Made by a program: the position numbers and the translations under genes
NCBI RefSeq assembly: GCF_000421465.1
Contig: NZ_ATXB01000001.1
Span: 1,426,001 to 1,490,000 of the forward strand
Direction: 5' to 3'
DNA from: Methylohalobius crimeensis 10Ki
GTDB lineage: Bacteria > Pseudomonadota > Gammaproteobacteria > Methylococcales > Methylothermaceae
Length of the DNA stretch: 64,000 nucleotides
Shown: piece by piece, positions 1 through 64,000 of the stretch
Layout: every line of letters starts with the position of its first letter
Numbering within the stretch: position 1 is the first letter of the stretch
Notes under the pieces: generated by a model
What the model was told of the DNA's origin: nothing
Database searches by the model: none
The model's input: the letters and a program-made list of their open reading frames with translations, nothing else

Positions 1-414
1 CCAAGGTACGAGTGTCTGGCGCACTCGGAAATTTACGTCTTGGCCCAGCCCGACAGGCTGGCATCAGCGTTCGAGCATATCATTCAAAACGCCCAGGAAG
101 CGGCGGGCAAATCCGGAAATGTTAAGGTTATGCTGGAGTATCGGCAAGAGCAGGCTATAGTTGAAGTAGAGGACAATGGCCAAGGAATGGACGCGGAGTT
201 CGTTCAGCACCGCTTGTTCAAACCATTCGAAACGACCAAGGGGTTAAGCGGCATGGGGATCGGAGCCTACGAAAGCCGGGAATATGTCCGTGCATTGGGC
301 GGCGAACTCACCGTCCAGAGCGTGCCGGGTGAGGGAAGTCGATTTCGTTTCGCCTTGCCTTTGGCTGAATGCGTATCCGATAAGACCCAGTCCCCTCAAG
401 GAGTTTCAGTTTGA
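1..414 (+). CDS. prsK: XrtA/PEP-CTERM system sensor histidine kinase, C-terminal part
   Basis: Only the catalytic ATP-binding end of a histidine kinase is present; the reading frame is open from base 1, so the gene begins outside the window. The GHKL landmarks are visible in order: an N-box (HIIQNAQEA), a G1 box (EVEDNGQGMD), an F-box (FKPFETTKG) and a G2 box (GMGIGAYE). The G2 sequence and the gene directly after it fit PrsK, the membrane kinase paired with PrsR in loci that make exopolysaccharide for PEP-CTERM proteins. Its TGA overlaps the TTG start of prsR by three bases, so the two are probably translated together. The exact family assignment rests partly on this context. Confidence 0.85.
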   Translation, partial: PRYECLAHSEIYVLAQPDRLASAFEHIIQNAQEAAGKSGNVKVMLEYRQEQAIVEVEDNGQGMDAEFVQHRLFKPFETTKGLSGMGIGAYESREYVRALGGELTVQSVPGEGSRFRFALPLAECVSDKTQSPQGVSV

Positions 415-1784
415 CCACTTACTTGAAAAAAGACGGAGAGGATGCTTTGCTCATTATCGAGGACGATCAAGGGTTGAGAAACCAGCTCAAATGGAGCTTT
501 GCCGACCGTTACAAAGTGATTACCGCGGGGGACCGCGAAACGGCGTTGAATTTGGTGAAAAAAAGCGCACCGGCGGTGGTAACTCTGGATCTGGGGCTGC
601 CCCCCGATCCGGGAGGCGTGTCGGAGGGGTTCGCCACGTTGGAGGCATTGTTGGAATTGGCGCCGGCGACCAAGGTGATTGTCATCACGGGGAATGACGA
701 TCTCGATAATGCGGTGCGCGCGGTGGGGTTGGGCGCCTATGATTTCTATGCCAAACCGGTGGATCCCAACATGTTGGGATTCGTGGTGGAGCGCGCCTTT
801 CGTCTCTATGAGTTGGAAGAGGAGAACCGCAAGCTGGCGCGCCTGCATGTAAGTCACCCCCTCGACGGCGTGATCGCCGCCAGCCCTCAGATGCACGAGG
901 TATGCCGCTTGGTGGAGCAATTGGCATCCACGGATTTGAGTGTATTACTATTAGGGGAGAGCGGTACCGGGAAGGAAGTGTTGGCGAGGGCCTTGCATCG
1001 ACTGAGTCCGCGCGCGGCGGGGCCTTTTATCGCAATCAACACCGCCGCCATCCCCGATAGCCTGCTGGAAGCCGAATTGTTCGGTTACGAGAAGGGCGCC
1101 TTTACCGATGCCGCCAAACAGACCAAAGGAAAGATCGAAATGGCTCACGGCGGTACCCTGTTTTTGGATGAAATCGGGGATATGCCCTTGGGGTTACAGC
1201 CCAAGTTGCTCCGCTTCTTGCAGGAACGAGTGATCGAGCGTGTCGGGGGGCGGCAGGAGATTGCCGTGGATGTGCGGGTCGTCTGTGCCACCCATCAAAA
1301 AATTGACCGATTGATTTCCGAGGAACGGTTTCGCCGGGATTTGTATTTCCGCATTAACGAAACCTCAATCGAGATTCCGCCCCTTCGCGAGCGCAAAGAA
1401 GATATCCCGGTGCTGAGTAGAGCCTTTCTGCATCGCTACAACCGAAAAATGAAGCGAAATTTGCTTGATTTTAGCGATGCCGCCTTGATGGCTATGGAAG
1501 CCTATGATTGGCCGGGAAACGTGCGCGAACTTGAAGGTCGAGTCAAGACCGCCATCGCCCTGGCGGGGGGGCCGAAGGTCGAGGTTCGCGATCTCAAACT
1601 GGCCGAAGCCGATGCCGAGCGCCGTTTGCTGACTTTGCGCGAGGCTCGGGAGGCGGCGGAGCGTCAAGCGCTGTGCGCGGCGCTCAACGAAGCGGACGGA
1701 AAGATTGCCAGGGCCGCCGAGATTCTCGATATTACCCGTCCCACTTTGTATGCTTTACTCAACAAATTTAATTTAAAAGTCTAG
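411..1784 (+). CDS. prsR: PEP-CTERM-box sigma-54-dependent response regulator PrsR
   Basis: NtrC-type regulator of 457 residues. The N-terminal receiver has the acidic pair D18-D19 and a phospho-acceptor Asp near residue 60 (VVTLDLGLPP). An AAA+ domain follows with Walker A (GESGTGKE) and Walker B (GGTLFLDEIGD), then a Fis-type helix-turn-helix in the last 45 residues. The family acts with sigma-54 RNA polymerase on genes for PEP-CTERM proteins and exopolysaccharide. The TTG start at 411 is preceded by AAGGAG with good spacing. Odd feature: the loop that contacts sigma-54, normally GAFTGA, reads GAFTDA. The partner kinase is prsK just upstream. Confidence 0.92.
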   Translation: MTTYLKKDGEDALLIIEDDQGLRNQLKWSFADRYKVITAGDRETALNLVKKSAPAVVTLDLGLPPDPGGVSEGFATLEALLELAPATKVIVITGNDDLDNAVRAVGLGAYDFYAKPVDPNMLGFVVERAFRLYELEEENRKLARLHVSHPLDGVIAASPQMHEVCRLVEQLASTDLSVLLLGESGTGKEVLARALHRLSPRAAGPFIAINTAAIPDSLLEAELFGYEKGAFTDAAKQTKGKIEMAHGGTLFLDEIGDMPLGLQPKLLRFLQERVIERVGGRQEIAVDVRVVCATHQKIDRLISEERFRRDLYFRINETSIEIPPLRERKEDIPVLSRAFLHRYNRKMKRNLLDFSDAALMAMEAYDWPGNVRELEGRVKTAIALAGGPKVEVRDLKLAEADAERRLLTLREAREAAERQALCAALNEADGKIARAAEILDITRPTLYALLNKFNLKV

Positions 1785-1795
1785 GAGAGGAGATA

Positions 1796-4567
1796 ATGAC
1801 TCGACATTTTGCCATTGCCTTATTGATGTGGAGTGTGCAGGTGGTCTCCGGAGAAGGGGATCCGTATTTGCAGGAAGCCAAGGCGTATCTCTCCGAGGGG
1901 CAAACCAAAGCGGCGGTGATTCAGCTGAAGAATTTATTGCGGGAGGAACCGCAAAACGCGGAAGGACGGCTACTGCTCGGCAAAACTTATTTAAGAATGG
2001 GAGAAGCGGCGGGGGCGGTCAAGGAACTGGAAAAAGCCCGGCAACTGGATGTGGAACCTCGCCGTTGGCTGGTTCCTTTGGGCAATGCCTATTTACTCCG
2101 GGGGCAGGCTAAAAAACTGCTCGAAGAGATTCAGCCGCAAGCATCGCTGCCCACGGATCTGCGCGCGGAAATACTCGCTTTGCGCGGCACGGCGCAAATG
2201 AAACTCGGTGAGCGCCAGGCAGCCCGGGAAGGTTTTACGGAAGCGGTCCAATTAGCGCCGGAAAGTGAAACGGCGCACTTGGGTTTGGCTCGACTTGCAT
2301 TGTTGGAAAAGCAACCCCAAGTGGCGGAGCGAGAGGCGACGCTTGTTCTGGATCGAAACCCCGATCATGTGGATGCTCGACTGGTGGTGGCTGAGTCTCG
2401 GCGTTTGCAAAAGGATTGGGAAGGGGCGGCTGCCGCCTTCTCCCAAGTGCTCGAGAGGCGCCCTTCGGAGATTCGCGCCCTTTCCGGACGGGCTACGGTG
2501 ATGCTCGTCCAGAAGCGGCTGGATGAAGCGCGCCGGGATCTTCAAGAAGCTCGGAAAATAGCCGGTGAGCTGCCGTTGGTCATGTATCTTCAGGGGTTGC
2601 TTGAATTCCAAGCGGGCAATCTGCAGGCAGCCGAGGATGCCTTGGTGAAAGTGGCCAGCGCCGCCTCCGGCCATATACCCAGTCGTATGTTGTTGGGTAT
2701 TATCGCCTATCGCCAAAATGAGTTGGTATCGGCCGAAGAGTATCTTTCCACGGTTCATCGCCGGATGCCGACTCATCTGCCCACGGTGAAAATGCTGGCG
2801 GCGGTGAAATTGAAGCGCAAAAATCCCGAAGCGGCGGTGGCCCTGCTGGAGCCGTTTCGGGATGCGAAGACCGCTGAAGGAGAAGAGATCGCCCGGGATC
2901 CCCGGCTTTTGGCTCTATTGGGCAGCGCCTATCTGCAAAACCGGCAATTCGATCAAGGGACGGCGTTATTGTCCGAAGCGGTGCGATTGGCGCCGGAAAT
3001 GGCCTCGATTCGGACCCAGCTTGCCCTGGGGCAAATCGCCGCCGGGGAAGGAAAGGAAGCGATCGAGCAATTGGAGCAGGCGGTGGCTCAGGACCCGGAT
3101 CTGGTTCAGGCGGATGTCATGTTGGCGCTGACCCTGCTTCAACAAAAGCAATATGACAAAGCCCAGGCGCAGGCACGCAAGCTGGCGGAAAAAATGCCCG
3201 AAAATCCGCTCCCTCTCAATCTGATTGCCGCAACCTATTTGGCGAAAGGAGAGCTTGAAAAAGCGGAAAATCAATGGCGGGAGCTATGGAACAATCATCC
3301 GGACTATCTCACCGCGGCGATGAACCTGGCCAAACTCAAGTTGCGCCAGGGGGAACCGGAACAAGCCGAGGATTATTATCGGCGCGTATTGGAGAAACGA
3401 CCGGAATATACCCAAGCATTGATCGGATTGGCCCGGATCGCTGAAATGCGCAAGGATTACGAAGGCATGCTGAAGTGGCTGGAAACCGCGCATACCCGGA
3501 GTCCGGAGGCATTGGATCCCACTTTGATGTTGAACCGTTATTATTTAGCTCGAGGGGAAAGCCTCAAGGCGTTGAGTCTGGCGCGCGAGGCAGTGGAGAA
3601 ACACCCCCAAGACGCCAATGCGCAATTTGCCCTGGGGCGGGCGCAGCTGGATGCGGGCCAGGCGGCCAATGCCGCGGCGACGTTTCAAAAGCTGGTCGAT
3701 CGTTTTCCCCAAAACCCTCGCATGCATCACTTTTTAGGATTGGCTTTGGCGGCCGGTGATAATGACGAGGCCGCTTTGGCGGCTTGGGACGAAGTGCTCA
3801 AGCTCGATCAGGACTACGCTCCCGCGGCCGGAAATAAAATCCGCCTGCTGCTCGACAAGGAGCGGTATTCGCAGGCGTTGGACGCCGCCCGCAGCCTCCA
3901 AACCCAATTTCCCGACCGCTCGGTCGGTTATTTTTGGGAAGGCGAAATCGCGATCAAGCAAAAAAAGTTCGAGCAGGCCCTGAGCGCTTACCGCAAAGCC
4001 CATGAACTGAATCCCACCGCCGTCCACGCTCGGCGTCTGCATCAATTGTATCGGCAACTGGACGAACCGGCTAAAGCCCATGCGATTTTGCAAGCTTGGC
4101 TCGAAAAGTCGCCTCGGGATGCGGAAAGTTGGACCATGCTGGCCATGGGGTATCAGTCTGAAGGTGCTTACGATAAGGCGGTTAAAGCCTACGAGCAAGC
4201 AAGAGAAGTGCAACCGGAGCATTTATTGATTCTCAATAATCTTGCCTGGTTGTACCAGAAACTCGATGATCCGCGCGCTCTGAAATTGGCGGATCAATTG
4301 GTCGACAAAGCGCAAGATCATCCGGAAATGCTGGATACGGTGGGCTGGATTTTCACTCAGAACGGTAAACTCCAAAAAGGGGTGACCTTGTTGCGCGAGG
4401 CATCGGTCCGAGCGCCCCATTTACCCGCCATTCGACTGCATCTGGCCGAAGCGCTGATTCAATCGGGCGACGGCGAAGAAGCCAAAGCGATCTTGGAGCG
4501 CTTGCTTAAGGAGCAACCGCAGTTTCCCCAACGAGCGCACGCTGAAAAGCTGCTGAGCGCGCTCTGA
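1796..4567 (+). CDS. prsT: XrtA/PEP-CTERM system TPR-repeat protein PrsT
   Basis: Protein of 923 residues that starts with a short hydrophobic, signal-like segment (MTRHFAIALLMWSV) and is then almost entirely tetratricopeptide-type helical repeats, with recurring A-x-x-x-Y/F and P-x-N/D-x-x-A patterns. This matches PrsT, the large TPR protein that normally follows prsK-prsR in PEP-CTERM/exopolysaccharide loci, probably a periplasmic or membrane-associated scaffold for polysaccharide assembly or export. The ATG at 1796 follows an AGGAG 11 bases after the prsR stop, so all three genes look like one operon. The molecular role of PrsT is not established. Confidence 0.88.
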   Translation: MTRHFAIALLMWSVQVVSGEGDPYLQEAKAYLSEGQTKAAVIQLKNLLREEPQNAEGRLLLGKTYLRMGEAAGAVKELEKARQLDVEPRRWLVPLGNAYLLRGQAKKLLEEIQPQASLPTDLRAEILALRGTAQMKLGERQAAREGFTEAVQLAPESETAHLGLARLALLEKQPQVAEREATLVLDRNPDHVDARLVVAESRRLQKDWEGAAAAFSQVLERRPSEIRALSGRATVMLVQKRLDEARRDLQEARKIAGELPLVMYLQGLLEFQAGNLQAAEDALVKVASAASGHIPSRMLLGIIAYRQNELVSAEEYLSTVHRRMPTHLPTVKMLAAVKLKRKNPEAAVALLEPFRDAKTAEGEEIARDPRLLALLGSAYLQNRQFDQGTALLSEAVRLAPEMASIRTQLALGQIAAGEGKEAIEQLEQAVAQDPDLVQADVMLALTLLQQKQYDKAQAQARKLAEKMPENPLPLNLIAATYLAKGELEKAENQWRELWNNHPDYLTAAMNLAKLKLRQGEPEQAEDYYRRVLEKRPEYTQALIGLARIAEMRKDYEGMLKWLETAHTRSPEALDPTLMLNRYYLARGESLKALSLAREAVEKHPQDANAQFALGRAQLDAGQAANAAATFQKLVDRFPQNPRMHHFLGLALAAGDNDEAALAAWDEVLKLDQDYAPAAGNKIRLLLDKERYSQALDAARSLQTQFPDRSVGYFWEGEIAIKQKKFEQALSAYRKAHELNPTAVHARRLHQLYRQLDEPAKAHAILQAWLEKSPRDAESWTMLAMGYQSEGAYDKAVKAYEQAREVQPEHLLILNNLAWLYQKLDDPRALKLADQLVDKAQDHPEMLDTVGWIFTQNGKLQKGVTLLREASVRAPHLPAIRLHLAEALIQSGDGEEAKAILERLLKEQPQFPQRAHAEKLLSAL

Positions 4568-4582
4568 TTGAGAATCCCTATC

Positions 4583-4607
4583 AAACCGCATACAATGAGT
4601 GCGGTTT
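4583..4607 (+). terminator. Hairpin between prsT and phoU, possible terminator
   Basis: AAACCGCA at 4583-4590 pairs perfectly with TGCGGTTT at 4600-4607 across a 9-base loop, just after the prsT stop. On the plus strand the stem ends in TTT followed by ATA, a very short U tract, so it may be a weak intrinsic terminator or an mRNA-stabilising stem. It lies directly ahead of the phoU ribosome-binding site. Confidence 0.45.
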
Positions 4608-4634
4608 ATATGCCGGTCCCGGAGAGACTGTTTC

Positions 4635-5348
4635 ATGTCGGAAGAAATCGTTCATCATCATATATCCAAGCAGTACGAGCAAGAGCTTGAAGATATCCAT
4701 CATCGGGTTTTGGTGATGGGGGGACTGGTGGAAGCTCAAGTGGCCGATGCGGTCAAATCCCTGCTCGAAAACGATATGGCTTTGGCCGAGGAGGTGATCG
4801 GCAACGACTATAAGGTCAACTCCATGGAAGTGGAGATCGACGAACAATGTACGCAAATTCTCGCCCGGCGCCAGCCGACGGCGCGGGATCTTCGGCTGGT
4901 TTTGGCGGTGATTAAACTGATCGCCGATCTCGAGCGCATCGGCGACGAAGCGCGCCGAATCGCCCGCCAGGCGCTGGATATCGGTACCCACTACGCCAAG
5001 AGAAACCAATTGAGCGAACTGGAGCAGTTGGTGGGGCAAGTCAGATTGATGCTGCATAAGGCCTTGGATGCGTTTGCGCGTATGGATGTGGATCTGGCTT
5101 TTCGGATCGTGGAGGAAGACAAAGTAGTCGACCGGGAATACGAGAGCATCGTTCGCCAGCAGATTACCTACATGATGGAAGATCCACGCAGCATCCCCGT
5201 TTCATTGGATATCATGTGGTCGGCCCGATCCTTGGAGCGCATCGGCGATCGGAGCTGCAACATATGCGAGTATCTAATTTTTTACGTCAAGGGAAAGGAT
5301 GTCCGGCACATCAGCCTTGAGCAACTGGAAAAACAAGTCAAAGAATAA
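4635..5348 (+). CDS. phoU: Phosphate transport system accessory protein PhoU
   Basis: Protein of 237 residues with the two-fold repeated three-helix-bundle pattern of PhoU: VLVMGGLVEAQVADAV, then DLRLVLAVIKLIADLERIGD, and a second copy with SLDIMWSARSLERIGDRS. The repeated E-R-I-G-D motifs are metal-cluster ligands in this family. PhoU negatively regulates phosphate uptake by linking the Pst transporter to the PhoR kinase. I chose ATG 4635, which follows GGAGAG; an in-frame start 36 bases upstream lacks a ribosome site and adds atypical residues. It stands alone here, without pst or phoB/R genes, and sits where rseP usually precedes bamA. Confidence 0.93.
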   Translation: MSEEIVHHHISKQYEQELEDIHHRVLVMGGLVEAQVADAVKSLLENDMALAEEVIGNDYKVNSMEVEIDEQCTQILARRQPTARDLRLVLAVIKLIADLERIGDEARRIARQALDIGTHYAKRNQLSELEQLVGQVRLMLHKALDAFARMDVDLAFRIVEEDKVVDREYESIVRQQITYMMEDPRSIPVSLDIMWSARSLERIGDRSCNICEYLIFYVKGKDVRHISLEQLEKQVKE

Positions 5349-5404
5349 CCCATTCAGGTGAAACCGGTCGCGTCGCGGCCGGGTCATCCGCCTAGCGGAG
5401 TTGA

Positions 5405-7684
5405 ATGAAACCCCATATCTTAGTCTTTTGGATCGCCCTGTTGTGGACGTACGCGGCCTGGGCGTGGGAACCGTTCGTGGTGGAGGATATACGCCTGCGC
5501 GGATTGGAGCGGGTGGCCGCCGGGACGGTTTTCAATTACCTGCCGATCAGACCCGGGGAGCGAGTCGATGAACGGCGGGTCGCCGAAGCGATCCGGGCGC
5601 TTTTCCAGACCGGATTTTTCAAGAATATTCGGGTAGGTCGAGACGGGGATGTGCTGATCGTCGAGATGGAGGAGCGACCCGCCATCGCCGCGATCAAGCT
5701 TGAAGGGAATAAGGACGTCAAATCCGAAGACCTCCTCAAAGCTTTGGAAAGTGTCGGCCTGGCCGAAGGCCAGGCATTCAACCGCCAGGTGCTGGAAAAA
5801 ATAGAAAGCGAGCTGAGGCGTCAATATTTCAGCCGCGGAAAATACGGCGTTGATGTGAAGACCGAAGTGACGCCGATCACCGAGAATCGCGTGGCGATCC
5901 TGATTCAAATCGCCGAAGGCAAGGCCGCCAAGATTAAACGCATCAATATCGTCGGCAATCGGGCCTTCGACGACGAGACCTTGCTGGGGGAATTCGAGTC
6001 GGGTACGACCGGTTGGTTATCCTTTTATACCAAGAATGATCAGTACTCGAAGCAAAAGCTGAGTGCCGACCTGGAGCGGTTGCGCTCGTTTTACATGGAT
6101 CAGGGCTATATTCAGTTCGAAGTCGAATCCACTCAGGTTGCCATTACCCCGGATAAAAAAGATATCTACATCACCATCAACGTCAAGGAAGGGGATATTT
6201 TCCGGTTGGAGGAAGTCAAGCTGACCGGCAAATTGATCGTATCGCCCAGCGAACTGATCCCCCTGGTGAAGCTCGGACCCGGCGAGGTCTTTTCGCGTAA
6301 GCGGGCGACTGAAACGATCAACGCCATCAGCACCCGTTTGGGAGACGAAGGATATATTTTCGCCAACGTCAACATGGTGCCCGACGTCGACGAGGAGAAT
6401 AAAACCGTCAAGTTGGCCTTCTTCGTCGATCCGGGGCGGCGGGTATTTGTGCGCCGGATTCAGGTCAAAGGGAACTCCCGTACCCAGGATCAGGTGGTGC
6501 GGCGTGAAATGCGCCAGATGGAAAGCGCGCTGGCGGCCACTTCCAAAATCGAGCGCTCCAAGGAACGACTGGAGCGGTTGGGTTATTTTAAGGAAGTCAA
6601 CGTGGAGACGCCGACGGTACCCGGTACTCTGGATCAGATCGACGTCAATTACACGGTGACCGAGAGGCCCTCCGGGAATCTCAGCGCCGGGATCGGGTTC
6701 TCCCAAGTACAGGGCTTGATTTTCAATGCCAGCGTTTCCCAGAATAATTTTCTGGGAACGGGCAAGCAAGTCACCTTCGATTTCAACAACAGTCAGGTAT
6801 CGACCATCTACCGGGTGGCTTATCAAAACCCCTATCTGACCCTGGATGCAATCAGCGGTGGCTTCGACGTCAGCTATCGCAGTACGGATGCTCAAGCGGC
6901 CAACTTGGCTAGATACTCGACCGACGTCCTCGCCGCGGGCATCAATGGGGGCATTCCCCTCAATGAATTCGATCGTCTTTCCATGAATTTGGATTTCAAC
7001 CGCACGGATCTTAAGACTTCGGACAATACCTCCGATGAGATTCTCCAATTCGTCGCCGATCAGGGCAGTACTTACAACGTCTTGACCCTGTCCATGGCCT
7101 GGACCCACGACACCCGGGACAAGGCGATATTTCCCACTTCCGGGGGCAGGCATTCGTTTTCGCTCTTGGGGGCGGTGCCGTTCAGCGATTTGGAATACTA
7201 TAAGATTCGCTACCGCGGCCAATATTATATTCCCTGGACTCGCGATCTGGTTTTTTCTTTACACGGCGATGTCGCCTACGGGGACGGATATGGCGACACC
7301 GACGATTTGCCCTTTTTCGAGCATTTCTTCGCCGGAGGGGTTCAGTCGGTCAGAGGATTCAGGCAAAATACGTTGGGGCCGCGTGATTCTCGCAACGATC
7401 CTTTTGGCGGGCCAGTCAAGTTGGTGGGCGGTGCCGATCTGTTCTTCCCCGTGCCTTTCCTGGACGAAGAACTTAAATCCGCTTTTCGCTTGGGGCTGTT
7501 CTTCGACGTGGGTAATGTTTTCGAGGACCGGCCGCAACTGGGTAACCTGCGCTATTCCGCCGGTATTTCCGCCCAGTGGCTTTCCCCTTTCGGTCCTTTG
7601 GAGGTCAGTCTGGCGCAACCGTTGAATGCAAAAAGCCAGGATGATGAGCAGATCTTCCAATTCTCATTTGGCGCTGGATTTTGA
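5405..7684 (+). CDS. bamA: Outer membrane protein assembly factor BamA
   Basis: Protein of 759 residues. A signal peptide (MKPHILVFWIALLWTYAAWA) is followed by five POTRA domains over roughly the first 400 residues and a C-terminal 16-strand beta barrel. The barrel carries the family's VRGF motif (VQSVRGFRQN) and ends in a Phe (FGAGF), as expected of an outer-membrane beta protein. BamA inserts beta-barrel proteins into the outer membrane. The ATG at 5405 follows GGAG. The chaperone gene skp follows, as usual, but the genes normally upstream (dxr, rseP) are replaced by phoU. Confidence 0.97.
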   Translation: MKPHILVFWIALLWTYAAWAWEPFVVEDIRLRGLERVAAGTVFNYLPIRPGERVDERRVAEAIRALFQTGFFKNIRVGRDGDVLIVEMEERPAIAAIKLEGNKDVKSEDLLKALESVGLAEGQAFNRQVLEKIESELRRQYFSRGKYGVDVKTEVTPITENRVAILIQIAEGKAAKIKRINIVGNRAFDDETLLGEFESGTTGWLSFYTKNDQYSKQKLSADLERLRSFYMDQGYIQFEVESTQVAITPDKKDIYITINVKEGDIFRLEEVKLTGKLIVSPSELIPLVKLGPGEVFSRKRATETINAISTRLGDEGYIFANVNMVPDVDEENKTVKLAFFVDPGRRVFVRRIQVKGNSRTQDQVVRREMRQMESALAATSKIERSKERLERLGYFKEVNVETPTVPGTLDQIDVNYTVTERPSGNLSAGIGFSQVQGLIFNASVSQNNFLGTGKQVTFDFNNSQVSTIYRVAYQNPYLTLDAISGGFDVSYRSTDAQAANLARYSTDVLAAGINGGIPLNEFDRLSMNLDFNRTDLKTSDNTSDEILQFVADQGSTYNVLTLSMAWTHDTRDKAIFPTSGGRHSFSLLGAVPFSDLEYYKIRYRGQYYIPWTRDLVFSLHGDVAYGDGYGDTDDLPFFEHFFAGGVQSVRGFRQNTLGPRDSRNDPFGGPVKLVGGADLFFPVPFLDEELKSAFRLGLFFDVGNVFEDRPQLGNLRYSAGISAQWLSPFGPLEVSLAQPLNAKSQDDEQIFQFSFGAGF

Positions 7685-7715
7685 TTAATGGGTAAATTTC
7701 AAGGAGGCCCTTTTA

Positions 7716-8222
7716 ATGAATAAAAAAACGTTCATCTGGATGCTCATGAGCCTGCTTCTAATGGGAGTCGCGCCGTGGGCCAAGGCAGCAGAGATCAAGG
7801 TGGGTTTCGTCAATGTGGCTCAGGTGCTGCAGGAATCCCCTCAGGCGGAAGAGGCCAAAAAGCGCCTCGAGCAAGAGTTTGCTCCCCGGGACAAACGTCT
7901 CGTCGCTCAACAAAAAGAAATGGTCGAAATGCAACAGAAGTTGTCTCGCGATGCAGCAGTTATGAGCGAGTCGGAGAGAAACAAGCTGGAGCGTGAAATT
8001 CTCTCCAAACAAAGGGATTTGAAGCGCTCACGAGAAGAATTCCAGGAGGATTTCAACATTCGCCGCAATGAAGAGTTGGGCAAATTGCAGCGTGAAATCT
8101 TCGAAGCGATCAAGACCCTGGCCCAGGAAGAGAAATATGATTTGATTCTGACCGACGGAGTCGTCTATGCCAGTGACACAGTGGATGTGACCGGCAAAGT
8201 CCAGCAGCGTTTGCAACGTTGA
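7716..8222 (+). CDS. skp: Periplasmic chaperone Skp/OmpH
   Basis: Protein of 168 residues with a cleavable signal peptide ending near AKA-AE, the conserved start of the mature family (IKVGFVNVAQVLQESPQA), and then a long charged coiled coil rich in E, K, R and Q. It closes with the family motif KYDLILTDGVVYAS. Skp forms a jellyfish-shaped trimer that holds unfolded outer-membrane proteins for BamA. A strong AAGGAGG precedes the ATG, and the gene follows bamA after 31 bases, so they are probably cotranscribed. Confidence 0.95.
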   Translation: MNKKTFIWMLMSLLLMGVAPWAKAAEIKVGFVNVAQVLQESPQAEEAKKRLEQEFAPRDKRLVAQQKEMVEMQQKLSRDAAVMSESERNKLEREILSKQRDLKRSREEFQEDFNIRRNEELGKLQREIFEAIKTLAQEEKYDLILTDGVVYASDTVDVTGKVQQRLQR

Positions 8223-8238
8223 AGAATGTTAAGTTCTG

Positions 8239-8718
8239 TTGTCTCGATGTGAACAAAAATTGGGAATAAGTCCTTTGGATATTCGAAAAATCATGCATTT
8301 TCTGCCCCACCGATATCCTTTTTTATTGGTGGACAAGGTAATCGAGTGTGAACCGGGCGAACGTCTGGTGGCAATCAAGAATGTTTCTTACAACGAGCCT
8401 TTTTTTCAGGGGCATTTTCCCGGGCAGCCGATCATGCCGGGCGTATTGATCATGGAAGCCTTGGCCCAAGCCACCGGTCTGTTGGCTTCGGAAAGCGCGC
8501 CCGAGGAAGTGGGGGCGAAGGACCTCATCTATTATCTGGTGGGATTGGATAAGGCCCGCTTCAAACGTCCGGTCGTTCCGGGGGATCAGTTGCGATTGGA
8601 AGTCAAATACTTGCGACATAAGCGAAACATTTGGGCGTTCGCGTGCCGCGCCGAAGTCGAGGGGGATTTTGTCGCCAGCGCCGAAATCATGTGTGCGGCC
8701 GCGGATGCCAACGACTGA
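8239..8718 (+). CDS. fabZ: 3-hydroxyacyl-[acyl-carrier-protein] dehydratase FabZ
   Basis: Hot-dog-fold dehydratase of fatty acid synthesis. The family signature [11 protein letters not shown] is near residue 24 and the catalytic pair is H59 ([14 protein letters not shown]) and E73 ([12 protein letters not shown]). No in-frame ATG lies at the expected N-terminus; candidates are TTG 8239 (159 residues) and TTG 8260 (152 residues, closer to the usual length), and neither has a strong ribosome site. The gene sits in the bamA-skp-dnaE cluster but without lpxD before it or lpxA and lpxB after it. Confidence 0.95.
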
Positions 8719-8787
8719 ATGACACAAATCGACGAGACAGTCGATTGGCACGCCCGGCGGGCGAAGGCGCAGGGAGGTGCCGAATGA
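8719..8787 (+). CDS. Possible 22-residue linker ORF between fabZ and rnhB
   Basis: An ATG starts right after the fabZ stop and opens a 22-codon frame whose last codons (GAATGA) overlap the rnhB start as ATGA. It fills the place where lpxA and lpxB would be expected. The peptide ([18 protein letters not shown] and onward) resembles nothing I recognise. It may serve only for translational coupling, be the trace of a deletion, or be chance. Its own ribosome site is not obvious. Confidence 0.25.
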
Positions 8788-9350
8788 TTCGTTGTGCCGG
8801 AGTGGATGAAGCCGGTCGGGGATGTCTGGTCGGCGCGGTGATCGCGGCAGCGGTGATCTTGGATCCCGAGCGCCCCATTGCCGGCCTGGCCGATTCCAAA
8901 AAGCTAACCGCCAGCCAGCGTACGCGGCTGGACACGGAAATTCGCGCCAAATCGCAGGCCTTTGCCATCGGACGGGCGGAACCGGGCGAAATCGATCGGC
9001 GCAATATCCTCCAGGCATCCCTTTTGGCCATGCAGCGCGCGGTTGCGGGACTCTCGATGCGACCGAATCGGGTCCGGGTAGACGGCATTCATGCCCCTTT
9101 CCTTGATGTGCCCGTAGAGACGATAATCGGCGGGGACGGGCGAGTGGCGGAGATTGCCGCCGCATCGATTTTGGCGAAGGTCGCCCGGGATCGGGAAATG
9201 CGGCTCTTAGATGCCTTCGCGCCTGGATATGGAATTGGATGCCACAAGGGTTACCCGACTTCCGCCCACCGGCAAAGTCTCCAATTTTTGGGGCCTTCCC
9301 GATGGCATCGGTTATCTTTCCGACCTGTTCGATCGGTGATGAAGCACTGA
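8784..9350 (+). CDS. rnhB: Ribonuclease HII
   Basis: Protein of 188 residues with the four acidic catalytic residues of RNase HII visible: D8 and E9 (GVDEAGRG), D100 (VRVDGIHAP) and D118 ([15 protein letters not shown]). The conserved DSKKLT and [10 protein letters not shown] motifs are also present. It removes ribonucleotides misincorporated in DNA and RNA in hybrids. The ATG at 8784 follows GGGAGGTG; a longer frame reading back into fabZ is not coding. The usual GRGPLVGAV reads GRGCLVGAV, a mild variant. It is directly followed by dnaE, the normal order. Confidence 0.95.
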
Positions 9351-9353
9351 CCC

Positions 9354-12300
9354 ATGGTTCACGATTTGAGCGTACCTGCCTCCGATTCAAAAGCTTCCCA
9401 AGTGGACTTCGTTCACTTGCGCCTCCATAGCGAATACTCCCTCTACGACGGTTTGGTTCGGATCAAACCCTTGATCGCCCGTTGCCGGGAGCTGAATCTG
9501 CCGGCGGTGGCCTTGACCGACCAGGTCAATTTGTTCGCCCTGATTAAATTTTATAAAGCCGCCGAGGGGGGAGGGGTCAAACCCATAGCGGGGGCGGATT
9601 TATGGGTTTCTAATCCGGACAGCCCCCGCCATCCGGATCGCCTGACCCTCCTGGTGCAAAATGATCGAGGTTATCGTCATCTCACCCAATTGCTTTCCCG
9701 CGCCTATTTGGAAGGGCGTCGCTTGGGACAGCCCTATGTGGAGGCGGATTGGATTCGTGCCGGCGCCGAAGGGCTGATCGCCCTGTCGGGTGCGCGCGAG
9801 GGGGAAATCGGCAGGTTGCTGCTCGCCAACCAGCCTGCCGCCGCTCGAGCAAGTCTGGAGCGGTGGTTGAATGTCTTCGGCGACCGCTTCTATCTCGAAC
9901 TTCAGCGTACCGGTCATCCTCGGGAAGAGGACTATTTGGAGGGGGCGTTGGATTTGGCGGTGGCGCTGGATGTGCCCGTGGTCGCCACCAACGACGTTCG
10001 CTTTCTGGATCACAACGATTTTGAAGCGCACGAGGCCCGGGTTTGTATTCACGAGGGTTGGATCCTGGATGATCCCAAGCGACCGCGCCGTTACAGCGAT
10101 CAACAGTATTTGAAAAGTCCCGAGGAGATGCGGGAGTTGTTTTCCGATCTGCCGGAAGCCTTGGCCAATACGGTGGAAATCGCCAAGCGCTGTAATCTGC
10201 AGTTGGAGCTGGGCAAACCCTCCCTGCCGAAATTCCCGATTCCGGAACGGTTCACCATGGGTGAGTATTTCGTCCGGGCGTCGCGGGAAGGCCTGGAACG
10301 CCGCGTTGCCTCCGGCGCCATCCCCCGGGACCGTCTGTCCGACTATGAGGAACGCCTGCAGCGGGAGCTGGATGTGATCGGGCAAATGGGATTTCCCGGT
10401 TATTTCCTGATCGTGGCCGACTTCATCCAGTGGGCCAAGAAAAACGGTATTCCGGTGGGTCCGGGGCGCGGTTCGGGAGCCGGCTCTCTGGTCGCCTATG
10501 CCTTGGAGATCACCGATCTGGACCCGCTGGCTTTCGATCTTTTGTTCGAACGCTTCCTCAATCCGGAGCGGGTGTCGATGCCCGACTTCGACGTGGATTT
10601 CTGCATGGAGCGGCGGGATCGGGTGATCGATTACGTGGCGGACCGATACGGCCGTGACAAGGTCTCCCAAATCATCACTTTCGGTACCATGGCCGCCAAG
10701 GCGGTGGTTCGCGATGTGGGGCGGGTATTGGGGCATTCCTACGGCTTCGTGGATAAGCTCGCCAAATTGATTCCTTTCGAACTGGGCATGACTCTGGAAA
10801 AAGCCCTGGCCGAGAGCGAAGAGCTGAGGCGGGCCTACGAACGGGACGAAGAGGTTCAAACCCTGATCGATTTGGCCCGTTCGCTGGAAGGGGTGACGCG
10901 GAATGCGGGCAAGCACGCCGGCGGCGTGGTGATCGCACCCTCCGCCCTGGTGGATTTCACCCCCCTTTACCGTGAAGAAGCCGAAGACGGCGCGGTCACC
11001 CAATTCGACAAGGATGACGTGGAAGCGGCGGGGCTGGTCAAGTTCGACTTTTTGGGACTGCGCACCCTGACCATCATCGATTGGGCGGTGGAGGCCATCA
11101 ATCGTGCACGAAGCGCCAAGGATTTGGAGCCCGTCCATATCGACCGCATTCCCCGCGACGACCCGCCTGCTTATAAATTGCTGAAAAGCTGTCAGACCAC
11201 CGCGGTATTTCAACTGGAATCGCGCGGCATGAAGGATCTGATTCGTCGCCTTCAACCGGATTCGTTCGAGGATATCATCGCGCTGGTGGCCTTGTTTCGG
11301 CCGGGGCCTTTGCAGTCCGGGATGGTGGACGACTATATCAACGTCAAGCACGGACGGGCCCAGGCCAATTATCCCCACCCGCTCTTGGAACCGATTCTCA
11401 AACCCACCAACGGGGTCATTCTCTATCAGGAACAGGTGATGCAAATCGCCCGCGACATGGCCGGCTATTCCCTCGGCGGCGCCGACCTGCTCAGGCGGGC
11501 GATGGGTAAGAAAAAGCACGAAGAAATGGCCAAGCACCGGGCCATTTTCGTCAAGGGGGCGACCGAGCGCGGGGTAACCGAGGAAACCGCCCAGTACATT
11601 TTCGACTTGATGGAAAAGTTCGCCGGCTACGGGTTCAACAAATCCCATTCGGCCGCCTATGCCTGGGTGTCTTATCAGACCGCCTGGCTCAAGGCCCATT
11701 ATCCGGAGGCTTTCATGGCCGCGGTGTTGTCCTCCGATATGGACAATACCGACAAGCTGGTGGGTTTCGTGGATGAATGTCGGGCGCTGGGGCTGACCCT
11801 GCTGCCTCCCGATGTCAACACATCCGGCTATCGTTTCACGGTCATGGAAGACGGCAAGGGACAGCAAATTATTCTCTATGGTTTGGGCGCCGTCAAAGGG
11901 GTGGGGCAGTCGGCGATCGAAGCCATCCTGGAGGCTCGAAACCGGGGCGGACCTTTTGCGGATTTGTACGATTTCTGCCGGCGGATCGATTTGCGCCGTG
12001 CCAACCGCAGGGTTCTGGAAGCCTTGATCCGCGCCGGCGCCATGGATGGGCTGGGACCTGAGCGCGCCCGATTGATGGGCGATCTTCCCCAAGCGCTGCA
12101 AGCCGCCGAACAATATCACCGGACCGAGAGTCAAGGCCAAAACGACTTGTTCGGTATCGAGGTGGTCGATTCCGGCAAAGACGCCACCGATACCGGCGTG
12201 GAGCCGTCCGGGGCGCGAGTGACACCTTGGTCGGACAAGCAGCGGTTGGCGGAAGAAAAGGCGGTGCTGGGATTTTATCTCAGCGGCCACCCGATGGATG

Positions 12301-12926
12301 CCTATCGCCAAGAATTGGCCCGTTTGGTGACGGCGCCGATTGAAGCGCTCGAGCGTCAGTACGGCGGTCCCGGCAAGGAGAGCACTCGGGTAGTGGTGGC
12401 GGGTTTGGTGACCGAGTTGCGTACCCGGCAGAATAAACAGGGAAAGAAAATGGCTTTCGCCACCATCGATGATGGCAGCGCCCGTTTGGAAGTGGCGGTG
12501 TTTCAGGAGGTCTTGGATTCGATGGAGGCGCAGGAAGCCAACTCGGGAAGGCGCGTCGCGGACCTTTTGGCTAAAGATCGGATTGTGGTGGTCCAAGGCG
12601 ACCTGTCCTTCGATCAGTTCAGCGGCGGACTGAGATTGGTGGCGGACAAGCTGTTTAGCGTTACCCAAGCGCGGGAAGAGTTTTCCCGGGGCGTTTGGAT
12701 TCATTGGCCGGTGAACGATACCGCTGGGCCGGATCCCTCTGACATATTGGAGTCGCTGCAGCGGCATCGGGGGGGGAGGTGCCCGGTATATATCGCCTAT
12801 CAGAGCACCCGGGCGCAAGCGCATCTGCAATTGGGGGACGGATGGCGGATTCATCCGGAGGACGAATTGCTCCAAGACCTATCGAGCCAAGTGGGTCCCG
12901 AGCGGGTCAAGCTTCGCTACGATTGA
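9354..12926 (+). CDS. dnaE: DNA polymerase III subunit alpha
   Basis: Protein of 1190 residues, close to the usual 1160. The N-terminal PHP domain starts at FVHLRLHSEYSLYDGLVRI. The polymerase active site carries PDFDVDF, with acidic residues near 411 and 413, and a third acidic residue near 563 (FDFLGLRTLTI). It also has GRGSGAGSLVAYAL and FNKSHSAAYA, and an OB-fold region near the C-terminus (VVVAGLVTELRTRQNKQGKK). It is the replicative polymerase. The start is three bases after the rnhB stop with no clear ribosome site, suggesting coupling. Its last 20 bases overlap the convergent DUF3135 gene. Confidence 0.97.
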   Translation: MVHDLSVPASDSKASQVDFVHLRLHSEYSLYDGLVRIKPLIARCRELNLPAVALTDQVNLFALIKFYKAAEGGGVKPIAGADLWVSNPDSPRHPDRLTLLVQNDRGYRHLTQLLSRAYLEGRRLGQPYVEADWIRAGAEGLIALSGAREGEIGRLLLANQPAAARASLERWLNVFGDRFYLELQRTGHPREEDYLEGALDLAVALDVPVVATNDVRFLDHNDFEAHEARVCIHEGWILDDPKRPRRYSDQQYLKSPEEMRELFSDLPEALANTVEIAKRCNLQLELGKPSLPKFPIPERFTMGEYFVRASREGLERRVASGAIPRDRLSDYEERLQRELDVIGQMGFPGYFLIVADFIQWAKKNGIPVGPGRGSGAGSLVAYALEITDLDPLAFDLLFERFLNPERVSMPDFDVDFCMERRDRVIDYVADRYGRDKVSQIITFGTMAAKAVVRDVGRVLGHSYGFVDKLAKLIPFELGMTLEKALAESEELRRAYERDEEVQTLIDLARSLEGVTRNAGKHAGGVVIAPSALVDFTPLYREEAEDGAVTQFDKDDVEAAGLVKFDFLGLRTLTIIDWAVEAINRARSAKDLEPVHIDRIPRDDPPAYKLLKSCQTTAVFQLESRGMKDLIRRLQPDSFEDIIALVALFRPGPLQSGMVDDYINVKHGRAQANYPHPLLEPILKPTNGVILYQEQVMQIARDMAGYSLGGADLLRRAMGKKKHEEMAKHRAIFVKGATERGVTEETAQYIFDLMEKFAGYGFNKSHSAAYAWVSYQTAWLKAHYPEAFMAAVLSSDMDNTDKLVGFVDECRALGLTLLPPDVNTSGYRFTVMEDGKGQQIILYGLGAVKGVGQSAIEAILEARNRGGPFADLYDFCRRIDLRRANRRVLEALIRAGAMDGLGPERARLMGDLPQALQAAEQYHRTESQGQNDLFGIEVVDSGKDATDTGVEPSGARVTPWSDKQRLAEEKAVLGFYLSGHPMDAYRQELARLVTAPIEALERQYGGPGKESTRVVVAGLVTELRTRQNKQGKKMAFATIDDGSARLEVAVFQEVLDSMEAQEANSGRRVADLLAKDRIVVVQGDLSFDQFSGGLRLVADKLFSVTQAREEFSRGVWIHWPVNDTAGPDPSDILESLQRHRGGRCPVYIAYQSTRAQAHLQLGDGWRIHPEDELLQDLSSQVGPERVKLRYD

Positions 12927-13308
12927 TTCTTTCCTTTCGGGCGTTCCGCCGGCTTCGAGCGGCCTGCGCGAACGATACAACATTATGCCTGGGGAAGGTG
13001 CTCGCGGTCCCGAAAGAAGCCGAGATCTTCTTGCCATCCAGCACGGCGAGCCACAATGATTGTTGTTTCCGAACGGAGTCCAGCATTAAGTTATACAGGC
13101 GAATGCAAGCGCCCAGCGGCGAGCGGCTGCGTCGGATCTCCATATCGACCCGCCATTGGAGACCTCTGAGCACCTTTTGCCTCGAAGGGGGCAGCGTTTT
13201 CAGAAAGGCGTCGATGGTGATCCGGCGTTGCCGTTCAAAGCGGGCGGGATCTTCCCGGGCCAGCCGCATCCATTGATCGAAATTGAAATCGTTGGAATCG
13301 AGAGCCAT
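12907..13308 (-). CDS. DUF3135 family protein
   Basis: Protein of 133 residues from ATG 13308. The N-terminal half (FNFDQWMRLAREDPARFE, then LRGLQWRVDME and LGACIRLYNLMLDS) matches the DUF3135 family of small gammaproteobacterial proteins of unknown function. The C-terminal third is basic and low in pattern. A GTG start 39 bases further upstream is possible and has an AAGGC ahead of it, but the family begins near the chosen ATG. It converges on dnaE with a 20-base overlap of coding ends. The 216 bases upstream, to 13524, hold no gene and must contain its promoter and that of the ZIP transporter. Confidence 0.75.
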   Translation of the reverse strand: MALDSNDFNFDQWMRLAREDPARFERQRRITIDAFLKTLPPSRQKVLRGLQWRVDMEIRRSRSPLGACIRLYNLMLDSVRKQQSLWLAVLDGKKISASFGTASTFPRHNVVSFAQAARSRRNARKERINRSEA

Positions 13309-13524
13309 GAGCGTTGCTTGCTTCACTCGTTGAAATGGATATAGCACGAATCATGCCTTTTCTATTTTTCTTTTTTCAGAACAAGGGGTTGTGTTTTGGT
13401 GATTGGGATTGGAATGACAAGGAATGAAAGCACTGTAAAAAAATATGACAACCTTGCTTTTTTAGAATCTGATCAGTTTTCGGCAAGATGAGGACTGCTC
13501 GGGTCCGCTAGAGGAGTTGAATAC

Positions 13525-14469
13525 ATGAATATAACCGCGATTCAGAAAACCATTAACCGACAAATCACCGTCTGGCAAACGCGACTAGTCGCTTGGCCCG
13601 GATATCAACGTTTCCTGGCCCTTCCCCTTTGGCAGCGAATAGGCATTGGAGTACTGGCGTTTTTACTGAGCCAAATCGCGGTGTTTGGGGGCTTGTATCT
13701 CATCTTCGGTGCCACCGTGGTGGTGGGTTTTTTCGCCAGTGTGCTGGCGGGGCTCGCGACGGTGCTGGGGGCCTTGCCGGCGGTAGTTTTCAAGCAAATT
13801 TCCTTTCGCACGGTCAATTTTATGATGGGAATGGCGGCCGGCATCATGCTTGCCGCGACCGCCTACTCATTGGTCGAACCCGGGGTGGAGTACGGCGATG
13901 AATTGTGGCCGGGTTGGGGGGTATACGTGGTGGTCGCCGGGATACTGATCGGCGCCTGGTTTCTGGATTGGGCCGAGCGGACCATCCCGCACGATTTGTT
14001 CGAGGGGGAGCAGGATGTGGCGGCGGCCTTGCGCAAGGTCTGGATTTTCGTGGCGGCGATTACGATTCACAACTTTCCCGAAGGCTTATCCGTCGGTGTC
14101 AGCTACGGAGGTGGGGATTGGAGCAACGGAACCCTGCTCGCGATTGCCATCGGCGCGCAGAATGTTCCGGAAGGGATGGCGGTGGCCTTGCCTTTGATCG
14201 GAATCGGGTACAAGCCTTGGAAGGCGGTGGGGATTGCCATGATTTCCGGCCTGGTGGAGCCGATCGGGGGCCTGTTGGGCGTCACCATGGTGACCGTGTT
14301 CGAAGTGCTATTGCCCATGGCAATGGGTTTCGCCGCCGGTGCCATGTTGTTCGTGATCGCCTATGAGATCATTCCGGAATTTCATTCCGTAGAGCGCTCC
14401 CGGCGGGCGGTGTTTGGCGTCTTGATCGGCTTTGCGGTGATGACCGTTCTGGAAACCACGCTGGGATAA
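13525..14469 (+). CDS. ZIP-family divalent metal transporter
   Basis: Polytopic membrane protein of 314 residues with the ZIP signatures HNFPEG (H182-G187) in transmembrane helix IV and QNVPEG (212-217) in helix V, which form the binuclear metal site. Later motifs EPIGG and YEIIPEFHSVE also fit. The family moves Zn2+, Fe2+, Mn2+ or similar ions into the cytoplasm; this member is GufA/ZupT-like with an extended N-terminus of about 45 residues before the first helix. GAGGAG precedes the ATG. It is followed within 8 bases by a UPF0016 transporter, suggesting shared Mn2+ or other divalent-metal homeostasis. Confidence 0.88.
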   Translation: MNITAIQKTINRQITVWQTRLVAWPGYQRFLALPLWQRIGIGVLAFLLSQIAVFGGLYLIFGATVVVGFFASVLAGLATVLGALPAVVFKQISFRTVNFMMGMAAGIMLAATAYSLVEPGVEYGDELWPGWGVYVVVAGILIGAWFLDWAERTIPHDLFEGEQDVAAALRKVWIFVAAITIHNFPEGLSVGVSYGGGDWSNGTLLAIAIGAQNVPEGMAVALPLIGIGYKPWKAVGIAMISGLVEPIGGLLGVTMVTVFEVLLPMAMGFAAGAMLFVIAYEIIPEFHSVERSRRAVFGVLIGFAVMTVLETTLG

Positions 14470-14476
14470 GCCTTTC

Positions 14477-15241
14477 ATGTCTGAGGCCAGTCTTGTGTTG
14501 TTATCGATCGGTCCGGAATGGATGAATCCTATCCGGGATTATTTCGAGTCGGCGGTGGGCCAGGTTGACTGGGGACGCAGCCAATGGTTGACGGTGGTGA
14601 CCACCCTCGCCTTGATTGTCGCGGCCGAGGTCGGGGATAAAAGCCAATTGGTGTGCATGACTCTGGCGGCGCGTCACCGCCCTTGGCCGGTACTGATGGG
14701 CGCCCTGTTCTCATTCGCATTATTGAACGGCTTGGCGGTCATATTCGGAGCGGCAGTGGCCGCCTGGCTGCCCGGCTGGTTGGTGGGGTTGGTGGTGGCG
14801 GTTTTATTTGCCGGGTTCGGTTGGCACGCCCTGCGTAACAGCGGAGGAGAAGAAGAAGAGACCGTGGTGGTGGAAAAAAGCGGGCACGGGATTTTTTTCA
14901 CCACCTTTACCTTGATTTTATTGGCCGAATTCGGCGACAAAACCCAGATCGCGGTGGCCGGTCTCGGGACCGCTTCCCAGCCCTTGCCGGTATGGATCGG
15001 CGCCACCCTGGCGCTGGGAGTGACTTCGGCGCTTGGCGTGATCGCCGGACGCACGGTCATGCAGCGCCTGCCCATTCATCTCATCCACCGGATCAGCGGG
15101 GTGTTGTTTTTGATCCTCGCCGTGGTGGCTTTGGCGAATATTGATTGGCAGGCGCTTTGGCAATCGATCGAGCAGCGGATTGGATCAGATTCGATTGTCC
15201 AGGGGAGTGCCGCTCTCTTTGATGAAGATGATTCCCAATAG
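14477..15241 (+). CDS. UPF0016/GDT1 family divalent cation exporter
   Basis: Membrane protein of 254 residues with the two defining E-x-G-D-K-S/T repeats: AEVGDKSQ at 50-57 and AEFGDKTQ at 150-157, in two homologous halves of about three helices each, joined by an acidic loop (GGEEEETVVVE). Members include TMEM165/GDT1 and bacterial Mn2+ exporters of the MneA type. An extra N-terminal segment of about 40 residues precedes the first repeat. The gene is 7 bases after the ZIP importer, so import and export of a divalent ion may be co-regulated. Its 3' end overlaps the convergent next gene by 57 bases. Confidence 0.87.
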   Translation: MSEASLVLLSIGPEWMNPIRDYFESAVGQVDWGRSQWLTVVTTLALIVAAEVGDKSQLVCMTLAARHRPWPVLMGALFSFALLNGLAVIFGAAVAAWLPGWLVGLVVAVLFAGFGWHALRNSGGEEEETVVVEKSGHGIFFTTFTLILLAEFGDKTQIAVAGLGTASQPLPVWIGATLALGVTSALGVIAGRTVMQRLPIHLIHRISGVLFLILAVVALANIDWQALWQSIEQRIGSDSIVQGSAALFDEDDSQ

Positions 15242-15745
15242 GATGTCGGCCACGATGCCGAAGATCATGCCGATATTGGCCAATTTGATCGACGCGATAC
15301 CCACGCCCGAGACGGCGATTATGAAAGCATAGGGTCTAAGTAGCGCGATCAGCCCCGACGGGAGCCGCAGTAATTGGACGGCCAGTCCCACCAAAAGCAG
15401 GCCGAATAGAATCGAAGCCGCGTTGAAGGCCAGCGACAGGGTATTGGGGCCTATGCCGACGACAGGCAGCAGCGTCAGCGCCGCCCCCGCCGCGTTCAGG
15501 CCGATGAGCGCCAGAATGGAAAGATCCGCGCCATGGTACTCATAGCGTTCGTTGAGCAATCGCTTGAAGGTCGTAAATAGGAATGCGAAGATAGCGAAAC
15601 CGACCATGGCCAGCAGGACGGTAATCAATTTGGCTCCCATGTCGGGACGGGTCATCAGGCTGGAAGTCAAGGCGCTCAAGGGGCGAGTCATGACGGCGTG
15701 GATAAAGGCCAAAATGGCGGCGAGCATGAGACGATCATTCGGCAT
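15185..15745 (-). CDS. Uncharacterised polytopic membrane protein
   Basis: Protein of 186 residues with four or five hydrophobic segments (for example LITVLLAMVGFAIFAFLF and ILFGLLLVGLAVQLL) and no soluble domain. I do not recognise the family. The start is ATG 15745, directly behind a strong GAGGAGG; a longer frame upstream lacks one. Its coding end overlaps the UPF0016 exporter on the other strand by 57 bases. Position beside two metal transporters hints at an ion-related role, but nothing in the sequence proves it. The 218 bases from 15746 to 15963 hold the divergent promoters and no visible gene. Confidence 0.6.
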   Translation of the reverse strand: MPNDRLMLAAILAFIHAVMTRPLSALTSSLMTRPDMGAKLITVLLAMVGFAIFAFLFTTFKRLLNERYEYHGADLSILALIGLNAAGAALTLLPVVGIGPNTLSLAFNAASILFGLLLVGLAVQLLRLPSGLIALLRPYAFIIAVSGVGIASIKLANIGMIFGIVADILLGIIFIKESGTPLDNRI

Positions 15746-15963
15746 AATTCCTCCTCTCGATTGAGAATTGATTTTTTGATGTGCGGGCAAAGTTTCGGTT
15801 TGGGCAATTGACCTTGCCGGATGGATTGTGGCTCCAAACCGCTATAAAACTACGCTATTGTAACGCAGCTGAAAAATAGAAAAACGGCAACGCCGGAACC
15901 ATCTCGGCGCGCGTGGGGGAGCGGACTTCCGTATCGCCAGGGTGAGTCTCTTGAGGTATTGAA

Positions 15964-16275
15964 ATGAGCAAAGATCCTCGTCAAGACGATCCGCCGCCTT
16001 CCGAAAAACTGGTCGATGCGGTGGACAAAAAAGCCCGCCGACGTCTGAAAGCGCAAAGGGAGGCCCGGCGCAGCGTTTGGTTCGGACTGGGAATGTTCGG
16101 CTTGGTGGGCTGGGCGGTGGCAGTACCGACCTTAATCGGCATCGCTGTCGGTTGGTGGCTGGACAGAAAATTTCCGGGACCGCCGTCATGGACCTTGACT
16201 TGTTTGTTTGTCGGCGTGGTCCTGGGGTGTTATAACGCTTGGCAATGGGTCAAGCGGGAAAGCGGCCATGACTGA
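15964..16275 (+). CDS. atpQ: N-ATPase accessory subunit AtpQ (AtpI/AtpZ-like)
   Basis: Protein of 103 residues: a charged cytoplasmic N-terminus with many K, R and D, then two transmembrane helices (VGWAVAVPTLIGIAVGWWLD and LTCLFVGVVLGCYNAWQW). This is the AtpI/AtpZ-like protein encoded at the head of the F0 part of N-ATPase operons (order D-C-Q-R-B-E-F-A-G), thought to help assemble the c-ring or transport Mg2+. GAGG precedes the ATG. Here atpD and atpC do not precede it. Its stop overlaps the atpR start by 8 bases. Confidence 0.8.
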   Translation: MSKDPRQDDPPPSEKLVDAVDKKARRRLKAQREARRSVWFGLGMFGLVGWAVAVPTLIGIAVGWWLDRKFPGPPSWTLTCLFVGVVLGCYNAWQWVKRESGHD

Positions 16276-16660
16276 TCGATGGATGGTATGGGGCGTTCTG
16301 GTGCTGGCCGGTGCGGGGTTGGGTATCCTGTTTTACGGCGGCTTATGGATGACGGTTCGGCGTTTACCCGAAATACGCCGACCGGCACTTTGGATGGCGA
16401 CCAGTTTCATCCTGCGTACAATGGCGGTAATCGGCGGGTTTTACCTGCTGATGGCGGGTGATTGGCGGCGGCTGGCGGCCCTGCTGCTCGGGTTCGTCCC
16501 GGTACGTCTGGGTTTGCTGAAATGCCTTGATACCCATTCGCTGCCCACCGTCTCCACCGGCCAACAAGCGGAAAAGCACCGCAATGCCCATGTCGGTCAA
16601 ACAAAGGCGATTTCAGAAAAATCATTGAGGCAACTGTCCGATCGGGAGGAAAACCCATGA
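16268..16660 (+). CDS. atpR: N-ATPase subunit AtpR
   Basis: Protein of 130 residues with three transmembrane helices in the first 85 (for example VWGVLVLAGAGLGILFYGGL), including the conserved basic region LPEIRRPALW. AtpR is found only in N-type ATPase operons, between atpQ and atpB. This copy has a hydrophilic tail of about 45 residues beyond the family core. It starts inside the atpQ end (ATGACTGA) and ends overlapping the atpE start (ATGA). The a-subunit gene atpB, which should lie between atpR and atpE, is missing. Confidence 0.78.
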   Translation: MTDRWMVWGVLVLAGAGLGILFYGGLWMTVRRLPEIRRPALWMATSFILRTMAVIGGFYLLMAGDWRRLAALLLGFVPVRLGLLKCLDTHSLPTVSTGQQAEKHRNAHVGQTKAISEKSLRQLSDREENP

Positions 16661-16932
16661 CTGGAGACACTTTGGTCGCCGTCGTTTCCATCTTCACCGC
16701 CGGCATTACGATCGCGTTGGGCGCTATCGGTCCGGCGCTGGGGGAAGGGCGGGCGGTGGCCCAAGCTCTGACCGCCATCGCCCAGCAGCCGGACGAGGCC
16801 AATACCATTACCCGAACTTTGTTTGTAGGCTTGGCGATGGTGGAATCGACCGCAATTTATTGTTTCGTGGTCACCATGATTCTGTTGTTCGCCAATCCTT
16901 ACTGGGAACACTTCAGTGCGGTGGGAGGTTGA
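16657..16932 (+). CDS. atpE: N-type ATP synthase subunit c
   Basis: Two-helix proteolipid of 91 residues. Helix 1 carries GPALGEG with E30 and helix 2 carries MVESTAIY with E63-S64-T65. E63 with the following Ser-Thr matches the Na+-binding site of Na+-type c rings, and a second carboxylate at the helix-1 position (Gln in the classic Ilyobacter ring) is typical of N-ATPases. It is therefore predicted to bind Na+. No other F0 or F1 gene follows; sixA begins 2 bases after the stop. Confidence 0.9.
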   Translation: MTGDTLVAVVSIFTAGITIALGAIGPALGEGRAVAQALTAIAQQPDEANTITRTLFVGLAMVESTAIYCFVVTMILLFANPYWEHFSAVGG

Positions 16933-16933
16933 C

Positions 16934-17473
16934 GTGAAAACGGCTTCATCCGAGAGCGACGAATTGGAGTTGTGGCTGCTGCGCCACGCCAAATCCGCCT
17001 GGAACGAGGGGGTGGCGAGCGATTTCGAGCGCCCTTTGAACGACCGGGGTAAGCGGGATGCGCCCCGGATGGGACGTTGGATGGCCGGTCAGCATTTGGT
17101 CCCCGATTATATCGTCGCCTCTCCGGCGAAACGAGTGCGGCAAACGGTCAAACGGGTCTGTCGTGCATTGAACGTGAATTTGGATCAAGTACGCTGGGAC
17201 GAGCGGATTTACGAGGCTGACGTGAGGGATTTGCTGGCGGTTTTGCGTGAATGTCCGGCAAGCGCCACTCGGGTTTTGCTGGTGGGCCATGATCCCGGTT
17301 TGTCCGAGTTGTTGAAAACTTTGGGTGAGTTTGAGCCTTCAAGAGAGGTGAAATTGATGCCCACCGCCGCTTTGGCTCGTTTGAGGATAAACGGGAGTTG
17401 GCGCGATTTGGAGCCGGGCAAAGGTCGTTTGATGGATATTACTCGGCCGCGGGGGCTTCCCAGCGATCTTTAG
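16934..17473 (+). CDS. sixA: Phosphohistidine phosphatase SixA-like
   Basis: Histidine phosphatase-superfamily protein of 179 residues. The catalytic RHG-type motif is LWLLRHAKSAW near the N-terminus, with a second conserved His in LLVGHDPGLSELL and the usual ASPAKRVRQT segment. SixA removes phosphate from His of phosphotransfer proteins. GTG 16934 is favoured by GGGAGG seven bases upstream; an earlier GTG at 16916 would overlap atpE. It appears to be the last gene of the atpQRE transcript. Confidence 0.88.
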   Translation: MKTASSESDELELWLLRHAKSAWNEGVASDFERPLNDRGKRDAPRMGRWMAGQHLVPDYIVASPAKRVRQTVKRVCRALNVNLDQVRWDERIYEADVRDLLAVLRECPASATRVLLVGHDPGLSELLKTLGEFEPSREVKLMPTAALARLRINGSWRDLEPGKGRLMDITRPRGLPSDL

Positions 17474-17518
17474 GGCGTTTAGGACGGTTCTCGATCTTAT
17501 CCTTGGAGGAGCTCGGTT

Positions 17519-18544
17519 TTAGTTGACAAATTGGATCAAGGGGGGATTTAGGATGAGCTCGGCGATCATTTCCCGGTTTTCCTGATGCACTGTTAGGCGG
17601 GCCGACCCGTCGTGGGGAAGCAGGGATCTTATCAGTTGTAACCCCGTTCCCAATCCTTGTCCGGTTTCCAGATTCAAATCCAACGGCGGACCTTCGTAAG
17701 GGTTGCTGATAATCACCTTAGCCTGACCGGGTTCTTTTTTTAGCGCCACTTGGACTTGGGATGCGCATGGCTCACTGTGCTTGACTGCATTGCATATAAG
17801 CTCGTTGAGCACTAAAGCGATCATTACCGCCTCGTTTTCGTCGACTTCGATGCTTTGGTAATAGGGAATGTCCATCGCCAGGGGGGTGTGACTGGATTTA
17901 TTGCCTGCGCGAACGGCGATCCGGGTCAGGTCGCAGAGAAACACCCGGTCGCGATCGGTACGGCTGCGTAGGCCGTAAGTTAAGGCGATGGAGTTAATTT
18001 GCCGGATCGGAGCCTCCAGAATTTCCGCCGCTTCCGGATGCTGGAGCGCTTGATTATGAAGCAGACCTGCAATGCCCTGGAGATTGTTTTTGATTCGGTG
18101 GTGGATTTCCCGGATCAAAAGATCCCGCTGTTGCCGTTCCCGCTCCAGGGCTTGTCGATTTTTTCGCTTGGTTTCGGTGAAATCCTGGACTATGGCGAGT
18201 ACATAGGAGGCTTGGGAGCCAAGCGTTTTGTAACCGGCTGAAATCAACACATTTAGTTCACCGCCGTCGCAGGTTTGGAAACAGCTTTCCCAATTGACGG
18301 ATCGATCGGGGTCGCGATTCAGGTGATCGAGCCGTTCGCGCACGGCAAGCGTTTCATCGGGATGACAAAGGATTTCGAAGGGTTTGCCCTCCAATTCCCC
18401 TACGGTATAACCCAGAATTCGCGCCAGGTGTTCATTGACTGCTAGAATGGTCCCTTGGGACGAAAGGATCGCCGCTCCGCTCACCTCGCAGTGGAGACAC
18501 GGCCAATCGAAAGGGGGTCGTGACGAAGTATGGTTGCAGGACAT
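17519..18544 (-). CDS. PAS-domain sensor histidine kinase (HisKA_2 type)
   Basis: Soluble kinase of 341 residues. A PAS domain spans about residues 18-130 (GTILAVNEHLARILGYTVGE). A HisKA_2 dimerisation region follows with EIHHRIKNNLQ (phospho-His at 148 or 149), then an HATPase domain with LVLNELICNAVKHS. HisKA_2 kinases usually drive ANTAR-type regulators, and one is encoded divergently only 45 bases away, so the two are probably partners. The N-terminus contains C3, C16 and C19, and could bind a metal or sense redox state. Start ATG 18544 follows GAGGAAC. Confidence 0.87.
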   Translation of the reverse strand: MSCNHTSSRPPFDWPCLHCEVSGAAILSSQGTILAVNEHLARILGYTVGELEGKPFEILCHPDETLAVRERLDHLNRDPDRSVNWESCFQTCDGGELNVLISAGYKTLGSQASYVLAIVQDFTETKRKNRQALERERQQRDLLIREIHHRIKNNLQGIAGLLHNQALQHPEAAEILEAPIRQINSIALTYGLRSRTDRDRVFLCDLTRIAVRAGNKSSHTPLAMDIPYYQSIEVDENEAVMIALVLNELICNAVKHSEPCASQVQVALKKEPGQAKVIISNPYEGPPLDLNLETGQGLGTGLQLIRSLLPHDGSARLTVHQENREMIAELILNPPLIQFVN

Positions 18545-18589
18545 GGGCGGATTGGTTCCTCAATGCAAAGACTAAAGGACTGTTCGACA

Positions 18590-19207
18590 ATGCAAAAAGC
18601 GAAAATTCTCGTCGTCGACGATGATCGTTTGATTTTGGCGACCTTGGTTCAGGGATTGCGGGCCCACGGCTATGAGGTGGCGGAAGCGGTAGGCGGACGA
18701 CAGGCTTTGGAAACGGCGCGAGCCTTTGTTCCCGACTTGGCGTTGTTGGACATCCGTTTGCCGGATATCGAAGGGCCGGAAGTGGCTGAACAGCTGGCTC
18801 GACAAATGGACATACCGGCCTTGTTTCTCTCCGCTTACGACGATACAGCGGCGGTGGAGAAGGCGATGCAGACGGGAGGACTCGGATATCTGGTCAAACC
18901 GTTGGCAGTCAACCAACTCCTTCCCGGATTGGAGATCGCCCTGGCCCGGGCACGGGAAATCAGAGGGATGAAGGAAAAACAATCCAAGCTGGAAGAAGTC
19001 TTGAGCAGAAATCGGGTGATCAACGTGGCGGTGGGAGTGTTGATGGAGCGTCAACGTTTGCCGCGTCAGGAAGCCTATGAAGTGTTGCGCCGGCTTGCCC
19101 GCACCGAGCGCCGCAAGGTGATTGAACTGGCCACTCAGATGATCGATCTTGAGGACGGTCTGAACCGGCTGGTCAGCCGGACCGAGGCGGAGCGCAAGGC
19201 GGGTTGA
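18590..19207 (+). CDS. Response regulator with ANTAR RNA-binding domain
   Basis: Protein of 205 residues. The receiver domain starts at AKILVVDDD and has phospho-acceptor D54 (LALLDIRLPD), a conserved Ser in FLSAYDD and Lys in YLVKPLAV. After a coiled linker (KEKQSKLEEVL) comes an ANTAR three-helix domain (INVAVGVLMERQ through EVLRRLARTERRKVIELA). ANTAR proteins such as AmiR, NasR and EutV bind paired small hairpins in nascent RNA to stop termination. I chose ATG 18590; ATG 18563 in the same frame is possible. Its targets are not evident in this window. Confidence 0.88.
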   Translation: MQKAKILVVDDDRLILATLVQGLRAHGYEVAEAVGGRQALETARAFVPDLALLDIRLPDIEGPEVAEQLARQMDIPALFLSAYDDTAAVEKAMQTGGLGYLVKPLAVNQLLPGLEIALARAREIRGMKEKQSKLEEVLSRNRVINVAVGVLMERQRLPRQEAYEVLRRLARTERRKVIELATQMIDLEDGLNRLVSRTEAERKAG

Positions 19208-19227
19208 GGCGCTTCGTTGGGCAGTAG

Positions 19228-21801
19228 TCATTGCTTTTCTTGGGTGTGAAGCAGCCGCGTCAACTCTTCACTGCTGAGAGGTCGGTAAAAGTAATATCCT
19301 TGCACCCGGTCGCAGCCCAAATCCTGGATGACGGTCAACTGGGAAGCGTTTTCCACCCCTTCGGCGATGACGGTCAGCTCCAGGCTGTGGCCGATACCCA
19401 CGATGTGGCGCGCCAAGGCGATGTCCCGAACGGTGTCCAAGTGCTGGATGAAACTGCGGTCCATTTTCAGAGTATCGAAAGGAAAGCTCCTAAGATAACC
19501 GAGGGAGGAATAGCCGATGCCGAAATCGTCGATGGCCAGACGCATTCCCATGGCGCGCAGGGTTTCCAGGTTGCCTAGGGTGCAATCGTCGCGTTCCATG
19601 AGGACGTTTTCGGTGATCTCCAGCTCCAAACCTTGAGGGGGAAAACCCGTTTCTTCGAGAAGTCTTGAAATGCGCTCGGGGAAATCGGCTTGGGCGATTT
19701 GGCAGGCGGAAATGTTGACCGCCATCTGGAGCGGAAAGCCACAGGATTTACGCCAGCGATCGGCTTGCGCCAGGGCGGTGGCCAGGCACCACTCGCCGAC
19801 TGGATGAATCAATCCGGAATGCTCCAGGTAAGGGATGAAGCGGTCCGGGGCCACTTGTCCCAGGGTGGTGTTGCGCCAACGCAACAATGCCTCGACGCCG
19901 AAAATGGCGCCGGACTTCGGGCAAACTTGCGGCTGATAGGCAAGAGACAATTCGTTTCGCTCCAGGGCGCGGTGCAGCTCGCTTTCCAAACTGATTTTTC
20001 GGGCCGCGGCCCGTCCCAGGTTGGCGTGGTAGCAGTAGTAGTGACCGTGGCCGCGATATTTGGCCTGATACATGGCGGCGTCGGCGTGCTTGAGCAGGGT
20101 TTGGGGATCGACGCCGTGAAGAGGAGACAAGGCGACGCCGATGCTGGCGCGGACGAATACCTCCTGCGTTTCCAGGTGGAATGGCAGGGTGAAAATTTCC
20201 AGGATTTTTTCCACGGTTGAAAGATAGTCGTCCGGGGCGTGGAGATCGGTCAAAATGATGGTGAATTCGTCGCCCCCGAAGCGGGCCAGGGTGTCGGTTT
20301 CACGGAGTTGGCTTTTGAGCCGCCGAGCGACTTCCTGCAGGAGTCGGTCGCCCGCCAGATGTCCCAGACCATCGTTGACTTTCTTGAAATCGTCCAAGTC
20401 CAGGAACAAGACCGCCAGCAGCGTTTGGTGACGGCGGCTTGCGGCCAATTCGCATACGAGCCGGTCCAGGAAGAGGGCGCGATTGGGGAGCTCGGTGAGA
20501 AGATCGAAGTGGGCCATGCGCATCAGTTCATCTTCGGCCTGCTTTTGGCGGCTGACATCGCGCAAGACCGCCAAGTAGAGGGGCGGATCGGTTTTGAGAA
20601 TCGGACTGACGGTGATTTCCAGCGGCACGGCAAGGCCGTCCTTGCTCAACCCGAAGGCGGATAAGGGTTCCGCGCCGGGGCGCCACAAATGGGACAAGAG
20701 CTGATGGACGAACCAAGGGCGATAGCGCTCCTTGGTCAACAGTTTGCTTAGGTTGAGTTTTTCCATCTCCCGGGCGTTGTAGCCGAACAATCGCTCGACG
20801 GCCGGGTTCCAGGCTTCCAGGCTGCCGTCGGCATGGAAAGTGAGGATGCCGTCGGGGACACTGTTCATGACGGTGTCCAACCGGGCTCGGCTGCGCGCGC
20901 TTTGCAGTTTCAGATATTCATGTTCGGTGAAATCCTCGATGGTGAAAACCAGTCCCCGTTCGCTGTCACCGTGAAGTATGTCGTCCAGTTGAATCGGAGC
21001 GATTTCGATATGATAGAACAACTGCTCGCCATTCTCCGCTTGCTGCTCGAAGTTGAGCGCGTGGGGCTGATCTCCTTCCAGAAGATCGAGGACTAAGCGA
21101 GAAAGGCCGGGTAGCGGCAGGAAGTTTTCCAACGATTGGTTGCATAGGGTGTCCCGAGGCGTGGCAAAGATTTCCTCCAGTTTCGGATTGGCAGTGAGAA
21201 TCCTGAGATCGGCGGTGGTGACCGCCACCGCGCAAGGGACGGTTTGAATAATACGCTCGGCATAGGTTTTAAGCGCGGCGAGCCGGTGTTGATCGGCGCG
21301 CACGTAAGTATCGATGGCCAGTCCCATATCGAAAAACACCAGCCGAATCAAGGATTGCATCAATGCTCTGCGTTCCCCTGGGGTGATGTGCTTTTCATCG
21401 CACAGGGAGGTCAGCAAGTGACTGAGAAACAAGGAATAAGCGCCGGTGTACCACTTTAGATCCAGCCCCACCCGTTCATGAGTAACGCCGATTCTGAGGC
21501 GATCGGCGACGTAGTTGGCGTCGTAACGACCGGACAGCAGCCGAAGCCAGTAGCGAAACTGGGTTTTCTGTAAACGTCGGACTCTTTCGCTGCTGGGAAG
21601 CAGTTTTCTCAGGGCGGGGAAACTCAATAAGTGATTGTAAAATTCGTTGATGAAGCCGCCGCTTAGATTCATCAGGCGCCGGCGGTGGTGGCGCAGCCGA
21701 GCGCCGTCCGCGGGCGTAATGTGTAGAAATGCTTGACGCTCTTGGATCTCTTCGGGATCGAAGAGCAAGGTCTTGATGACCGTGGAATCGATATTTTTCA
21801 T
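19228..21801 (-). CDS. Globin-coupled GGDEF-EAL c-di-GMP protein
   Basis: Protein of 857 residues. Residues 1-180 form a globin-coupled-sensor domain with likely proximal haem ligand H108 (IGVTHERVGLDLKWY). Two PAS domains follow (about 185-300 and 305-425), then GGDEF (ARFGGDEFTIILTD) with an intact RxxD inhibitory site five residues before it, and an EAL domain with VEALLRW, ELEITENVL and DDFGIGYSS. All motifs for both c-di-GMP synthesis and hydrolysis look intact. It is predicted to tune c-di-GMP to oxygen or NO. It converges on the ANTAR regulator and is followed upstream by a chemoreceptor gene. Confidence 0.92.
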   Translation of the reverse strand: MKNIDSTVIKTLLFDPEEIQERQAFLHITPADGARLRHHRRRLMNLSGGFINEFYNHLLSFPALRKLLPSSERVRRLQKTQFRYWLRLLSGRYDANYVADRLRIGVTHERVGLDLKWYTGAYSLFLSHLLTSLCDEKHITPGERRALMQSLIRLVFFDMGLAIDTYVRADQHRLAALKTYAERIIQTVPCAVAVTTADLRILTANPKLEEIFATPRDTLCNQSLENFLPLPGLSRLVLDLLEGDQPHALNFEQQAENGEQLFYHIEIAPIQLDDILHGDSERGLVFTIEDFTEHEYLKLQSARSRARLDTVMNSVPDGILTFHADGSLEAWNPAVERLFGYNAREMEKLNLSKLLTKERYRPWFVHQLLSHLWRPGAEPLSAFGLSKDGLAVPLEITVSPILKTDPPLYLAVLRDVSRQKQAEDELMRMAHFDLLTELPNRALFLDRLVCELAASRRHQTLLAVLFLDLDDFKKVNDGLGHLAGDRLLQEVARRLKSQLRETDTLARFGGDEFTIILTDLHAPDDYLSTVEKILEIFTLPFHLETQEVFVRASIGVALSPLHGVDPQTLLKHADAAMYQAKYRGHGHYYCYHANLGRAAARKISLESELHRALERNELSLAYQPQVCPKSGAIFGVEALLRWRNTTLGQVAPDRFIPYLEHSGLIHPVGEWCLATALAQADRWRKSCGFPLQMAVNISACQIAQADFPERISRLLEETGFPPQGLELEITENVLMERDDCTLGNLETLRAMGMRLAIDDFGIGYSSLGYLRSFPFDTLKMDRSFIQHLDTVRDIALARHIVGIGHSLELTVIAEGVENASQLTVIQDLGCDRVQGYYFYRPLSSEELTRLLHTQEKQ

Positions 21802-21896
21802 GGTTCTTGCCCAGCTTGAAAGTAGTCAGCTTTAACCGGGCGGGGGCGTGGCCCGAACGTCTGGAAACTCGACGCGGGAACAGGGCGTCGGTGAGA

Positions 21897-23084
21897 TCAG
21901 TTCGCTACTTTAAAGGAGTAGATCAGCTCCTGCAATTGGGTAGCCAGGTGTGCCAGCTCGCCGCTGGCGCCGGCGGTTTGTTCGGTGCCCGCGGCGGTGG
22001 TTTGGAAACTGTCCCGGACCCGGGTCAAGCTGGTGTTGATTTCCTCGGCGCTGGCGCTTTGCTCCTGGGAGGCCGTAGCGACCTGATTGTTCAGCTGGGA
22101 TATTTGATCCACGGAGCTCAGGATGGCACTCAATTTGTCGTTTGCTTGGCGTGCCCGCTCGATGCTGGTCGAAGCGTTCGTGCGTCCGGTTTGAATGGCT
22201 TGAACGGCTTGATCCGAAGCTTTTTGAAGGTTATCGATCATGGTTTGAATTTCGCTGGTGGAGGACTGGGTTCGGCTGGCGAGCGTTCTCACCTCATCCG
22301 CCACCACCGCGAATCCCCGTCCCTGATCGCCGGCCCGAGCCGCTTCGATGGCGGCGTTGAGCGCCAGTAGATTGGTCTGTTCGGCGATTCCCTGAATGAC
22401 TTCCAGCACCCCACCGATGGCGGTGCTGCCGTTTTTAACCTGATCGATCACCTCGGCGATGTGTTCCACTTCATCGGTCAGGGTTTGAATGCTTTGAAGC
22501 GTGCGTTGATATTCCTCCCGTCCCTCGGCGGCCAATCGATCGGCGTCGGTGGCGGCGGTGGCGGTCCGGGTAATGTCCCGGGTCACTTCCTGAATGGTAT
22601 GGACCATCTGCGTCATGGCGTTGGCCACCTGATCGGTTTCTTCGTGTTGAGTGTGAACCTGCTGACGACTTTGATCGGTAATGGTGGAAAGCTCCTCGGC
22701 GGCTGCCGCCAACTGGCCGGCATGACCTTGAATTTCCCGGATCAAGCGCGTCATGGCTTTTCCGGCGCGTCCACATTCGTAGGCCATCCAGGCGAATTCA
22801 TCCTTGCCGGACAATTTGGGAGGATTGCGCAGATCGCCGTCGGCCATTCGCCTGAGCGCATCGACGATGCGGGTGGCGCGTCCGGCGGCGTGACGCCCCA
22901 GATAATGCGCCAGACCAAACTGCAACACGGCAATACCGATTCCGGTCAAAATGACCGGTTTGCCTTGATCCCAACCGGTTAGAGTCAGATTGACCGCCGC
23001 CATGGTGGCGATACCGGTCATACTGATGCCGGCCATCAGATACATCTGTTTGGTGAGGGAAAGTTTCTCAACCAGTGTGTTCAT
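21897..23084 (-). CDS. Methyl-accepting chemotaxis protein without a periplasmic sensor domain
   Basis: Protein of 395 residues from ATG 23084, which follows GGAGG. Two transmembrane helices near residues 13-60 are separated by only a short loop (LTGWDQGKP), so no periplasmic ligand domain exists. A HAMP-like linker and a long MCP signalling coiled coil follow, with the hairpin tip [20 protein letters not shown] and [10 protein letters not shown]. Receptors of this shape sense through the membrane or a partner protein, often energy state or oxygen. No CheW/R-binding pentapeptide is seen at the C-terminus (YSFKVAN). Confidence 0.9.
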
Positions 23085-23290
23085 CTGCCAAACCTCCGGG
23101 ATTAGGTCATAATGGTTTGATATATGATTCTCCTGCAGGGGGCGAAGCAGGTAAAAATGGCCGGAAAAGCGGGAACGGGGCTTTCCGGAACCCATTCACA
23201 GTTTCTTAATGTCGTTAGGAATATAGTTGATAAATTTAGAATTGCCAGGCGAATGGGTCGGAAATTTCAATCACATAACGGAGGCAAGCA

Positions 23291-23926
23291 ATGGAAACGA
23301 TTAGGTGGACACCGACGACCCGTTGGCTACATTTAGGCTTGGCGTTTTCGGTGACGATTCAGCTGTTGTTGAGTTTGGCTCTGGAAGAGCCGGGCGAAGC
23401 GGAAGGCGTGGGGCGATGGGCGTTGATCGGTCACGAATTGTTCGGTTTGTTGGTCTTGAGCTTGGCTGTGCTTCATTGGGGCTGGATTTTAGCCGGTCAC
23501 GACGGCGGCTGGCGTCGCCTCTTGCCTTGGGATGGCGAGGGTCGAAGGGCGGTATGGACAGACCTCAAGGGGCTGCTGGGCATGCGTCTTCCCGAGGGCG
23601 GACCCCGGGCAGGCTTACCCAGTTTGGTGGAAGGCTTGGGTCTGTTGGTGGTTACCGCGCAAGGGTCGGTGGGCCTGGCGATTTTCGTGGTGCTGCCGCC
23701 CGCCGGAAGCATACCGGAGCGATTCGAATTTCTTTACCAGATCCACGGGATCATCGGCAGCTTGGTATGGCTGTATTGGTTCGGTCACGTTGGCATGGCG
23801 CTGGTGCATCGACTCGCCGGCGACGAGACTTTGCGGATGATTTCGCCCTTCAGGCAAGATGGCGTTTCAGAGCCCAATGCACGTGCTCTCGAACCAAAGG
23901 GGAAGGGTGATCGCGGCGAGCTTTAA
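23291..23926 (+). CDS. Cytochrome b561-like membrane protein
   Basis: Protein of 211 residues with four transmembrane helices and conserved helix histidines typical of dihaem b-type cytochromes: RWLHLGLAF, GHELFGLL, LHWGWIL, QIHGIIGS and FGHVGMALVH. It fits the b561/hydrogenase-cytochrome-b superfamily, which passes electrons between the quinone pool and periplasmic partners. The ATG at 23291 is preceded by GGAGG. No partner cytochrome or dehydrogenase is adjacent. Its last 77 bases overlap the conserved 3' end of queG on the opposite strand, so the C-terminal 25 residues, which look unstructured, are constrained by queG. Confidence 0.85.
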   Translation: METIRWTPTTRWLHLGLAFSVTIQLLLSLALEEPGEAEGVGRWALIGHELFGLLVLSLAVLHWGWILAGHDGGWRRLLPWDGEGRRAVWTDLKGLLGMRLPEGGPRAGLPSLVEGLGLLVVTAQGSVGLAIFVVLPPAGSIPERFEFLYQIHGIIGSLVWLYWFGHVGMALVHRLAGDETLRMISPFRQDGVSEPNARALEPKGKGDRGEL

Positions 23927-24893
23927 GGGCGGCAATCACCTTCGGCGTGGAGGGCGCATTGCCGAGGGCTACCGAGAGATTGCGCAGCCAGCGCTCGTAA
24001 CCCAGGCGGCGGATGGTCGAGCCTTGGGTTTTGGCTGAAAATTCCTCTTCGTCCCAGGCAAACAACTCGATCAAGCCGGCGCTGTCGAGTCCGTGGCGGG
24101 GAAGAAAATCGGGCTCGACGGTGTTCCGGGCGCGGCGGTTCCACGGGCAGAACAGCTGGCAGTCGTCACAGCCGTAGACGCGATTGCCGATGGCCGCACG
24201 GAATTCCTCGGGAATGGGACCCTTCAGCTCGATGGTCAGATAGGAGATGCAACGCCGCGCATCCAAGCGGTAAGGGCCGACGATGGCACCCGTGGGACAA
24301 ACGTCGATGCATGCCCGGCAACTGCCGCAGTGGCTTTGCGTTACCGGCGGATCGACCGGCAGGGGCAGGTCGGTATAGATTTCCCCCAGAAAAAACCAGG
24401 AGCCCTGCTTGAAGGCGATCAGGTTGGTGTGCTTTCCCTGCCAGCCGAGTCCCGCTTTTTGGGCGATGGGTTTTTCCAGCACCGGCGCGCTGTCGCAAAA
24501 GACCCGGTAGCCGTGAGGGCCTGTGGCCTGTTCGATCCGCCGCGCCAGTTTTTGCAGACGTTTGCGGATCAGTTTGTGATAATCGCGTCCCAAGGCGTAA
24601 CGGGAAATATAGGCGCGCCGAGGCTCTGCCAGGGCCTGCTCCATGGCCGTTTGGGACTCGGGCAGGTATTCCATGCGGGCCGCGATGATCCGCACGGTAT
24701 CGGGTACCAACTGCTGCGGCCGGCTGCGCTTGACGCCGTGGCGGGCCAGGTAGTCCATTTCTCCGTGAAAGCCCCGCGCCAGCCAGCGCTTGAAGTTCTC
24801 TTCGGCGGTACCGAGGTCGATGTCGCAGATTCCGGTTGCTTGAAAACCCAGCTCTCGTCCCCACTTTTTGATCTCTGAGGCCAGGCGCTGCAT
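23850..24893 (-). CDS. queG: Epoxyqueuosine reductase QueG
   Basis: Protein of 347 residues. Two 4Fe-4S binding clusters are visible: CGSCRACIDVCPTGA and CDDCQLFCPWN. The family N-terminus IKKWGRELGFQATGI and the C-terminal RREHVHWAL-like segment (LVREHVHWALKRH) agree. QueG is a cobalamin-dependent enzyme that performs the last step of queuosine synthesis in tRNA. I chose ATG 24893, where the family alignment begins; an in-frame ATG at 24947 would run into nnrD. The divergent neighbour order queG/nnrD-tsaE matches other gammaproteobacteria. Confidence 0.94.
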   Translation of the reverse strand: MQRLASEIKKWGRELGFQATGICDIDLGTAEENFKRWLARGFHGEMDYLARHGVKRSRPQQLVPDTVRIIAARMEYLPESQTAMEQALAEPRRAYISRYALGRDYHKLIRKRLQKLARRIEQATGPHGYRVFCDSAPVLEKPIAQKAGLGWQGKHTNLIAFKQGSWFFLGEIYTDLPLPVDPPVTQSHCGSCRACIDVCPTGAIVGPYRLDARRCISYLTIELKGPIPEEFRAAIGNRVYGCDDCQLFCPWNRRARNTVEPDFLPRHGLDSAGLIELFAWDEEEFSAKTQGSTIRRLGYERWLRNLSVALGNAPSTPKVIAALKARRDHPSPLVREHVHWALKRHLA

Positions 24894-24950
24894 TTGGTGT
24901 CCGTTCGAATTTGAGAGAAAATGGACCGGATCAGAGTTAGGAGGCATGCC

Positions 24951-26441
24951 TTGAAACCGAAAATCGTAACCGCGCAGTTGCCGAAACGATTGTACCGGGC
25001 CGAACAGGTTCGCGCCATGGATCGTTACGCCATCGACCGGTTGGGTGTTCCCGGCCAGGTGCTGATGGAGCGGGCCGGGGCGGCCGCTTTTCAAGTACTG
25101 CGTCGGCATTGGCCCGATGCGCGGCGAATTGCGGTGTTGTGCGGCGGTGGCAACAACGGCGGCGATGGCTATGTGGTGGCGCGTCAAGCGCTCGATGCCC
25201 GCTTGGAGGTCGAGGTGTTCGCCTTGTGTTCCCCGAAACGTCTCCCAGGCGATGCGTTGACGGTCTTTCAGGCCTATCAGGCCGCCGGCGGCAATATAAC
25301 GGAGGGCGCTCCGGGGCCGTTGGAAAATTTCGACGTGGTGGTGGACGCCTTGTTGGGAACCGGTCTCGATCGCGCGGTGGCCGGTTCATACGCCCAAGCG
25401 GTCGGGGCGATCAACGCGTTTTCCGGCGGTGTGCTGGCGGTGGATATACCTTCCGGCCTTCACGCCGATAGCGGGAATATTTTAGGCTGTGCCGTGGAAG
25501 CGGACGCCACGGTCACCTTTATCGGTCTCAAGCAGGGTTTGTTCACCGGCGAGGGGCCGGCGTGCGGCGGGAAAGTTTGGTATGGCGATTTGGCGGTTCC
25601 GGAAACCGTCTTGACCTGCCAGGAACCTTCGGCCCGTCTATGGTCGCGCTATCGGAATTTGCTTCCGCCTCGCCGGCGCACCGCCCATAAGGGGTATTTC
25701 GGCCATGTTTTGGTCGTGGGCGGCGAGGTCGGTTTTACCGGCGCGGCGCGGATGGCGGCCGAGGCGGCGGCCCGGGTCGGCGCCGGCTTGGTGAGCGTTG
25801 CCACCCGTTCGGCCCATGCGACTCAGTTGAACGCGTTGCGGCCGGAGATCATGTCCCACGGGGTGGAAACCTCCGCCGATCTGGCGCCTTTATTGGAGCG
25901 GGCCACTGCGGTGGCCGTCGGTCCGGGCTTGGGCCAGGCCGATTGGGCTCGGGATTTGCTGCAAAAAATATGGGACAGCGACTTGCCGGTGGTGGCGGAC
26001 GCCGACGCCCTCAATCTGCTCGCCCAAAGCCCTGTCAAGCGCGGCAAATGGATGCTCACTCCCCACCCCGGCGAGGCGGCTCGATTGCTGGAAAGCAGTC
26101 CTCGGCTAGTGGAGGAAGACCGCTTCGCGGCCTTGGCGGCCATGCTGGAACGATATGGAGGCGTCTGCATGCTCAAGGGGGCCGGAACCTTGGTGGGAGA
26201 AACCGAATCAACGCCGGGGATTTGTGCCTTGGGGAATCCGGGCATGGCGTCCGGTGGCATGGGAGATGTATTGACCGGCGTCCTGGCCGGATTGATCGCT
26301 CAAGGGATGCCGCTGTTCGAAGCGGCGCGGATGGGCGTGTGTCTCCATGCCGCGGCGGCGGATGCCGCGGCGGCGGAGGGGGAACGCGGTCTGTTGGCAA
26401 CCGATCTGATGCCGTGGTTGCGCCGCCTGGTCAATCAATGA
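24951..26441 (+). CDS. nnrD: Bifunctional NAD(P)H-hydrate epimerase / ADP-dependent hydratase
   Basis: Protein of 496 residues in two parts. The N-terminal YjeF_N epimerase domain has VLCGGGNNGGDGYVVARQ; the C-terminal carbohydrate-kinase-like dehydratase has GHVLVVGGEVGFTGAARM, LTPHPGEAARLL and GNPGMASGGMGDVLTG. Together they repair hydrated NAD(P)H. A strong TTAGGAGG six bases before TTG 24951 decides the start; an ATG at 24921 is in frame but lacks such a site. The gene is often named nnr; both names refer to the same bifunctional protein. The stop overlaps the tsaE start (ATGA). Confidence 0.95.
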   Translation: MKPKIVTAQLPKRLYRAEQVRAMDRYAIDRLGVPGQVLMERAGAAAFQVLRRHWPDARRIAVLCGGGNNGGDGYVVARQALDARLEVEVFALCSPKRLPGDALTVFQAYQAAGGNITEGAPGPLENFDVVVDALLGTGLDRAVAGSYAQAVGAINAFSGGVLAVDIPSGLHADSGNILGCAVEADATVTFIGLKQGLFTGEGPACGGKVWYGDLAVPETVLTCQEPSARLWSRYRNLLPPRRRTAHKGYFGHVLVVGGEVGFTGAARMAAEAAARVGAGLVSVATRSAHATQLNALRPEIMSHGVETSADLAPLLERATAVAVGPGLGQADWARDLLQKIWDSDLPVVADADALNLLAQSPVKRGKWMLTPHPGEAARLLESSPRLVEEDRFAALAAMLERYGGVCMLKGAGTLVGETESTPGICALGNPGMASGGMGDVLTGVLAGLIAQGMPLFEAARMGVCLHAAAADAAAAEGERGLLATDLMPWLRRLVNQ

Positions 26442-26926
26442 GTCAAACGGTGGTGGAAAAGTATTGGGATTTGCCCGAACCAGAAGCCACTTGCCGGTTT
26501 GCCGCCCGGCTTCAAGGCGTCGTGAAGCCGGGAACGGTGATCTACCTGCACGGTCCCTTAGGGGCCGGTAAAACGACGCTCGTGCGTGCATTTTTGCAAG
26601 CGGCCGGTTTTGCAGGATACGTCAAGAGTCCCACTTATACCCTGGTAGAAACCTATCACCTGGATCGTTTTCCGCTGGCCCATTTCGATCTTTATCGGCT
26701 TGCCGATCCCGAAGAGCTGGAATGGATGGGAGTGCGGGATTATCTCCAAAAGCAAACCGTTTGTTTTATCGAATGGCCCGAAAAAGGGCTAGGATTTCTC
26801 CCTTCCCCGGATTTGGACATTCGCTTGGTAGTGGAAGGCGAGGGCCGGCGTTTGAGCATAACAACGGCGTCTTTGCAGGGAGAGCGGATGCTGGCGCGAT
26901 TGGCCTCAGATTGTTCGGATTGTTGA
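26438..26926 (+). CDS. tsaE: tRNA threonylcarbamoyladenosine biosynthesis ATPase TsaE
   Basis: P-loop ATPase of 162 residues with Walker A GPLGAGKTT and the family motifs SPTYTLVETY, HFDLYRL and IEWPEKG. With TsaB and TsaD it supports formation of t6A37 in ANN-decoding tRNAs. The start overlaps the nnrD stop as ATGA, so the two are translationally coupled. The genes that usually come next (an N-acetylmuramoyl-L-alanine amidase and mutL) are absent; grxD follows instead. Confidence 0.95.
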   Translation: MSQTVVEKYWDLPEPEATCRFAARLQGVVKPGTVIYLHGPLGAGKTTLVRAFLQAAGFAGYVKSPTYTLVETYHLDRFPLAHFDLYRLADPEELEWMGVRDYLQKQTVCFIEWPEKGLGFLPSPDLDIRLVVEGEGRRLSITTASLQGERMLARLASDCSDC

Positions 26927-26940
26927 AAAACTGATAAAAT
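26911..26940 (+). promoter_or_regulatory. Possible sigma-70 promoter for grxD
   Basis: TTGTTC at 26911-26916 and TAAAAT at 26935-26940 are spaced 18 bases apart, within and just past the tsaE stop and about 35 bases ahead of the grxD start. The match is modest and was judged by eye only. Confidence 0.3.
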
Positions 26941-26975
26941 CACTTGGGTTTTAACCTATCCAGAGGATAAGCGAT

Positions 26976-27308
26976 ATGAATGTTACGGAACGCATCGAAC
27001 AGCAGCTCAAAAGTCATTCTGTTCTTCTTTACATGAAAGGAACGCCGGATTTTCCTCAATGCGGATTCTCCGGTCGGGTAGTGGAAATCATGAATGCCTG
27101 CGGCGTACCCTATTCCTATATCAACATCTTGGAAGACCCGGAGTTGCGCGAAGGTTTGAAAACCTATTCCCATTGGCCCACTTATCCCCAGCTTTACATC
27201 GAGGGCGAGCTGCTCGGCGGTTGCGACATCATCATGGAGCAATATCAGAGCGGCGAATTACAGAAGAAGCTGAATGAAGTGGCCGCCACCGCGTCCGCTT
27301 CGGAGTGA
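26976..27308 (+). CDS. grxD: Monothiol glutaredoxin Grx4
   Basis: Protein of 110 residues with the monothiol CGFS active site (C29), the preceding YMKGTP and the glutathione-binding WPTYPQLY and GGCDI segments. These glutaredoxins carry and deliver 2Fe-2S clusters, often with BolA. An AGAGGATAA lies ahead of the ATG. Its TGA abuts the convergent rnt stop, the two forming TGATCA. grxD and rnt are also near each other in other gammaproteobacteria. Confidence 0.95.
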   Translation: MNVTERIEQQLKSHSVLLYMKGTPDFPQCGFSGRVVEIMNACGVPYSYINILEDPELREGLKTYSHWPTYPQLYIEGELLGGCDIIMEQYQSGELQKKLNEVAATASASE

Positions 27309-27953
27309 TCAAGCGATCATCGGCGAGGAGGCCCGCTTAAGGGTCTCCCAGCGGTTGACGATGGTACAAAACAATTCGGCGGTTTTCTCGGCATCGTACC
27401 GAGCCGAGTGGGCTTCCTGATTGTCCCATTCGATTCCGGCGGCTTGAACCGCTTTGGCGAGCACTGTCTGGCCATAGGCCAGACCGCCCAAGGTGGCGGT
27501 ATCGAAGGTGCTGAAGGGGTGGAAAGGATTGCGCTTAAGACCCGCCCGCGCAGCCGCTGCATTCACGAAGCCGAGATCGAAGGAGGGGTTGTGTCCCACC
27601 AGGATGGCGCGGGTGCATCCGTTGTTTTTGATCGCCGCGCGAACTGGCTTGAACACCTTGAGTAACCCTTCTTTTTCTTCCACTGCGATTCGAAGCGGAT
27701 GGTGCGGATCGATGCCGTTGAATTCGAGGGCGGCGGGATCCAACGCCGCTCCCGGAAACGGCTTAATGTGGGCGGAATAGGTTTCGGAGATTCCAATAAG
27801 GCCATTGTCCCTCATCTTCGGAATCACCGCGGCGATTTCCAGGAGGGCGTGTTTACGTGGATCGAAGCCGGCGGTCTCCACATCGACAATGACCGGGAGA
27901 TAACCACGAAAACGCGACGACATCGGTGGTTTGGACGGGTTGACTTGAGTCAT
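27309..27953 (-). CDS. rnt: Ribonuclease T
   Basis: DEDDh 3'-5' exonuclease of 214 residues: Exo I motif [10 protein letters not shown], Exo [12 protein letters not shown] and Exo [13 protein letters not shown]. The RNase T-specific start [10 protein letters not shown] and the basic stretch near [10 protein letters not shown] are present. It trims 3' ends of tRNA and other stable RNAs. The first ATG agrees with family length although no clear ribosome site is seen; a second in-frame ATG lies 30 bases inside. It converges on grxD with no gap. Confidence 0.94.
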
Positions 27954-28076
27954 CGATAATCGGGTTTGTACAAAAAACTCAGTATAGTTGAAAAACTTTG
28001 AATTCGAAATTAGAAGCCGTACGCCGAATATGCTATTTTTAGGCCATTCTCGGTAGACTCAAGCGGTAACGAAGAT

Positions 28077-28871
28077 ATGAAAAACAAAATCATAAAAGCA
28101 ATAAGTGTTGGCGCGCTGGCTCTGATTTTAGTCGGTATCACAGGTTGTGCCACTCAAGGGGATCCTCGTGATCCGATCGAACCCTGGAATCGGGGAGTGC
28201 AGCAGTTCAACGATTCCCTCGACGACTATGTGATGAAGCCTATTTCCGAAGGATATCAATGGGTTACTCCGGGGTTTGTCGATCAAGGGGTCACCAACTT
28301 CTTCGAGAATTTGGACGATATCGCTGTGACCGTCAACGACATGCTTCAGTTCAAAGTCAAGCAAAGCGGCTTGGATGCCTCTCGCTTCGCGGTCAATACG
28401 ACGGTGGGGGTGGCCGGCTTGATCGATGTGGCCTCGCGAATCGGCCTGGAAAAGCACGAGGAGGATTTCGGCCAGACCCTGGCGGTGTGGGGCTTGCCCA
28501 ATGGGCCTTATCTGGTGCTGCCTTTCCTGGGGCCGATGACGCCGCGGGATGCGGTGGGTAGCGTGGCGGACGGTTTCATGAACCCCATCGCCTATACCAT
28601 TATGCCGGTCAGAGTGGGGCTCTACGGTTTGAAAACAACCGATTTTCGGGCCGATAATCTGAGTGCCACCGAGATCATGGATGAGGCGGCTTTGGATCGC
28701 TATTCCTTTATTCGAAACGCCTATTTCCAACGCCGGGAATATTTGGTCTACGATGGCGAGCCTCCCTTGGATGATGAGTTCGAGGATTTCGAGGAGGAAT
28801 TTTTCCCAGAAGAGGAAGAGATGGAGAGAGAGGAAGGTTCTCCGCCCGGCGCGCCGGTGCGACCGATATAA
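28077..28871 (+). CDS. mlaA: Outer membrane lipoprotein MlaA (VacJ family)
   Basis: Protein of 264 residues. A signal peptide ends in the lipobox VGITGC with lipidated C24. The MlaA core starts at DPIEPWNRGVQQFND and includes RFAVNTTVGVAGLIDVAS and FGQTLAVWGLPNGPYLVLP. MlaA sits in the outer membrane with porins and removes phospholipids from the outer leaflet, passing them to MlaC. The C-terminus is a run of acidic residues (from about 228), longer than usual. The other mla genes are not here. It converges on pyrC after a 31-base gap that shows no terminator. Confidence 0.93.
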   Translation: MKNKIIKAISVGALALILVGITGCATQGDPRDPIEPWNRGVQQFNDSLDDYVMKPISEGYQWVTPGFVDQGVTNFFENLDDIAVTVNDMLQFKVKQSGLDASRFAVNTTVGVAGLIDVASRIGLEKHEEDFGQTLAVWGLPNGPYLVLPFLGPMTPRDAVGSVADGFMNPIAYTIMPVRVGLYGLKTTDFRADNLSATEIMDEAALDRYSFIRNAYFQRREYLVYDGEPPLDDEFEDFEEEFFPEEEEMEREEGSPPGAPVRPI

Positions 28872-28902
28872 TTACTCCATTCTTCCCTCGAGAGAAAAGG
28901 TT

Positions 28903-29955
28903 TTAAGGCTTCTCCGGATATGAGGATAGACGCCAGCGCAAGGTTTCCCCGGCCCTGAGCGGTACGATCTCACCCGCCTCGCCGCCGTAGCTTGTCGGCA
29001 TCGTCCACTCGCTGCGCCGCAAGACGATTTTTCCGGAATTGCGCGGCAAGCGATAGAAGTCGGCGCCGTGAAAACTGGCGAAGGCTTCCAGCTTGTCTAA
29101 AGCACCGGCTTGGTCAAACGCCTCGGCATACAATTCGAGCGCGGCGGGGGCGCTGAAGCAACCGGCGCATCCGCAGTCGGTTTCCTTGTGCTGGCGCAGG
29201 TGGGGGGCGCTGTCGGTACCGAGAAAGAATTTGGGATTGCCGGAGATAGCGGCGCTCAGCAAGGCTTGGCGATGCGTTTCCCGTTTCAGTACCGGCAGGC
29301 AGTAGTAATGGGGTCGGATACCGCCGGTCAGCAGCATGTTGCGATTGTAGAGCAGATGTTGCGGCGTGAGCGTTCCGGCGACGGTCTCGGGAGCACCGCG
29401 GACGAAGTCCACGCCTTCCTGGGTGGTGATATGCTCCAGCACGATGCGAAGTCTCGGAAAACGCGCTACAACGGGGATGAGTTCCCGCTCGATGAACACC
29501 TTTTCGCGATCGAAAATATCGATTTCTGGATCCGTTACTTCGCCATGCACTTGGAGCACCAAGTCGTGTTCTTCCATCGCTTCCAGGATAGGATAAATTT
29601 TGTCCAAACCCGTCACGCCAGCTCCCGAATGCGTCGTCGCCCCTGCCGGATAGAGTTTGAAACCCAAGACATAGGGACACTCTGCGGCGACCGACACCTC
29701 TTGGAGGGGGGTCTTGTCGGTGAGGTAGACGCTCAGATAAGGGGAAAAGCCGTTTCCCCGAGGCAGGCTGTCCAAAATGCGTTGCCGGTATGCCAAGGCC
29801 TGTTCGACCCGGATAAGAGGCGGTTTCAGGTTGGGCATGGCCAACGCCCGGCTGAACTGGCGGGCGCTGACCGCCGCCACCTGTCTTAGCAAGGCGCCGT
29901 CGCGCAGATGGAGATGCCAATCGTCGGGGCGGGTGAGGTGAACGGTCTGTTGCAT
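28903..29955 (-). CDS. pyrC: Dihydroorotase (type II)
   Basis: Protein of 350 residues, the usual E. coli PyrC length. Metal-binding DDWHLHLRDG is near the N-terminus, the carbamylated Lys lies in GFKLYPAG, further His ligands are in LQVHGE and LEHITT, and the catalytic Asp is in GTDSAPH. It closes N-carbamoyl-aspartate to dihydroorotate in pyrimidine synthesis. It stands alone. The 131 bases to fmdB hold the divergent promoter region. Confidence 0.96.
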   Translation of the reverse strand: MQQTVHLTRPDDWHLHLRDGALLRQVAAVSARQFSRALAMPNLKPPLIRVEQALAYRQRILDSLPRGNGFSPYLSVYLTDKTPLQEVSVAAECPYVLGFKLYPAGATTHSGAGVTGLDKIYPILEAMEEHDLVLQVHGEVTDPEIDIFDREKVFIERELIPVVARFPRLRIVLEHITTQEGVDFVRGAPETVAGTLTPQHLLYNRNMLLTGGIRPHYYCLPVLKRETHRQALLSAAISGNPKFFLGTDSAPHLRQHKETDCGCAGCFSAPAALELYAEAFDQAGALDKLEAFASFHGADFYRLPRNSGKIVLRRSEWTMPTSYGGEAGEIVPLRAGETLRWRLSSYPEKP

Positions 29956-29960
29956 GAAAG

Positions 29961-29991
29961 TTGCCTAATAGTCAATGGAATCCGGTATACT
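29961..29991 (+). promoter_or_regulatory. Possible sigma-70 promoter upstream of fmdB-aspS
   Basis: TTGCCT at 29961-29966 and TATACT at 29986-29991 are separated by 19 bases in the gap between divergent pyrC and fmdB. The -10 is good; the spacing is long. Confidence 0.3.
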
Positions 29992-30086
29992 AAAACGTTT
30001 ATTTAGTGTGGGCAAAATTGAAAAATCCTTTGCCCGCCCCCAATTAACCGTGGTGATATGACCTTGTCATAACATGAGGTAATGCC

Positions 30087-30401
30087 ATGCCGATTTATGA
30101 ATATCGTTGTCAGTCCTGCGGCCATGCCCTGGAAATTTTACAGAAAGTGAGCGATCCGCCTCCGGATGCGTGTCCGGAGTGTCATCAGCACAGTCTCCAG
30201 AAGCAAGTATCGGCCGCCGCTTTCCGGCTCAAGGGAGGCGGCTGGTATGAAACCGATTTCAAGAAAGGTCCGGAGAAGAAGCGCAATTTGGCCGGCGATT
30301 CGGGCGACAAATCCGATAAATCGGATAATAAATCCAGCAAAAAGGACAAAGCGGAACCGACTCAATCTTCGAAGGGTAAATCCTCTTCGGAAGCGGCCTA
30401 G
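30087..30401 (+). CDS. FmdB family zinc-ribbon protein
   Basis: Protein of 104 residues. The first 40 carry the FmdB zinc ribbon (MPIYEYRCQSCGH, then CPECH), followed by the family segment FRLKGGGWYETDFK. The rest is a low-complexity, Lys- and Ser-rich tail. The biochemical role of this family is unknown. It lies just ahead of aspS, its usual place in gammaproteobacteria. GAGGTAA precedes the ATG. Confidence 0.92.
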   Translation: MPIYEYRCQSCGHALEILQKVSDPPPDACPECHQHSLQKQVSAAAFRLKGGGWYETDFKKGPEKKRNLAGDSGDKSDKSDNKSSKKDKAEPTQSSKGKSSSEAA

Positions 30402-30409
30402 CGCTTTGC

Positions 30410-30437
30410 GCGGAGACGGGCTTGCTCCCGTCTCCGC
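30410..30437 (+). terminator. Strong hairpin between fmdB and aspS
   Basis: GCGGAGACGGG at 30410-30420 pairs perfectly with CCCGTCTCCGC at 30427-30437 over a 6-base loop and is followed by TTAACTTTT. This is an 11-bp GC-rich stem with a broken U tract, consistent with an intrinsic terminator or attenuator that would separate fmdB from aspS. Confidence 0.75.
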
Positions 30438-30484
30438 TTAACTTTTAACATTTCTTCCCTTTGGCAAGACAGAGTTAGTTGATT

Positions 30485-32281
30485 ATGCGAACCCATCGGT
30501 GCGGAGAACTGAACGCGACCCATATCGGTCAGGAAGTGGAATTATGCGGCTGGGTACACCGTCGCCGCGATCACGGCGGGGTGATTTTCATCGATCTCAG
30601 AGACCGGGAAGGGTTGGTCCAGGTGGTGGTGGACCCTTCGATGCCGGAAGCGTTCGCTCGCGCCGAAGAAATCCGTAGTGAGTATGTGATTCAAGTACGC
30701 GGCACGGTGCGGCCGCGACCGGAAGGCACCGAGAATTTGGCCTTGCCGACCGGGCAAATCGAGGTGTTGACGGCCGACTTGGTGATCCTCAATCGCGCCG
30801 AGACGCCCCCGTTCCCGCTCGACAGCGAGATTCCGGTGAGCGAAGAAGTCCGCCTGCGCTATCGCTATCTGGATCTGCGCCGGCCGGAAATGCAGGCCAA
30901 GCTTCGCGCCCGGCGCGACGTGATCCGAACCTTGCGCAATTTCCTCGATGCGCATGAATTCTTCGAGATCGAGACCCCGTTTCTGACCCGGGCCACCCCG
31001 GAAGGCGCGCGCGACTATCTGGTGCCGAGTCGCACCCATCCGCACGCTTTTTACGCTTTGCCCCAATCGCCGCAGCTTTATAAGCAACTGTTGATGATCG
31101 CGGGCTTCGATCGCTACTATCAAATCGTGCGTTGTTTTCGCGACGAGGACCTGCGCGCCGACCGTCAGCCGGAATTCACCCAGCTGGATATCGAGACTTC
31201 CTTCCTGGATGAGAACGAAATCATGGCGCTGATGGAGGAGATGATCCGCACCCTGTTCAAGGAAAACTTGGGCGTGGATCTCCCCAATCCTTTTCCGCGC
31301 TTGACCTATGCGGAAGCCATGCGGCGCTTCGGCAGCGACAAACCGGATCTCAGGATCCCCTTGGAGTTGGTGGATCTGGCCGACCTGATGCAGACGGTGG
31401 AATTCAAGGTATTCGCCGGTCCGGCCGCCGATCCCGAGGGGCGGGTGGCGGCATTGCGCCTGCCGGGCGGAGCCGACCTGACGCGCAAGGAAATCGACGA
31501 CCTGACGCGATTCGTGGGCAACTACGGCGCCAAGGGCCTTGCCTATGTCAAGGTGAACGATCGGAGTCAGGGGATCGAAGGGCTGCAATCGCCGATTTTG
31601 AAATTCCTGCCCAACGCGGTGATCGAAAGCATCTTGGAACGAACCGAAGCGCAGACCGGCGACATCTTGTTTTTCGGCGCCGACAAGGCCAAGGTGGTGA
31701 ACGAAGCCTTGGGCGCGCTACGTATCAAACTGGGCCAGGACCGCGGTTTGGTGGAGGCAGGTTGGCGACCCCTTTGGGTGGTGGCGTTTCCCATGTTCGA
31801 ATGGGACGTCGAGGCAAAACGCTGGGAGTCCTTGCATCATCCCTTCACCGCGCCCGCCTGTTCCATCGAGGACCTCAACGCCGAGCCCGGCAGGGCGGTC
31901 TCGCAGGCTTACGACATAGCTCTGAACGGAGTTGAAATCGGTGGCGGCTCCATTCGTATCCATACCCAGCAGATGCAAGAGGCCGTGTTCGAACTGCTCG
32001 GCATCGGCCGGCAGGAAGCCGAAGAAAAATTCGGCTTTTTGCTCAACGCCCTCAAGTACGGTTGCCCGCCCCATGGCGGGATCGCCTTCGGTCTCGATCG
32101 GCTGGTGATGCTGATGACCGGTTCCAAGACCATCCGCGACGTCATGGCCTTCCCCAAGACCCAGGCCGCCGCTTGCCCGATGGTGGACGCGCCGGCGCGG
32201 GTCAATGAGGAACAATTGCGGGAACTGTTCATCCAATTACGCAAACTGGCCCAGCAACGGAACATGAAAGAACCTTTCTAA
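30485..32281 (+). CDS. aspS: Aspartyl-tRNA synthetase
   Basis: Class II synthetase of 598 residues. The N-terminal OB anticodon-binding domain has [21 protein letters not shown]. Motif 1 lies near [20 protein letters not shown], motif 2 in [20 protein letters not shown], and motif 3 in [14 protein letters not shown]. The bacterial GAD insertion lies between motifs 2 and 3. ATG 30485 is chosen; a TTG two codons earlier is in frame. Whether it charges tRNA-Asn too cannot be told from the sequence by eye. nadA follows after 8 bases and may be cotranscribed. Confidence 0.97.
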
Positions 32282-32289
32282 AGAGAGAG

Positions 32290-33387
32290 ATGATGACCGC
32301 AGCACTGGCCATTCAAGATTATGCCTTGTTGGAGGATGCCGATTGCGAGGCGCGCATCGCCGCCGCCAAGGCGAAGTTGGGCGATAAAGTGGTGATTTTA
32401 GGTCACCATTATCAGCGCAACGAAGTGTTTCGGCATGCGGATTTCACCGGCGATTCGCTCAAATTGTCGCGCCAGGCGGCCCAATCCAAGGCCGAATACA
32501 TCGTTTTTTGCGGTGTCCATTTTATGGCCGAGGTGGCCGATATTTTGTCGCGTCCGGAACAAGTGGCTATTCTTCCCGATCTGGCGGCCGGTTGCTCCAT
32601 GGCCGATATGGCCGACCTGGCCAAGGTGGAGCAATGCTGGCGCGAATTGGGGGAGGTCTTGGCGGTGGAGGATCGGGTTACCCCGGTCACCTACATCAAT
32701 TCGGCCGCGGACTTGAAAGGGTTTTGCGGGCGTCACGGCGGGATCGTGTGCACTTCCAGCAATGCCGCCTCGATTTTGGAGTGGTCGTTCACCCGGCGGG
32801 AAAAGGTGTTGTTTTTTCCGGATCAGCATCTAGGCCGCAATACCGGATATCGCATGGGTATCGGTTTGGATGAAATGGTGGTCTGGGAGCCGGGCAAGCC
32901 TTTGGGAGGGCTGACCGAGGAGCAAATTCGAAGCGCCAAGATTATCCTGTGGCAGGGGTTTTGTTCGGTGCATCAGATTTTCCGCCCCGAGCATATCGAC
33001 CAATTTTTGGAAAAATACCCGGATGCCCGGGTGATTTCCCATCCCGAATGTTCCTTCGAGGTTTGCCAAAAAAGCCATTACATCGGTTCGACCGAAGCGA
33101 TCCTCAAAATTGTACGCGATGCGGAACCGGGCAGTCGGTGGCTGGTGGGGACCGAACTCAATCTGGTCAATCGGCTGCGTGAAGAAATGAAGCCGAAGGG
33201 CGTGGACGTGCATTTCATGTCACCCATGGTGTGCATGTGCTCCACGATGTTTCGGACCGATCCTCAGCATTTGGCCTGGGTTTTGGAGAACCTGGTGGAA
33301 GGCAATGTGGTCAATCGGATTCAGGTGCCGGAGGAGACCGCAAGGTACGCCAAGCAAGCCTTGGATCGCATGTTGGCGCTGGGCTGA
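32290..33387 (+). CDS. nadA: Quinolinate synthase A
   Basis: Protein of 365 residues with three-fold NadA repeats: VVILGHHYQRNEV, FCGVHFMAEVADILS, TYINSAADLKGFCG and ISHPECSFEVCQKS, and the Cys ligands of the 4Fe-4S cluster including C in PMVCMCSTM. It condenses iminoaspartate with dihydroxyacetone phosphate to quinolinate for NAD. GAGAGAG lies ahead of the paired ATGs at 32290 and 32293. nadB and nadC are not here. Confidence 0.96.
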   Translation: MMTAALAIQDYALLEDADCEARIAAAKAKLGDKVVILGHHYQRNEVFRHADFTGDSLKLSRQAAQSKAEYIVFCGVHFMAEVADILSRPEQVAILPDLAAGCSMADMADLAKVEQCWRELGEVLAVEDRVTPVTYINSAADLKGFCGRHGGIVCTSSNAASILEWSFTRREKVLFFPDQHLGRNTGYRMGIGLDEMVVWEPGKPLGGLTEEQIRSAKIILWQGFCSVHQIFRPEHIDQFLEKYPDARVISHPECSFEVCQKSHYIGSTEAILKIVRDAEPGSRWLVGTELNLVNRLREEMKPKGVDVHFMSPMVCMCSTMFRTDPQHLAWVLENLVEGNVVNRIQVPEETARYAKQALDRMLALG

Positions 33388-33396
33388 AGCGACGGA

Positions 33397-34017
33397 TCAG
33401 ACGGACTCGCCCCCTTTTTTCAGGCTCAAAAGATGCGCCATTCTTTCTGCCTTGGTGCGCAGATATTCCCGATTTTCCAAATTGTGGTCCACCTCAATGG
33501 GAATTCTCTCGGTCACGCAAATTCCGTATTGCTCCAATTCCTCGATCTTGTGCGGGTTGTTGGTGATCAATCGCACCGAGCGGACCCCCAAATCTTTGAG
33601 AATCAAAGCGGCGATCCGGTAATCGCGTTCATCGGCTTCGTGGCCCAGTTGCAGATTGGCGTCCACGGTATCCAATCCTTGATCCTGAAGATTGTAGGCG
33701 AGCAGCTTTTTGAAAAGACCGATACCGCGCCCTTCCTGGCGCAGATAGAGCAGCACGCCGTATTCGGATTGGCCGATCAGGTGTAAGGCTTCCTCCAACT
33801 GTTCCCCGCAATCGCAGCGTTTGGAGCCGAAAACGTCACCGGTTAGGCATTCGGAGTGGAGCCTGACCGGCACGTGGGAACGGCCTTGGACCTTTCCTTT
33901 CACCAAGGCCAAGTGTTCTTTACCGTCGAAGTCGTTCTCGTAATAGTACAGGAGAAACTCACCGTGCCGATTGGGAAGGCGGGCACAGACGGTGTTTTTA
34001 ACATGGATCTGCTTCAT
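33397..34017 (-). CDS. ribA: GTP cyclohydrolase II
   Basis: Protein of 206 residues with the zinc ligands CLTGDVFGSKRCDCGEQL, the catalytic LRQEGRGIGL and the family end region NNPHKIEELEQYGI. It opens GTP at the first step of riboflavin synthesis. It is not fused to RibB and stands apart from other rib genes. It converges on nadA after 9 bases. The upstream stretch 34018-34107 has a CCCCGG/CCGGGG hairpin but nothing like an FMN riboswitch. Confidence 0.95.
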   Translation of the reverse strand: MKQIHVKNTVCARLPNRHGEFLLYYYENDFDGKEHLALVKGKVQGRSHVPVRLHSECLTGDVFGSKRCDCGEQLEEALHLIGQSEYGVLLYLRQEGRGIGLFKKLLAYNLQDQGLDTVDANLQLGHEADERDYRIAALILKDLGVRSVRLITNNPHKIEELEQYGICVTERIPIEVDHNLENREYLRTKAERMAHLLSLKKGGESV

Positions 34018-34107
34018 AGGTGTAGGTGGGCAATATACCTCGACCCCGGTCCCGGGGGATCAGTGAATAGGTAAGTATATCATTTGACCACGCTGATACT
34101 CTTTGGT

Positions 34108-35043
34108 TTAGCCTCCTTCGGCCGGTATTTGCGCCAAGCTCGGCGCTCTTTGCACCCATTCCTGAAGTTTTTCCTCGCTGGTCGAGGGGGTTTGCTGATC
34201 CAGTTGCAACAGGGAAATGGTCATAGCCGCGGTTGCGATGGGGTCGAGGAATGAGGCCTTGATCCAATAGGTCAAAATCAGCGCGAAGACATATTGCCAT
34301 ACACCCAGGTCGGAGGGGAGGGCGGCGTCGATCCATCCCACCGGTTCCAACAAAATCCAGAAGGCGATTAGGGAAAACCCATAGAGAAAGGCGCTGGCCA
34401 ACAAGCTCTGAGCGAACACCTCCTTGTAATGCTCCCCATAAACCACGGCTCCGCGTCGGCAAGCGGAAAGCCGATTGGCTTGAATCGCAAAAGCCAGGAC
34501 GGCTCCGGCACCCCAGCCTAAAAAAACCGCCGCTAGTGTTTGCTGCAAGCCGGAAGCCAGTGGTTGAGGGAGACGGTTCAGGCGATTTCCGGGGGGGAAG
34601 CTGGCGAATATCTCGCAGATGATGCGACGGACGTTCAGGTAGCCGCCATAACTGGCTTTCGCCGACGGAAAGGACGATTGCAGGAATTCGCTCAGGTGAG
34701 TCAATTGCTCTTTCCCAGCGGGAAGATTCTCCCCGGCTAGGCGCTTGGTCATCGCCGCCCAATGCACTAAATCGACATGATGGAAAATACGCGGGCGGGC
34801 CAGGCGGATAAGGTAGAAGCAGAAGGCCAGGCCCAGCATCGCCCCGGTTTGCGCCCAAAATACCGGGTTTTCTCCAAAGGACGCCAGGCCGAAGAAGGTT
34901 CCGGCACCGATGGGGATGGAAATCAAATAGGCCAAGGTGAATGCGCCATACGCCAGCAAGCGGCGAGTGGTGGTCGGCATGGTGCGTTCCAGGAGGCGGG
35001 TTGCGGTCAGTAGTTGTAGTTGCGTCATGTGGATGAACCCCAT
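34108..35043 (-). CDS. Uncharacterised membrane protein
   Basis: Protein of 311 residues with about six hydrophobic segments (for example LLAYGAFTLAYLISIPIG and VFALILTYWIKASFLDPIAT) and a central soluble part of about 90 residues. I do not recognise the family. The start ATG overlaps the stop of the upstream EAL-HDOD gene as TAATG, which argues for translational coupling and a linked role in signalling; an ATG five codons on is an alternative. The C-terminal phrase SFLDPIATAAM is also seen in some generic membrane proteins and does not define a function. Confidence 0.65.
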   Translation of the reverse strand: MGFIHMTQLQLLTATRLLERTMPTTTRRLLAYGAFTLAYLISIPIGAGTFFGLASFGENPVFWAQTGAMLGLAFCFYLIRLARPRIFHHVDLVHWAAMTKRLAGENLPAGKEQLTHLSEFLQSSFPSAKASYGGYLNVRRIICEIFASFPPGNRLNRLPQPLASGLQQTLAAVFLGWGAGAVLAFAIQANRLSACRRGAVVYGEHYKEVFAQSLLASAFLYGFSLIAFWILLEPVGWIDAALPSDLGVWQYVFALILTYWIKASFLDPIATAAMTISLLQLDQQTPSTSEEKLQEWVQRAPSLAQIPAEGG

Positions 35044-36230
35044 TAGCGTTTAGGTTGTTTTAGAATTTGCGGACGTATCTCTTCGACCCAGTCGATTGCC
35101 TCCAGATAGGCGTGCAAAGTGGCTTCCAGGTCGAGGTTCGTCAGGGGGAGTTTATGGCACAAGCCGTGTTCCAGGCTCAAAGCGGTTTGGAGAATAGGAC
35201 CAAAAGGGGGGCTGCCATAAAGCAGGGCTTGATTGATGGCATCCGCCAAATTAAGGTGGCGCAGAATTTCCTGCATGGGCGCGTCCATGATCGCATCGAG
35301 CAAGGAGAATAAGCCCATGATGTAATACTCTTCGGGGTTTGCTTGTCCTTGTTGGCGGGCGATTTCCTCGCAAATTCGGGCGCGGACCAAAGCTGTGATT
35401 AACAGTTCCTGAGGGTGATAATCGATCGCGTTGACCAATATGACGGTAGCCCAATGTTTGATGCGGGTCAGGCCGAGAAACACGACTGCTCGGCGGAGGG
35501 AATCGACCCTTTTGGGGAGTCCGTAGAACGAGGCGTTGATCAAGCGCAATAATTTATAGCTTAAAGTGATGTCTTGACTGACCAGATCCTCGATTTCCTC
35601 GATGCTCACATCGGGATCCTGAAGGCGTGCGATCAGATGTAAAATCGCGATTCGGTTGGCCGGCAACTGGGTGCCGTGAATCAGTCGAGGCTGCTCGAAA
35701 TAGCGTCCTTGAAAGTAATCGAATCCGGCTTCGAGTGCGGTCTCGTATTGCGCTTTGGTATTTATCTGACGGGCGAGCAGTTGGACTCCCCGAGCGTGGA
35801 GCGATGCCAACTCAGGCTTGACCTCGGTGAGGCGAGTGTCGACGTCAAGCGCCCAGAATTTGGCGAATTGCAGGTCTTGAGCCAACTTGGAATCGTAGCG
35901 CTCGCTACCCACGGCAATCAGATAACCTTGCGCCGTCAATCGATTCACGTCGTCGGCTGACAGCTGGTATAGCGCTTCCTGGGAAAGATGTAGGATCAGT
36001 TTCTCCCGGGGCCAGGGTAGGGAAGACAAGTCTTTCACCCATGGGGCGGGCATGTTGATCAAGCCGGTTTGACCGCCGGTAAGGCTTTCCAAGCGCAGCG
36101 TTTCCCAAATGTGCCGCGTTTCCGCCGTTGCTTCCTCTTGGCTCGGAATGCTGCAGGGGCGTAGCTCATAGGCGAATAAATTAAGTGCGCGATCATAGAC
36201 GGGTACGCGGCCGATGAATCGGTAAATCAT
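35043..36230 (-). CDS. Degenerate EAL plus HDOD domain protein
   Basis: Protein of 395 residues of the YuxH type. The N-terminal EAL-like domain has lost its catalytic motifs: the EAL position reads YELRP and the DDFG region reads ALDVDTRL, although AGFDYFQGRYFE is retained. The C-terminal HDOD domain contains DISLSYKLLRLIN-like (DITLSYKLLRLINASFYGL) and VVFLGLTRIKHWA. Such proteins probably bind rather than degrade c-di-GMP or act as scaffolds. ATG 36230 follows GGAG; a longer frame upstream lacks a site. It is translationally coupled to the next membrane protein. Confidence 0.85.
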   Translation of the reverse strand: MIYRFIGRVPVYDRALNLFAYELRPCSIPSQEEATAETRHIWETLRLESLTGGQTGLINMPAPWVKDLSSLPWPREKLILHLSQEALYQLSADDVNRLTAQGYLIAVGSERYDSKLAQDLQFAKFWALDVDTRLTEVKPELASLHARGVQLLARQINTKAQYETALEAGFDYFQGRYFEQPRLIHGTQLPANRIAILHLIARLQDPDVSIEEIEDLVSQDITLSYKLLRLINASFYGLPKRVDSLRRAVVFLGLTRIKHWATVILVNAIDYHPQELLITALVRARICEEIARQQGQANPEEYYIMGLFSLLDAIMDAPMQEILRHLNLADAINQALLYGSPPFGPILQTALSLEHGLCHKLPLTNLDLEATLHAYLEAIDWVEEIRPQILKQPKR

Positions 36231-36304
36231 AAATGTCACTCCGACTTGGTTTTGAAGGAGCATAGAAAAATGCGATGGATAGCACAAGCTGAGAGAGGTA
36301 GCCC

Positions 36305-36334
36305 TTGACATGGGGTTTTAAGGTTTAGGATAAT
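36305..36334 (+). promoter_or_regulatory. Sigma-70 promoter of tRNA-Met
   Basis: A perfect TTGACA at 36305-36310 and GATAAT at 36329-36334 are spaced 18 bases, placing the transcription start a few bases before the mature tRNA at 36348. Confidence 0.8.
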
Positions 36335-36347
36335 AGTTGCTTCTCAA

Positions 36348-36424
36348 GGCTACGTAGCTCAGGTGGTTAGAGCACAGCACTCATAATGCTGGTGTCGGTG
36401 GTTCGAGTCCACCCGTAGCCACCA
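36348..36424 (+). tRNA. Elongator tRNA-Met (CAT)
   Basis: 77 bases including an encoded CCA. The acceptor arm GGCTACG pairs with CGTAGCC, the D arm is AGCTCAGGTGGTTAGAGC, the anticodon arm GCACTCATAATGC shows anticodon CAT, and the T arm GGTTCGAGTCC is canonical. The overall sequence resembles E. coli metT, the elongator form. A strong promoter is just upstream. The copper-protein cluster begins about 120 bases downstream; no copy of the 3' end was spotted elsewhere in the window. Confidence 0.97.
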
Positions 36425-36473
36425 TTCCCTTCTCTATTATCTCGTCTCAACGTTTCCCTTGATCTCGATGAGG

Positions 36474-36543
36474 TTTGTGTCAGATTGGCCGTTTTGGCAC
36501 AATGAATACGTCTTAAAATAACCACAATGAGTGGAGGAGAATT
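36474..36543 (+). repeat. Duplicated upstream region, copy 1
   Basis: This stretch matches 37363-37435 closely. Shared blocks are TTTGTGTC, GTTTTGGCACAAT, AATAACCACAA and GAGTGGAGGAGA, ending at the ATG of each paralogous gene. It shows that the gene duplication included promoter and ribosome-binding site. In this copy a -35-like TTGGCA lies at 36494-36499, but the -10 is poor (three bases are missing compared with copy 2). Confidence 0.85.
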
Positions 36544-37230
36544 ATGCGAACGACTATCAAGCCCGTTTTGTTCTTATGTGCGATTCTTTTTGGTACAGCC
36601 GCTTTCGCTGACGGGGGGGGTGGTGGCGGAGTCGGAACCGGTTGCCGGTTGCCGATGGGAAAATTCGTCCTGATGTTTTCCGCGTATCAGCCTCAATTGA
36701 CAGGTAGCAAAAAGTATTGCACTACGCTTCCGAAATTGGGTCGGAGCAACCTGGTCTTTGACTTCGAGACGATGGGCGATACGACGGAAACGCTACTGAA
36801 AGGCACGAAAGGGAGTACGGTGCTTGGAACCCCGGAGGGGACCAAAAATACCCTGGAGAATTTGGATGATCGGATGAAGGAAATGTCCGGATTGATGAAA
36901 CAAATGACCATGTCCATGGAAGTGGTTGATAATAATGGCAGAACCGTTTTCGAACGCCCTCCGGAGAAGATGGATCGGGGCACCGTTGAATCGGTCGTCG
37001 ATTTCAAGGAAGCGGGCAAATACGAGGTCCATGTTACCTTGACCGACCCCAAGGGAAAGAGCATGGAAAATCATCTGGCCATTCAAGTCGGGAAAGACCC
37101 CGGAGAGACCACCCGGAATATGATTATCGCCATCGTGGTGATTTTCGCAGTTTTATACTTCATTTACATGTCCAGCCCGGGTTTCCGCAAACAGGTGGAT
37201 GGGGTGATTGCTAAGCTCAAAAACTTCTAA
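36544..37230 (+). CDS. Uncharacterised secreted, C-terminally anchored protein, copy A
   Basis: Protein of 228 residues of unknown function. A signal peptide ends at FADG, followed by six or seven glycines and VGTGCRLPMGKF. The exported part (about 24-185) has two conserved cysteines, C34 and C59 (KYCTTLP), and ends in a beta-sandwich-like segment (VDFKEAGKYEVHVTLTDPKG) reminiscent of FixH/YtkA-type domains. One transmembrane helix (MIIAIVVIFAVLYFIYMS) and a basic cytoplasmic tail close it. Copy B downstream is highly similar but lacks about 26 residues of the middle. Association with copper proteins suggests a periplasmic redox or metal-handling role; this is inference. Confidence 0.8.
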   Translation: MRTTIKPVLFLCAILFGTAAFADGGGGGGVGTGCRLPMGKFVLMFSAYQPQLTGSKKYCTTLPKLGRSNLVFDFETMGDTTETLLKGTKGSTVLGTPEGTKNTLENLDDRMKEMSGLMKQMTMSMEVVDNNGRTVFERPPEKMDRGTVESVVDFKEAGKYEVHVTLTDPKGKSMENHLAIQVGKDPGETTRNMIIAIVVIFAVLYFIYMSSPGFRKQVDGVIAKLKNF

Positions 37231-37255
37231 CATATTTCCGGTTTCGCCCTTTGAT

Positions 37256-37322
37256 TCGTCCCCTCTATGGCGGTGCCTGCAACCCTCAGAGAAGCGGGCC
37301 ACGATGCAGACGGAGGGGACGA
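37256..37322 (+). repeat. Long-range inverted repeat between the two paralogs
   Basis: TCGTCCCCTC at 37256-37265 is the exact reverse complement of GAGGGGACGA at 37313-37322, with 47 bases between. In the transcript running from copy A it could form a closed stem around a loop, upstream of the copy B promoter. It may be an attenuating structure or chance. Confidence 0.4.
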
Positions 37323-37362
37323 TATTGGCGTCACAAACACTTCTCCCTCTTTCGCGGAATGA

Positions 37363-37435
37363 TTTGTGTCGGTTGGGCTGTTTTGGCACAATAAACAGGC
37401 TTTTCTATAATAACCACAAAGAGTGGAGGAGAGTC
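37363..37435 (+). repeat. Duplicated upstream region, copy 2
   Basis: Partner of 36474-36543. It shares TTTGTGTC, GTTTTGGCACAAT, AATAACCACAA and GAGTGGAGGAGA with copy 1 and carries three extra bases that create a full -10 element. Confidence 0.85.
37383..37411 (+). promoter_or_regulatory. Sigma-70 promoter ahead of copy B and the copper-protein genes
   Basis: TTGGCA at 37383-37388 and a perfect TATAAT at 37406-37411 are 17 bases apart, about 25 bases before the ATG of copy B. It would drive copy B and the multicopper oxidase and cupredoxin genes behind it. Confidence 0.75.
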
Positions 37436-38044
37436 ATGCGAACGATGACCAGATCTATCCTGATGCTTTGGATGCTGCTTTTGGGTACTCCCGCTTTCGC
37501 CGATGGTGGCGGTGGCGGCGGAGTCGGAGGCGGTTGCCGTCTGCCGGTCGGCGATTTTTTCTTGATGTTCTCGGCCTACCAGCCCCAGGTGACGGGGAAT
37601 GTCAAGTATTGCACCACCCTTCCGAATTTGGGGCATACCAATTTGGTCTTTGATTACGAGACCTTGGAGGGAACCACGGCGCAAAAATCCAAACTGGATT
37701 TGGATCGTCAAATCAAGCAAATGATGATTGAAGTGGAAGTGGTCAAAGATGGACAGACCATCTACGAGCGCCCGGCGGAATCCATGGAAAAGGGAACAAT
37801 CGAATCGGTCGTCGACTTCCAGGAAGCGGGTGAATACGAAGTTCACGTCACCTTGGCCGATCCCAATGGCAAAAGCATAGAAAATCATATGGCTCTTCAA
37901 GTGGGGAAAGACACCGGGGAAACTACGCGGAATGCAATTATCGCCGCGGTGATTATCTTCGCGGTGCTTTACTTCGTTTACCTGTCCAGTGCGGGCTTCC
38001 GCAAGCAGGTGGATGCGTTGATCGCGAAATTCAAGAAATTCTAA
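37436..38044 (+). CDS. Uncharacterised secreted, C-terminally anchored protein, copy B
   Basis: Paralog of copy A, 202 residues: signal peptide ending at FADG, a glycine run, GCRLPVGDF, FSAYQPQVTG, KYCTTLPNLG, a central acidic part, VDFQEAGEYEVHVTLADPNG, a transmembrane helix (AIIAAVIIFAVLYFVYLS) and the basic tail FRKQVDALIAKFKKF. Compared with copy A it lacks a Met/Thr-rich stretch of about 26 residues after residue 80. ATG 37436 follows GGAGGAGA, identical in both copies. A longer frame from 37208 is not coding. The multicopper oxidase gene starts 34 bases after it. Confidence 0.8.
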   Translation: MRTMTRSILMLWMLLLGTPAFADGGGGGGVGGGCRLPVGDFFLMFSAYQPQVTGNVKYCTTLPNLGHTNLVFDYETLEGTTAQKSKLDLDRQIKQMMIEVEVVKDGQTIYERPAESMEKGTIESVVDFQEAGEYEVHVTLADPNGKSIENHMALQVGKDTGETTRNAIIAAVIIFAVLYFVYLSSAGFRKQVDALIAKFKKF

Positions 38045-38078
38045 ATCACAATAACAACATCCCAGGATAATCAAGTTG

Positions 38079-39794
38079 ATGCGGATACGTCTTGCGAGCG
38101 CGGCTGCCAGCGTTGCGATATTGTCTGTGGTAAATACGGCGGCGGGGAATCCCCCGCCGTCGTCGATTGAAGTGGATAAAGGACAAGCCGAGCCTTTTTG
38201 CCCCAAGGATAAGCCGGTTGAGTGGCGCGATGCCCAGGCGGTGGATGGCATCGAGATTGAGGAAGAACGCGTCTGTTGGCCGGATAATCCCCATGACATC
38301 GCTGCTTTCGTCAAGGGTACCAACAATATTACGATGCCCACCCTGATGAAGACGCGACTGGCCGCTGATTCGGTGATCAAGCGGAACGACCGCGACGGCG
38401 ACGGCGATCCGGATGAAATCGTCATCAAGCTGGAAGTGGCGGAATTGAACGGCGCGTCCCCTATTGCCGACGAATCGGTTCTCGATTTCGATATCGCGCC
38501 GGGTATTCGACCGGCTTTCTGGGTGTTCGCCCCTAAAACGCGGGGCATGGCCACCGAGGACGCTCACAGCGCGCAAGCCAACTCCCTGCTGCGTACTCCC
38601 TCGCCGGTCATTCGCGTCGAGCAAGGTGATGTGGTAAAGCTCGTCCTGGAAAACACCCACTATTTTCCTCACACCATTCATTTGCACGGCGTCGATCACC
38701 CATTCATGGATGAGGACGGCGAAGGAAACGACGGCGTGCCGCAAACCAGCGAGGGTTTCGTTCTCCCCGGAGGTCGGCGCATATACGACATCAGCCCGCG
38801 ACAGCCGGGTACCTTCATCTATCATTGCCATGTTCAAACTCATACCCATTTGGCCATGGGCTTGATCGGTATGCTGGTGGTGGAGGAAAACCGCCCCGAT
38901 AATTGGCTTCAAACCTTCAATGTGGGCGCGGGCAAGGTGCGCCATCCATCCAAGGGAAGCCTGGAGGCGTTCGATCAGGAATATGATCTCCATTATCAGG
39001 CGGTGGACAAGGAACTTCACGAAATTGTCCAGTCGAACAGCGATCCCCGTTTGATCGCCAAGAAAATGAACCGGGAATATGATTTGACCGATGCAAGCGA
39101 GGATTATTTCCTTCTCAACGGTCGTTCCTTTCCCTATACCCTGCGCGAATCCCTCATCGTCGTAGACCCGGACCAGGACATCAAATTGCGTGTGCTGAAT
39201 GCCCAGGGAGATTTGTTGGCAATTCATACCCATGGACATAAAGCCACCATTACCCATTACGATGGCGTGGAGGCCAATCCCGCCGCGCAAATTACCCGAG
39301 ACGTTTACGATTTGGCCCCGGCCCAACGGTTGGATCTGAAGTTGGATACCACAAACGACGGACTGCACAATTACGGTCCCGGCGTATGGGTTTTTCATGA
39401 CCATGTGGAACGCGGGATTACCACCGATGGCATGAACCCCGGCGGGAATGTGAGCGCCATCGTATATAAATCATTTCTTGACCCCAACGATGTGCCCCGG
39501 ATTCAGGGAGTCGATCTCGGCCAATATTTCACACGGGCTTTCTACGAACGCAAGCTTCCGGTATGGCAGGACATCGACGAATGGAACAGCTTAGGTGAAT
39601 CGGGTGCAGATCTTTCCCAAGCGGAGACGGAGTCGTCGAAGGCGCATCGGGAGGAGGCGGCTGAGCAGCCCGCCAAAACCCCCTTCCGCAACCTGTTGGT
39701 GGGGCTGTTCTTAGGGTTGTTGGCCTACGTTTTGTTCTCCAATCGTAAGCGCGCTCGAGAGCTGCTTTACCAGTATTGGCCTGGCAAAGGTTGA
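38079..39794 (+). CDS. Membrane-anchored multicopper oxidase
   Basis: Protein of 571 residues: signal peptide, an acidic N-terminal region with a calcium-loop-like DRDGDGDPDE, two cupredoxin domains and a C-terminal transmembrane anchor (LLVGLFLGLLAYVLF) with a basic tail. All four His-x-His copper motifs are present: HTIHLHG (H201, H203), HCHVQTHTHL (H249-C250-H251), HTHGH (H383, H385) and HDHVE (H440, H442), the pattern of a type-1 site plus a trinuclear site. It is expected to oxidise a periplasmic substrate with oxygen. The start is ATG 38079 (a TTG precedes it). The substrate is unknown; context suggests a partner in the cupredoxin encoded next. Confidence 0.88.
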   Translation: MRIRLASAAASVAILSVVNTAAGNPPPSSIEVDKGQAEPFCPKDKPVEWRDAQAVDGIEIEEERVCWPDNPHDIAAFVKGTNNITMPTLMKTRLAADSVIKRNDRDGDGDPDEIVIKLEVAELNGASPIADESVLDFDIAPGIRPAFWVFAPKTRGMATEDAHSAQANSLLRTPSPVIRVEQGDVVKLVLENTHYFPHTIHLHGVDHPFMDEDGEGNDGVPQTSEGFVLPGGRRIYDISPRQPGTFIYHCHVQTHTHLAMGLIGMLVVEENRPDNWLQTFNVGAGKVRHPSKGSLEAFDQEYDLHYQAVDKELHEIVQSNSDPRLIAKKMNREYDLTDASEDYFLLNGRSFPYTLRESLIVVDPDQDIKLRVLNAQGDLLAIHTHGHKATITHYDGVEANPAAQITRDVYDLAPAQRLDLKLDTTNDGLHNYGPGVWVFHDHVERGITTDGMNPGGNVSAIVYKSFLDPNDVPRIQGVDLGQYFTRAFYERKLPVWQDIDEWNSLGESGADLSQAETESSKAHREEAAEQPAKTPFRNLLVGLFLGLLAYVLFSNRKRARELLYQYWPGKG

Positions 39795-39808
39795 AAGGGG
39801 TTTAAAAG

Positions 39809-40630
39809 ATGCGATTGACTGTTTTAAAGGTTCTAGCGGGAGCAACCGTTTTGCTGAGCATGGCGGGACGGGCGGCAGAGATGCCGATGATGGATCATGG
39901 CCGGATGATGATGGATATGCGCGGACACATGGTGATGGGGCAAAATACCGATCAGCTTCCCGACGGCTGCCGCGAAATATCCGAAAACGTGAAGCTTACG
40001 GTTCATGCGGGGCATCGCCATGCCAAGTCTTATCCGGGAACGATATTCGGCTACAGCGAACACGAATGGAAGGTTGAGCCTTGTGCTCGGGTAACGGTGA
40101 ATTTGGTCAACGACGACAATGTAAGGCACCAATGGATGTTGCACGGATTACCCGAGGATCTTTATCCCATGGGGATGTTTCATATTGAAGTCACCGGCCC
40201 CGGTGAGGTGACCGGAACGTTCATCGCACCCCCGGAGAATAAAACTTATTTGGTACATTGCGATATTGCCCAGCATACCGAAAAGGGCATGAAAGCCCAG
40301 TTAATAGTGGGCAAGGGAAGCGGCATCCTACCCGGTATCCCCGGGGTGTCCGACGATCTGGTTAGCGCGTCCGGCCACGCAGGCTTATCGACCGCGCCGG
40401 AAACGGAAATCGGATCATCGCTGTTTTCGGGGATGGTCGTGTTAGGCTTTGTGGCGGGTATCCTGGGCGCACCTTATTTATTCCGCTGGGCGGGCATGCG
40501 CTTTTTCGGAATGAGCGGGAAAGATTTGAACAGCTATTTCTTCAATCGCATGACGGATTTGTTTTGCTTGTTCGTGCGCCTGTTCGTGTCGCTTTGGCGG
40601 CGTTTGGCTTGGACGAGGAGGCCGGTCTAG
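39809..40630 (+). CDS. Membrane-anchored cupredoxin with Met/His-rich N-terminus
   Basis: Protein of 273 residues. After the signal peptide comes a Met- and His-rich stretch (MPMMDHGRMMMDMRGHMVMG) likely to bind Cu(I). A cupredoxin domain follows with type-1 copper ligands H107 (VRHQWMLHG) and C151-x4-H156-x4-M161 (HCDIAQHTEKGM). A transmembrane helix near residue 210 (SGMVVLGFVAGILGAPYLF) is followed by a second hydrophobic, basic segment. It could pass electrons to or from the multicopper oxidase 14 bases upstream, or hand over copper. Confidence 0.85.
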   Translation: MRLTVLKVLAGATVLLSMAGRAAEMPMMDHGRMMMDMRGHMVMGQNTDQLPDGCREISENVKLTVHAGHRHAKSYPGTIFGYSEHEWKVEPCARVTVNLVNDDNVRHQWMLHGLPEDLYPMGMFHIEVTGPGEVTGTFIAPPENKTYLVHCDIAQHTEKGMKAQLIVGKGSGILPGIPGVSDDLVSASGHAGLSTAPETEIGSSLFSGMVVLGFVAGILGAPYLFRWAGMRFFGMSGKDLNSYFFNRMTDLFCLFVRLFVSLWRRLAWTRRPV

Positions 40631-40645
40631 GGAAAGTTTCAGCGA

Positions 40646-40677
40646 CCGCCTTTAGCGCTGGAAGGCGGGTTTTAATT
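40646..40677 (+). terminator. Intrinsic terminator of the copper-protein operon
   Basis: CCGCCTT at 40646-40652 pairs with AAGGCGG at 40662-40668 over a 9-base loop and is followed by GTTTTAATT. It lies 15 bases after the cupredoxin stop and ends the plus-strand operon before the convergent SBP56 gene. Confidence 0.75.
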
Positions 40678-40720
40678 GCAATGAGGCGGGCGGGGCCGTC
40701 CCTGGCTCCGTGCATTGCGG

Positions 40721-42019
40721 TTATCGGTACAAGGAATAGGCACCGAAACGCATTTGATGCGGATGTCCAAGTTTTTCCTCTATGAAGTCGATGGCGAATT
40801 CCGGGGACAATCGCTGACCGTCCCATTGATAAGCCTTGACGAATTGTTCGTTGTCTTTCCCTTTCTTATCCCATTGGGATAAGAGGGAGGAGCTGAAGTA
40901 GACGCGCTTCCCGTCCCAGCTCTGGGATACCATGTTGACTTGGGCGCCGATCTTCTTCTGGTAGATTTGCTTGGGATGGAAAGGGTCGGAAATGTCGAAC
41001 AGACGAGCAGTGCCATCCATGAACGTGGTCACCCAAAGCCGCCGGTCGTCGCTTTCGATTGAAATATCCACCGGCAGGAGCGTTTGCTTGGGATCGCCGA
41101 TATCGGCAACTGCTCGGGCTTGCCAGTTTTCTTCTTCATCCAGATAAATGAGCCAGATTTTGGCCGTCAAAGCGGTGCTGGTAAAACAGTAATTGTGGTT
41201 GGGATCCCAAGCGCATCGAATCTCCAGGGAGGCGCCTGGGACGTCGAATATCTTCTTGGGCTGACGTTTTTGCAGATCCCACAAAACCATGGTGTTGCCG
41301 AATTGTTTCATCGCCTCCTGATCTTTCACCAGACTGCCGAAATCCCGCATGTAATTCTTATGTCCGGTGAAAGAACTGCTCAGCATGATATCCAAGCGGG
41401 GGAGGGCGCGCACGTCGTAACCGTAACCGTCGGCGTATTGCCCGGTTTTAACGGCTCCTCGCAGATTTTTATCGGTGGGCATCCAATAGGTGGCGACGTA
41501 TTCGCCCGCGTTGGTATATTCCACCAATGCGGTGCGGCCACCGTAATCCTGGTGGTTGGATAAACCGCTGATGATCATCCGATCGGGCAAAGCATAGGTC
41601 GTATGTGGGCCGACCACGCCGCCGGTTTTTTCCACGAAATCGTCAATGACTTTGAACAGCTTCGGTTTGGCGGGATCGGTATGGACGTCGAAAATAAATA
41701 TTTTGCTGGTATCCAATCCGCCCGCCCATAAATATTTGCGATCATCGGTGAATCCGGAATGGTGAGCTTCGTGGCGCCCGCCCACCGAAAGCGAATGGAT
41801 CACTTCTCCGTAATGGGAGGATTTAGGGTTGACGTCGATGGTGACCAGCTTGTCGGAGCCGTCTCCAACCGCCTCCATTCCCAGTGTCCAGACATAGACG
41901 AAGTCCTCTTGACCGACGATTTTTTGCATGTAAGGCGATAACGGCGTTTCATCGCCGTGGCTTGGATTGCCGAGAGCAACCATCAAGCAACCTAAAATCA
42001 TCAATAGCCAATGTCGCAT
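40721..42019 (-). CDS. Exported SBP56-family protein (selenium-binding / methanethiol oxidase type)
   Basis: Protein of 432 residues with a signal peptide (about 1-22) and the beta-propeller motifs of the SBP56 family: GGRHEAHHSGFT, KYLWAGGLDTSKIFIFDV, LSNHQDYGGRTALVEY, RCAWDPNHNYCF and the C-terminal GHPHQMRFG. Members include mammalian selenium-binding protein 1 and bacterial MtoX, a copper-dependent periplasmic methanethiol oxidase; distinguishing MtoX from other members needs phylogeny. GAGGTG precedes the ATG. It converges on the multicopper oxidase-cupredoxin operon, and a membrane protein gene lies 152 bases upstream on the same strand. Confidence 0.88.
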   Translation of the reverse strand: MRHWLLMILGCLMVALGNPSHGDETPLSPYMQKIVGQEDFVYVWTLGMEAVGDGSDKLVTIDVNPKSSHYGEVIHSLSVGGRHEAHHSGFTDDRKYLWAGGLDTSKIFIFDVHTDPAKPKLFKVIDDFVEKTGGVVGPHTTYALPDRMIISGLSNHQDYGGRTALVEYTNAGEYVATYWMPTDKNLRGAVKTGQYADGYGYDVRALPRLDIMLSSSFTGHKNYMRDFGSLVKDQEAMKQFGNTMVLWDLQKRQPKKIFDVPGASLEIRCAWDPNHNYCFTSTALTAKIWLIYLDEEENWQARAVADIGDPKQTLLPVDISIESDDRRLWVTTFMDGTARLFDISDPFHPKQIYQKKIGAQVNMVSQSWDGKRVYFSSSLLSQWDKKGKDNEQFVKAYQWDGQRLSPEFAIDFIEEKLGHPHQMRFGAYSLYR

Positions 42020-42171
42020 AACGCACCTCTTATCTAGGTTACGGGCGGAAGATCGGAGGGCCGCCCATAAGTATTATTGGTTTTCCGTCAACAAGCTCAA
42101 TGCTTCGCACGGCCACCGATAATCTTATCCGGATCGGGCGTCGTTGGATATTTCAATCCTCGAATGCGTCT

Positions 42172-42945
42172 CTAGTCCTCAGCGGCGACTTGCACCCAAG
42201 CCGGTGGGGTCCACAAGTTTCTCACACGGTTCGGTAATGTCCGCAAACTGGTCCATTGGTTGATTAACCAAGTGGCTCCTCCCAGGGCCACCGCGTCCAC
42301 CAAGCAATACCACGTTGCCACTCCGCTCGGAGGATTCCCCTGAGGGATGAAGAGAAGAGGGTCTGATGCAACCCAAGCCCATGTGCCCAGCGACGTTCCG
42401 ATGAGTTCCAGATGAGTGGTGACAAAGAACGCGGCTAAATAGACCAAAGGCGCCCGCCCCCATAGGATGCAAGGGATGTAGATCGAAAATAAGATCATGC
42501 CAATCCAGTCGCCCCGTTCAGCAAGCGTGATCCCCCATAGAGACCATGCCCCCATCGTGGTGAGCACTCCCCAACAAATCGGGCGTTGAAAATATTGGAA
42601 GATGGGCGAGCGAGCGAGGGCCACGGCGGTCAGGTAAACCATGCCGTGTCCGGGCGGAATATAGGCGGGAATGTTATGGAAATAGTAGATATATCCATGC
42701 ATGAGCCCGGAGGCGAAGTGCTCGCCGGCGGTGGCGAACAAGACCGCGACCATGACCTGGAGACGAACCAAATTGGTTTCCCAGTACAATAAACCGATCA
42801 ATACCACCCATCCGCATTTCCCTAGGGCATTTTGCAAGGGCAGATCATGAAAGGAATCGACGTACAGACAGAAAGCGATGCCAATAAAAGTAACACCCGC
42901 GATAACCAGATCGTGAGCGCTGGCTTTGAAGGATCTCCAAATCAT
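42172..42945 (-). CDS. Uncharacterised polytopic membrane protein beside SBP56
   Basis: Protein of 257 residues with about seven hydrophobic segments. Distinctive motifs are HFASGLMHGYIYYFHN, IPPGHGMVYLTAVALARSP and PQGNPPSGVATWYCLVDAVAL. I do not recognise a named family and found no match to PmoA/AmoA. The multiple His in membrane loops could bind haem or copper. It is on the same strand as, and upstream of, the SBP56 gene, so the two may be expressed together. A perfect palindrome sits 17-32 bases before its ATG. No clear ribosome site is visible. Confidence 0.7.
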   Translation of the reverse strand: MIWRSFKASAHDLVIAGVTFIGIAFCLYVDSFHDLPLQNALGKCGWVVLIGLLYWETNLVRLQVMVAVLFATAGEHFASGLMHGYIYYFHNIPAYIPPGHGMVYLTAVALARSPIFQYFQRPICWGVLTTMGAWSLWGITLAERGDWIGMILFSIYIPCILWGRAPLVYLAAFFVTTHLELIGTSLGTWAWVASDPLLFIPQGNPPSGVATWYCLVDAVALGGATWLINQWTSLRTLPNRVRNLWTPPAWVQVAAED

Positions 42946-42961
42946 GTCATGAAATCATTTT

Positions 42962-42977
42962 ATTTGACCGGTCAAAT
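42962..42977. promoter_or_regulatory. Perfect 16-bp palindrome, candidate operator
   Basis: ATTTGACC at 42962-42969 is directly joined to its reverse complement GGTCAAAT at 42970-42977. It lies just upstream of the minus-strand membrane protein gene. The form TTGACC-GGTCAA is typical of sites bound by dimeric TetR-type repressors. No such regulator is encoded nearby. The rest of the 233-base gap up to 43178 shows no gene. Confidence 0.55.
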
Positions 42978-43178
42978 TACACGTTTCGAGCCGAAATCTC
43001 AACCGCTGAGGGCTGGACAAGCTCGGCTGGAGAAGGCAAAAAGCCGTCTCCCTGCTGGTCAACCGCAGGCGGAATGGGTATGCTTTCTTGGTGAGAGAGG
43101 AGAAATACGACGCTTCGAGAGGGCGTCTAAAAGAAGTTCGGAGATAAATAATCGAATGAGGATGGGAGTGTTCGATCT

Positions 43179-43631
43179 ATGTGGGAAAAATTCATAAAAA
43201 ATAAATATTCAGTATTACTATTAATTGTTTATGTCATCGCTTTGTATGTCATTCTCAACAAAGTCGTGGTGCCGTTCGTGCTCAATATGACCGGAAGTGA
43301 ATTTTTCACGGGCGATTCCTCGGAAGGGGGAGAAGCCGCCCAAGTTCATAACGAGCGGACCGCGATGGCGTTGCTGCAGTGCAATGGCTTTGTACGGGAT
43401 AAATACGACGAGGATACCGTGCTCGTTTTCGACGACAAGGCACATCAGTCCTGGGATATCGGGTTCGGTCGATTTTTAATCAAATCGAGGGTGATGGTCA
43501 CCGAACCGGGAGAAGCGGCCGTCCGCCAACAGTATGTTTGCGAACTCAAACATACGGGAGGCGATTTGGCCGATCACGATAATTGGAAGCTCACAGGCTT
43601 ATCGGTCACCGACGTTGCGGCTACCCAGTAA
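43179..43631 (+). CDS. Hypothetical membrane-anchored protein
   Basis: Protein of 150 residues with a single N-terminal transmembrane segment (YSVLLLIVYVIALYVIL) and a soluble C-terminal part containing TAMALLQCNGFVRDKY and YVCELKHTGG, with two Cys that could pair. No family recognised. The first 60 bases are clearly richer in A and T than the surroundings. GGGAG lies 11 bases before the ATG. It is isolated between divergent and convergent genes and ends at a terminator shared with the Tim44-like gene. Confidence 0.6.
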   Translation: MWEKFIKNKYSVLLLIVYVIALYVILNKVVVPFVLNMTGSEFFTGDSSEGGEAAQVHNERTAMALLQCNGFVRDKYDEDTVLVFDDKAHQSWDIGFGRFLIKSRVMVTEPGEAAVRQQYVCELKHTGGDLADHDNWKLTGLSVTDVAATQ

Positions 43632-43644
43632 AATACGCGATAAA

Positions 43645-43672
43645 AAAGGCGCCGCTGAAAGGCGGCACCTTT
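43645..43672. terminator. Bidirectional intrinsic terminator
   Basis: AAAGGCGCCGC at 43645-43655 pairs with GCGGCACCTTT at 43662-43672 with one mismatch over a 6-base loop. On the minus strand the stem is followed by TTTTTT, and on the plus strand by an AT-rich tail, so it can end both the hypothetical gene and the convergent Tim44-domain gene. Confidence 0.85.
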
Positions 43673-43692
43673 ATCTATCTCTTTATCTATCT

Positions 43693-44616
43693 TCAGGATG
43701 AGGCTTCGATCTGCTGGATTCCGTCCAAGATCCAAGCGGGGCGAAAGTGGCGTTTTGAGCGCACAAAATGCCAAATTTCCTGAATTTTCTCAGGTGTTTG
43801 CTGGGCTTCCTGGAGTTCGGCATCGAACAGGACGGCCGCTTCCTGCGTGTCCGGTGTTTCCTGATAGTCCAGTAGCTGTGCTTCGAGGGCCAAAACCTCG
43901 GTGAACGGTCCATTGCCGTCCATTTCTTTTTGCGCCTTGATGCCCATGAATACCTCGTCGGTGGTCAAGCCGCGAATATCGGCCAATTCATCCCGATTCC
44001 AGGCGTCTTGAAGCTGACGAAATAGATGCTTGACCTCTTCGAGGAATTGTTCCACGTAGAAATCAGCCGGTACCGCCGTCAGCGAGGCGGGGATGGGGCT
44101 TTTTGAAACGGAATCGCCTTGTTTGAACAATAAGTCGGTATCGAAAGGTCTGGAACCGGTAGCTGGACCAGATGGATCGCGGTGGTATCCCGACCCGGAT
44201 GCCGCACCGCCGTAAGGCGCTTCTTCGACCGGCTGAGATCGGCGGGCGAGGAACTTGAAAGCGAGCATGGCCAGGCCGCCGAAAATCAAGAAATCGGCAA
44301 GATTCAAATGTTCGAATGCGCCGCCGAAAAACAGCGACCCCAAAAGCCCTCCGATCAGCAAGGGCGCCATCCAACCCAGCAGTCCCCCGCGATTGCGCCA
44401 GGATTGGCGTGCGGACTGGTTGGTTCGGGCCACCTTTTTCTGGGACGCGGTGCGCCGCTGTTGCAGTTGGGAGCGCTTATAAGGCGTGCTGTAAAAGGAT
44501 TTGCCGCCAAAGGAACGCCCCCCGCCAAAGCGTTTGGCTTCGGCGTCCTCGATTGGAGCCAATAAGAAAACGATTCCGAGCGCCATGGTCGATAAGGCGA
44601 GCGTCAATTTAGGCAT
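43693..44616 (-). CDS. Tim44-like domain protein
   Basis: Protein of 307 residues. A signal peptide (ending near AEAKR) is followed by a basic, Gly- and Ser-rich stretch (FGGGRSFGGKSFYS), two transmembrane helices (LLGWMAPLLIGGLLGSLFF and LADFLIFGGLAMLAFKFL) and a C-terminal Tim44-like domain (DFYVEQFLEEVKHLFRQLQDAW, then WHFVRSKRHFRPAWILDGIQQ). Bacterial relatives of this architecture are common; their function is not established. GAGGA lies ahead of the ATG. Confidence 0.85.
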   Translation of the reverse strand: MPKLTLALSTMALGIVFLLAPIEDAEAKRFGGGRSFGGKSFYSTPYKRSQLQQRRTASQKKVARTNQSARQSWRNRGGLLGWMAPLLIGGLLGSLFFGGAFEHLNLADFLIFGGLAMLAFKFLARRSQPVEEAPYGGAASGSGYHRDPSGPATGSRPFDTDLLFKQGDSVSKSPIPASLTAVPADFYVEQFLEEVKHLFRQLQDAWNRDELADIRGLTTDEVFMGIKAQKEMDGNGPFTEVLALEAQLLDYQETPDTQEAAVLFDAELQEAQQTPEKIQEIWHFVRSKRHFRPAWILDGIQQIEASS

Positions 44617-44692
44617 AAGCTGTTTTTTTCCTCATGCAGTGAGTTCAGAAGATTGGTTTTTCAAAGCGATGGGTCGGGCGTGATTGGATACG

Positions 44693-45169
44693 TCAATCGC
44701 GTCGCCAAAGACCGCTGCGGCCGCCGCTTTTTTCGAGCAAGCGGATGGTATGCATCGTCATGCCGCGGTCCACACTTTTGCACATGTCATAAATGGTCAA
44801 AAGAGCGGTTTGAACCGCCATCAAGGCTTCCATCTCCACCCCCGTGGGAGCGGTGGTTTCCACCTTGGCCAGGCAACGAACGCATTGTCGTTCGGTTTGC
44901 GGGATCAATTCCAATTCCACTTTGGTCAAAGCGATAGGATGGCAGAGCGGAATCAAGTCCGCCGTCTTTTTGCTTGCCATGATACCCGCGATTCGGGCAA
45001 TACCCAAAACATCCCCTTTTTTGTGTCCGCCTTCAAGGATCATGTTCAGGGTATCCGCATGCATCTCGATATAACCTTCGGCCAGAGCGCTTCGTTTGCT
45101 CGCGGGTTTGTCGCCCACGTCCACCATATGGGCATGGCCTCGGGCGTTGAAATGGGTAAGCTTCGTCAT
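44693..45169 (-). CDS. moaC: Cyclic pyranopterin monophosphate synthase MoaC
   Basis: Protein of 158 residues. Conserved MoaC segments are [34 protein letters not shown] (the CHP active-site region) and [24 protein letters not shown]. It converts 3',8-cyclo-7,8-dihydro-GTP to cPMP in molybdenum cofactor synthesis. ATG 45169 matches the family start; a TTG at 45184 is possible. It is divergent from moaD-moaE. moaA and moaB are not in the window. Confidence 0.95.
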
Positions 45170-45248
45170 AACGGGTCTGCTCAAGTTGGAATGGGTTGTA
45201 TATGATATGTCATATCTTTGCTATCGAGTTTGGATTGAGAGGCAGTTT

Positions 45249-45479
45249 ATGGGGATTCAGGTAAGGATGTTTGCAAGCCTGCGCGAGCGCTGGCGCATCG
45301 ATCAAGTTGACTTGCCGGCCGATGAAGCGCGAACCGTGGCCGATGTCTGGCGCGTTTTGACCAAAGAGCCGTTGCCGGAAGAGGTGTTGGCGGCGGTCAA
45401 TATGGAGTACGCGCGACCCGAAGCGCCGGTTAAAGAGGGGGATGAGGTGGCCTTTTTTCCACCCGTCACCGGAGGATGA
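45249..45479 (+). CDS. moaD: Molybdopterin synthase small subunit MoaD
   Basis: Ubiquitin-like protein of 76 residues ending in the essential double glycine (FFPPVTGG), which carries the thiocarboxylate sulfur. Internal landmarks are VRMFASLRE and VNMEYARPEAPVKEGDEVAF. It donates sulfur to cPMP within the MoaD-MoaE complex. ATG 45249 has GAGAGG upstream; longer frames are not supported. The 64-base gap to moaC contains a near-palindrome GATATG-T-CATATC at 45204-45216. moaE follows four bases after the stop. Confidence 0.93.
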   Translation: MGIQVRMFASLRERWRIDQVDLPADEARTVADVWRVLTKEPLPEEVLAAVNMEYARPEAPVKEGDEVAFFPPVTGG

Positions 45480-45483
45480 GTCC

Positions 45484-45918
45484 ATGACAGTCAAGTTGAT
45501 CGCAGAGCCGTTCGATCCATGGAGCCGGCTGCAAGAGCATCAACATCGGCTTCTGCCGTCGGGGGCGTATGGGGCCACGGCCAGCTTTGTCGGAACCATG
45601 CGCGACTTCAACGAAGGAGAATCGGTGGCGGCCATGTTTCTCGAGCATTATCCGGGTATGACCGAACGCGAGTTGGAACGGATCGTCGATGAAATACGAT
45701 CCCGCTGGGATTGCCTGGAGGTTCTGGTGATTCACCGGGTCGGAGAAATCCGGCCCGGCGATCCCATCGTTCTGGTGGCGGTCTGGTCGGCTCACCGAAA
45801 GGCGGCTTTCGAAGCCTGCCGCGCCGTCGTGGAAGCGCTTAAAAGCCGGGCCCCTTTTTGGAAAAAGGAGCGCCTGCCCGGCGGTGCGCGCTGGGTGGAA
45901 AAAAACACGCCTGCTTAA
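45484..45918 (+). CDS. moaE: Molybdopterin synthase catalytic subunit MoaE
   Basis: Protein of 144 residues with SFVGTMRDFNEG, LEHYPGMTERELERI, HRVGEIRPGDPIVLVAVWS, HRKAAFEACRAVVEALK and the catalytic Lys region PFWKKE. It completes molybdopterin with MoaD. ATG 45484 is preceded by GGAGGATGA that overlaps the moaD end. It converges on ppa after 13 bases. The pair serves molybdoenzymes not encoded in this window. Confidence 0.95.
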   Translation: MTVKLIAEPFDPWSRLQEHQHRLLPSGAYGATASFVGTMRDFNEGESVAAMFLEHYPGMTERELERIVDEIRSRWDCLEVLVIHRVGEIRPGDPIVLVAVWSAHRKAAFEACRAVVEALKSRAPFWKKERLPGGARWVEKNTPA

Positions 45919-45931
45919 TCCGGGATGTTTT

Positions 45932-46480
45932 TTAGAAGTTGGGTTTGTCCTGGACCCGATTGTAGCGCTCGATGCTGTCGAGAATTTCCTGTTTGGCTTC
46001 TTCCCGACCCAGCCAGCCTTCCACCTTGACCCATTTCCCTGTTTCCAAGTCCTTATAGTGTTCGAAAAAGTGGGCGATTTGAGCCAACTGGGCTTCGGGA
46101 ATGTCACGGAAAGAATGCACCGTTTTATAAAGCGGGGTGAGCTTATCCGCCGGTACCGCAAGAATCTTGGCGTCGACGCCCGATTCGTCGGTCATTTGCA
46201 GCATGCCGATGGGGCGGCAGCGGACCACCGAGCTGGAAATCAATCGCCAGGGCGCGATGACCAGCACATCCACCGGATCTCCGTCTTCCGACAGGGAGTG
46301 GGGAACGTAGCCGTAGTTGCAGGGATACTGCATCGCCGTTCCCATGAAGCGATCCACGAACAGGGCGCCGGTTTCCTTGTCCACTTCGTATTTGACCGGA
46401 TCGCTGTAAGCTGGAATTTCGATGATGACGTTGATATCGTGGGGAACATTTTTCCCGGAGGAAACCTTCATCAAGGCCAT
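45932..46480 (-). CDS. ppa: Inorganic pyrophosphatase (family I)
   Basis: Protein of 182 residues with the family I signature DGDPVDVLV, the start [34 protein letters not shown] and [19 protein letters not shown]. It hydrolyses pyrophosphate in the cytoplasm with Mg2+. GAGGAGAG precedes the ATG. As a soluble enzyme it differs from membrane H+/Na+-pyrophosphatases. Confidence 0.96.
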
Positions 46481-46520
46481 ATTGGGACTCTCCTCGAACT
46501 CATTGCAAAAACGATAAATT

Positions 46521-47351
46521 ATGAATTACCGCGGCGCTTTGCGCAAAATGAAAGTGACTTTACAGGCCGACGGCAGGGTCGGCTATCATCTCCCCCTGGG
46601 AGAGGATTCGAGGGTTCCCTTGGTCGATTGGCTGGGTCATTCCCTGACCTTGGTTTATCAGGGTGAAATTCATTGCATTCACTGCGGGCGCAAGACCAGC
46701 AAAAGCTTCAATCAGGGGTATTGTTTTCCTTGTTTCCGCAAGCTGGCCCGCTGCGATCGTTGCATCGTCAAGCCCGAACTGTGTCACCACGATCAGGGTA
46801 CCTGCCGGGAGCCGGAGTGGGCACGGGCCAATTGCTTCCAACCCCACGTGGTCTATCTGGCCAACGCTTCCGATCTAAAAGTCGGAATTACCCGCAAAAG
46901 CCAGCTGCCGACCCGTTGGATCGACCAAGGGGCGACCCAGGCACTACCCATTCTGGAAGTGACATCCCGCTATCTGGCGGGATTGGTGGAAGTCGTCATG
47001 AAGCGTCATGTGTCCGACCGAACCCATTGGCAGAGAATGCTCAAGGGTGAAGCCGAGCCTTTGGACCTTTCCGCCGAACGGGATCGTTTGCTCGATCAAT
47101 GCCGGGATGCGATTCAAGCGGCCGCAAACGGTTTCGGTCCCCATGCGATTCGGGTCCTGTCCGACGCCCGGGCTTTAAGTATCCGCTACCCCATTTTGGA
47201 ATATCCGAACAAAGTCAAAGCGTTCAATTTCGACAAACAGGACGAAGTCGGCGGGGCTTTGCGCGGCATCAAGGGACAATATTTGATTTTCGATCAAGGG
47301 GTGGTCAATGTCCGCAAGTTCGCCGGCTACGAGGTGGTGCTCAAGGCGTGA
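46521..47351 (+). CDS. DUF2797 family protein
   Basis: Protein of 276 residues. The DUF2797 pattern is clear: start GALRKMKV, a zinc-ribbon region with CIHCGRK, CFPCF and CDRC, then [22 protein letters not shown], resembling a GIY-YIG nuclease core with YLA and KVGIT. The C-terminal part has [21 protein letters not shown]. Function unknown; nucleic-acid binding or cutting is possible. Its stop overlaps the convergent comM by 11 bases. No clear ribosome site; the start was set by family alignment. Confidence 0.82.
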
Positions 47352-48882
47352 CCGGTGGCCGGGCGAGAGCGTTCGGTTTGCGATCCAGCTTGCGGTAGCC
47401 GATGGCTTCGCTCAGATGTTTGGCAGTGAGGGCGTCGCTGCCGTCCAGATCGGCAACGGTGCGCGCCACCTTGAGAATCCGATGCAGGGCGCGGTGGGAC
47501 AAACCCAGTTTATCGACCGCCTGGGAAAGGAGTTTTTGACCCGCGGCATCGGTCCGGCAATGGCGTTCGATCTGGCCCACGTTCAGGTGGGCGTTGAGTT
47601 TGCCGCTCCGATCCAGGGCGATGCGCCGGGCGGCATCGACCCGGGCGCCCATTTCGGCGCTGGCGCATTCCTCGCCGTCTCGGGCGCCGAGTAATTCGCC
47701 GGTGTGGCAGTTGACTTCCAGATGGAGGTCGATCCGATCCAGCAGCGGACCGGAGATACGCTGGCGGTAACGGGCGATTTGCTGGGGAGAGCAATGGCAA
47801 CGGCCGGAAGGATCTCCGTGATAGCCGCAAGGACAGGGATTCATCGCGGCGACCAGCTGAAACCGGGCGGGAAAGGTCGTTTTGCGCGCGGCGCGGGAGA
47901 TGGTGATCCGTCCGGTTTCCAGCGGCTCGCGCAAGACTTCCAGTACTTTACGGTTGAATTCGGGCAGTTCGTCCAGAAAGAGGCAGCCCAGATGGGCCAA
48001 AGAGATCTCCCCTGGTCGGATTTGACCGCCCACCCCGCCGCCTACCAGCGCCGGCGCCGAGGCGGTGTGATGCGGGGCGCGAAAGGACGGCACGCGCCAG
48101 CGGGCGGGATCGAATGGCTGGCCGCTGATGGAGGCGATGGCGGCGGTTTCCAGCGCTTCGGTTTGGCTCAAGGGCGGCAAGATGGTGGGGAGGCGTTCGG
48201 CGAGCATGGATTTTCCCGAACCCGGCGGCCCCATCATCAGTAGATTATGACCGCCGGCGGCGGCGATCTCCAGCGTCCGCTTGGCCTGGTAATGCCCCCG
48301 TACTTCGGCGTAATCCACATCGTTCGCGGGACCGGGTGTCTCTGAGGGAGGCGCTACCGGCGCCAAAGGCTCTCGATCCTGGAGATGGGCGCAGACCTGA
48401 AGGAGATGCCCGGCGCCTCTCACGAGCAAATCATCCACCAAGGCCGCCTCGTCGCCGTTGAATTCGGGAAGGATGAGTTCGCGCCCGGCTTTTCGACAGT
48501 GGAGGGCCGCGGGCAGGGCGCCATAAACCGGACGCATCTCACCGCCCAGGGACAATTCGCCCAGAAATTCGCAGTGAGCCAGCGGCTGACCGGGAATCTG
48601 GCCGGAGGCGGCTAAAATCCCCAAGGCGATGGCCAGATCGAAACGCCCGCCTTCTTTGGGAAGGTCCGCCGGGGCCAGGTTGACGGTGATGCGTTGAGTG
48701 GGAAACTCGAAGCCGCAGTTGGCCAGCGCCGCGCGTACCCGGTCTTTACTCTCTTTGACCGCGGTTTCCGGAAGTCCCACGATGGCCAAGCTTGGCAGAC
48801 CGTTGGCCAGATGCACTTCGACGCATATTTCGGGCGCGTCGATTCCGCTCTGGCCGCGACTGTAAACCCGCGCCAGCGCCAT
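47341..48882 (-). CDS. comM: YifB/ComM Mg-chelatase-like AAA+ ATPase
   Basis: Protein of 513 residues. An N-terminal Lon-protease-like fold begins ARVYSRGQSGIDAPEICVEVH. The AAA+ Mg-chelatase domain has Walker A GPPGSGKSM, Walker B LFLDELPEF and arginine-containing PARFQLVAAMNPCPCG, with a zinc-binding-like CPCGYHG...CHCS segment. ComM is a hexameric helicase that extends branch migration in natural transformation. ATG 48882 is one base after the ubiK stop (TGAGATG), so translation is coupled; frames reading further upstream are ubiK antiframes. Confidence 0.94.
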   Translation of the reverse strand: MALARVYSRGQSGIDAPEICVEVHLANGLPSLAIVGLPETAVKESKDRVRAALANCGFEFPTQRITVNLAPADLPKEGGRFDLAIALGILAASGQIPGQPLAHCEFLGELSLGGEMRPVYGALPAALHCRKAGRELILPEFNGDEAALVDDLLVRGAGHLLQVCAHLQDREPLAPVAPPSETPGPANDVDYAEVRGHYQAKRTLEIAAAGGHNLLMMGPPGSGKSMLAERLPTILPPLSQTEALETAAIASISGQPFDPARWRVPSFRAPHHTASAPALVGGGVGGQIRPGEISLAHLGCLFLDELPEFNRKVLEVLREPLETGRITISRAARKTTFPARFQLVAAMNPCPCGYHGDPSGRCHCSPQQIARYRQRISGPLLDRIDLHLEVNCHTGELLGARDGEECASAEMGARVDAARRIALDRSGKLNAHLNVGQIERHCRTDAAGQKLLSQAVDKLGLSHRALHRILKVARTVADLDGSDALTAKHLSEAIGYRKLDRKPNALARPPVTP

Positions 48883-48883
48883 C

Positions 48884-49132
48884 TCAGTCGCCGAGCTTCT
48901 GTTCCAGCTCCCGAACCTGTTCCTCCAACGCTTCCAATTGCTTGCGAGTGCGTTGGAGCAGGGCGGTCTGGACTTCGAATTCTTCGCGGCTGACCAGATC
49001 CATCTGAGAGAAGGTGCTTTGCAGGATGGCGCGAAAGTTCTTTTCCATATCCTCGCGCACCGACTTGAGCCCTTCGGGTAGGACATCGGACAGGCGTCGA
49101 GCCAGATCGTCGAGTTGTTTCGGATCGAACAT
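48884..49132 (-). CDS. ubiK: Ubiquinone biosynthesis accessory factor UbiK
   Basis: Small protein of 82 residues of the YqiC/BMFP family: FDPKQLDDLARRLSDVLP, an amphipathic region, and a C-terminal coiled coil (LLQRTRKQLEALEEQVRELE) that trimerises. UbiK helps the aerobic ubiquinone biosynthesis complex, with UbiJ, on lipids. AAGGA precedes ATG 49132. It shares the 122-base upstream region with divergent glnK. Its stop is one base before the comM start. Confidence 0.88.
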   Translation of the reverse strand: MFDPKQLDDLARRLSDVLPEGLKSVREDMEKNFRAILQSTFSQMDLVSREEFEVQTALLQRTRKQLEALEEQVRELEQKLGD

Positions 49133-49233
49133 AAAAATCCTTTCTATCGATAATGGTTCAAGCATAGCCGATTCGTTTCCGGCGGCCAAATTGTCTTTTG
49201 GAATGTTTTTCGGCATAGTTTCGGCGTGTGTAA

Positions 49234-49593
<360 letters not shown>

Positions 49594-49612
49594 TCGAAAG
49601 AGGGGCAATTCC

Positions 49613-50911
49613 ATGGCCAATAAGAATAAAAACGATTTGTTGCGTGGTTTGGGAGGCGCGGCGGTTCTTCTGCCGCGCTCGGCGTCGGCGGTCGAGTTCA
49701 GCGGTGCCGATACGGCTTGGGTGCTGACCGCTACCGCTTTGGTATTATTCATGACCCTGCCGGGGCTCGCGCTTTTCTACGGGGGCTTGGTGCGCGTCAA
49801 GAATGTCCTGTCGGTATTGGCGCAATGCTTCGCGGTTGCTTCGCTGGCATCCATTTTATGGCTGACGGCAGGCTATAGTCTGGCTTTCACCGAAGGCGAT
49901 TGGCAGCCTGTGATCGGTGGCATGTCACGTCTGTTTGCCCGGGGGTTGACCTTGGAAAGCCTGTCCGGATCGATTCCCGAAATCATTTTCCTCGCTTTTC
50001 AGATGACCTTTGCCATTATCACGCCGGCATTAATCGTCGGCGGTTTTGCCGAGAGGATGCGGTTTTCCGCCATGCTCTGGTTTAGCGGTTTATGGCTATT
50101 TTTGGTGTATGTGCCGGTATGTCACTGGATCTGGGGCGGAGGTTGGTTGGCCGACTTGGGGGTGATGGATTTCGCCGGTGGGATCGTGGTCCACGTGACC
50201 TGCGGGGTGGCGGCTTTGGTTTCGGCGTTGGTGTTGGGGCCGCGGCGGGGATTTCCGGAGGTTCCGATGCTGCCCCATAATTTGACCATGACGGTGACTG
50301 GCGCGGGTATGCTCTGGGTCGGCTGGTACGGTTTCAACGGCGGCAGCGCCTTGGGCGCCAGCGGCGCTGCCGGGATGGCGTTGTTCGTCACCCATATCGC
50401 GGCATCCGCCGGTGCTTTGACATGGATGTTCTGCGAATGGATACGGTTCGGCAAGCCCAGCGTTTTGGGCTTGGTCACCGGGATGGTGGCGGGGCTGGGA
50501 AGCGTCACCCCGGCCTCCGGATACATCGGTCCGGCGGGAGGCTTGCTGTTGGGCCTGCTGGGGGGTGGTCTTTGCTTTGGCGCGACTCAATTCCTCAAGC
50601 GGGTGTTGAAAATCGACGATTCCCTGGATGTCTTTCCGGTCCATGGGGTCGGCGGAATTCTGGGAAGTCTCTTGACCGCCGGTTTGGCCGCGAAATCCAT
50701 GGGCGGAATGGGTCTGCCGGAAGGAGCGACGATTGCCGGCCAATTTCAGGTTCAGGCTTTGGCGGTGGGTGTGGTCGGTCTGTGGTGTGCCGGCGTGACC
50801 TGGGGCTTGTTGTCGCTATTGGATAAACTGTTGGGATTGCGGGTCTCCGCCGAAGTGGAGACGGAAGGGCTCGACATTTCTCATCACGAGGAAAAAGGCT
50901 ATCATTGGTAA
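49613..50911 (+). CDS. amtB: Ammonium transporter AmtB
   Basis: Membrane protein of 432 residues with an N-terminal signal-like segment and 11 helices. Landmarks are LFYGGLVRVKNVLSVL, the outer-gate and conserved Asp region MDFAGGIVVHVTCG with the first pore His, MLWVGWYGFNGGSA and the second pore His in FPVHGVGGILGSL. It takes up ammonium and is gated by GlnK. GAGGGG precedes ATG 49613. It follows glnK after 19 bases, the standard operon. Confidence 0.95.
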   Translation: MANKNKNDLLRGLGGAAVLLPRSASAVEFSGADTAWVLTATALVLFMTLPGLALFYGGLVRVKNVLSVLAQCFAVASLASILWLTAGYSLAFTEGDWQPVIGGMSRLFARGLTLESLSGSIPEIIFLAFQMTFAIITPALIVGGFAERMRFSAMLWFSGLWLFLVYVPVCHWIWGGGWLADLGVMDFAGGIVVHVTCGVAALVSALVLGPRRGFPEVPMLPHNLTMTVTGAGMLWVGWYGFNGGSALGASGAAGMALFVTHIAASAGALTWMFCEWIRFGKPSVLGLVTGMVAGLGSVTPASGYIGPAGGLLLGLLGGGLCFGATQFLKRVLKIDDSLDVFPVHGVGGILGSLLTAGLAAKSMGGMGLPEGATIAGQFQVQALAVGVVGLWCAGVTWGLLSLLDKLLGLRVSAEVETEGLDISHHEEKGYHW

Positions 50912-50918
50912 CCGGCTC

Positions 50919-50942
50919 GCCCCGCCTCTGCTGAGGCGGGGC
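50919..50942. terminator. GC-rich hairpin between amtB and the MarR gene
   Basis: GCCCCGCCTC at 50919-50928 pairs perfectly with GAGGCGGGGC at 50933-50942 over TGCT. It sits between two convergent stop codons and can act on both strands, though neither side has a U tract. Confidence 0.65.
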
Positions 50943-50943
50943 C

Positions 50944-51528
50944 TCAAGCGACCTCGTCGGTGGGGATGTCCGGGGACAGATATTCGCGGCAGATCAGCTC
51001 CATATCCTGTTCGCTCAGGGGAAGCTGCGTCAAACCGCAGTAATGGCCGTCTTTCGCGGTTTGCAAGTGTTTGCAGGTCTTGCAGACCCCGAAGGTTTTG
51101 AAGCGATGGGCGAATTGCATGGATTTGAGCAGGGCCGCCAACCCCTCTTCCAGTTGCCTGCATTGGGCCGGGGTCAATTGATTGATGCCCGTCCTCAAGA
51201 CGCTGGGAGGAGAGGTCGCCGCGACCAGCGCCTTGCCCTTGGCGGTTAAATGCAAGTGGAACACGCGCTTGTCTTGCGGGTCCGGCGATTTTTCGACATA
51301 CCCCTTGGTTTCCAGCACACTGAGGGTTTGGGAGACGGTGCCTTTGGTCAGGCCCATATATTCGGTGACCGCGGTAGGCGTGTTGCTGTGGCGGTTGCAA
51401 ATATCCAGATAATGCAGGATTTCCAGTTGCACCGGTTGCAGGCGGCCGCTCTCGTCGCTTTGGCGTGCCTCGGCTCGAAGAAGGTTGCCAATCCGTTCCA
51501 GGTATTCGTAGACTTTTCGTGCGGTCAT
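50944..51528 (-). CDS. MarR-family regulator with a four-cysteine C-terminal extension
   Basis: Protein of 194 residues. Residues 1-145 form a winged-helix MarR fold (LEILHYLDICNRH, TAVTEYMGLTKGTVSQTLSVL as the recognition helices, and the wing KSPDPQDKRVFHLHLT). The tail adds C149-x2-C152-x11-C164-x15-C180, a spacing that could hold an iron-sulfur cluster or zinc. It is divergent from a cytochrome c gene 103 bases away, which it may regulate in response to redox state, oxygen or NO. No strong ribosome site is seen at the ATG. Confidence 0.85.
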   Translation of the reverse strand: MTARKVYEYLERIGNLLRAEARQSDESGRLQPVQLEILHYLDICNRHSNTPTAVTEYMGLTKGTVSQTLSVLETKGYVEKSPDPQDKRVFHLHLTAKGKALVAATSPPSVLRTGINQLTPAQCRQLEEGLAALLKSMQFAHRFKTFGVCKTCKHLQTAKDGHYCGLTQLPLSEQDMELICREYLSPDIPTDEVA

Positions 51529-51537
51529 CTGAAGTTA

Positions 51538-51567
51538 TTGACAGACTGCTTGGCGATTCGGTAGGTT
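51538..51567 (+). promoter_or_regulatory. Possible promoter for the cytochrome c gene
   Basis: A perfect TTGACA at 51538-51543 is followed after 18 bases by TAGGTT (51562-51567), a weak -10. It lies in the gap between the MarR gene and the cytochrome gene and could be the regulator's target. Confidence 0.35.
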
Positions 51568-51631
51568 TCCTCTAACTGTCCCGCTCCCGATCATATTTTA
51601 ACGAAAAATAGACGATGGGTTTAAGAGAGTT

Positions 51632-51958
51632 ATGAAAAAAACTATATTTACAACTCTAACAATATTCGCTTTGCATTTCTATGGCGGTGAAGTAGGGGCC
51701 GCCGATGCGGAGGCAGGCGAGAAGCTTGCGCGATCCAAAGGATGCGCCGGTTGTCACGGGGCCAACGGTATTAGCCCCGAAGGGACCTCCTATCCCAACC
51801 TCGCCGGTCAAAAAGAGGTCTATCTGAGCCAAGCACTTACAGCCTATCGGGAAAAAAGCCGCGAGGTTTCATTGATGAACGGTATGGCCGCCAGCCTCAG
51901 CGATGAAGATATCGCCAATCTGGCCGCTTATTTTTCCAGTTTGAGTCCTTGTCCTTGA
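51632..51958 (+). CDS. Periplasmic class I cytochrome c (c553/c4-like)
   Basis: Small secreted protein of 108 residues: signal peptide ending near VGAAD, a single haem-binding CAGCH followed by GANGISPEG, and an axial Met in LMNGMAASLSDEDIANLAAYFS. It carries one electron between membrane complexes and terminal oxidases or reductases. GAGAG precedes the ATG. It is monocistronic, ended by a strong hairpin at 51968-51997. Confidence 0.93.
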   Translation: MKKTIFTTLTIFALHFYGGEVGAADAEAGEKLARSKGCAGCHGANGISPEGTSYPNLAGQKEVYLSQALTAYREKSREVSLMNGMAASLSDEDIANLAAYFSSLSPCP

Positions 51959-51967
51959 CGGATGCGC

Positions 51968-51997
51968 GAACGGACAGGCGGTGCGGCCTGTCCGTTC
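51968..51997. terminator. Terminator between cytochrome c and speE
   Basis: GAACGGACAGGC at 51968-51979 pairs perfectly with GCCTGTCCGTTC at 51986-51997 over a 6-base loop, then TTGG. A 12-bp stem between convergent genes, able to work in both directions; the U tract is short. Confidence 0.75.
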
Positions 51998-52027
51998 TTG
52001 GTGCTGTGGAGAATCTTTTCCACATCT

Positions 52028-52885
52028 TTATCGACTATGAGAAGCATCCTCCAGGAAGAAATTCGGAGCCGCGAATGCCGCCTTATGAATTGCCAGATTA
52101 TAGTATCGGGTAGGGAAGGGTCGGTTTTCGATCGCTTCCTCCCGAGGCTGCCCCAGCGCATCTTTGCTGGCCAAGGTGGCGCTCCACCAACCGGAAGGAT
52201 AAACCGGCTGCGGAAAGAACAGGCTGTGCACCGCCTGGAATCCGGCGGTTTTCATGGCCTGCCGCATGGGATGCAGAATATGGGGATGGAAGAAAGGGGA
52301 TTCGCTTTGTTGTACCAATAATCCCCCCGACCCCAGGCAGCGTAGGCAATCGCGGTAAAAGGATTCGGTGAATAACCCTTCTCCGGGTCCCAAGGGATCG
52401 GTGCTGTCGACGATGATGACATCGACGCTTTGATCCGGTGCTTCTTTTACCCAGCGAATGCCGTCGTCAAATGTCAATTGGGCCCGAGGATCTGAATTGG
52501 ATTCGCACAGCTCGGGAAAATATTGCTCGGCAAGACGGGTGACGCGTTCGTCGATTTCGATTTGAATCACGCTCTCCACTTCCGAATGCCTAAGCACTTC
52601 CTTGAGGCTACCGCAATCACCGCCGCCGATGATCCATACCCGCTTGGGATCGGGATGGGTAAAGAGTGCCGGATGGGTCATCATCTCGTGATAAAGAAAG
52701 TTATCCCGGCTGGACAGCATGACAAAACCGTCGATCACCATGAGTTTGCCGAAGCCGGTCGTCTCATAGATTTCGATCTTTTGGAAGGACGTTTGTTCTT
52801 CGTGCAGTTTGCGCTCTATTTGTAAAGAAAAGGCCGTGTGGTTTTCCGGGTCGACTTCGGTAAACCAGTCGTTTGTTTCCAACAT
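52028..52885 (-). CDS. speE: Spermidine synthase
   Basis: Protein of 285 residues. Motifs of the polyamine aminopropyltransferase family: MVIDGFVMLSSRDNFLYHEM, WIIGGGDCGSLKEVLRH (S-adenosyl binding), IEIDERVTRLAEQYF, FDDGIRWV and VIIVDSTDPLGPGEGLFTESFY with the catalytic Asp. It joins decarboxylated AdoMet's aminopropyl group to putrescine. ATG 52885 matches the family start; the upstream frame is longer but unlike the family. speD is not adjacent. Confidence 0.94.
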   Translation of the reverse strand: MLETNDWFTEVDPENHTAFSLQIERKLHEEQTSFQKIEIYETTGFGKLMVIDGFVMLSSRDNFLYHEMMTHPALFTHPDPKRVWIIGGGDCGSLKEVLRHSEVESVIQIEIDERVTRLAEQYFPELCESNSDPRAQLTFDDGIRWVKEAPDQSVDVIIVDSTDPLGPGEGLFTESFYRDCLRCLGSGGLLVQQSESPFFHPHILHPMRQAMKTAGFQAVHSLFFPQPVYPSGWWSATLASKDALGQPREEAIENRPFPTRYYNLAIHKAAFAAPNFFLEDASHSR

Positions 52886-53035
52886 AGTTACTTTGAATGT
52901 GTGGTTTTTATAAACAGGGCCAAAGTTTCCTATATGGGCGGACAAGAAGCAAACCCGACATTGACCTGTTCAAGGCAATGGCGGTTTAATTGACTTGAAA
53001 AAACAATGGGAGTCGTGGGAATGGCGGAGGAGCTG

Positions 53036-53359
53036 ATGCGCACCACGGTATTTATGTTAGTCCTAGGGATAAGTTTGCAAGCCATGGCGGTGGACGAGAG
53101 TCCTCCGCAATTGGAGCCGTTGCCACCCCAGGAAGCGGAAGAGCAGGAGTTGCAACCGGAGATCACCATTCGGCGACGGGGCCAGAATGTGGTGGAGGAA
53201 TATCGAATCGGGGGACGTCTTTATATGATCAAAGTCACTCCGCCAGTGGGCCCTCCTTACTATTTACGCGATACCGACGGAGACGGGACCATGGATGTAC
53301 GCCGCAGCGATATCGAATGGAGCCTGCGTACCCATCAGTGGAAAATCCTGGAGTGGTAG
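53036..53359 (+). CDS. DUF2782 family exported protein
   Basis: Protein of 107 residues: signal peptide (MRTTVFMLVLGISLQAMA), a Pro/Glu-rich linker, then the DUF2782 core EITIRRRGQNVVEEYRIGGRLYMIKVTP and YYLRDTDGDGTMDVRR, ending in QWKILEW. This small family is common in gammaproteobacteria, often close to polA; its function is unknown. GGAGGAG precedes ATG 53036. It lies between speE (divergent) and a YcgN-like gene (convergent, 6 bases apart). Confidence 0.85.
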   Translation: MRTTVFMLVLGISLQAMAVDESPPQLEPLPPQEAEEQELQPEITIRRRGQNVVEEYRIGGRLYMIKVTPPVGPPYYLRDTDGDGTMDVRRSDIEWSLRTHQWKILEW

Positions 53360-53365
53360 GCGAAG

Positions 53366-53821
53366 TCAGAGCAGTCCTTCCACGACGTGATCGGTGATTT
53401 CATCCACATCGCTTTCGGGAATGGCGAAGCTGCGGATGGATACGCCGGCATCATGGACACTTTCCGAATCGCCGCTGATCAGCGGATGCCATCCGGGCAA
53501 AGGGTTTCCTTCGGCGATCAGGCGATAAGCGCAGGTGGAGGGGAGCCAATTCAAGGGCGGGAAATTTTCCTTCAAGTCCATGCAATCGGGCACCAACTGT
53601 TGGCGGATGCGGTAGCGAGTGCATTTTCCGCCCTCCAGGTCGAATAAATCGCAGACCACGTTGGTGGATAGGATTTCGCCGGTATCGATGTCCTCGATCT
53701 TGTGCAGACAGCAACGGCCACAGCGGTCGCACAGGCTTTCCCACTCTTCCAGGGTCATTTCTCGGAGCGATTTGGTTTCCCAGAAGGGACGAGGCATGGT
53801 TCGGTTTTGTCTGGCTGACAT
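53366..53821 (-). CDS. YcgN/UPF0260 family cysteine-cluster protein
   Basis: Protein of 151 residues (143 if the second ATG at 53797 is used). Family features: FWETKSLREMTLEEWESLCDRCGRCCLHKIED, where CDRCGRCC starts a cysteine cluster continued by VVCDLF, KCTRY, DCMDL and STCAYRL; and WHPLISGDSESVH. The Cys pattern suggests a bound metal or iron-sulfur cluster, but the role of this family is not known. It begins 14 bases after the rhomboid gene's stop on the same strand. Confidence 0.9.
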   Translation of the reverse strand: MSARQNRTMPRPFWETKSLREMTLEEWESLCDRCGRCCLHKIEDIDTGEILSTNVVCDLFDLEGGKCTRYRIRQQLVPDCMDLKENFPPLNWLPSTCAYRLIAEGNPLPGWHPLISGDSESVHDAGVSIRSFAIPESDVDEITDHVVEGLL

Positions 53822-53835
53822 GGGATCGTTTAAGT

Positions 53836-54582
53836 TTACCATCGACGGCGGTGCGGTGTTTGAGCCAAATGTTCGGCGAGATAATCGGACCGATGCATCG
53901 GTCCGGCCAAAATCAGTCCGGCCAAGAAACCGCCTACGTGTGCCCAGAAAGCGACTCCGCCGGTGCCCGGAGCGGCAAAAACACCTTCCAAAATCTGAAT
54001 CAGAACCCAATAACCCAGCATGAAATAAGCGGGCACTGATACAATCGTAATATAAAAGCCGAGTGGCAACACATTTTCCACGCGTGCATTGGGATAAAGG
54101 CGGGCGTAAGCCCCCATGACCCCGCCGATAGCGCCGGAAGCGCCCACCATCGGGATCGCGCTGCCGGGATCGCTGACGATCTGGGCCGCTGCGGCCGCCA
54201 GGCCGCAAAGAAGATAAAAGGCAAGAAAGCGCCAACGCCCCATGGCGTCCTCCACGTTGTCGCCGAATATCCAGAGAAACCACATGTTGGTAATAATGTG
54301 CATCCAGCTTCCGTGCATGAACATGGAGGTGAAGACGGTCAGCCCGGAACTTCGGTTTTCGATCACGCAATCCACGTTCTGTGCCAGAGAGATGGCGGTG
54401 CCTTCGGAGATGCGTCCCAGCAATTCCCCCGGGATCAGGGCCCAGTCACACATGGATTGCAACAAGGGTATGGGCGAACCGAAACCCTGCAAGCCCGCCC
54501 AGACGAGCGCGTTGAGAGCGATGATGGCGATCGTCACCACCGGGGTACGGATGACCGGGTTCACATCCCGAATAGGAAACAT
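53836..54582 (-). CDS. Rhomboid family intramembrane serine protease
   Basis: Membrane protein of 248 residues with six helices. The catalytic Ser lies in GASGAIGGVMGAY and the catalytic His in AFWAHVGGFLAGLIL; the family motif MFMHGSWMHIITNMWFLWIFG and GRWRFLAFYLLCG is present. It cuts transmembrane segments of substrates within the membrane. A loop of about 60 residues with two Cys follows helix 1. The 175 bases upstream (54583-54757) hold a near-perfect hairpin (54608-54636) and no gene. Confidence 0.93.
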   Translation of the reverse strand: MFPIRDVNPVIRTPVVTIAIIALNALVWAGLQGFGSPIPLLQSMCDWALIPGELLGRISEGTAISLAQNVDCVIENRSSGLTVFTSMFMHGSWMHIITNMWFLWIFGDNVEDAMGRWRFLAFYLLCGLAAAAAQIVSDPGSAIPMVGASGAIGGVMGAYARLYPNARVENVLPLGFYITIVSVPAYFMLGYWVLIQILEGVFAAPGTGGVAFWAHVGGFLAGLILAGPMHRSDYLAEHLAQTPHRRRW

Positions 54583-54757
54583 GGCCGACCTCTTTCGAAG
54601 GAGCGTTCTGAGCGGCTTTTGTAAACAGCCTCTCAGCGACTCGGGTTCAGATAAACGAAGATCTTAAACATTATCTCAGCCCCGTCGATAAAGAGGAAGG
54701 CTCCTTGTCCGAATCGGGTTTGCCCAGCGTGGATCGGGGACCGATGGGAAGTAGGGG

Positions 54758-55957
54758 TCAGATATTCAGGAATAACCTTTCGGGCGCTTCCAGGATTTCC
54801 TTGATGGTGCGCAAAAACAGGACCGCCTCGCGGCCGTCGATGAGGCGGTGATCGTAGGTCAGGGCCAGATACATCATTGGTCGAACCACGATCTGACCGT
54901 CCACCACGACGGGACGGGGTTTGATGGCGTGCATGCCCAAAATGGCGCTTTGAGGCGGGTTGAGTAGCGGCGTCGAAAGGAGCGAGCCGAAGATTCCGCC
55001 GTTGGTGATGGTGAAGGTGCCTCCCTGCAATTCCTCCAGGGACAGATTGCCCTGCTTGGCGCGGGTAGCGAAATCGATGATTTGCTTTTCGATTTCGGCA
55101 AAATTCATTTGATCGGCGTCGCGCAGAATGGGAACCACCAAACCGCGGTCGGTGGAAACCGCGATGCCGAGGTCATAGTAACCGTGATAAACGATGTCTT
55201 CCCCGTCGATGCTGGCGTTGACCCCTGAAAAGCCTTTGAGGGCTTCGATGGACGCTTTGACGAAAAAACTCATGAACCCCAACTTGACGCCGTGTTTTTT
55301 TTCGAAGGCTTCTCCGTGGCGGCGGCGCAGACGGGTGACCTCTTCCAGATCCACTTCGTTGAAGGTGGTGAGCATGGCCGTGTTGCGCTGAACTTCCAAA
55401 AGCCGTTCGGCGATTCGGGTCCGGATCCGAGTCATGGGGACCCTTTGTTCCGGACGTTCCCCGCTTGGCGCGGATGGCGCTTGCGGCCGCTCGGCTTCCG
55501 CCGGCGGTTTCCGCTCCAAGTGGGCCTGAATGTCCTCCTTGGTGATTCGACCGTCCTTGCCGGTGCCGGTGATTCGCTTCGGGTCCAGGCCGTGTTCGGC
55601 GATCAGGCGGCGTACCGACGGGCTCAAGGGCGGAGAAGGTTCGGCTGCTTCGGGCGCGGGAGCGGCGGCCGGTTCTGCGCCTGGAGCCGGCTCTTTCCGA
55701 GGTTCGGGCGGGGCTTCGGCGACTTCGCCGGGCTTGATCGTCGCCAGCAATTCCCCGCTGGTGACCGTGTCCCCCTCGCTGTGGTGAATTTCCTCCAGGA
55801 CGCCATCGGCGGGGGCGGGAACCTCCAAGACCACCTTGTCGGTTTCCAGATCCACCAATTTTTCGTCTTTTCGGGCCGAATCGCCCGGGTGCTTGTGCCA
55901 GGCCGCGACAGTGGCGTCGGCAACCGATTCCGGCAATTGGGGCACGCGAATTTCCAT
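54758..55957 (-). CDS. sucB: 2-oxoglutarate dehydrogenase E2 (dihydrolipoyl succinyltransferase)
   Basis: Protein of 399 residues with one N-terminal lipoyl domain (lipoylated Lys in [11 protein letters not shown]), an Ala/Pro/Glu-rich linker, a peripheral subunit-binding domain ([20 protein letters not shown]) and the C-terminal catalytic domain with [13 protein letters not shown] and [11 protein letters not shown]. It transfers succinyl to CoA in the TCA cycle. It follows sucA after 3 bases. The E3 gene lpd is not adjacent. Confidence 0.96.
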
Positions 55958-55960
55958 AAA

Positions 55961-58801
55961 TCAACCTGCTGCTGCCTTGAGTGTGACTTCGGGATGGAGG
56001 GCGGCGTCAATGATAGCGCGTTGCTGTTCCACATGCATGGGGAAGGTGCCTTCGGCGGGCGCGGCCGCAGGGGGGCGTCCCACGTAAATCAGCTTGACGC
56101 CGGACGGGATGATCTGCAGAAAGCGGTGGCGAATTTGATACCACGCGCCTTGATTCTGAGGTTCTTCCTGGCACCATACCAATTCCTGTAGATTGGGGTA
56201 ATGGGACAAGGCGTCTTGAAGCGCCTGACCCGGGAACGGATAAAACTGTTCCAGGCGCAGGATGGCGATGTCATCGAGTTGTTCCCGGCGCCGGCTTTCC
56301 AGCAGTTCGTAGTAGATTTTTCCGGCGCAAAGGATTGCCCGACGAGTCTTCTTGCGGTCGATGCCGTCGATTTCATCGATCACCAACTGGAAGTGTCCCC
56401 GGCTGAGTTCTTCCAGACTGGAGACGGCCTGCCGGTGACGGAGAAGACTCTTGGGCGTCAGCACGATCAAGGGTTTCCGGTAGGGTCGGATCATCTGGCG
56501 GCGCAGCAGATGAAATATCTGGGCCGGGGTGGTGGGGATACATACCTGCATGTTGTCCTCGGCGCACAACTGCAGGAAGCGTTCCAGCCGGGCGGAGGAG
56601 TGTTCCGGCCCTTGGCCTTCGTAACCGTGGGGAAGGAACAGGGTGAGCCCGCTGAGACGCCCCCATTTGGCTTCCCCCGAGCTGATGAACTGGTCGATGA
56701 CTACCTGCGCGACGTTGGCGAAGTCCCCGAATTGGGCTTCCCAGATCACCAGGGTTTCGGGCTCGGCGGTGCTGTAACCGTATTCGAAGCCGACCACCCC
56801 TGCTTCCGAAAGGAGCGAATCGTAGAGATAAAACCGGGCCTGCTGTTGATAGGCGAGTTTTTCCAGAGGGACGAGCGGTTCGCCGGTACGGTGGTGATAA
56901 ACGATGCCGTGGCGATGGAAGAAAGTGCCGCGCCCCGAATCCTGGCCGGTCAGACGCACCGCGATGCCGTCCGAAAGCAAGGTGGCGTAAGCCATGTTTT
57001 CGGCGTATCCCCAGTCCACCGGCGTTTCGCCGGCGGTCATTTTGAGACGTTCCTCCCAGACTTTGGCCACCCGCGGATGGGGTTCGAAACCCTCCGGAAA
57101 GGTCAGCCACGAATGGGCCAATTCCCGGAGCTTGGCGAGCGGAGCGCCGGATTCGTAAGGGCTGTCCCAACGCTTATCGGAATAGCGGTGCCAAGGCGCC
57201 CGGGGAGTGACGTGCCCGTTTTGCGCCACCGGCCGCAAGTTGGGATGGCCTTGTTCCAAGGCTTGCAGATACGCCTCCTCCATCGCCTTGGGCGTTTCGG
57301 GGTCGATGACTGCCGCATCCGTCAACCGCTTGCCGTAAAGGGTAGCCACGCTGGGGTATTGACGGATGTGGCGGTACATCACCGGTTGGGTGACCCCCGG
57401 TTCGTCGGCTTCGTTGTGGCCGTGACGGCGGTAGCAGACCAAATCGATCACCACATCGCGGTTGAAGGTCATGCGAAAATCCAGTGCCAGCTTGAGCGTG
57501 AACAACACCGCCTCGGGATCGTCGCCGTTGACGTGAAAAACGGGCGCCTCCACCATTTTGGCCACGTCGGTGGAGTAGGTGGTGGAGCGGGCATCGAAGG
57601 GATTGCTGATGGTGAAGCCGATCTGATTGTTGACCACGATGTGGATCGTGCCGCCGGTGTGAAAGGCGCGCGTTTGCGCCATTTGCAGGGTTTCCATGAC
57701 CACCCCCTGGCCGGAGAAGGCGGCATCGCCGTGGATCAGAAGCGGTAGAATTCGGTTATGGCCATCCTTTCCGTAACGATCCTGGCGCGCCCTGACCGAT
57801 CCCTCCACCACCGGATCGATGATTTCCAGATGGGAAGGGTTGAACGCCAAGGCCAAATGGACCGGCCCCCCGGGGGTGTCCACGTCGGAGGAAAACCCCA
57901 TGTGATATTTGACGTCGCCGGTGGTTCCTTCCAAGGGGCGGCCGCGGCCCTCGAATTCTTCGAACAATAATTGGGGCTGCTTGCCCAGGATATTGGTCAG
58001 GACATTCAGCCGGCCCCGATGGGCCATGCCGATCACCACTTCGCGTACTGCTTTGGCGCCGGCCTGCTGGATGAGTTCGTCCAATAAAGGGATGAGGGTT
58101 TCGCCGCCTTCCAAGGAAAAGCGTTTCTGTCCCACGTACCGTCGGTGGAGATATTTTTCGATGCCTTCGGCGGCGATCAATCCCTTGAGTAACTGACTTT
58201 GCTGGGCCGGGGAGACGCTCTGGCGGGCTTCGGTGGTCTCCAGCCTTTCCTGGAGCCACTGCCGGATCTCGGTCTGCAGGATATGCATGATTTCGCTGCC
58301 GATCGATCCGCAATAGGTCCGCTTGACCTTGGCCAGAATCTCGCGCAATTTCATCCGTTTTCCATTGGCCAGGGTGGCGGCGTCGAATTCGGCGTCCAGG
58401 TCTTTATCGGAAAGGCCGTAATAGATCGGATCCAGTTCCGGCAGATAAGGTCGGGGAGCCAGGGGCAAGGGATTGGTTTCCGCAGTTCGATGCCCCATCA
58501 GCCGATATCGATTGATCAGCTGGTTGACCGCGATTTGTTTGTTGCAAGGCGCGGCTCCGGCCGCTTCAGGCCGGGCAACGCGTGGCGATGGAGGCATTTC
58601 CTGGAAACGGCGCCGGATTGCCTCATGCGGAATGTCGGGGTGGGACGGCATGCGTCGCTGGAGTATCCGGAAGTGCTCCCGCCAGTGGGGCGGGACGCTT
58701 GCCGGGTCGCTCAGGAATTGTTCATACAGGGCCTCTAGAAAAGCGGCGTTACCGCCGTAAAATGGAGAAGTATCGAGATAGTCGGCGAGTGACTTTTTCA
58801 T
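55961..58801 (-). CDS. sucA: 2-oxoglutarate dehydrogenase E1
   Basis: Protein of 946 residues, near the E. coli 933. It starts with the typical YLDTSPFYGGNAAFLEALYEQF. Thiamine-pyrophosphate sites are HGDAAFSGQGVVMETL and GHNEADEPGVTQP; the conserved HRGRLNVL and EAQFGDFANVAQVVIDQF are present. It decarboxylates 2-oxoglutarate. ATG 58801 is chosen from family alignment; no classical ribosome site is seen. It is divergent from lptF with 225 bases between that hold both promoters and no gene. Confidence 0.96.
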   Translation of the reverse strand: MKKSLADYLDTSPFYGGNAAFLEALYEQFLSDPASVPPHWREHFRILQRRMPSHPDIPHEAIRRRFQEMPPSPRVARPEAAGAAPCNKQIAVNQLINRYRLMGHRTAETNPLPLAPRPYLPELDPIYYGLSDKDLDAEFDAATLANGKRMKLREILAKVKRTYCGSIGSEIMHILQTEIRQWLQERLETTEARQSVSPAQQSQLLKGLIAAEGIEKYLHRRYVGQKRFSLEGGETLIPLLDELIQQAGAKAVREVVIGMAHRGRLNVLTNILGKQPQLLFEEFEGRGRPLEGTTGDVKYHMGFSSDVDTPGGPVHLALAFNPSHLEIIDPVVEGSVRARQDRYGKDGHNRILPLLIHGDAAFSGQGVVMETLQMAQTRAFHTGGTIHIVVNNQIGFTISNPFDARSTTYSTDVAKMVEAPVFHVNGDDPEAVLFTLKLALDFRMTFNRDVVIDLVCYRRHGHNEADEPGVTQPVMYRHIRQYPSVATLYGKRLTDAAVIDPETPKAMEEAYLQALEQGHPNLRPVAQNGHVTPRAPWHRYSDKRWDSPYESGAPLAKLRELAHSWLTFPEGFEPHPRVAKVWEERLKMTAGETPVDWGYAENMAYATLLSDGIAVRLTGQDSGRGTFFHRHGIVYHHRTGEPLVPLEKLAYQQQARFYLYDSLLSEAGVVGFEYGYSTAEPETLVIWEAQFGDFANVAQVVIDQFISSGEAKWGRLSGLTLFLPHGYEGQGPEHSSARLERFLQLCAEDNMQVCIPTTPAQIFHLLRRQMIRPYRKPLIVLTPKSLLRHRQAVSSLEELSRGHFQLVIDEIDGIDRKKTRRAILCAGKIYYELLESRRREQLDDIAILRLEQFYPFPGQALQDALSHYPNLQELVWCQEEPQNQGAWYQIRHRFLQIIPSGVKLIYVGRPPAAAPAEGTFPMHVEQQRAIIDAALHPEVTLKAAAG

Positions 58802-59026
58802 GGGAATTTCAGGCGGGTGGTCGGGCGGGGTCCAGCATCGGATCGTATATTCCCCAGGGCAGCGTTGGTACAATGGTCCTTTAATCTTAGCAAAGCGAGC
58901 GTTCCATCCCCAAGCCGTCGGCTTTACTCATGGCTAGCGCAAAAATCAACCCGTTTGGTTTTCGTTACGATGAATTATAAAGCGAATGTCGCGCGATTAA
59001 ACGATTTTCTAACTTGAGGGGTAAGG

Positions 59027-60133
59027 GTGATACCCGTAAGGTTTTTGGTCCTCGACCGTTATCTGGTGCGCGAAATTTTGCGTCCATTTGCGGCGACTTG
59101 TCTGTTGTTCATTTTGTTGTTCGGCAGTTACAGCAGTGCCCGTATGCTGTCCGATGCAGTGGCGGGTTTGTTGCCGATGGACGTGGTCTGGCAATTGATC
59201 GCGCTTAAAATACTGATTGCCTTGGAGGTGCTTTTCCCCATTGCCCTGTATTTATCGGTGGTGATGGGTTTGGGGCGGCTGCACGCCGATTCGGAGATGG
59301 TCGCCATGGCGGCCTGCGGCTATGGCGAAGGTCGGGTGGCCTGGACGACCTTCCGCTTGGGACTGATCGTGGCCGCGGTGGTGGCTTGTTTCGCCATCCT
59401 GATCCGCCCCTGGGCCTATACGCAAAGCTATCAAATCGAAAACCGCGCGGAAGCGGAGTTTGATGTCAATAAGCTTGAAGCGGGACGCTTCCACGCCAGT
59501 CAAAGCGCCGGTTACGTCCTCTTCGCCGAAAAGGTGGATCGGGCCGAGGGGCGACTGCGCCGGGTTTTTTTCAGTCAGGATCAGGCCGACGATAAAGTCC
59601 AAGTCGTCTACGCCGATTCCTTGACTCAAGGAGAAAGGGAGCAAGGGGCGACGCCTTTGATTTTCCAAAACGGCTATGCCTACGAAGTGGACCCCAGCGG
59701 CAGTTCGGATATGACTTTACGTTTTCGGCACTTGACCTTGTTTTTGGACGGTGCGCCGGAGCCGCTCGGATACCGCAGCAAAGCCGCGCCCACGAGTCAA
59801 TTGTGGGGGGCTGAAGACCCCAAGGATATCGCCGAGCTGCAGTGGCGAATTTTACGTCCCGTGAGCGCGATACTCCTGGCGTTGCTGGCGGTTCCCCTGA
59901 GCCGCACCGCGCCCCGACGAAGCAGATATATAAAGACGATTTTGGCGATCGTCCTATTCGCCGTCTATTACAATCTCATCGGCATGGCCAAGACCTGGGT
60001 GAAAGAAGGGGTCGTGGGCCCGGTGCCCGGAGCCTGGTGGCCGGATGCCCTGTTGCTAATGTGCGTCTTGGTCTGGTATTGGCCGTTGATTACCGGCCGT
60101 TGGCGCTTGTTTCGGCTACAAACCTTGGGTTGA
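59027..60133 (+). CDS. lptF: LPS export permease LptF
   Basis: Protein of 368 residues with the LptF/LptG layout: three helices (start VLDRYLVREILRPF), a periplasmic beta-jellyroll of about 150 residues, and three C-terminal helices (VSAILLALLAVPLSRTAPRR). It forms, with LptG and LptB, the transporter that lifts LPS from the inner membrane. GTG 59027 follows GAGGGGTAAG. lptG starts 3 bases after its stop. Confidence 0.94.
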   Translation: MIPVRFLVLDRYLVREILRPFAATCLLFILLFGSYSSARMLSDAVAGLLPMDVVWQLIALKILIALEVLFPIALYLSVVMGLGRLHADSEMVAMAACGYGEGRVAWTTFRLGLIVAAVVACFAILIRPWAYTQSYQIENRAEAEFDVNKLEAGRFHASQSAGYVLFAEKVDRAEGRLRRVFFSQDQADDKVQVVYADSLTQGEREQGATPLIFQNGYAYEVDPSGSSDMTLRFRHLTLFLDGAPEPLGYRSKAAPTSQLWGAEDPKDIAELQWRILRPVSAILLALLAVPLSRTAPRRSRYIKTILAIVLFAVYYNLIGMAKTWVKEGVVGPVPGAWWPDALLLMCVLVWYWPLITGRWRLFRLQTLG

Positions 60134-60136
60134 ACC

Positions 60137-61207
60137 GTGGATATCTTAGAGCGCTACCTCGGGTTTAATTTTCTCAAAGGCTATTTGCTGGTCCTTTTGG
60201 TTTTGTTGGCCTTGTTCGGCTTCCTCGATCTCATCGACGAACTCAGCGAGGTGGGGGAAGGCAGCTATCGAATGGCCGACGCTTTTTTGTATGTGTTGTC
60301 GACTTTTCCCACTAAGCTGATCGAGTTTTCCGCCGTTTGCGTTCTCATGGGAGGCAGTTTTGCTTTAGCTGGATTGGCCCGGGGGAGCGAGCTGTTGGCC
60401 ATGCGCGCCGCCGGCATGTCGGTGGGCCAGATCGCGGTGGCGCTATTGAAAATCGTCTTGATGTTGGCGGTCGGGTTGGGTCTGGTGGCGCAGTTTGTCG
60501 CACCGCGCAGCCAACAGTGGGGGTTTCTGCATCGGCATCAAGCGTTGACCGATAGTGACGCATTGCGAACCGCGCAGGGGTTTTGGTCCCGGGATCTGCA
60601 TTGGTTCATGAATGTGCGCAGCATCGTGCACGGGCGCATCCCGCAAGATATCGACATCTATCATTTCGATGACGACGGTCGCTTGCTGGACTTTATTCAT
60701 GCCAGCCACGCCGAGATCCAGGTAGGCGGTAAATGGTTGCTGCAGGACGTCACCTTGAAGCACTGGCGCGAGGGGGTGCTAAAGACCGAGCGTCAGCCGC
60801 AATGGTCGTGGCAGTCTTTCCTCACTACCGAGCAACTGCAAAGTTTGAAGCTCCCGGCGGAAACCTTGTCCCTATCCGATCTTTGGGGCTACATGCGCTA
60901 TTTGCGCGGCAGCGGACAAAAATCGGAGCGCTATGAATTGTTGTTTTGGCAGCGAGTATTGTTGCCGGTGGGAATGGCGGTCATGGTTCCGTTTCTGATT
61001 CCCCTGATCCTGACCAACCCCCGCGCCCAGGGATTGGGATGGCAGGTCGCGTTTTCGCTCGTGGTGGGGGTGCTTTATTTTCTGGCCACCCAGGTGGTCG
61101 CCAATACCGGTTTGCTTCTCAACATCCCTCCCTTGTTGACCGCGTTGACGCCGACTGCCGCGATCTTGGTTTTAACCGTGGGGGTATGGGCTTGGTGCCG
61201 GCATTAG
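60137..61207 (+). CDS. lptG: LPS export permease LptG
   Basis: Protein of 356 residues, partner of LptF with the same topology: helices 1-3 (ILERYLGFNFLKGYLLVL and ALAGLARGSELLAMRAAG), a periplasmic domain, and helices 4-6 (VLLPVGMAVMVPFLIPLIL). The GTG start lies 3 bases after lptF, so translation is coupled. Its presence with lptF shows that the cell makes LPS although lpxD, lpxA and lpxB are missing from their usual place. Confidence 0.94.
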   Translation: MDILERYLGFNFLKGYLLVLLVLLALFGFLDLIDELSEVGEGSYRMADAFLYVLSTFPTKLIEFSAVCVLMGGSFALAGLARGSELLAMRAAGMSVGQIAVALLKIVLMLAVGLGLVAQFVAPRSQQWGFLHRHQALTDSDALRTAQGFWSRDLHWFMNVRSIVHGRIPQDIDIYHFDDDGRLLDFIHASHAEIQVGGKWLLQDVTLKHWREGVLKTERQPQWSWQSFLTTEQLQSLKLPAETLSLSDLWGYMRYLRGSGQKSERYELLFWQRVLLPVGMAVMVPFLIPLILTNPRAQGLGWQVAFSLVVGVLYFLATQVVANTGLLLNIPPLLTALTPTAAILVLTVGVWAWCRH

Positions 61208-61251
61208 GGGGCAGACATCGCAGTGGGGGCGACCGGCCGGTCGTTTCTGCC

Positions 61252-62160
61252 CTAACCGCCGACATCCAAACGGAACCGTCCTTCGGGGTGGAAACATCCG
61301 GTCGGCGTGCAGTAGCCGCGAATTTCCACCTCGATCTCGAAGCCGCCGGTGCGGGGGATCAGGTGGTAGAGATGGTAGCGGGCGCGATAACCGCGTTTCC
61401 GCCCCCGGGCGGAAGCGGAGGGGATGCCGATCACAGGAATCGGTTTGCTCGGGCCGGGGAGCCAATGGAGCTGCCAATAGTGGCTGTGGCCGTGAAGTAT
61501 CAGCCCGCTTCCGTGTTGACGCAGGATGTCGTTCAATGCGGCGGCGTCGGTCAGACGTTTGCGGTGTTTGACCGCTTCCGGATGGGGGGGGTGATGGATC
61601 AGCAAAATCCGGCAACGACCCGGATCGGGGGGGCGCCCGAGCAAAGCGGACAGACTTTCCAATTGAGTCCTGCCGAGCGTGCCGGTGGCCAGGAAGGGCG
61701 CGCTGGGAGGGGCCGAATCGATGCCGATCAGATCGATGGGTCCGCGCCGTCGGAGGGCGGGGAAAATCCGGGGATTCGCGCGGTGATCGCCGAGCAGGTA
61801 GGGTTCCCAAAACTTTAGGGATTCTTCCCACCGAGTGGCGATATAACGGTCGTGATTGCCGGGAATGACCGTGACTCGTTCGGGTCGGCCCAGGCGGGCC
61901 AGCCAGTCCGCCGCCTGAAGGTATTCCGATGGCAGTCCCAGTTGGGTCAGATCGCCGGTCACGGCGATATGGTCCGGATCTTGAGCTTTTAAGTCCCGGT
62001 GCAAGGCTTCCAACACTTCGGGCCGGTGTTCGTGGCGGCGTTTGAGTTGCCAGGAAAGATACCCCAACAGGCGTTTTCCCCGAAGTTGCCGAAGAGAAAT
62101 CGAATTGAGCGAAGTGAGATGAGGATCGGATAAATGGGCGAGACGGAAAGTTTGCGTCAT
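61252..62160 (-). CDS. Calcineurin-like metallophosphoesterase
   Basis: Protein of 302 residues with all five metallophosphoesterase motifs: LAHLSDPHL, VTGDLTQLG, IPGNHDRY, LLIHHPPH and GHSHYWQ. These bind two metal ions. It resembles cyclic-nucleotide or UDP-diacylglucosamine-type phosphoesterases (CpdA-like length), but the substrate cannot be assigned. ATG 62160 is only 3 bases from the alternative start of the divergent gene and overlaps its longer form. Confidence 0.88.
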   Translation of the reverse strand: MTQTFRLAHLSDPHLTSLNSISLRQLRGKRLLGYLSWQLKRRHEHRPEVLEALHRDLKAQDPDHIAVTGDLTQLGLPSEYLQAADWLARLGRPERVTVIPGNHDRYIATRWEESLKFWEPYLLGDHRANPRIFPALRRRGPIDLIGIDSAPPSAPFLATGTLGRTQLESLSALLGRPPDPGRCRILLIHHPPHPEAVKHRKRLTDAAALNDILRQHGSGLILHGHSHYWQLHWLPGPSKPIPVIGIPSASARGRKRGYRARYHLYHLIPRTGGFEIEVEIRGYCTPTGCFHPEGRFRLDVGG

Positions 62161-63075
62161 TGGATGAGTGGTCAAATTCAAGCCCCGGCATTCGCGCCGG
62201 TTGCCCCGTTGGTGGAAAAACTGCGTGAGCTGCACGGTGCCGGGGTGGCCGCGGTGCTCATGTACGGCTCCTGTCTCCGCAGCGGCGATCCTTTCGATGG
62301 CCTAGTGGATTTATATGTGCTGGTGGACGATTATACCAGCGTCTATGTACACCGCTGGCAGGCGTGGGCCAATCGTCTCTTGCCGCCCAATGTCTTTTAT
62401 TTGGAAATAGAGGTTGAAGGGCGTCCCCTCCGGGTCAAGTATGCGGTCTTATCGCGGCAAGATTTCGCCGCGGGCGTGAGCCAATGGTTCCACTCCTATC
62501 TCTGGGGGCGCTTCGCGCAACCTTGCCGCTTGCTCTACGGACGCGATTCCGATACCGCCGACTGGATCTCTGAACGGCTTGTGGAGGCGGCGCGGACATT
62601 CATCCGGCGGACCGTTCCCGCATGTTCGGCGTGTCTTACCTTGCCCGAGTTATGGCAGAGGGGGTTGCGGTTGAGTTATCGGGCCGAGCTTCGCGCTGAA
62701 AACGCCGCCGCCAGGGCACAGCAGTTATTCGACTATGCCGCGGATTTCTACCAAATCTTGACGCCTCCCTTATTGCGAGAACTTCCCTGGACGACGCAGT
62801 GCGAGAACGGACGCTACTGCTTTGCCATTCCCAATGCGACTCGAAGGATCGCCAAAGCCGGATGGGCGCTGCGCTTCCTCCAGGGGAAAGGTTTGTCCCT
62901 GCTGCGCCTGATCAAGTCTCTGTTTACCTTCCAGGGCGGGGTGGACTATATCGTCTGGAAGCTGGAGCGCCATACCGGTCGGAAGATCGAAGTTCCGCCC
63001 CGCGCCCGCCGCCGTCCCCTGGTTTATGGTTGGGGCGTGTTGTGGCGACTCTATCGCGAAGGGGCGTTTCGTTAA
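62134..63075 (+). CDS. Nucleotidyltransferase-like protein of unknown function
   Basis: Protein of 313 residues. Near the N-terminus MYGSCLRSGDPFDGLVDLYVLVD resembles the G-S-x-x-x-G-D nucleotidyltransferase core, with D-x-D partly changed to DLY. The rest (TARRIAKAGWALRFLQG-like basic segments, VDYIVWKLERHTG) is unrecognised and has a few hydrophobic stretches. The ATG at 62134 follows AGGATCGGA; ATG 62164 would avoid overlap with the divergent phosphoesterase. It may be an inactive or atypical nucleotidyltransferase acting on a small or lipid substrate. Confidence 0.6.
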   Translation: MGETESLRHWMSGQIQAPAFAPVAPLVEKLRELHGAGVAAVLMYGSCLRSGDPFDGLVDLYVLVDDYTSVYVHRWQAWANRLLPPNVFYLEIEVEGRPLRVKYAVLSRQDFAAGVSQWFHSYLWGRFAQPCRLLYGRDSDTADWISERLVEAARTFIRRTVPACSACLTLPELWQRGLRLSYRAELRAENAAARAQQLFDYAADFYQILTPPLLRELPWTTQCENGRYCFAIPNATRRIAKAGWALRFLQGKGLSLLRLIKSLFTFQGGVDYIVWKLERHTGRKIEVPPRARRRPLVYGWGVLWRLYREGAFR

Positions 63076-63087
63076 TAGTTTAAGCAC

Positions 63088-64000
63088 CTATACATAAATT
63101 GTGTGGTGTATGGAGGTGCGCCGGTAGTATTCCGCAAACCCGTTTTTCTTCCCTGAAAAAAGGTTTACAGGCACTTCCCTTTGTTTTCCTAGAAGGAGAG
63201 AGGGCCGGGAGATTGCCTTGAGGGCGTTTGCCCCCTCCCTGGCCCTCCCCCCAGCGGGGGAGGGTTGGGTGGGGGGAGAAGAATCTTTCCACTGGCTCAG
63301 ATCGCGATTCAAAAGGGAACCGAGCAAATCGATGTCTTCTCGGAAAGTGGCTACGAGTTCTTTCCGAAGATCATTCGCCATCGGGGGGCGGGGGCGATAG
63401 ACAAGATTTTTGCTCAGCAACCATTTGCGCAACCGTTTAATCGGATGTTTCTTCTTGGTTTTTTTTCTTTTTCGTTGGTGCTCCAGATGAACCAGAAAGC
63501 TTTGTACCTGGGTGGGCGGGCGTTTCAGCCAGCGCTGCAACCATTTGAAGCGCGGATATTTGTGGCTCGCCCGCGGCGGAAACGCCGTCCGACCGTCGTA
63601 CTCGACGCCGATGAATTCGAGCACTTGCCGATAGACGGAGAGCGGATCGGCGATGAAATCGTCGAATACCAGCACCAGGCAGCGCTCCCGGCCGACCTGT
63701 TGGAAAAACCGCTCGAGATATTTTCCCAAACTACCGATCTCCGCATACTGCAGCAAGAAAGGGTTGCGGCAGGCTTTGGGCAGGCGTTCTCCTTGCTTGC
63801 GTCGTTCCTGCAGCCGCCAGGCGGTGGCGAAATCCGCTTCGTCTTCGTCCAGGAGGGCGACCAAACGGGAATGATAGGAATAGACCAGATCCACGGGGTT
63901 GCGCACCATGACGATGAAACGCGCCCCCGGATTCAGGGTCAAAATGCGCTCGATGGCATCCCGGTCGTACAGGTAGGACACCGACCCTTCTCCCATGACT
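63088..64000 (-). CDS. Sulfotransferase-domain protein, N-terminus outside window
   Basis: The frame stays open to the right edge; the ATG at 63996 is likely internal because the N-terminal PAPS-binding loop (PKxGTT-like) is missing. The visible part has the 3'-phosphate-binding motif FIVMVRNPVDLVYSYHS with its Arg and Ser, and the family region LVLVFDDFIADPLSVYRQVLEFIGV. It would transfer sulfate from PAPS to a lipid, glycan or small molecule. The last 65 residues from about 63280 do not look like the family: they read through a palindromic repeat (PPTQPSPAGGRAREG). Confidence 0.75.
   Translation of the reverse strand, partial: VMGEGSVSYLYDRDAIERILTLNPGARFIVMVRNPVDLVYSYHSRLVALLDEDEADFATAWRLQERRKQGERLPKACRNPFLLQYAEIGSLGKYLERFFQQVGRERCLVLVFDDFIADPLSVYRQVLEFIGVEYDGRTAFPPRASHKYPRFKWLQRWLKRPPTQVQSFLVHLEHQRKRKKTKKKHPIKRLRKWLLSKNLVYRPRPPMANDLRKELVATFREDIDLLGSLLNRDLSQWKDSSPPTQPSPAGGRAREGANALKAISRPSLLLGKQREVPVNLFSGKKNGFAEYYRRTSIHHTIYV
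63229..63290. repeat. GC-rich palindromic intergenic repeat within the sulfotransferase 3' end
   Basis: CCCTCCCCC at 63243-63251 pairs perfectly with GGGGGAGGG at 63256-63264 over CAGC, flanked by CCCTCCCTGG and GGTTGGGTGGGG. It resembles the widespread dispersed palindromes of proteobacterial genomes that translate as SPSPA-G-R-type peptides. It lies inside the annotated reading frame and appears to have replaced the normal 3' end. Confidence 0.7.

Follow-up and report, generated by a model that had tools for sequence, protein, structure and literature searches.

A lineage-specific tandem duplication of pmoD, probably with its promoter, in Methylohalobius crimeensis 10Ki

Two adjacent genes of Methylohalobius crimeensis 10Ki, here called copies A and B, are tandem copies of pmoD, a known copper protein gene of methanotrophs. 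The pair probably arose by a lineage-specific tandem duplication of promoter and gene, with copy A now diverging and a copper role other than CuA being the likeliest for the products. The analysis covered a window of 64,000 nucleotides (contig NZ_ATXB01000001.1, positions 1,426,001 to 1,490,000, forward strand), and coordinates are counted from its first letter. The features of the locus are as follows.

36348 to 36424, + strand: tRNA-Met (CAT), predicted by ARAGORN; ancestral upstream neighbour of the pmoD gene
36475 to 36503, + strand: promoter-like element of A, TTGTGT-N17-(TGG)CACAAT, conserved upstream of ten DGG-type genes
36544 to 37230, + strand: copy A, PmoD family, 228 aa including an inserted segment of ~26 aa; has a Met-rich helix
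37364 to 37392, + strand: promoter-like element of B, TTGTGT-N17-(TGG)CACAAT, conserved upstream of ten DGG-type genes
37383 to 37411, + strand: TTGGCA-17-TATAAT, within the pair in B only; spacing drifts in relatives
37436 to 38044, + strand: copy B, PmoD family, 202 aa, of ancestral length for the DGG type
38079 to 39794, + strand: multicopper oxidase (Pfam Cu-oxidase domains; start codon placed by inspection)
39809 to 40630, + strand: cupredoxin-like membrane-anchored protein (Pfam PF07731, weak-to-moderate match)

The gene pair and its setting

The initial annotation had described a tandem gene duplication carrying its own upstream regulatory DNA, and the two ORFs with about 70 bp of similar 5′ DNA (36474–36543 for A and 37363–37435 for B) bear this out. 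The upstream pattern common to both copies is expected by chance 0.00 times in the window. The proteins are identical at 138 of 201 aligned residues (~68%), and DNA repeats between the genes extend over 288 nt at 77% and 274 nt at 73% identity. The signal peptide, glycine run, two cysteines (Cys34 and Cys59) and C-terminal helix were correctly noted as common to A and B; helices were predicted at both protein ends, and the signal peptide and membrane assignments were made by inspection. The intergenic distances are 205 nt between A and B, 34 nt between B and the oxidase gene, and 14 nt between the oxidase and cupredoxin-like genes. The interval between A and B showed no terminator-like site, so it is possible that transcription runs through from A into B.

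Judged from sequence profiles and predicted structures, A and B are members of the PmoD/AmoD family, which occurs in methane and ammonia oxidisers. A profile built from 17 homologues matched PmoD (PDB 6cpd) with an E value of 3.7e-20 (hmmsearch), and no other solved protein scored below 0.08; B as a single query reached 6cpd at 0.0024. The AlphaFold models of both copies, which are of moderate confidence (pLDDT 73.7 for B and 71.0 for A, with the A insert partly below 50), show a beta-sandwich plus C-terminal helices. The B model matched 6cpd with a Foldseek E value of 2.2e-9 and a Z score of 14.8 (rmsd 1.9 over 112 residues; VIA), and the next entry had a Z score of 9.7. Cys34 and Cys59 are invariant across the alignment. 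Pfam and NCBIfam searches with A and B returned sub-threshold matches only; thus, no model in these collections catches proteins of this type. Nearly all sampled genomes of the order Methylococcales (196 of 201) had matches to the family profile. Neither a scan of genome contigs with a single protein as query nor a search of the literature for one named Methylococcus locus tag gave a match.

Comparison of gene order indicates that the linkage of pmoD, multicopper oxidase and cupredoxin genes is kept across Methylococcales: over 20 loci, the pmoD-family gene was linked to the oxidase at 18 and to the cupredoxin-like gene at 19. The tRNA-Met gene stood upstream at seven of the eight congener loci tested. 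The neighbours of A and B are the tRNA-Met, oxidase and cupredoxin-like genes, and the pair does not lie within a pmo or amo operon. The genome encodes a copper membrane monooxygenase, with two PF02461 (pmoA) loci that are both away from A and B, and the published draft of M. crimeensis 10Ki reports two pmo operons (PMC4463540). Beyond the operon lies a convergent gene for methanethiol oxidase MtoX (40721–42019, − strand; NCBIfam NF052453, above the cut-off), the position of which next to the copper operon is conserved in the genus. The gene at 42172–42945 (− strand) encodes a membrane protein of 257 aa that matches no Pfam model, and it is a conserved neighbour of the copper operon in several Methylococcales families. 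Elsewhere in the window, ARAGORN called a tRNA at 26247–26336 (+ strand) whose anticodon is incomplete (cc).

Fisher et al. (2018; PMC6189053) described PmoD genes in the vicinity of multicopper oxidases and of further pmoD genes, so both the family and its setting are known, and the A/B locus is a modest new case in a known gene family. The subgroups in that study include PmoDs encoded near oxidases and PmoDs in which the two cysteines are the sole metal motif, both of which resemble A and B; a lineage-specific tandem pair and the insertion of A are not mentioned in its main text. The amoE and amoD genes of ammonia-oxidising bacteria are, as outlined there, likewise a pair of neighbouring family members, but they belong to the amo operon and their ligand motifs differ from each other (PMC6189053). 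In contrast, A and B arose in one genus-level lineage and have the same residues at those positions.

Insertion in copy A and divergence of the two copies

Copy B had been annotated as lacking about 26 residues in the middle of the protein. It is indeed shorter than A by this segment, but the interpretation as an internal deletion does not hold, because homologues also align without the segment. Other DGG-type members of the genus are 198–205 aa long and HGG-type members 189 aa. The extra segment was missing in all ten other genus sequences and in all 24 more distant homologues aligned. Since the ten other genus members, at 189–205 aa, do not carry it, the sequence comparison indicates that A has gained about 26 aa and B keeps the ancestral length. 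In the AlphaFold models, the insert extends a helical stretch between two strands, from residues 83–94 in B to 97–119 in A. Six methionines (Met111, 114, 118, 121, 123 and 125) fall within 16 residues of this helix and its edge, and no more than three were counted in any other homologue examined (shuffle P = 0.007, post hoc). An internal duplication was considered as the origin of the insert and rejected, as the segment has no repeated 8-mer or longer repeat.

In the tree, A and B are sisters (98/95) and adjoin the gene of Methylohalobius sp. SKW56, with branch lengths of 0.30 for A and 0.089 for B. The dS between the copies is 1.32, which indicates an old duplication, and the dN of 0.22 against this dS (dN/dS ~0.17) shows purifying selection on both. 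The relative-rate test with the SKW56 gene as outgroup counted 30 A-only and 10 B-only changes (p = 0.0016); it was significant with two of seven outgroups (second p = 0.023), and the other five gave non-significant differences in the same direction. These sequence comparisons suggest that A has evolved faster than B and is still under purifying selection.

The HGG and DGG types appear from the sequences to have arisen by an earlier duplication. One congener (G002) has both types in tandem, another (G006) has HGG only at the locus, and most species have DGG only. At the predicted mature start, with the signal-peptidase cleavage site placed by inspection, His-Gly-Gly was found in all 24 homologues from other families and in two older-type (HGG) copies inside the genus, and the DGG type has Asp instead of His. 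In the 24 homologues, the predicted mature N-terminal His is a possible copper ligand.

Upstream elements

The genus-wide upstream element is TTNNNT-N17-(TGG)CACAAT, and A and B are identical in it (TTGTGT-N17-CACAAT). When all ten DGG-type upstream regions were aligned on TGGCACAAT, the block was invariant, as were the T residues at positions −20 and −15, and nine of the ten also had T at −19; these regions come from related species, so that the conserved columns are not fully independent. The TGG stands at the extended −10 position of the conserved element. A sigma-54 reading of TGGCAC was set aside on inspection, as neither copy has a GG-to-GC spacing that fits. The sequence TTTGGCACAAT is also located 34–50 nt before a conserved permease-like ORF (~400 aa) in six congeners. 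This weakens a pmoD-specific operator at TGGCACAAT and favours a promoter element; on the sequence pattern, the CACAAT-type element may be a promoter element in general use in the lineage.

A perfect TATAAT 17 bases from TTGGCA had been reported for B, and this was found as stated (TTGGCA 37383–37388, 17 nt, TATAAT 37406–37411; 11 of 12 consensus matches). Copy A was said to lack three bases there and to have no good −10; the shorter distance stands, but A has TAAAAT at 36514–36519, a 5/6 match to the −10 consensus located 14 nt from TTGGCA. Sigma-70-like matches are not rare in the window, with three found against 1.6 expected in shuffles. Across the ten genes, the spacing from TTGGCA to the ATAAT-like hexamer is 14, 17, 15, 19, 21, 21, 20, 14, 24 and 14 nt, and the hexamer sits roughly 30 nt upstream of the start codon. 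Because the spacing varies from 14 to 24 nt across the genus, this pair of hexamers is not a conserved promoter, and the perfect TATAAT of B looks incidental from the comparison. Different expression of the copies through diverged −10 elements, as initially proposed, is not supported, given the drifting spacing and the identical conserved element in A and B. B might nevertheless use TTGGCA-17-TATAAT on top of the conserved element.

Copper ligands and possible roles of the pair

PmoD Met49242_1452 of Methylocystis sp. Rockwell (6cpd) has a dimeric CuA site built from Cys41, Met49 and His51 (PMC6189053). It shares with A and B the signal peptide, two-Cys cupredoxin domain, C-terminal TM helix and fold. 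However, it belongs to an extended pmo operon and carries the CuA ligands, whereas A and B have only the cysteines and belong to an oxidase operon, and the extra Met-rich helix is present in A and absent from 6cpd. The residues aligned to Cys41, Met49 and His51 are C34, V42 and M44 in A and C34, F42 and M44 in B, and the Cx7MxHxnC motif with the Met49 and His51 equivalents is missing in both. Outside the genus, 22 of the 24 homologues keep His at the His51 position, and within it the ten DGG-type genes carry M, L or I there. Since neither copy has the Met49 and His51 ligands, a non-CuA role appears likeliest, and a CuA-held A–B heterodimer is unlikely from the sequences. An A–B heteromer by whatever route finds no support.

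According to the reading we prefer, the pmoD gene that stands first in the conserved operon with the multicopper oxidase and cupredoxin genes in Methylococcales methanotrophs would have been duplicated in tandem as a unit of promoter and gene, with A keeping the tRNA-Met upstream and B the oxidase downstream. Both copies would have retained the genus-conserved promoter-like element, the conservation of which is observed and its transcription presumed. Both products are predicted from sequence and models to be secreted, with a periplasmic PmoD-type cupredoxin domain and a C-terminal TM anchor. Copy A would then have gained its ~26 residues, by which the inter-strand helix was lengthened into the Met-rich helix. 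The proteins may take part in non-CuA copper handling or in structural partnering with the oxidase and the cupredoxin at the inner membrane, and A would be diverging in role from B.

Several other explanations were weighed against this. The two copies could do one job, with the duplication merely raising the amount of protein, as the identical promoter element, the common family and purifying selection on both would allow; this is unlikely, as a dS of 1.3 marks an old pair, with A carrying a novel segment and evolving faster, and copies kept for dosage usually remain alike or get lost. It is rather improbable that B is driven by a strong sigma-70 promoter (TTGGCA-17-TATAAT) that A does not have and that the two copies, expressed differently, pair up as a functional heterodimer. 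The hexamers of B match at 11 of 12 positions at the best spacing, those of A are 14 nt apart, and PmoD can dimerise (PMC6189053). However, this spacing ranges over 14–24 nt in ten genes of the genus, a different two-part element shows no variation there and is complete in both A and B, and neither copy has the residues required by the PmoD CuA dimer.

The faster evolution of A and its insertion could also mark a decaying duplicate heading for loss, but this is very unlikely: A keeps an open frame, a ribosome-binding site, the signal peptide, both cysteines and the TM helix, and dN/dS is ~0.17 at high dS. An unlinked, copC-linked pmoD (Cx9H type) was found in eight of nine congeners, and both this pmoD and copC were undetected in the M. 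crimeensis genome, where no pmoD other than A and B was detectable. It is unlikely that A has been neofunctionalised in such a way that its Met-rich helix binds Cu(I) and replaces the work of the lost copC-linked PmoD.

PmoD is closely linked to methane and ammonia oxidation. With one promoter type and no other PmoD detected in the genome, deleting A, B or both would give interpretable results. In the preferred reading, a duplicated pmoD with A diverging, the locus offers a natural pair that bears on the role of PmoD and on differences between paralogues: one PmoD that is free of CuA ligands, and its sister, which evolves faster and carries a new Met-rich helix.
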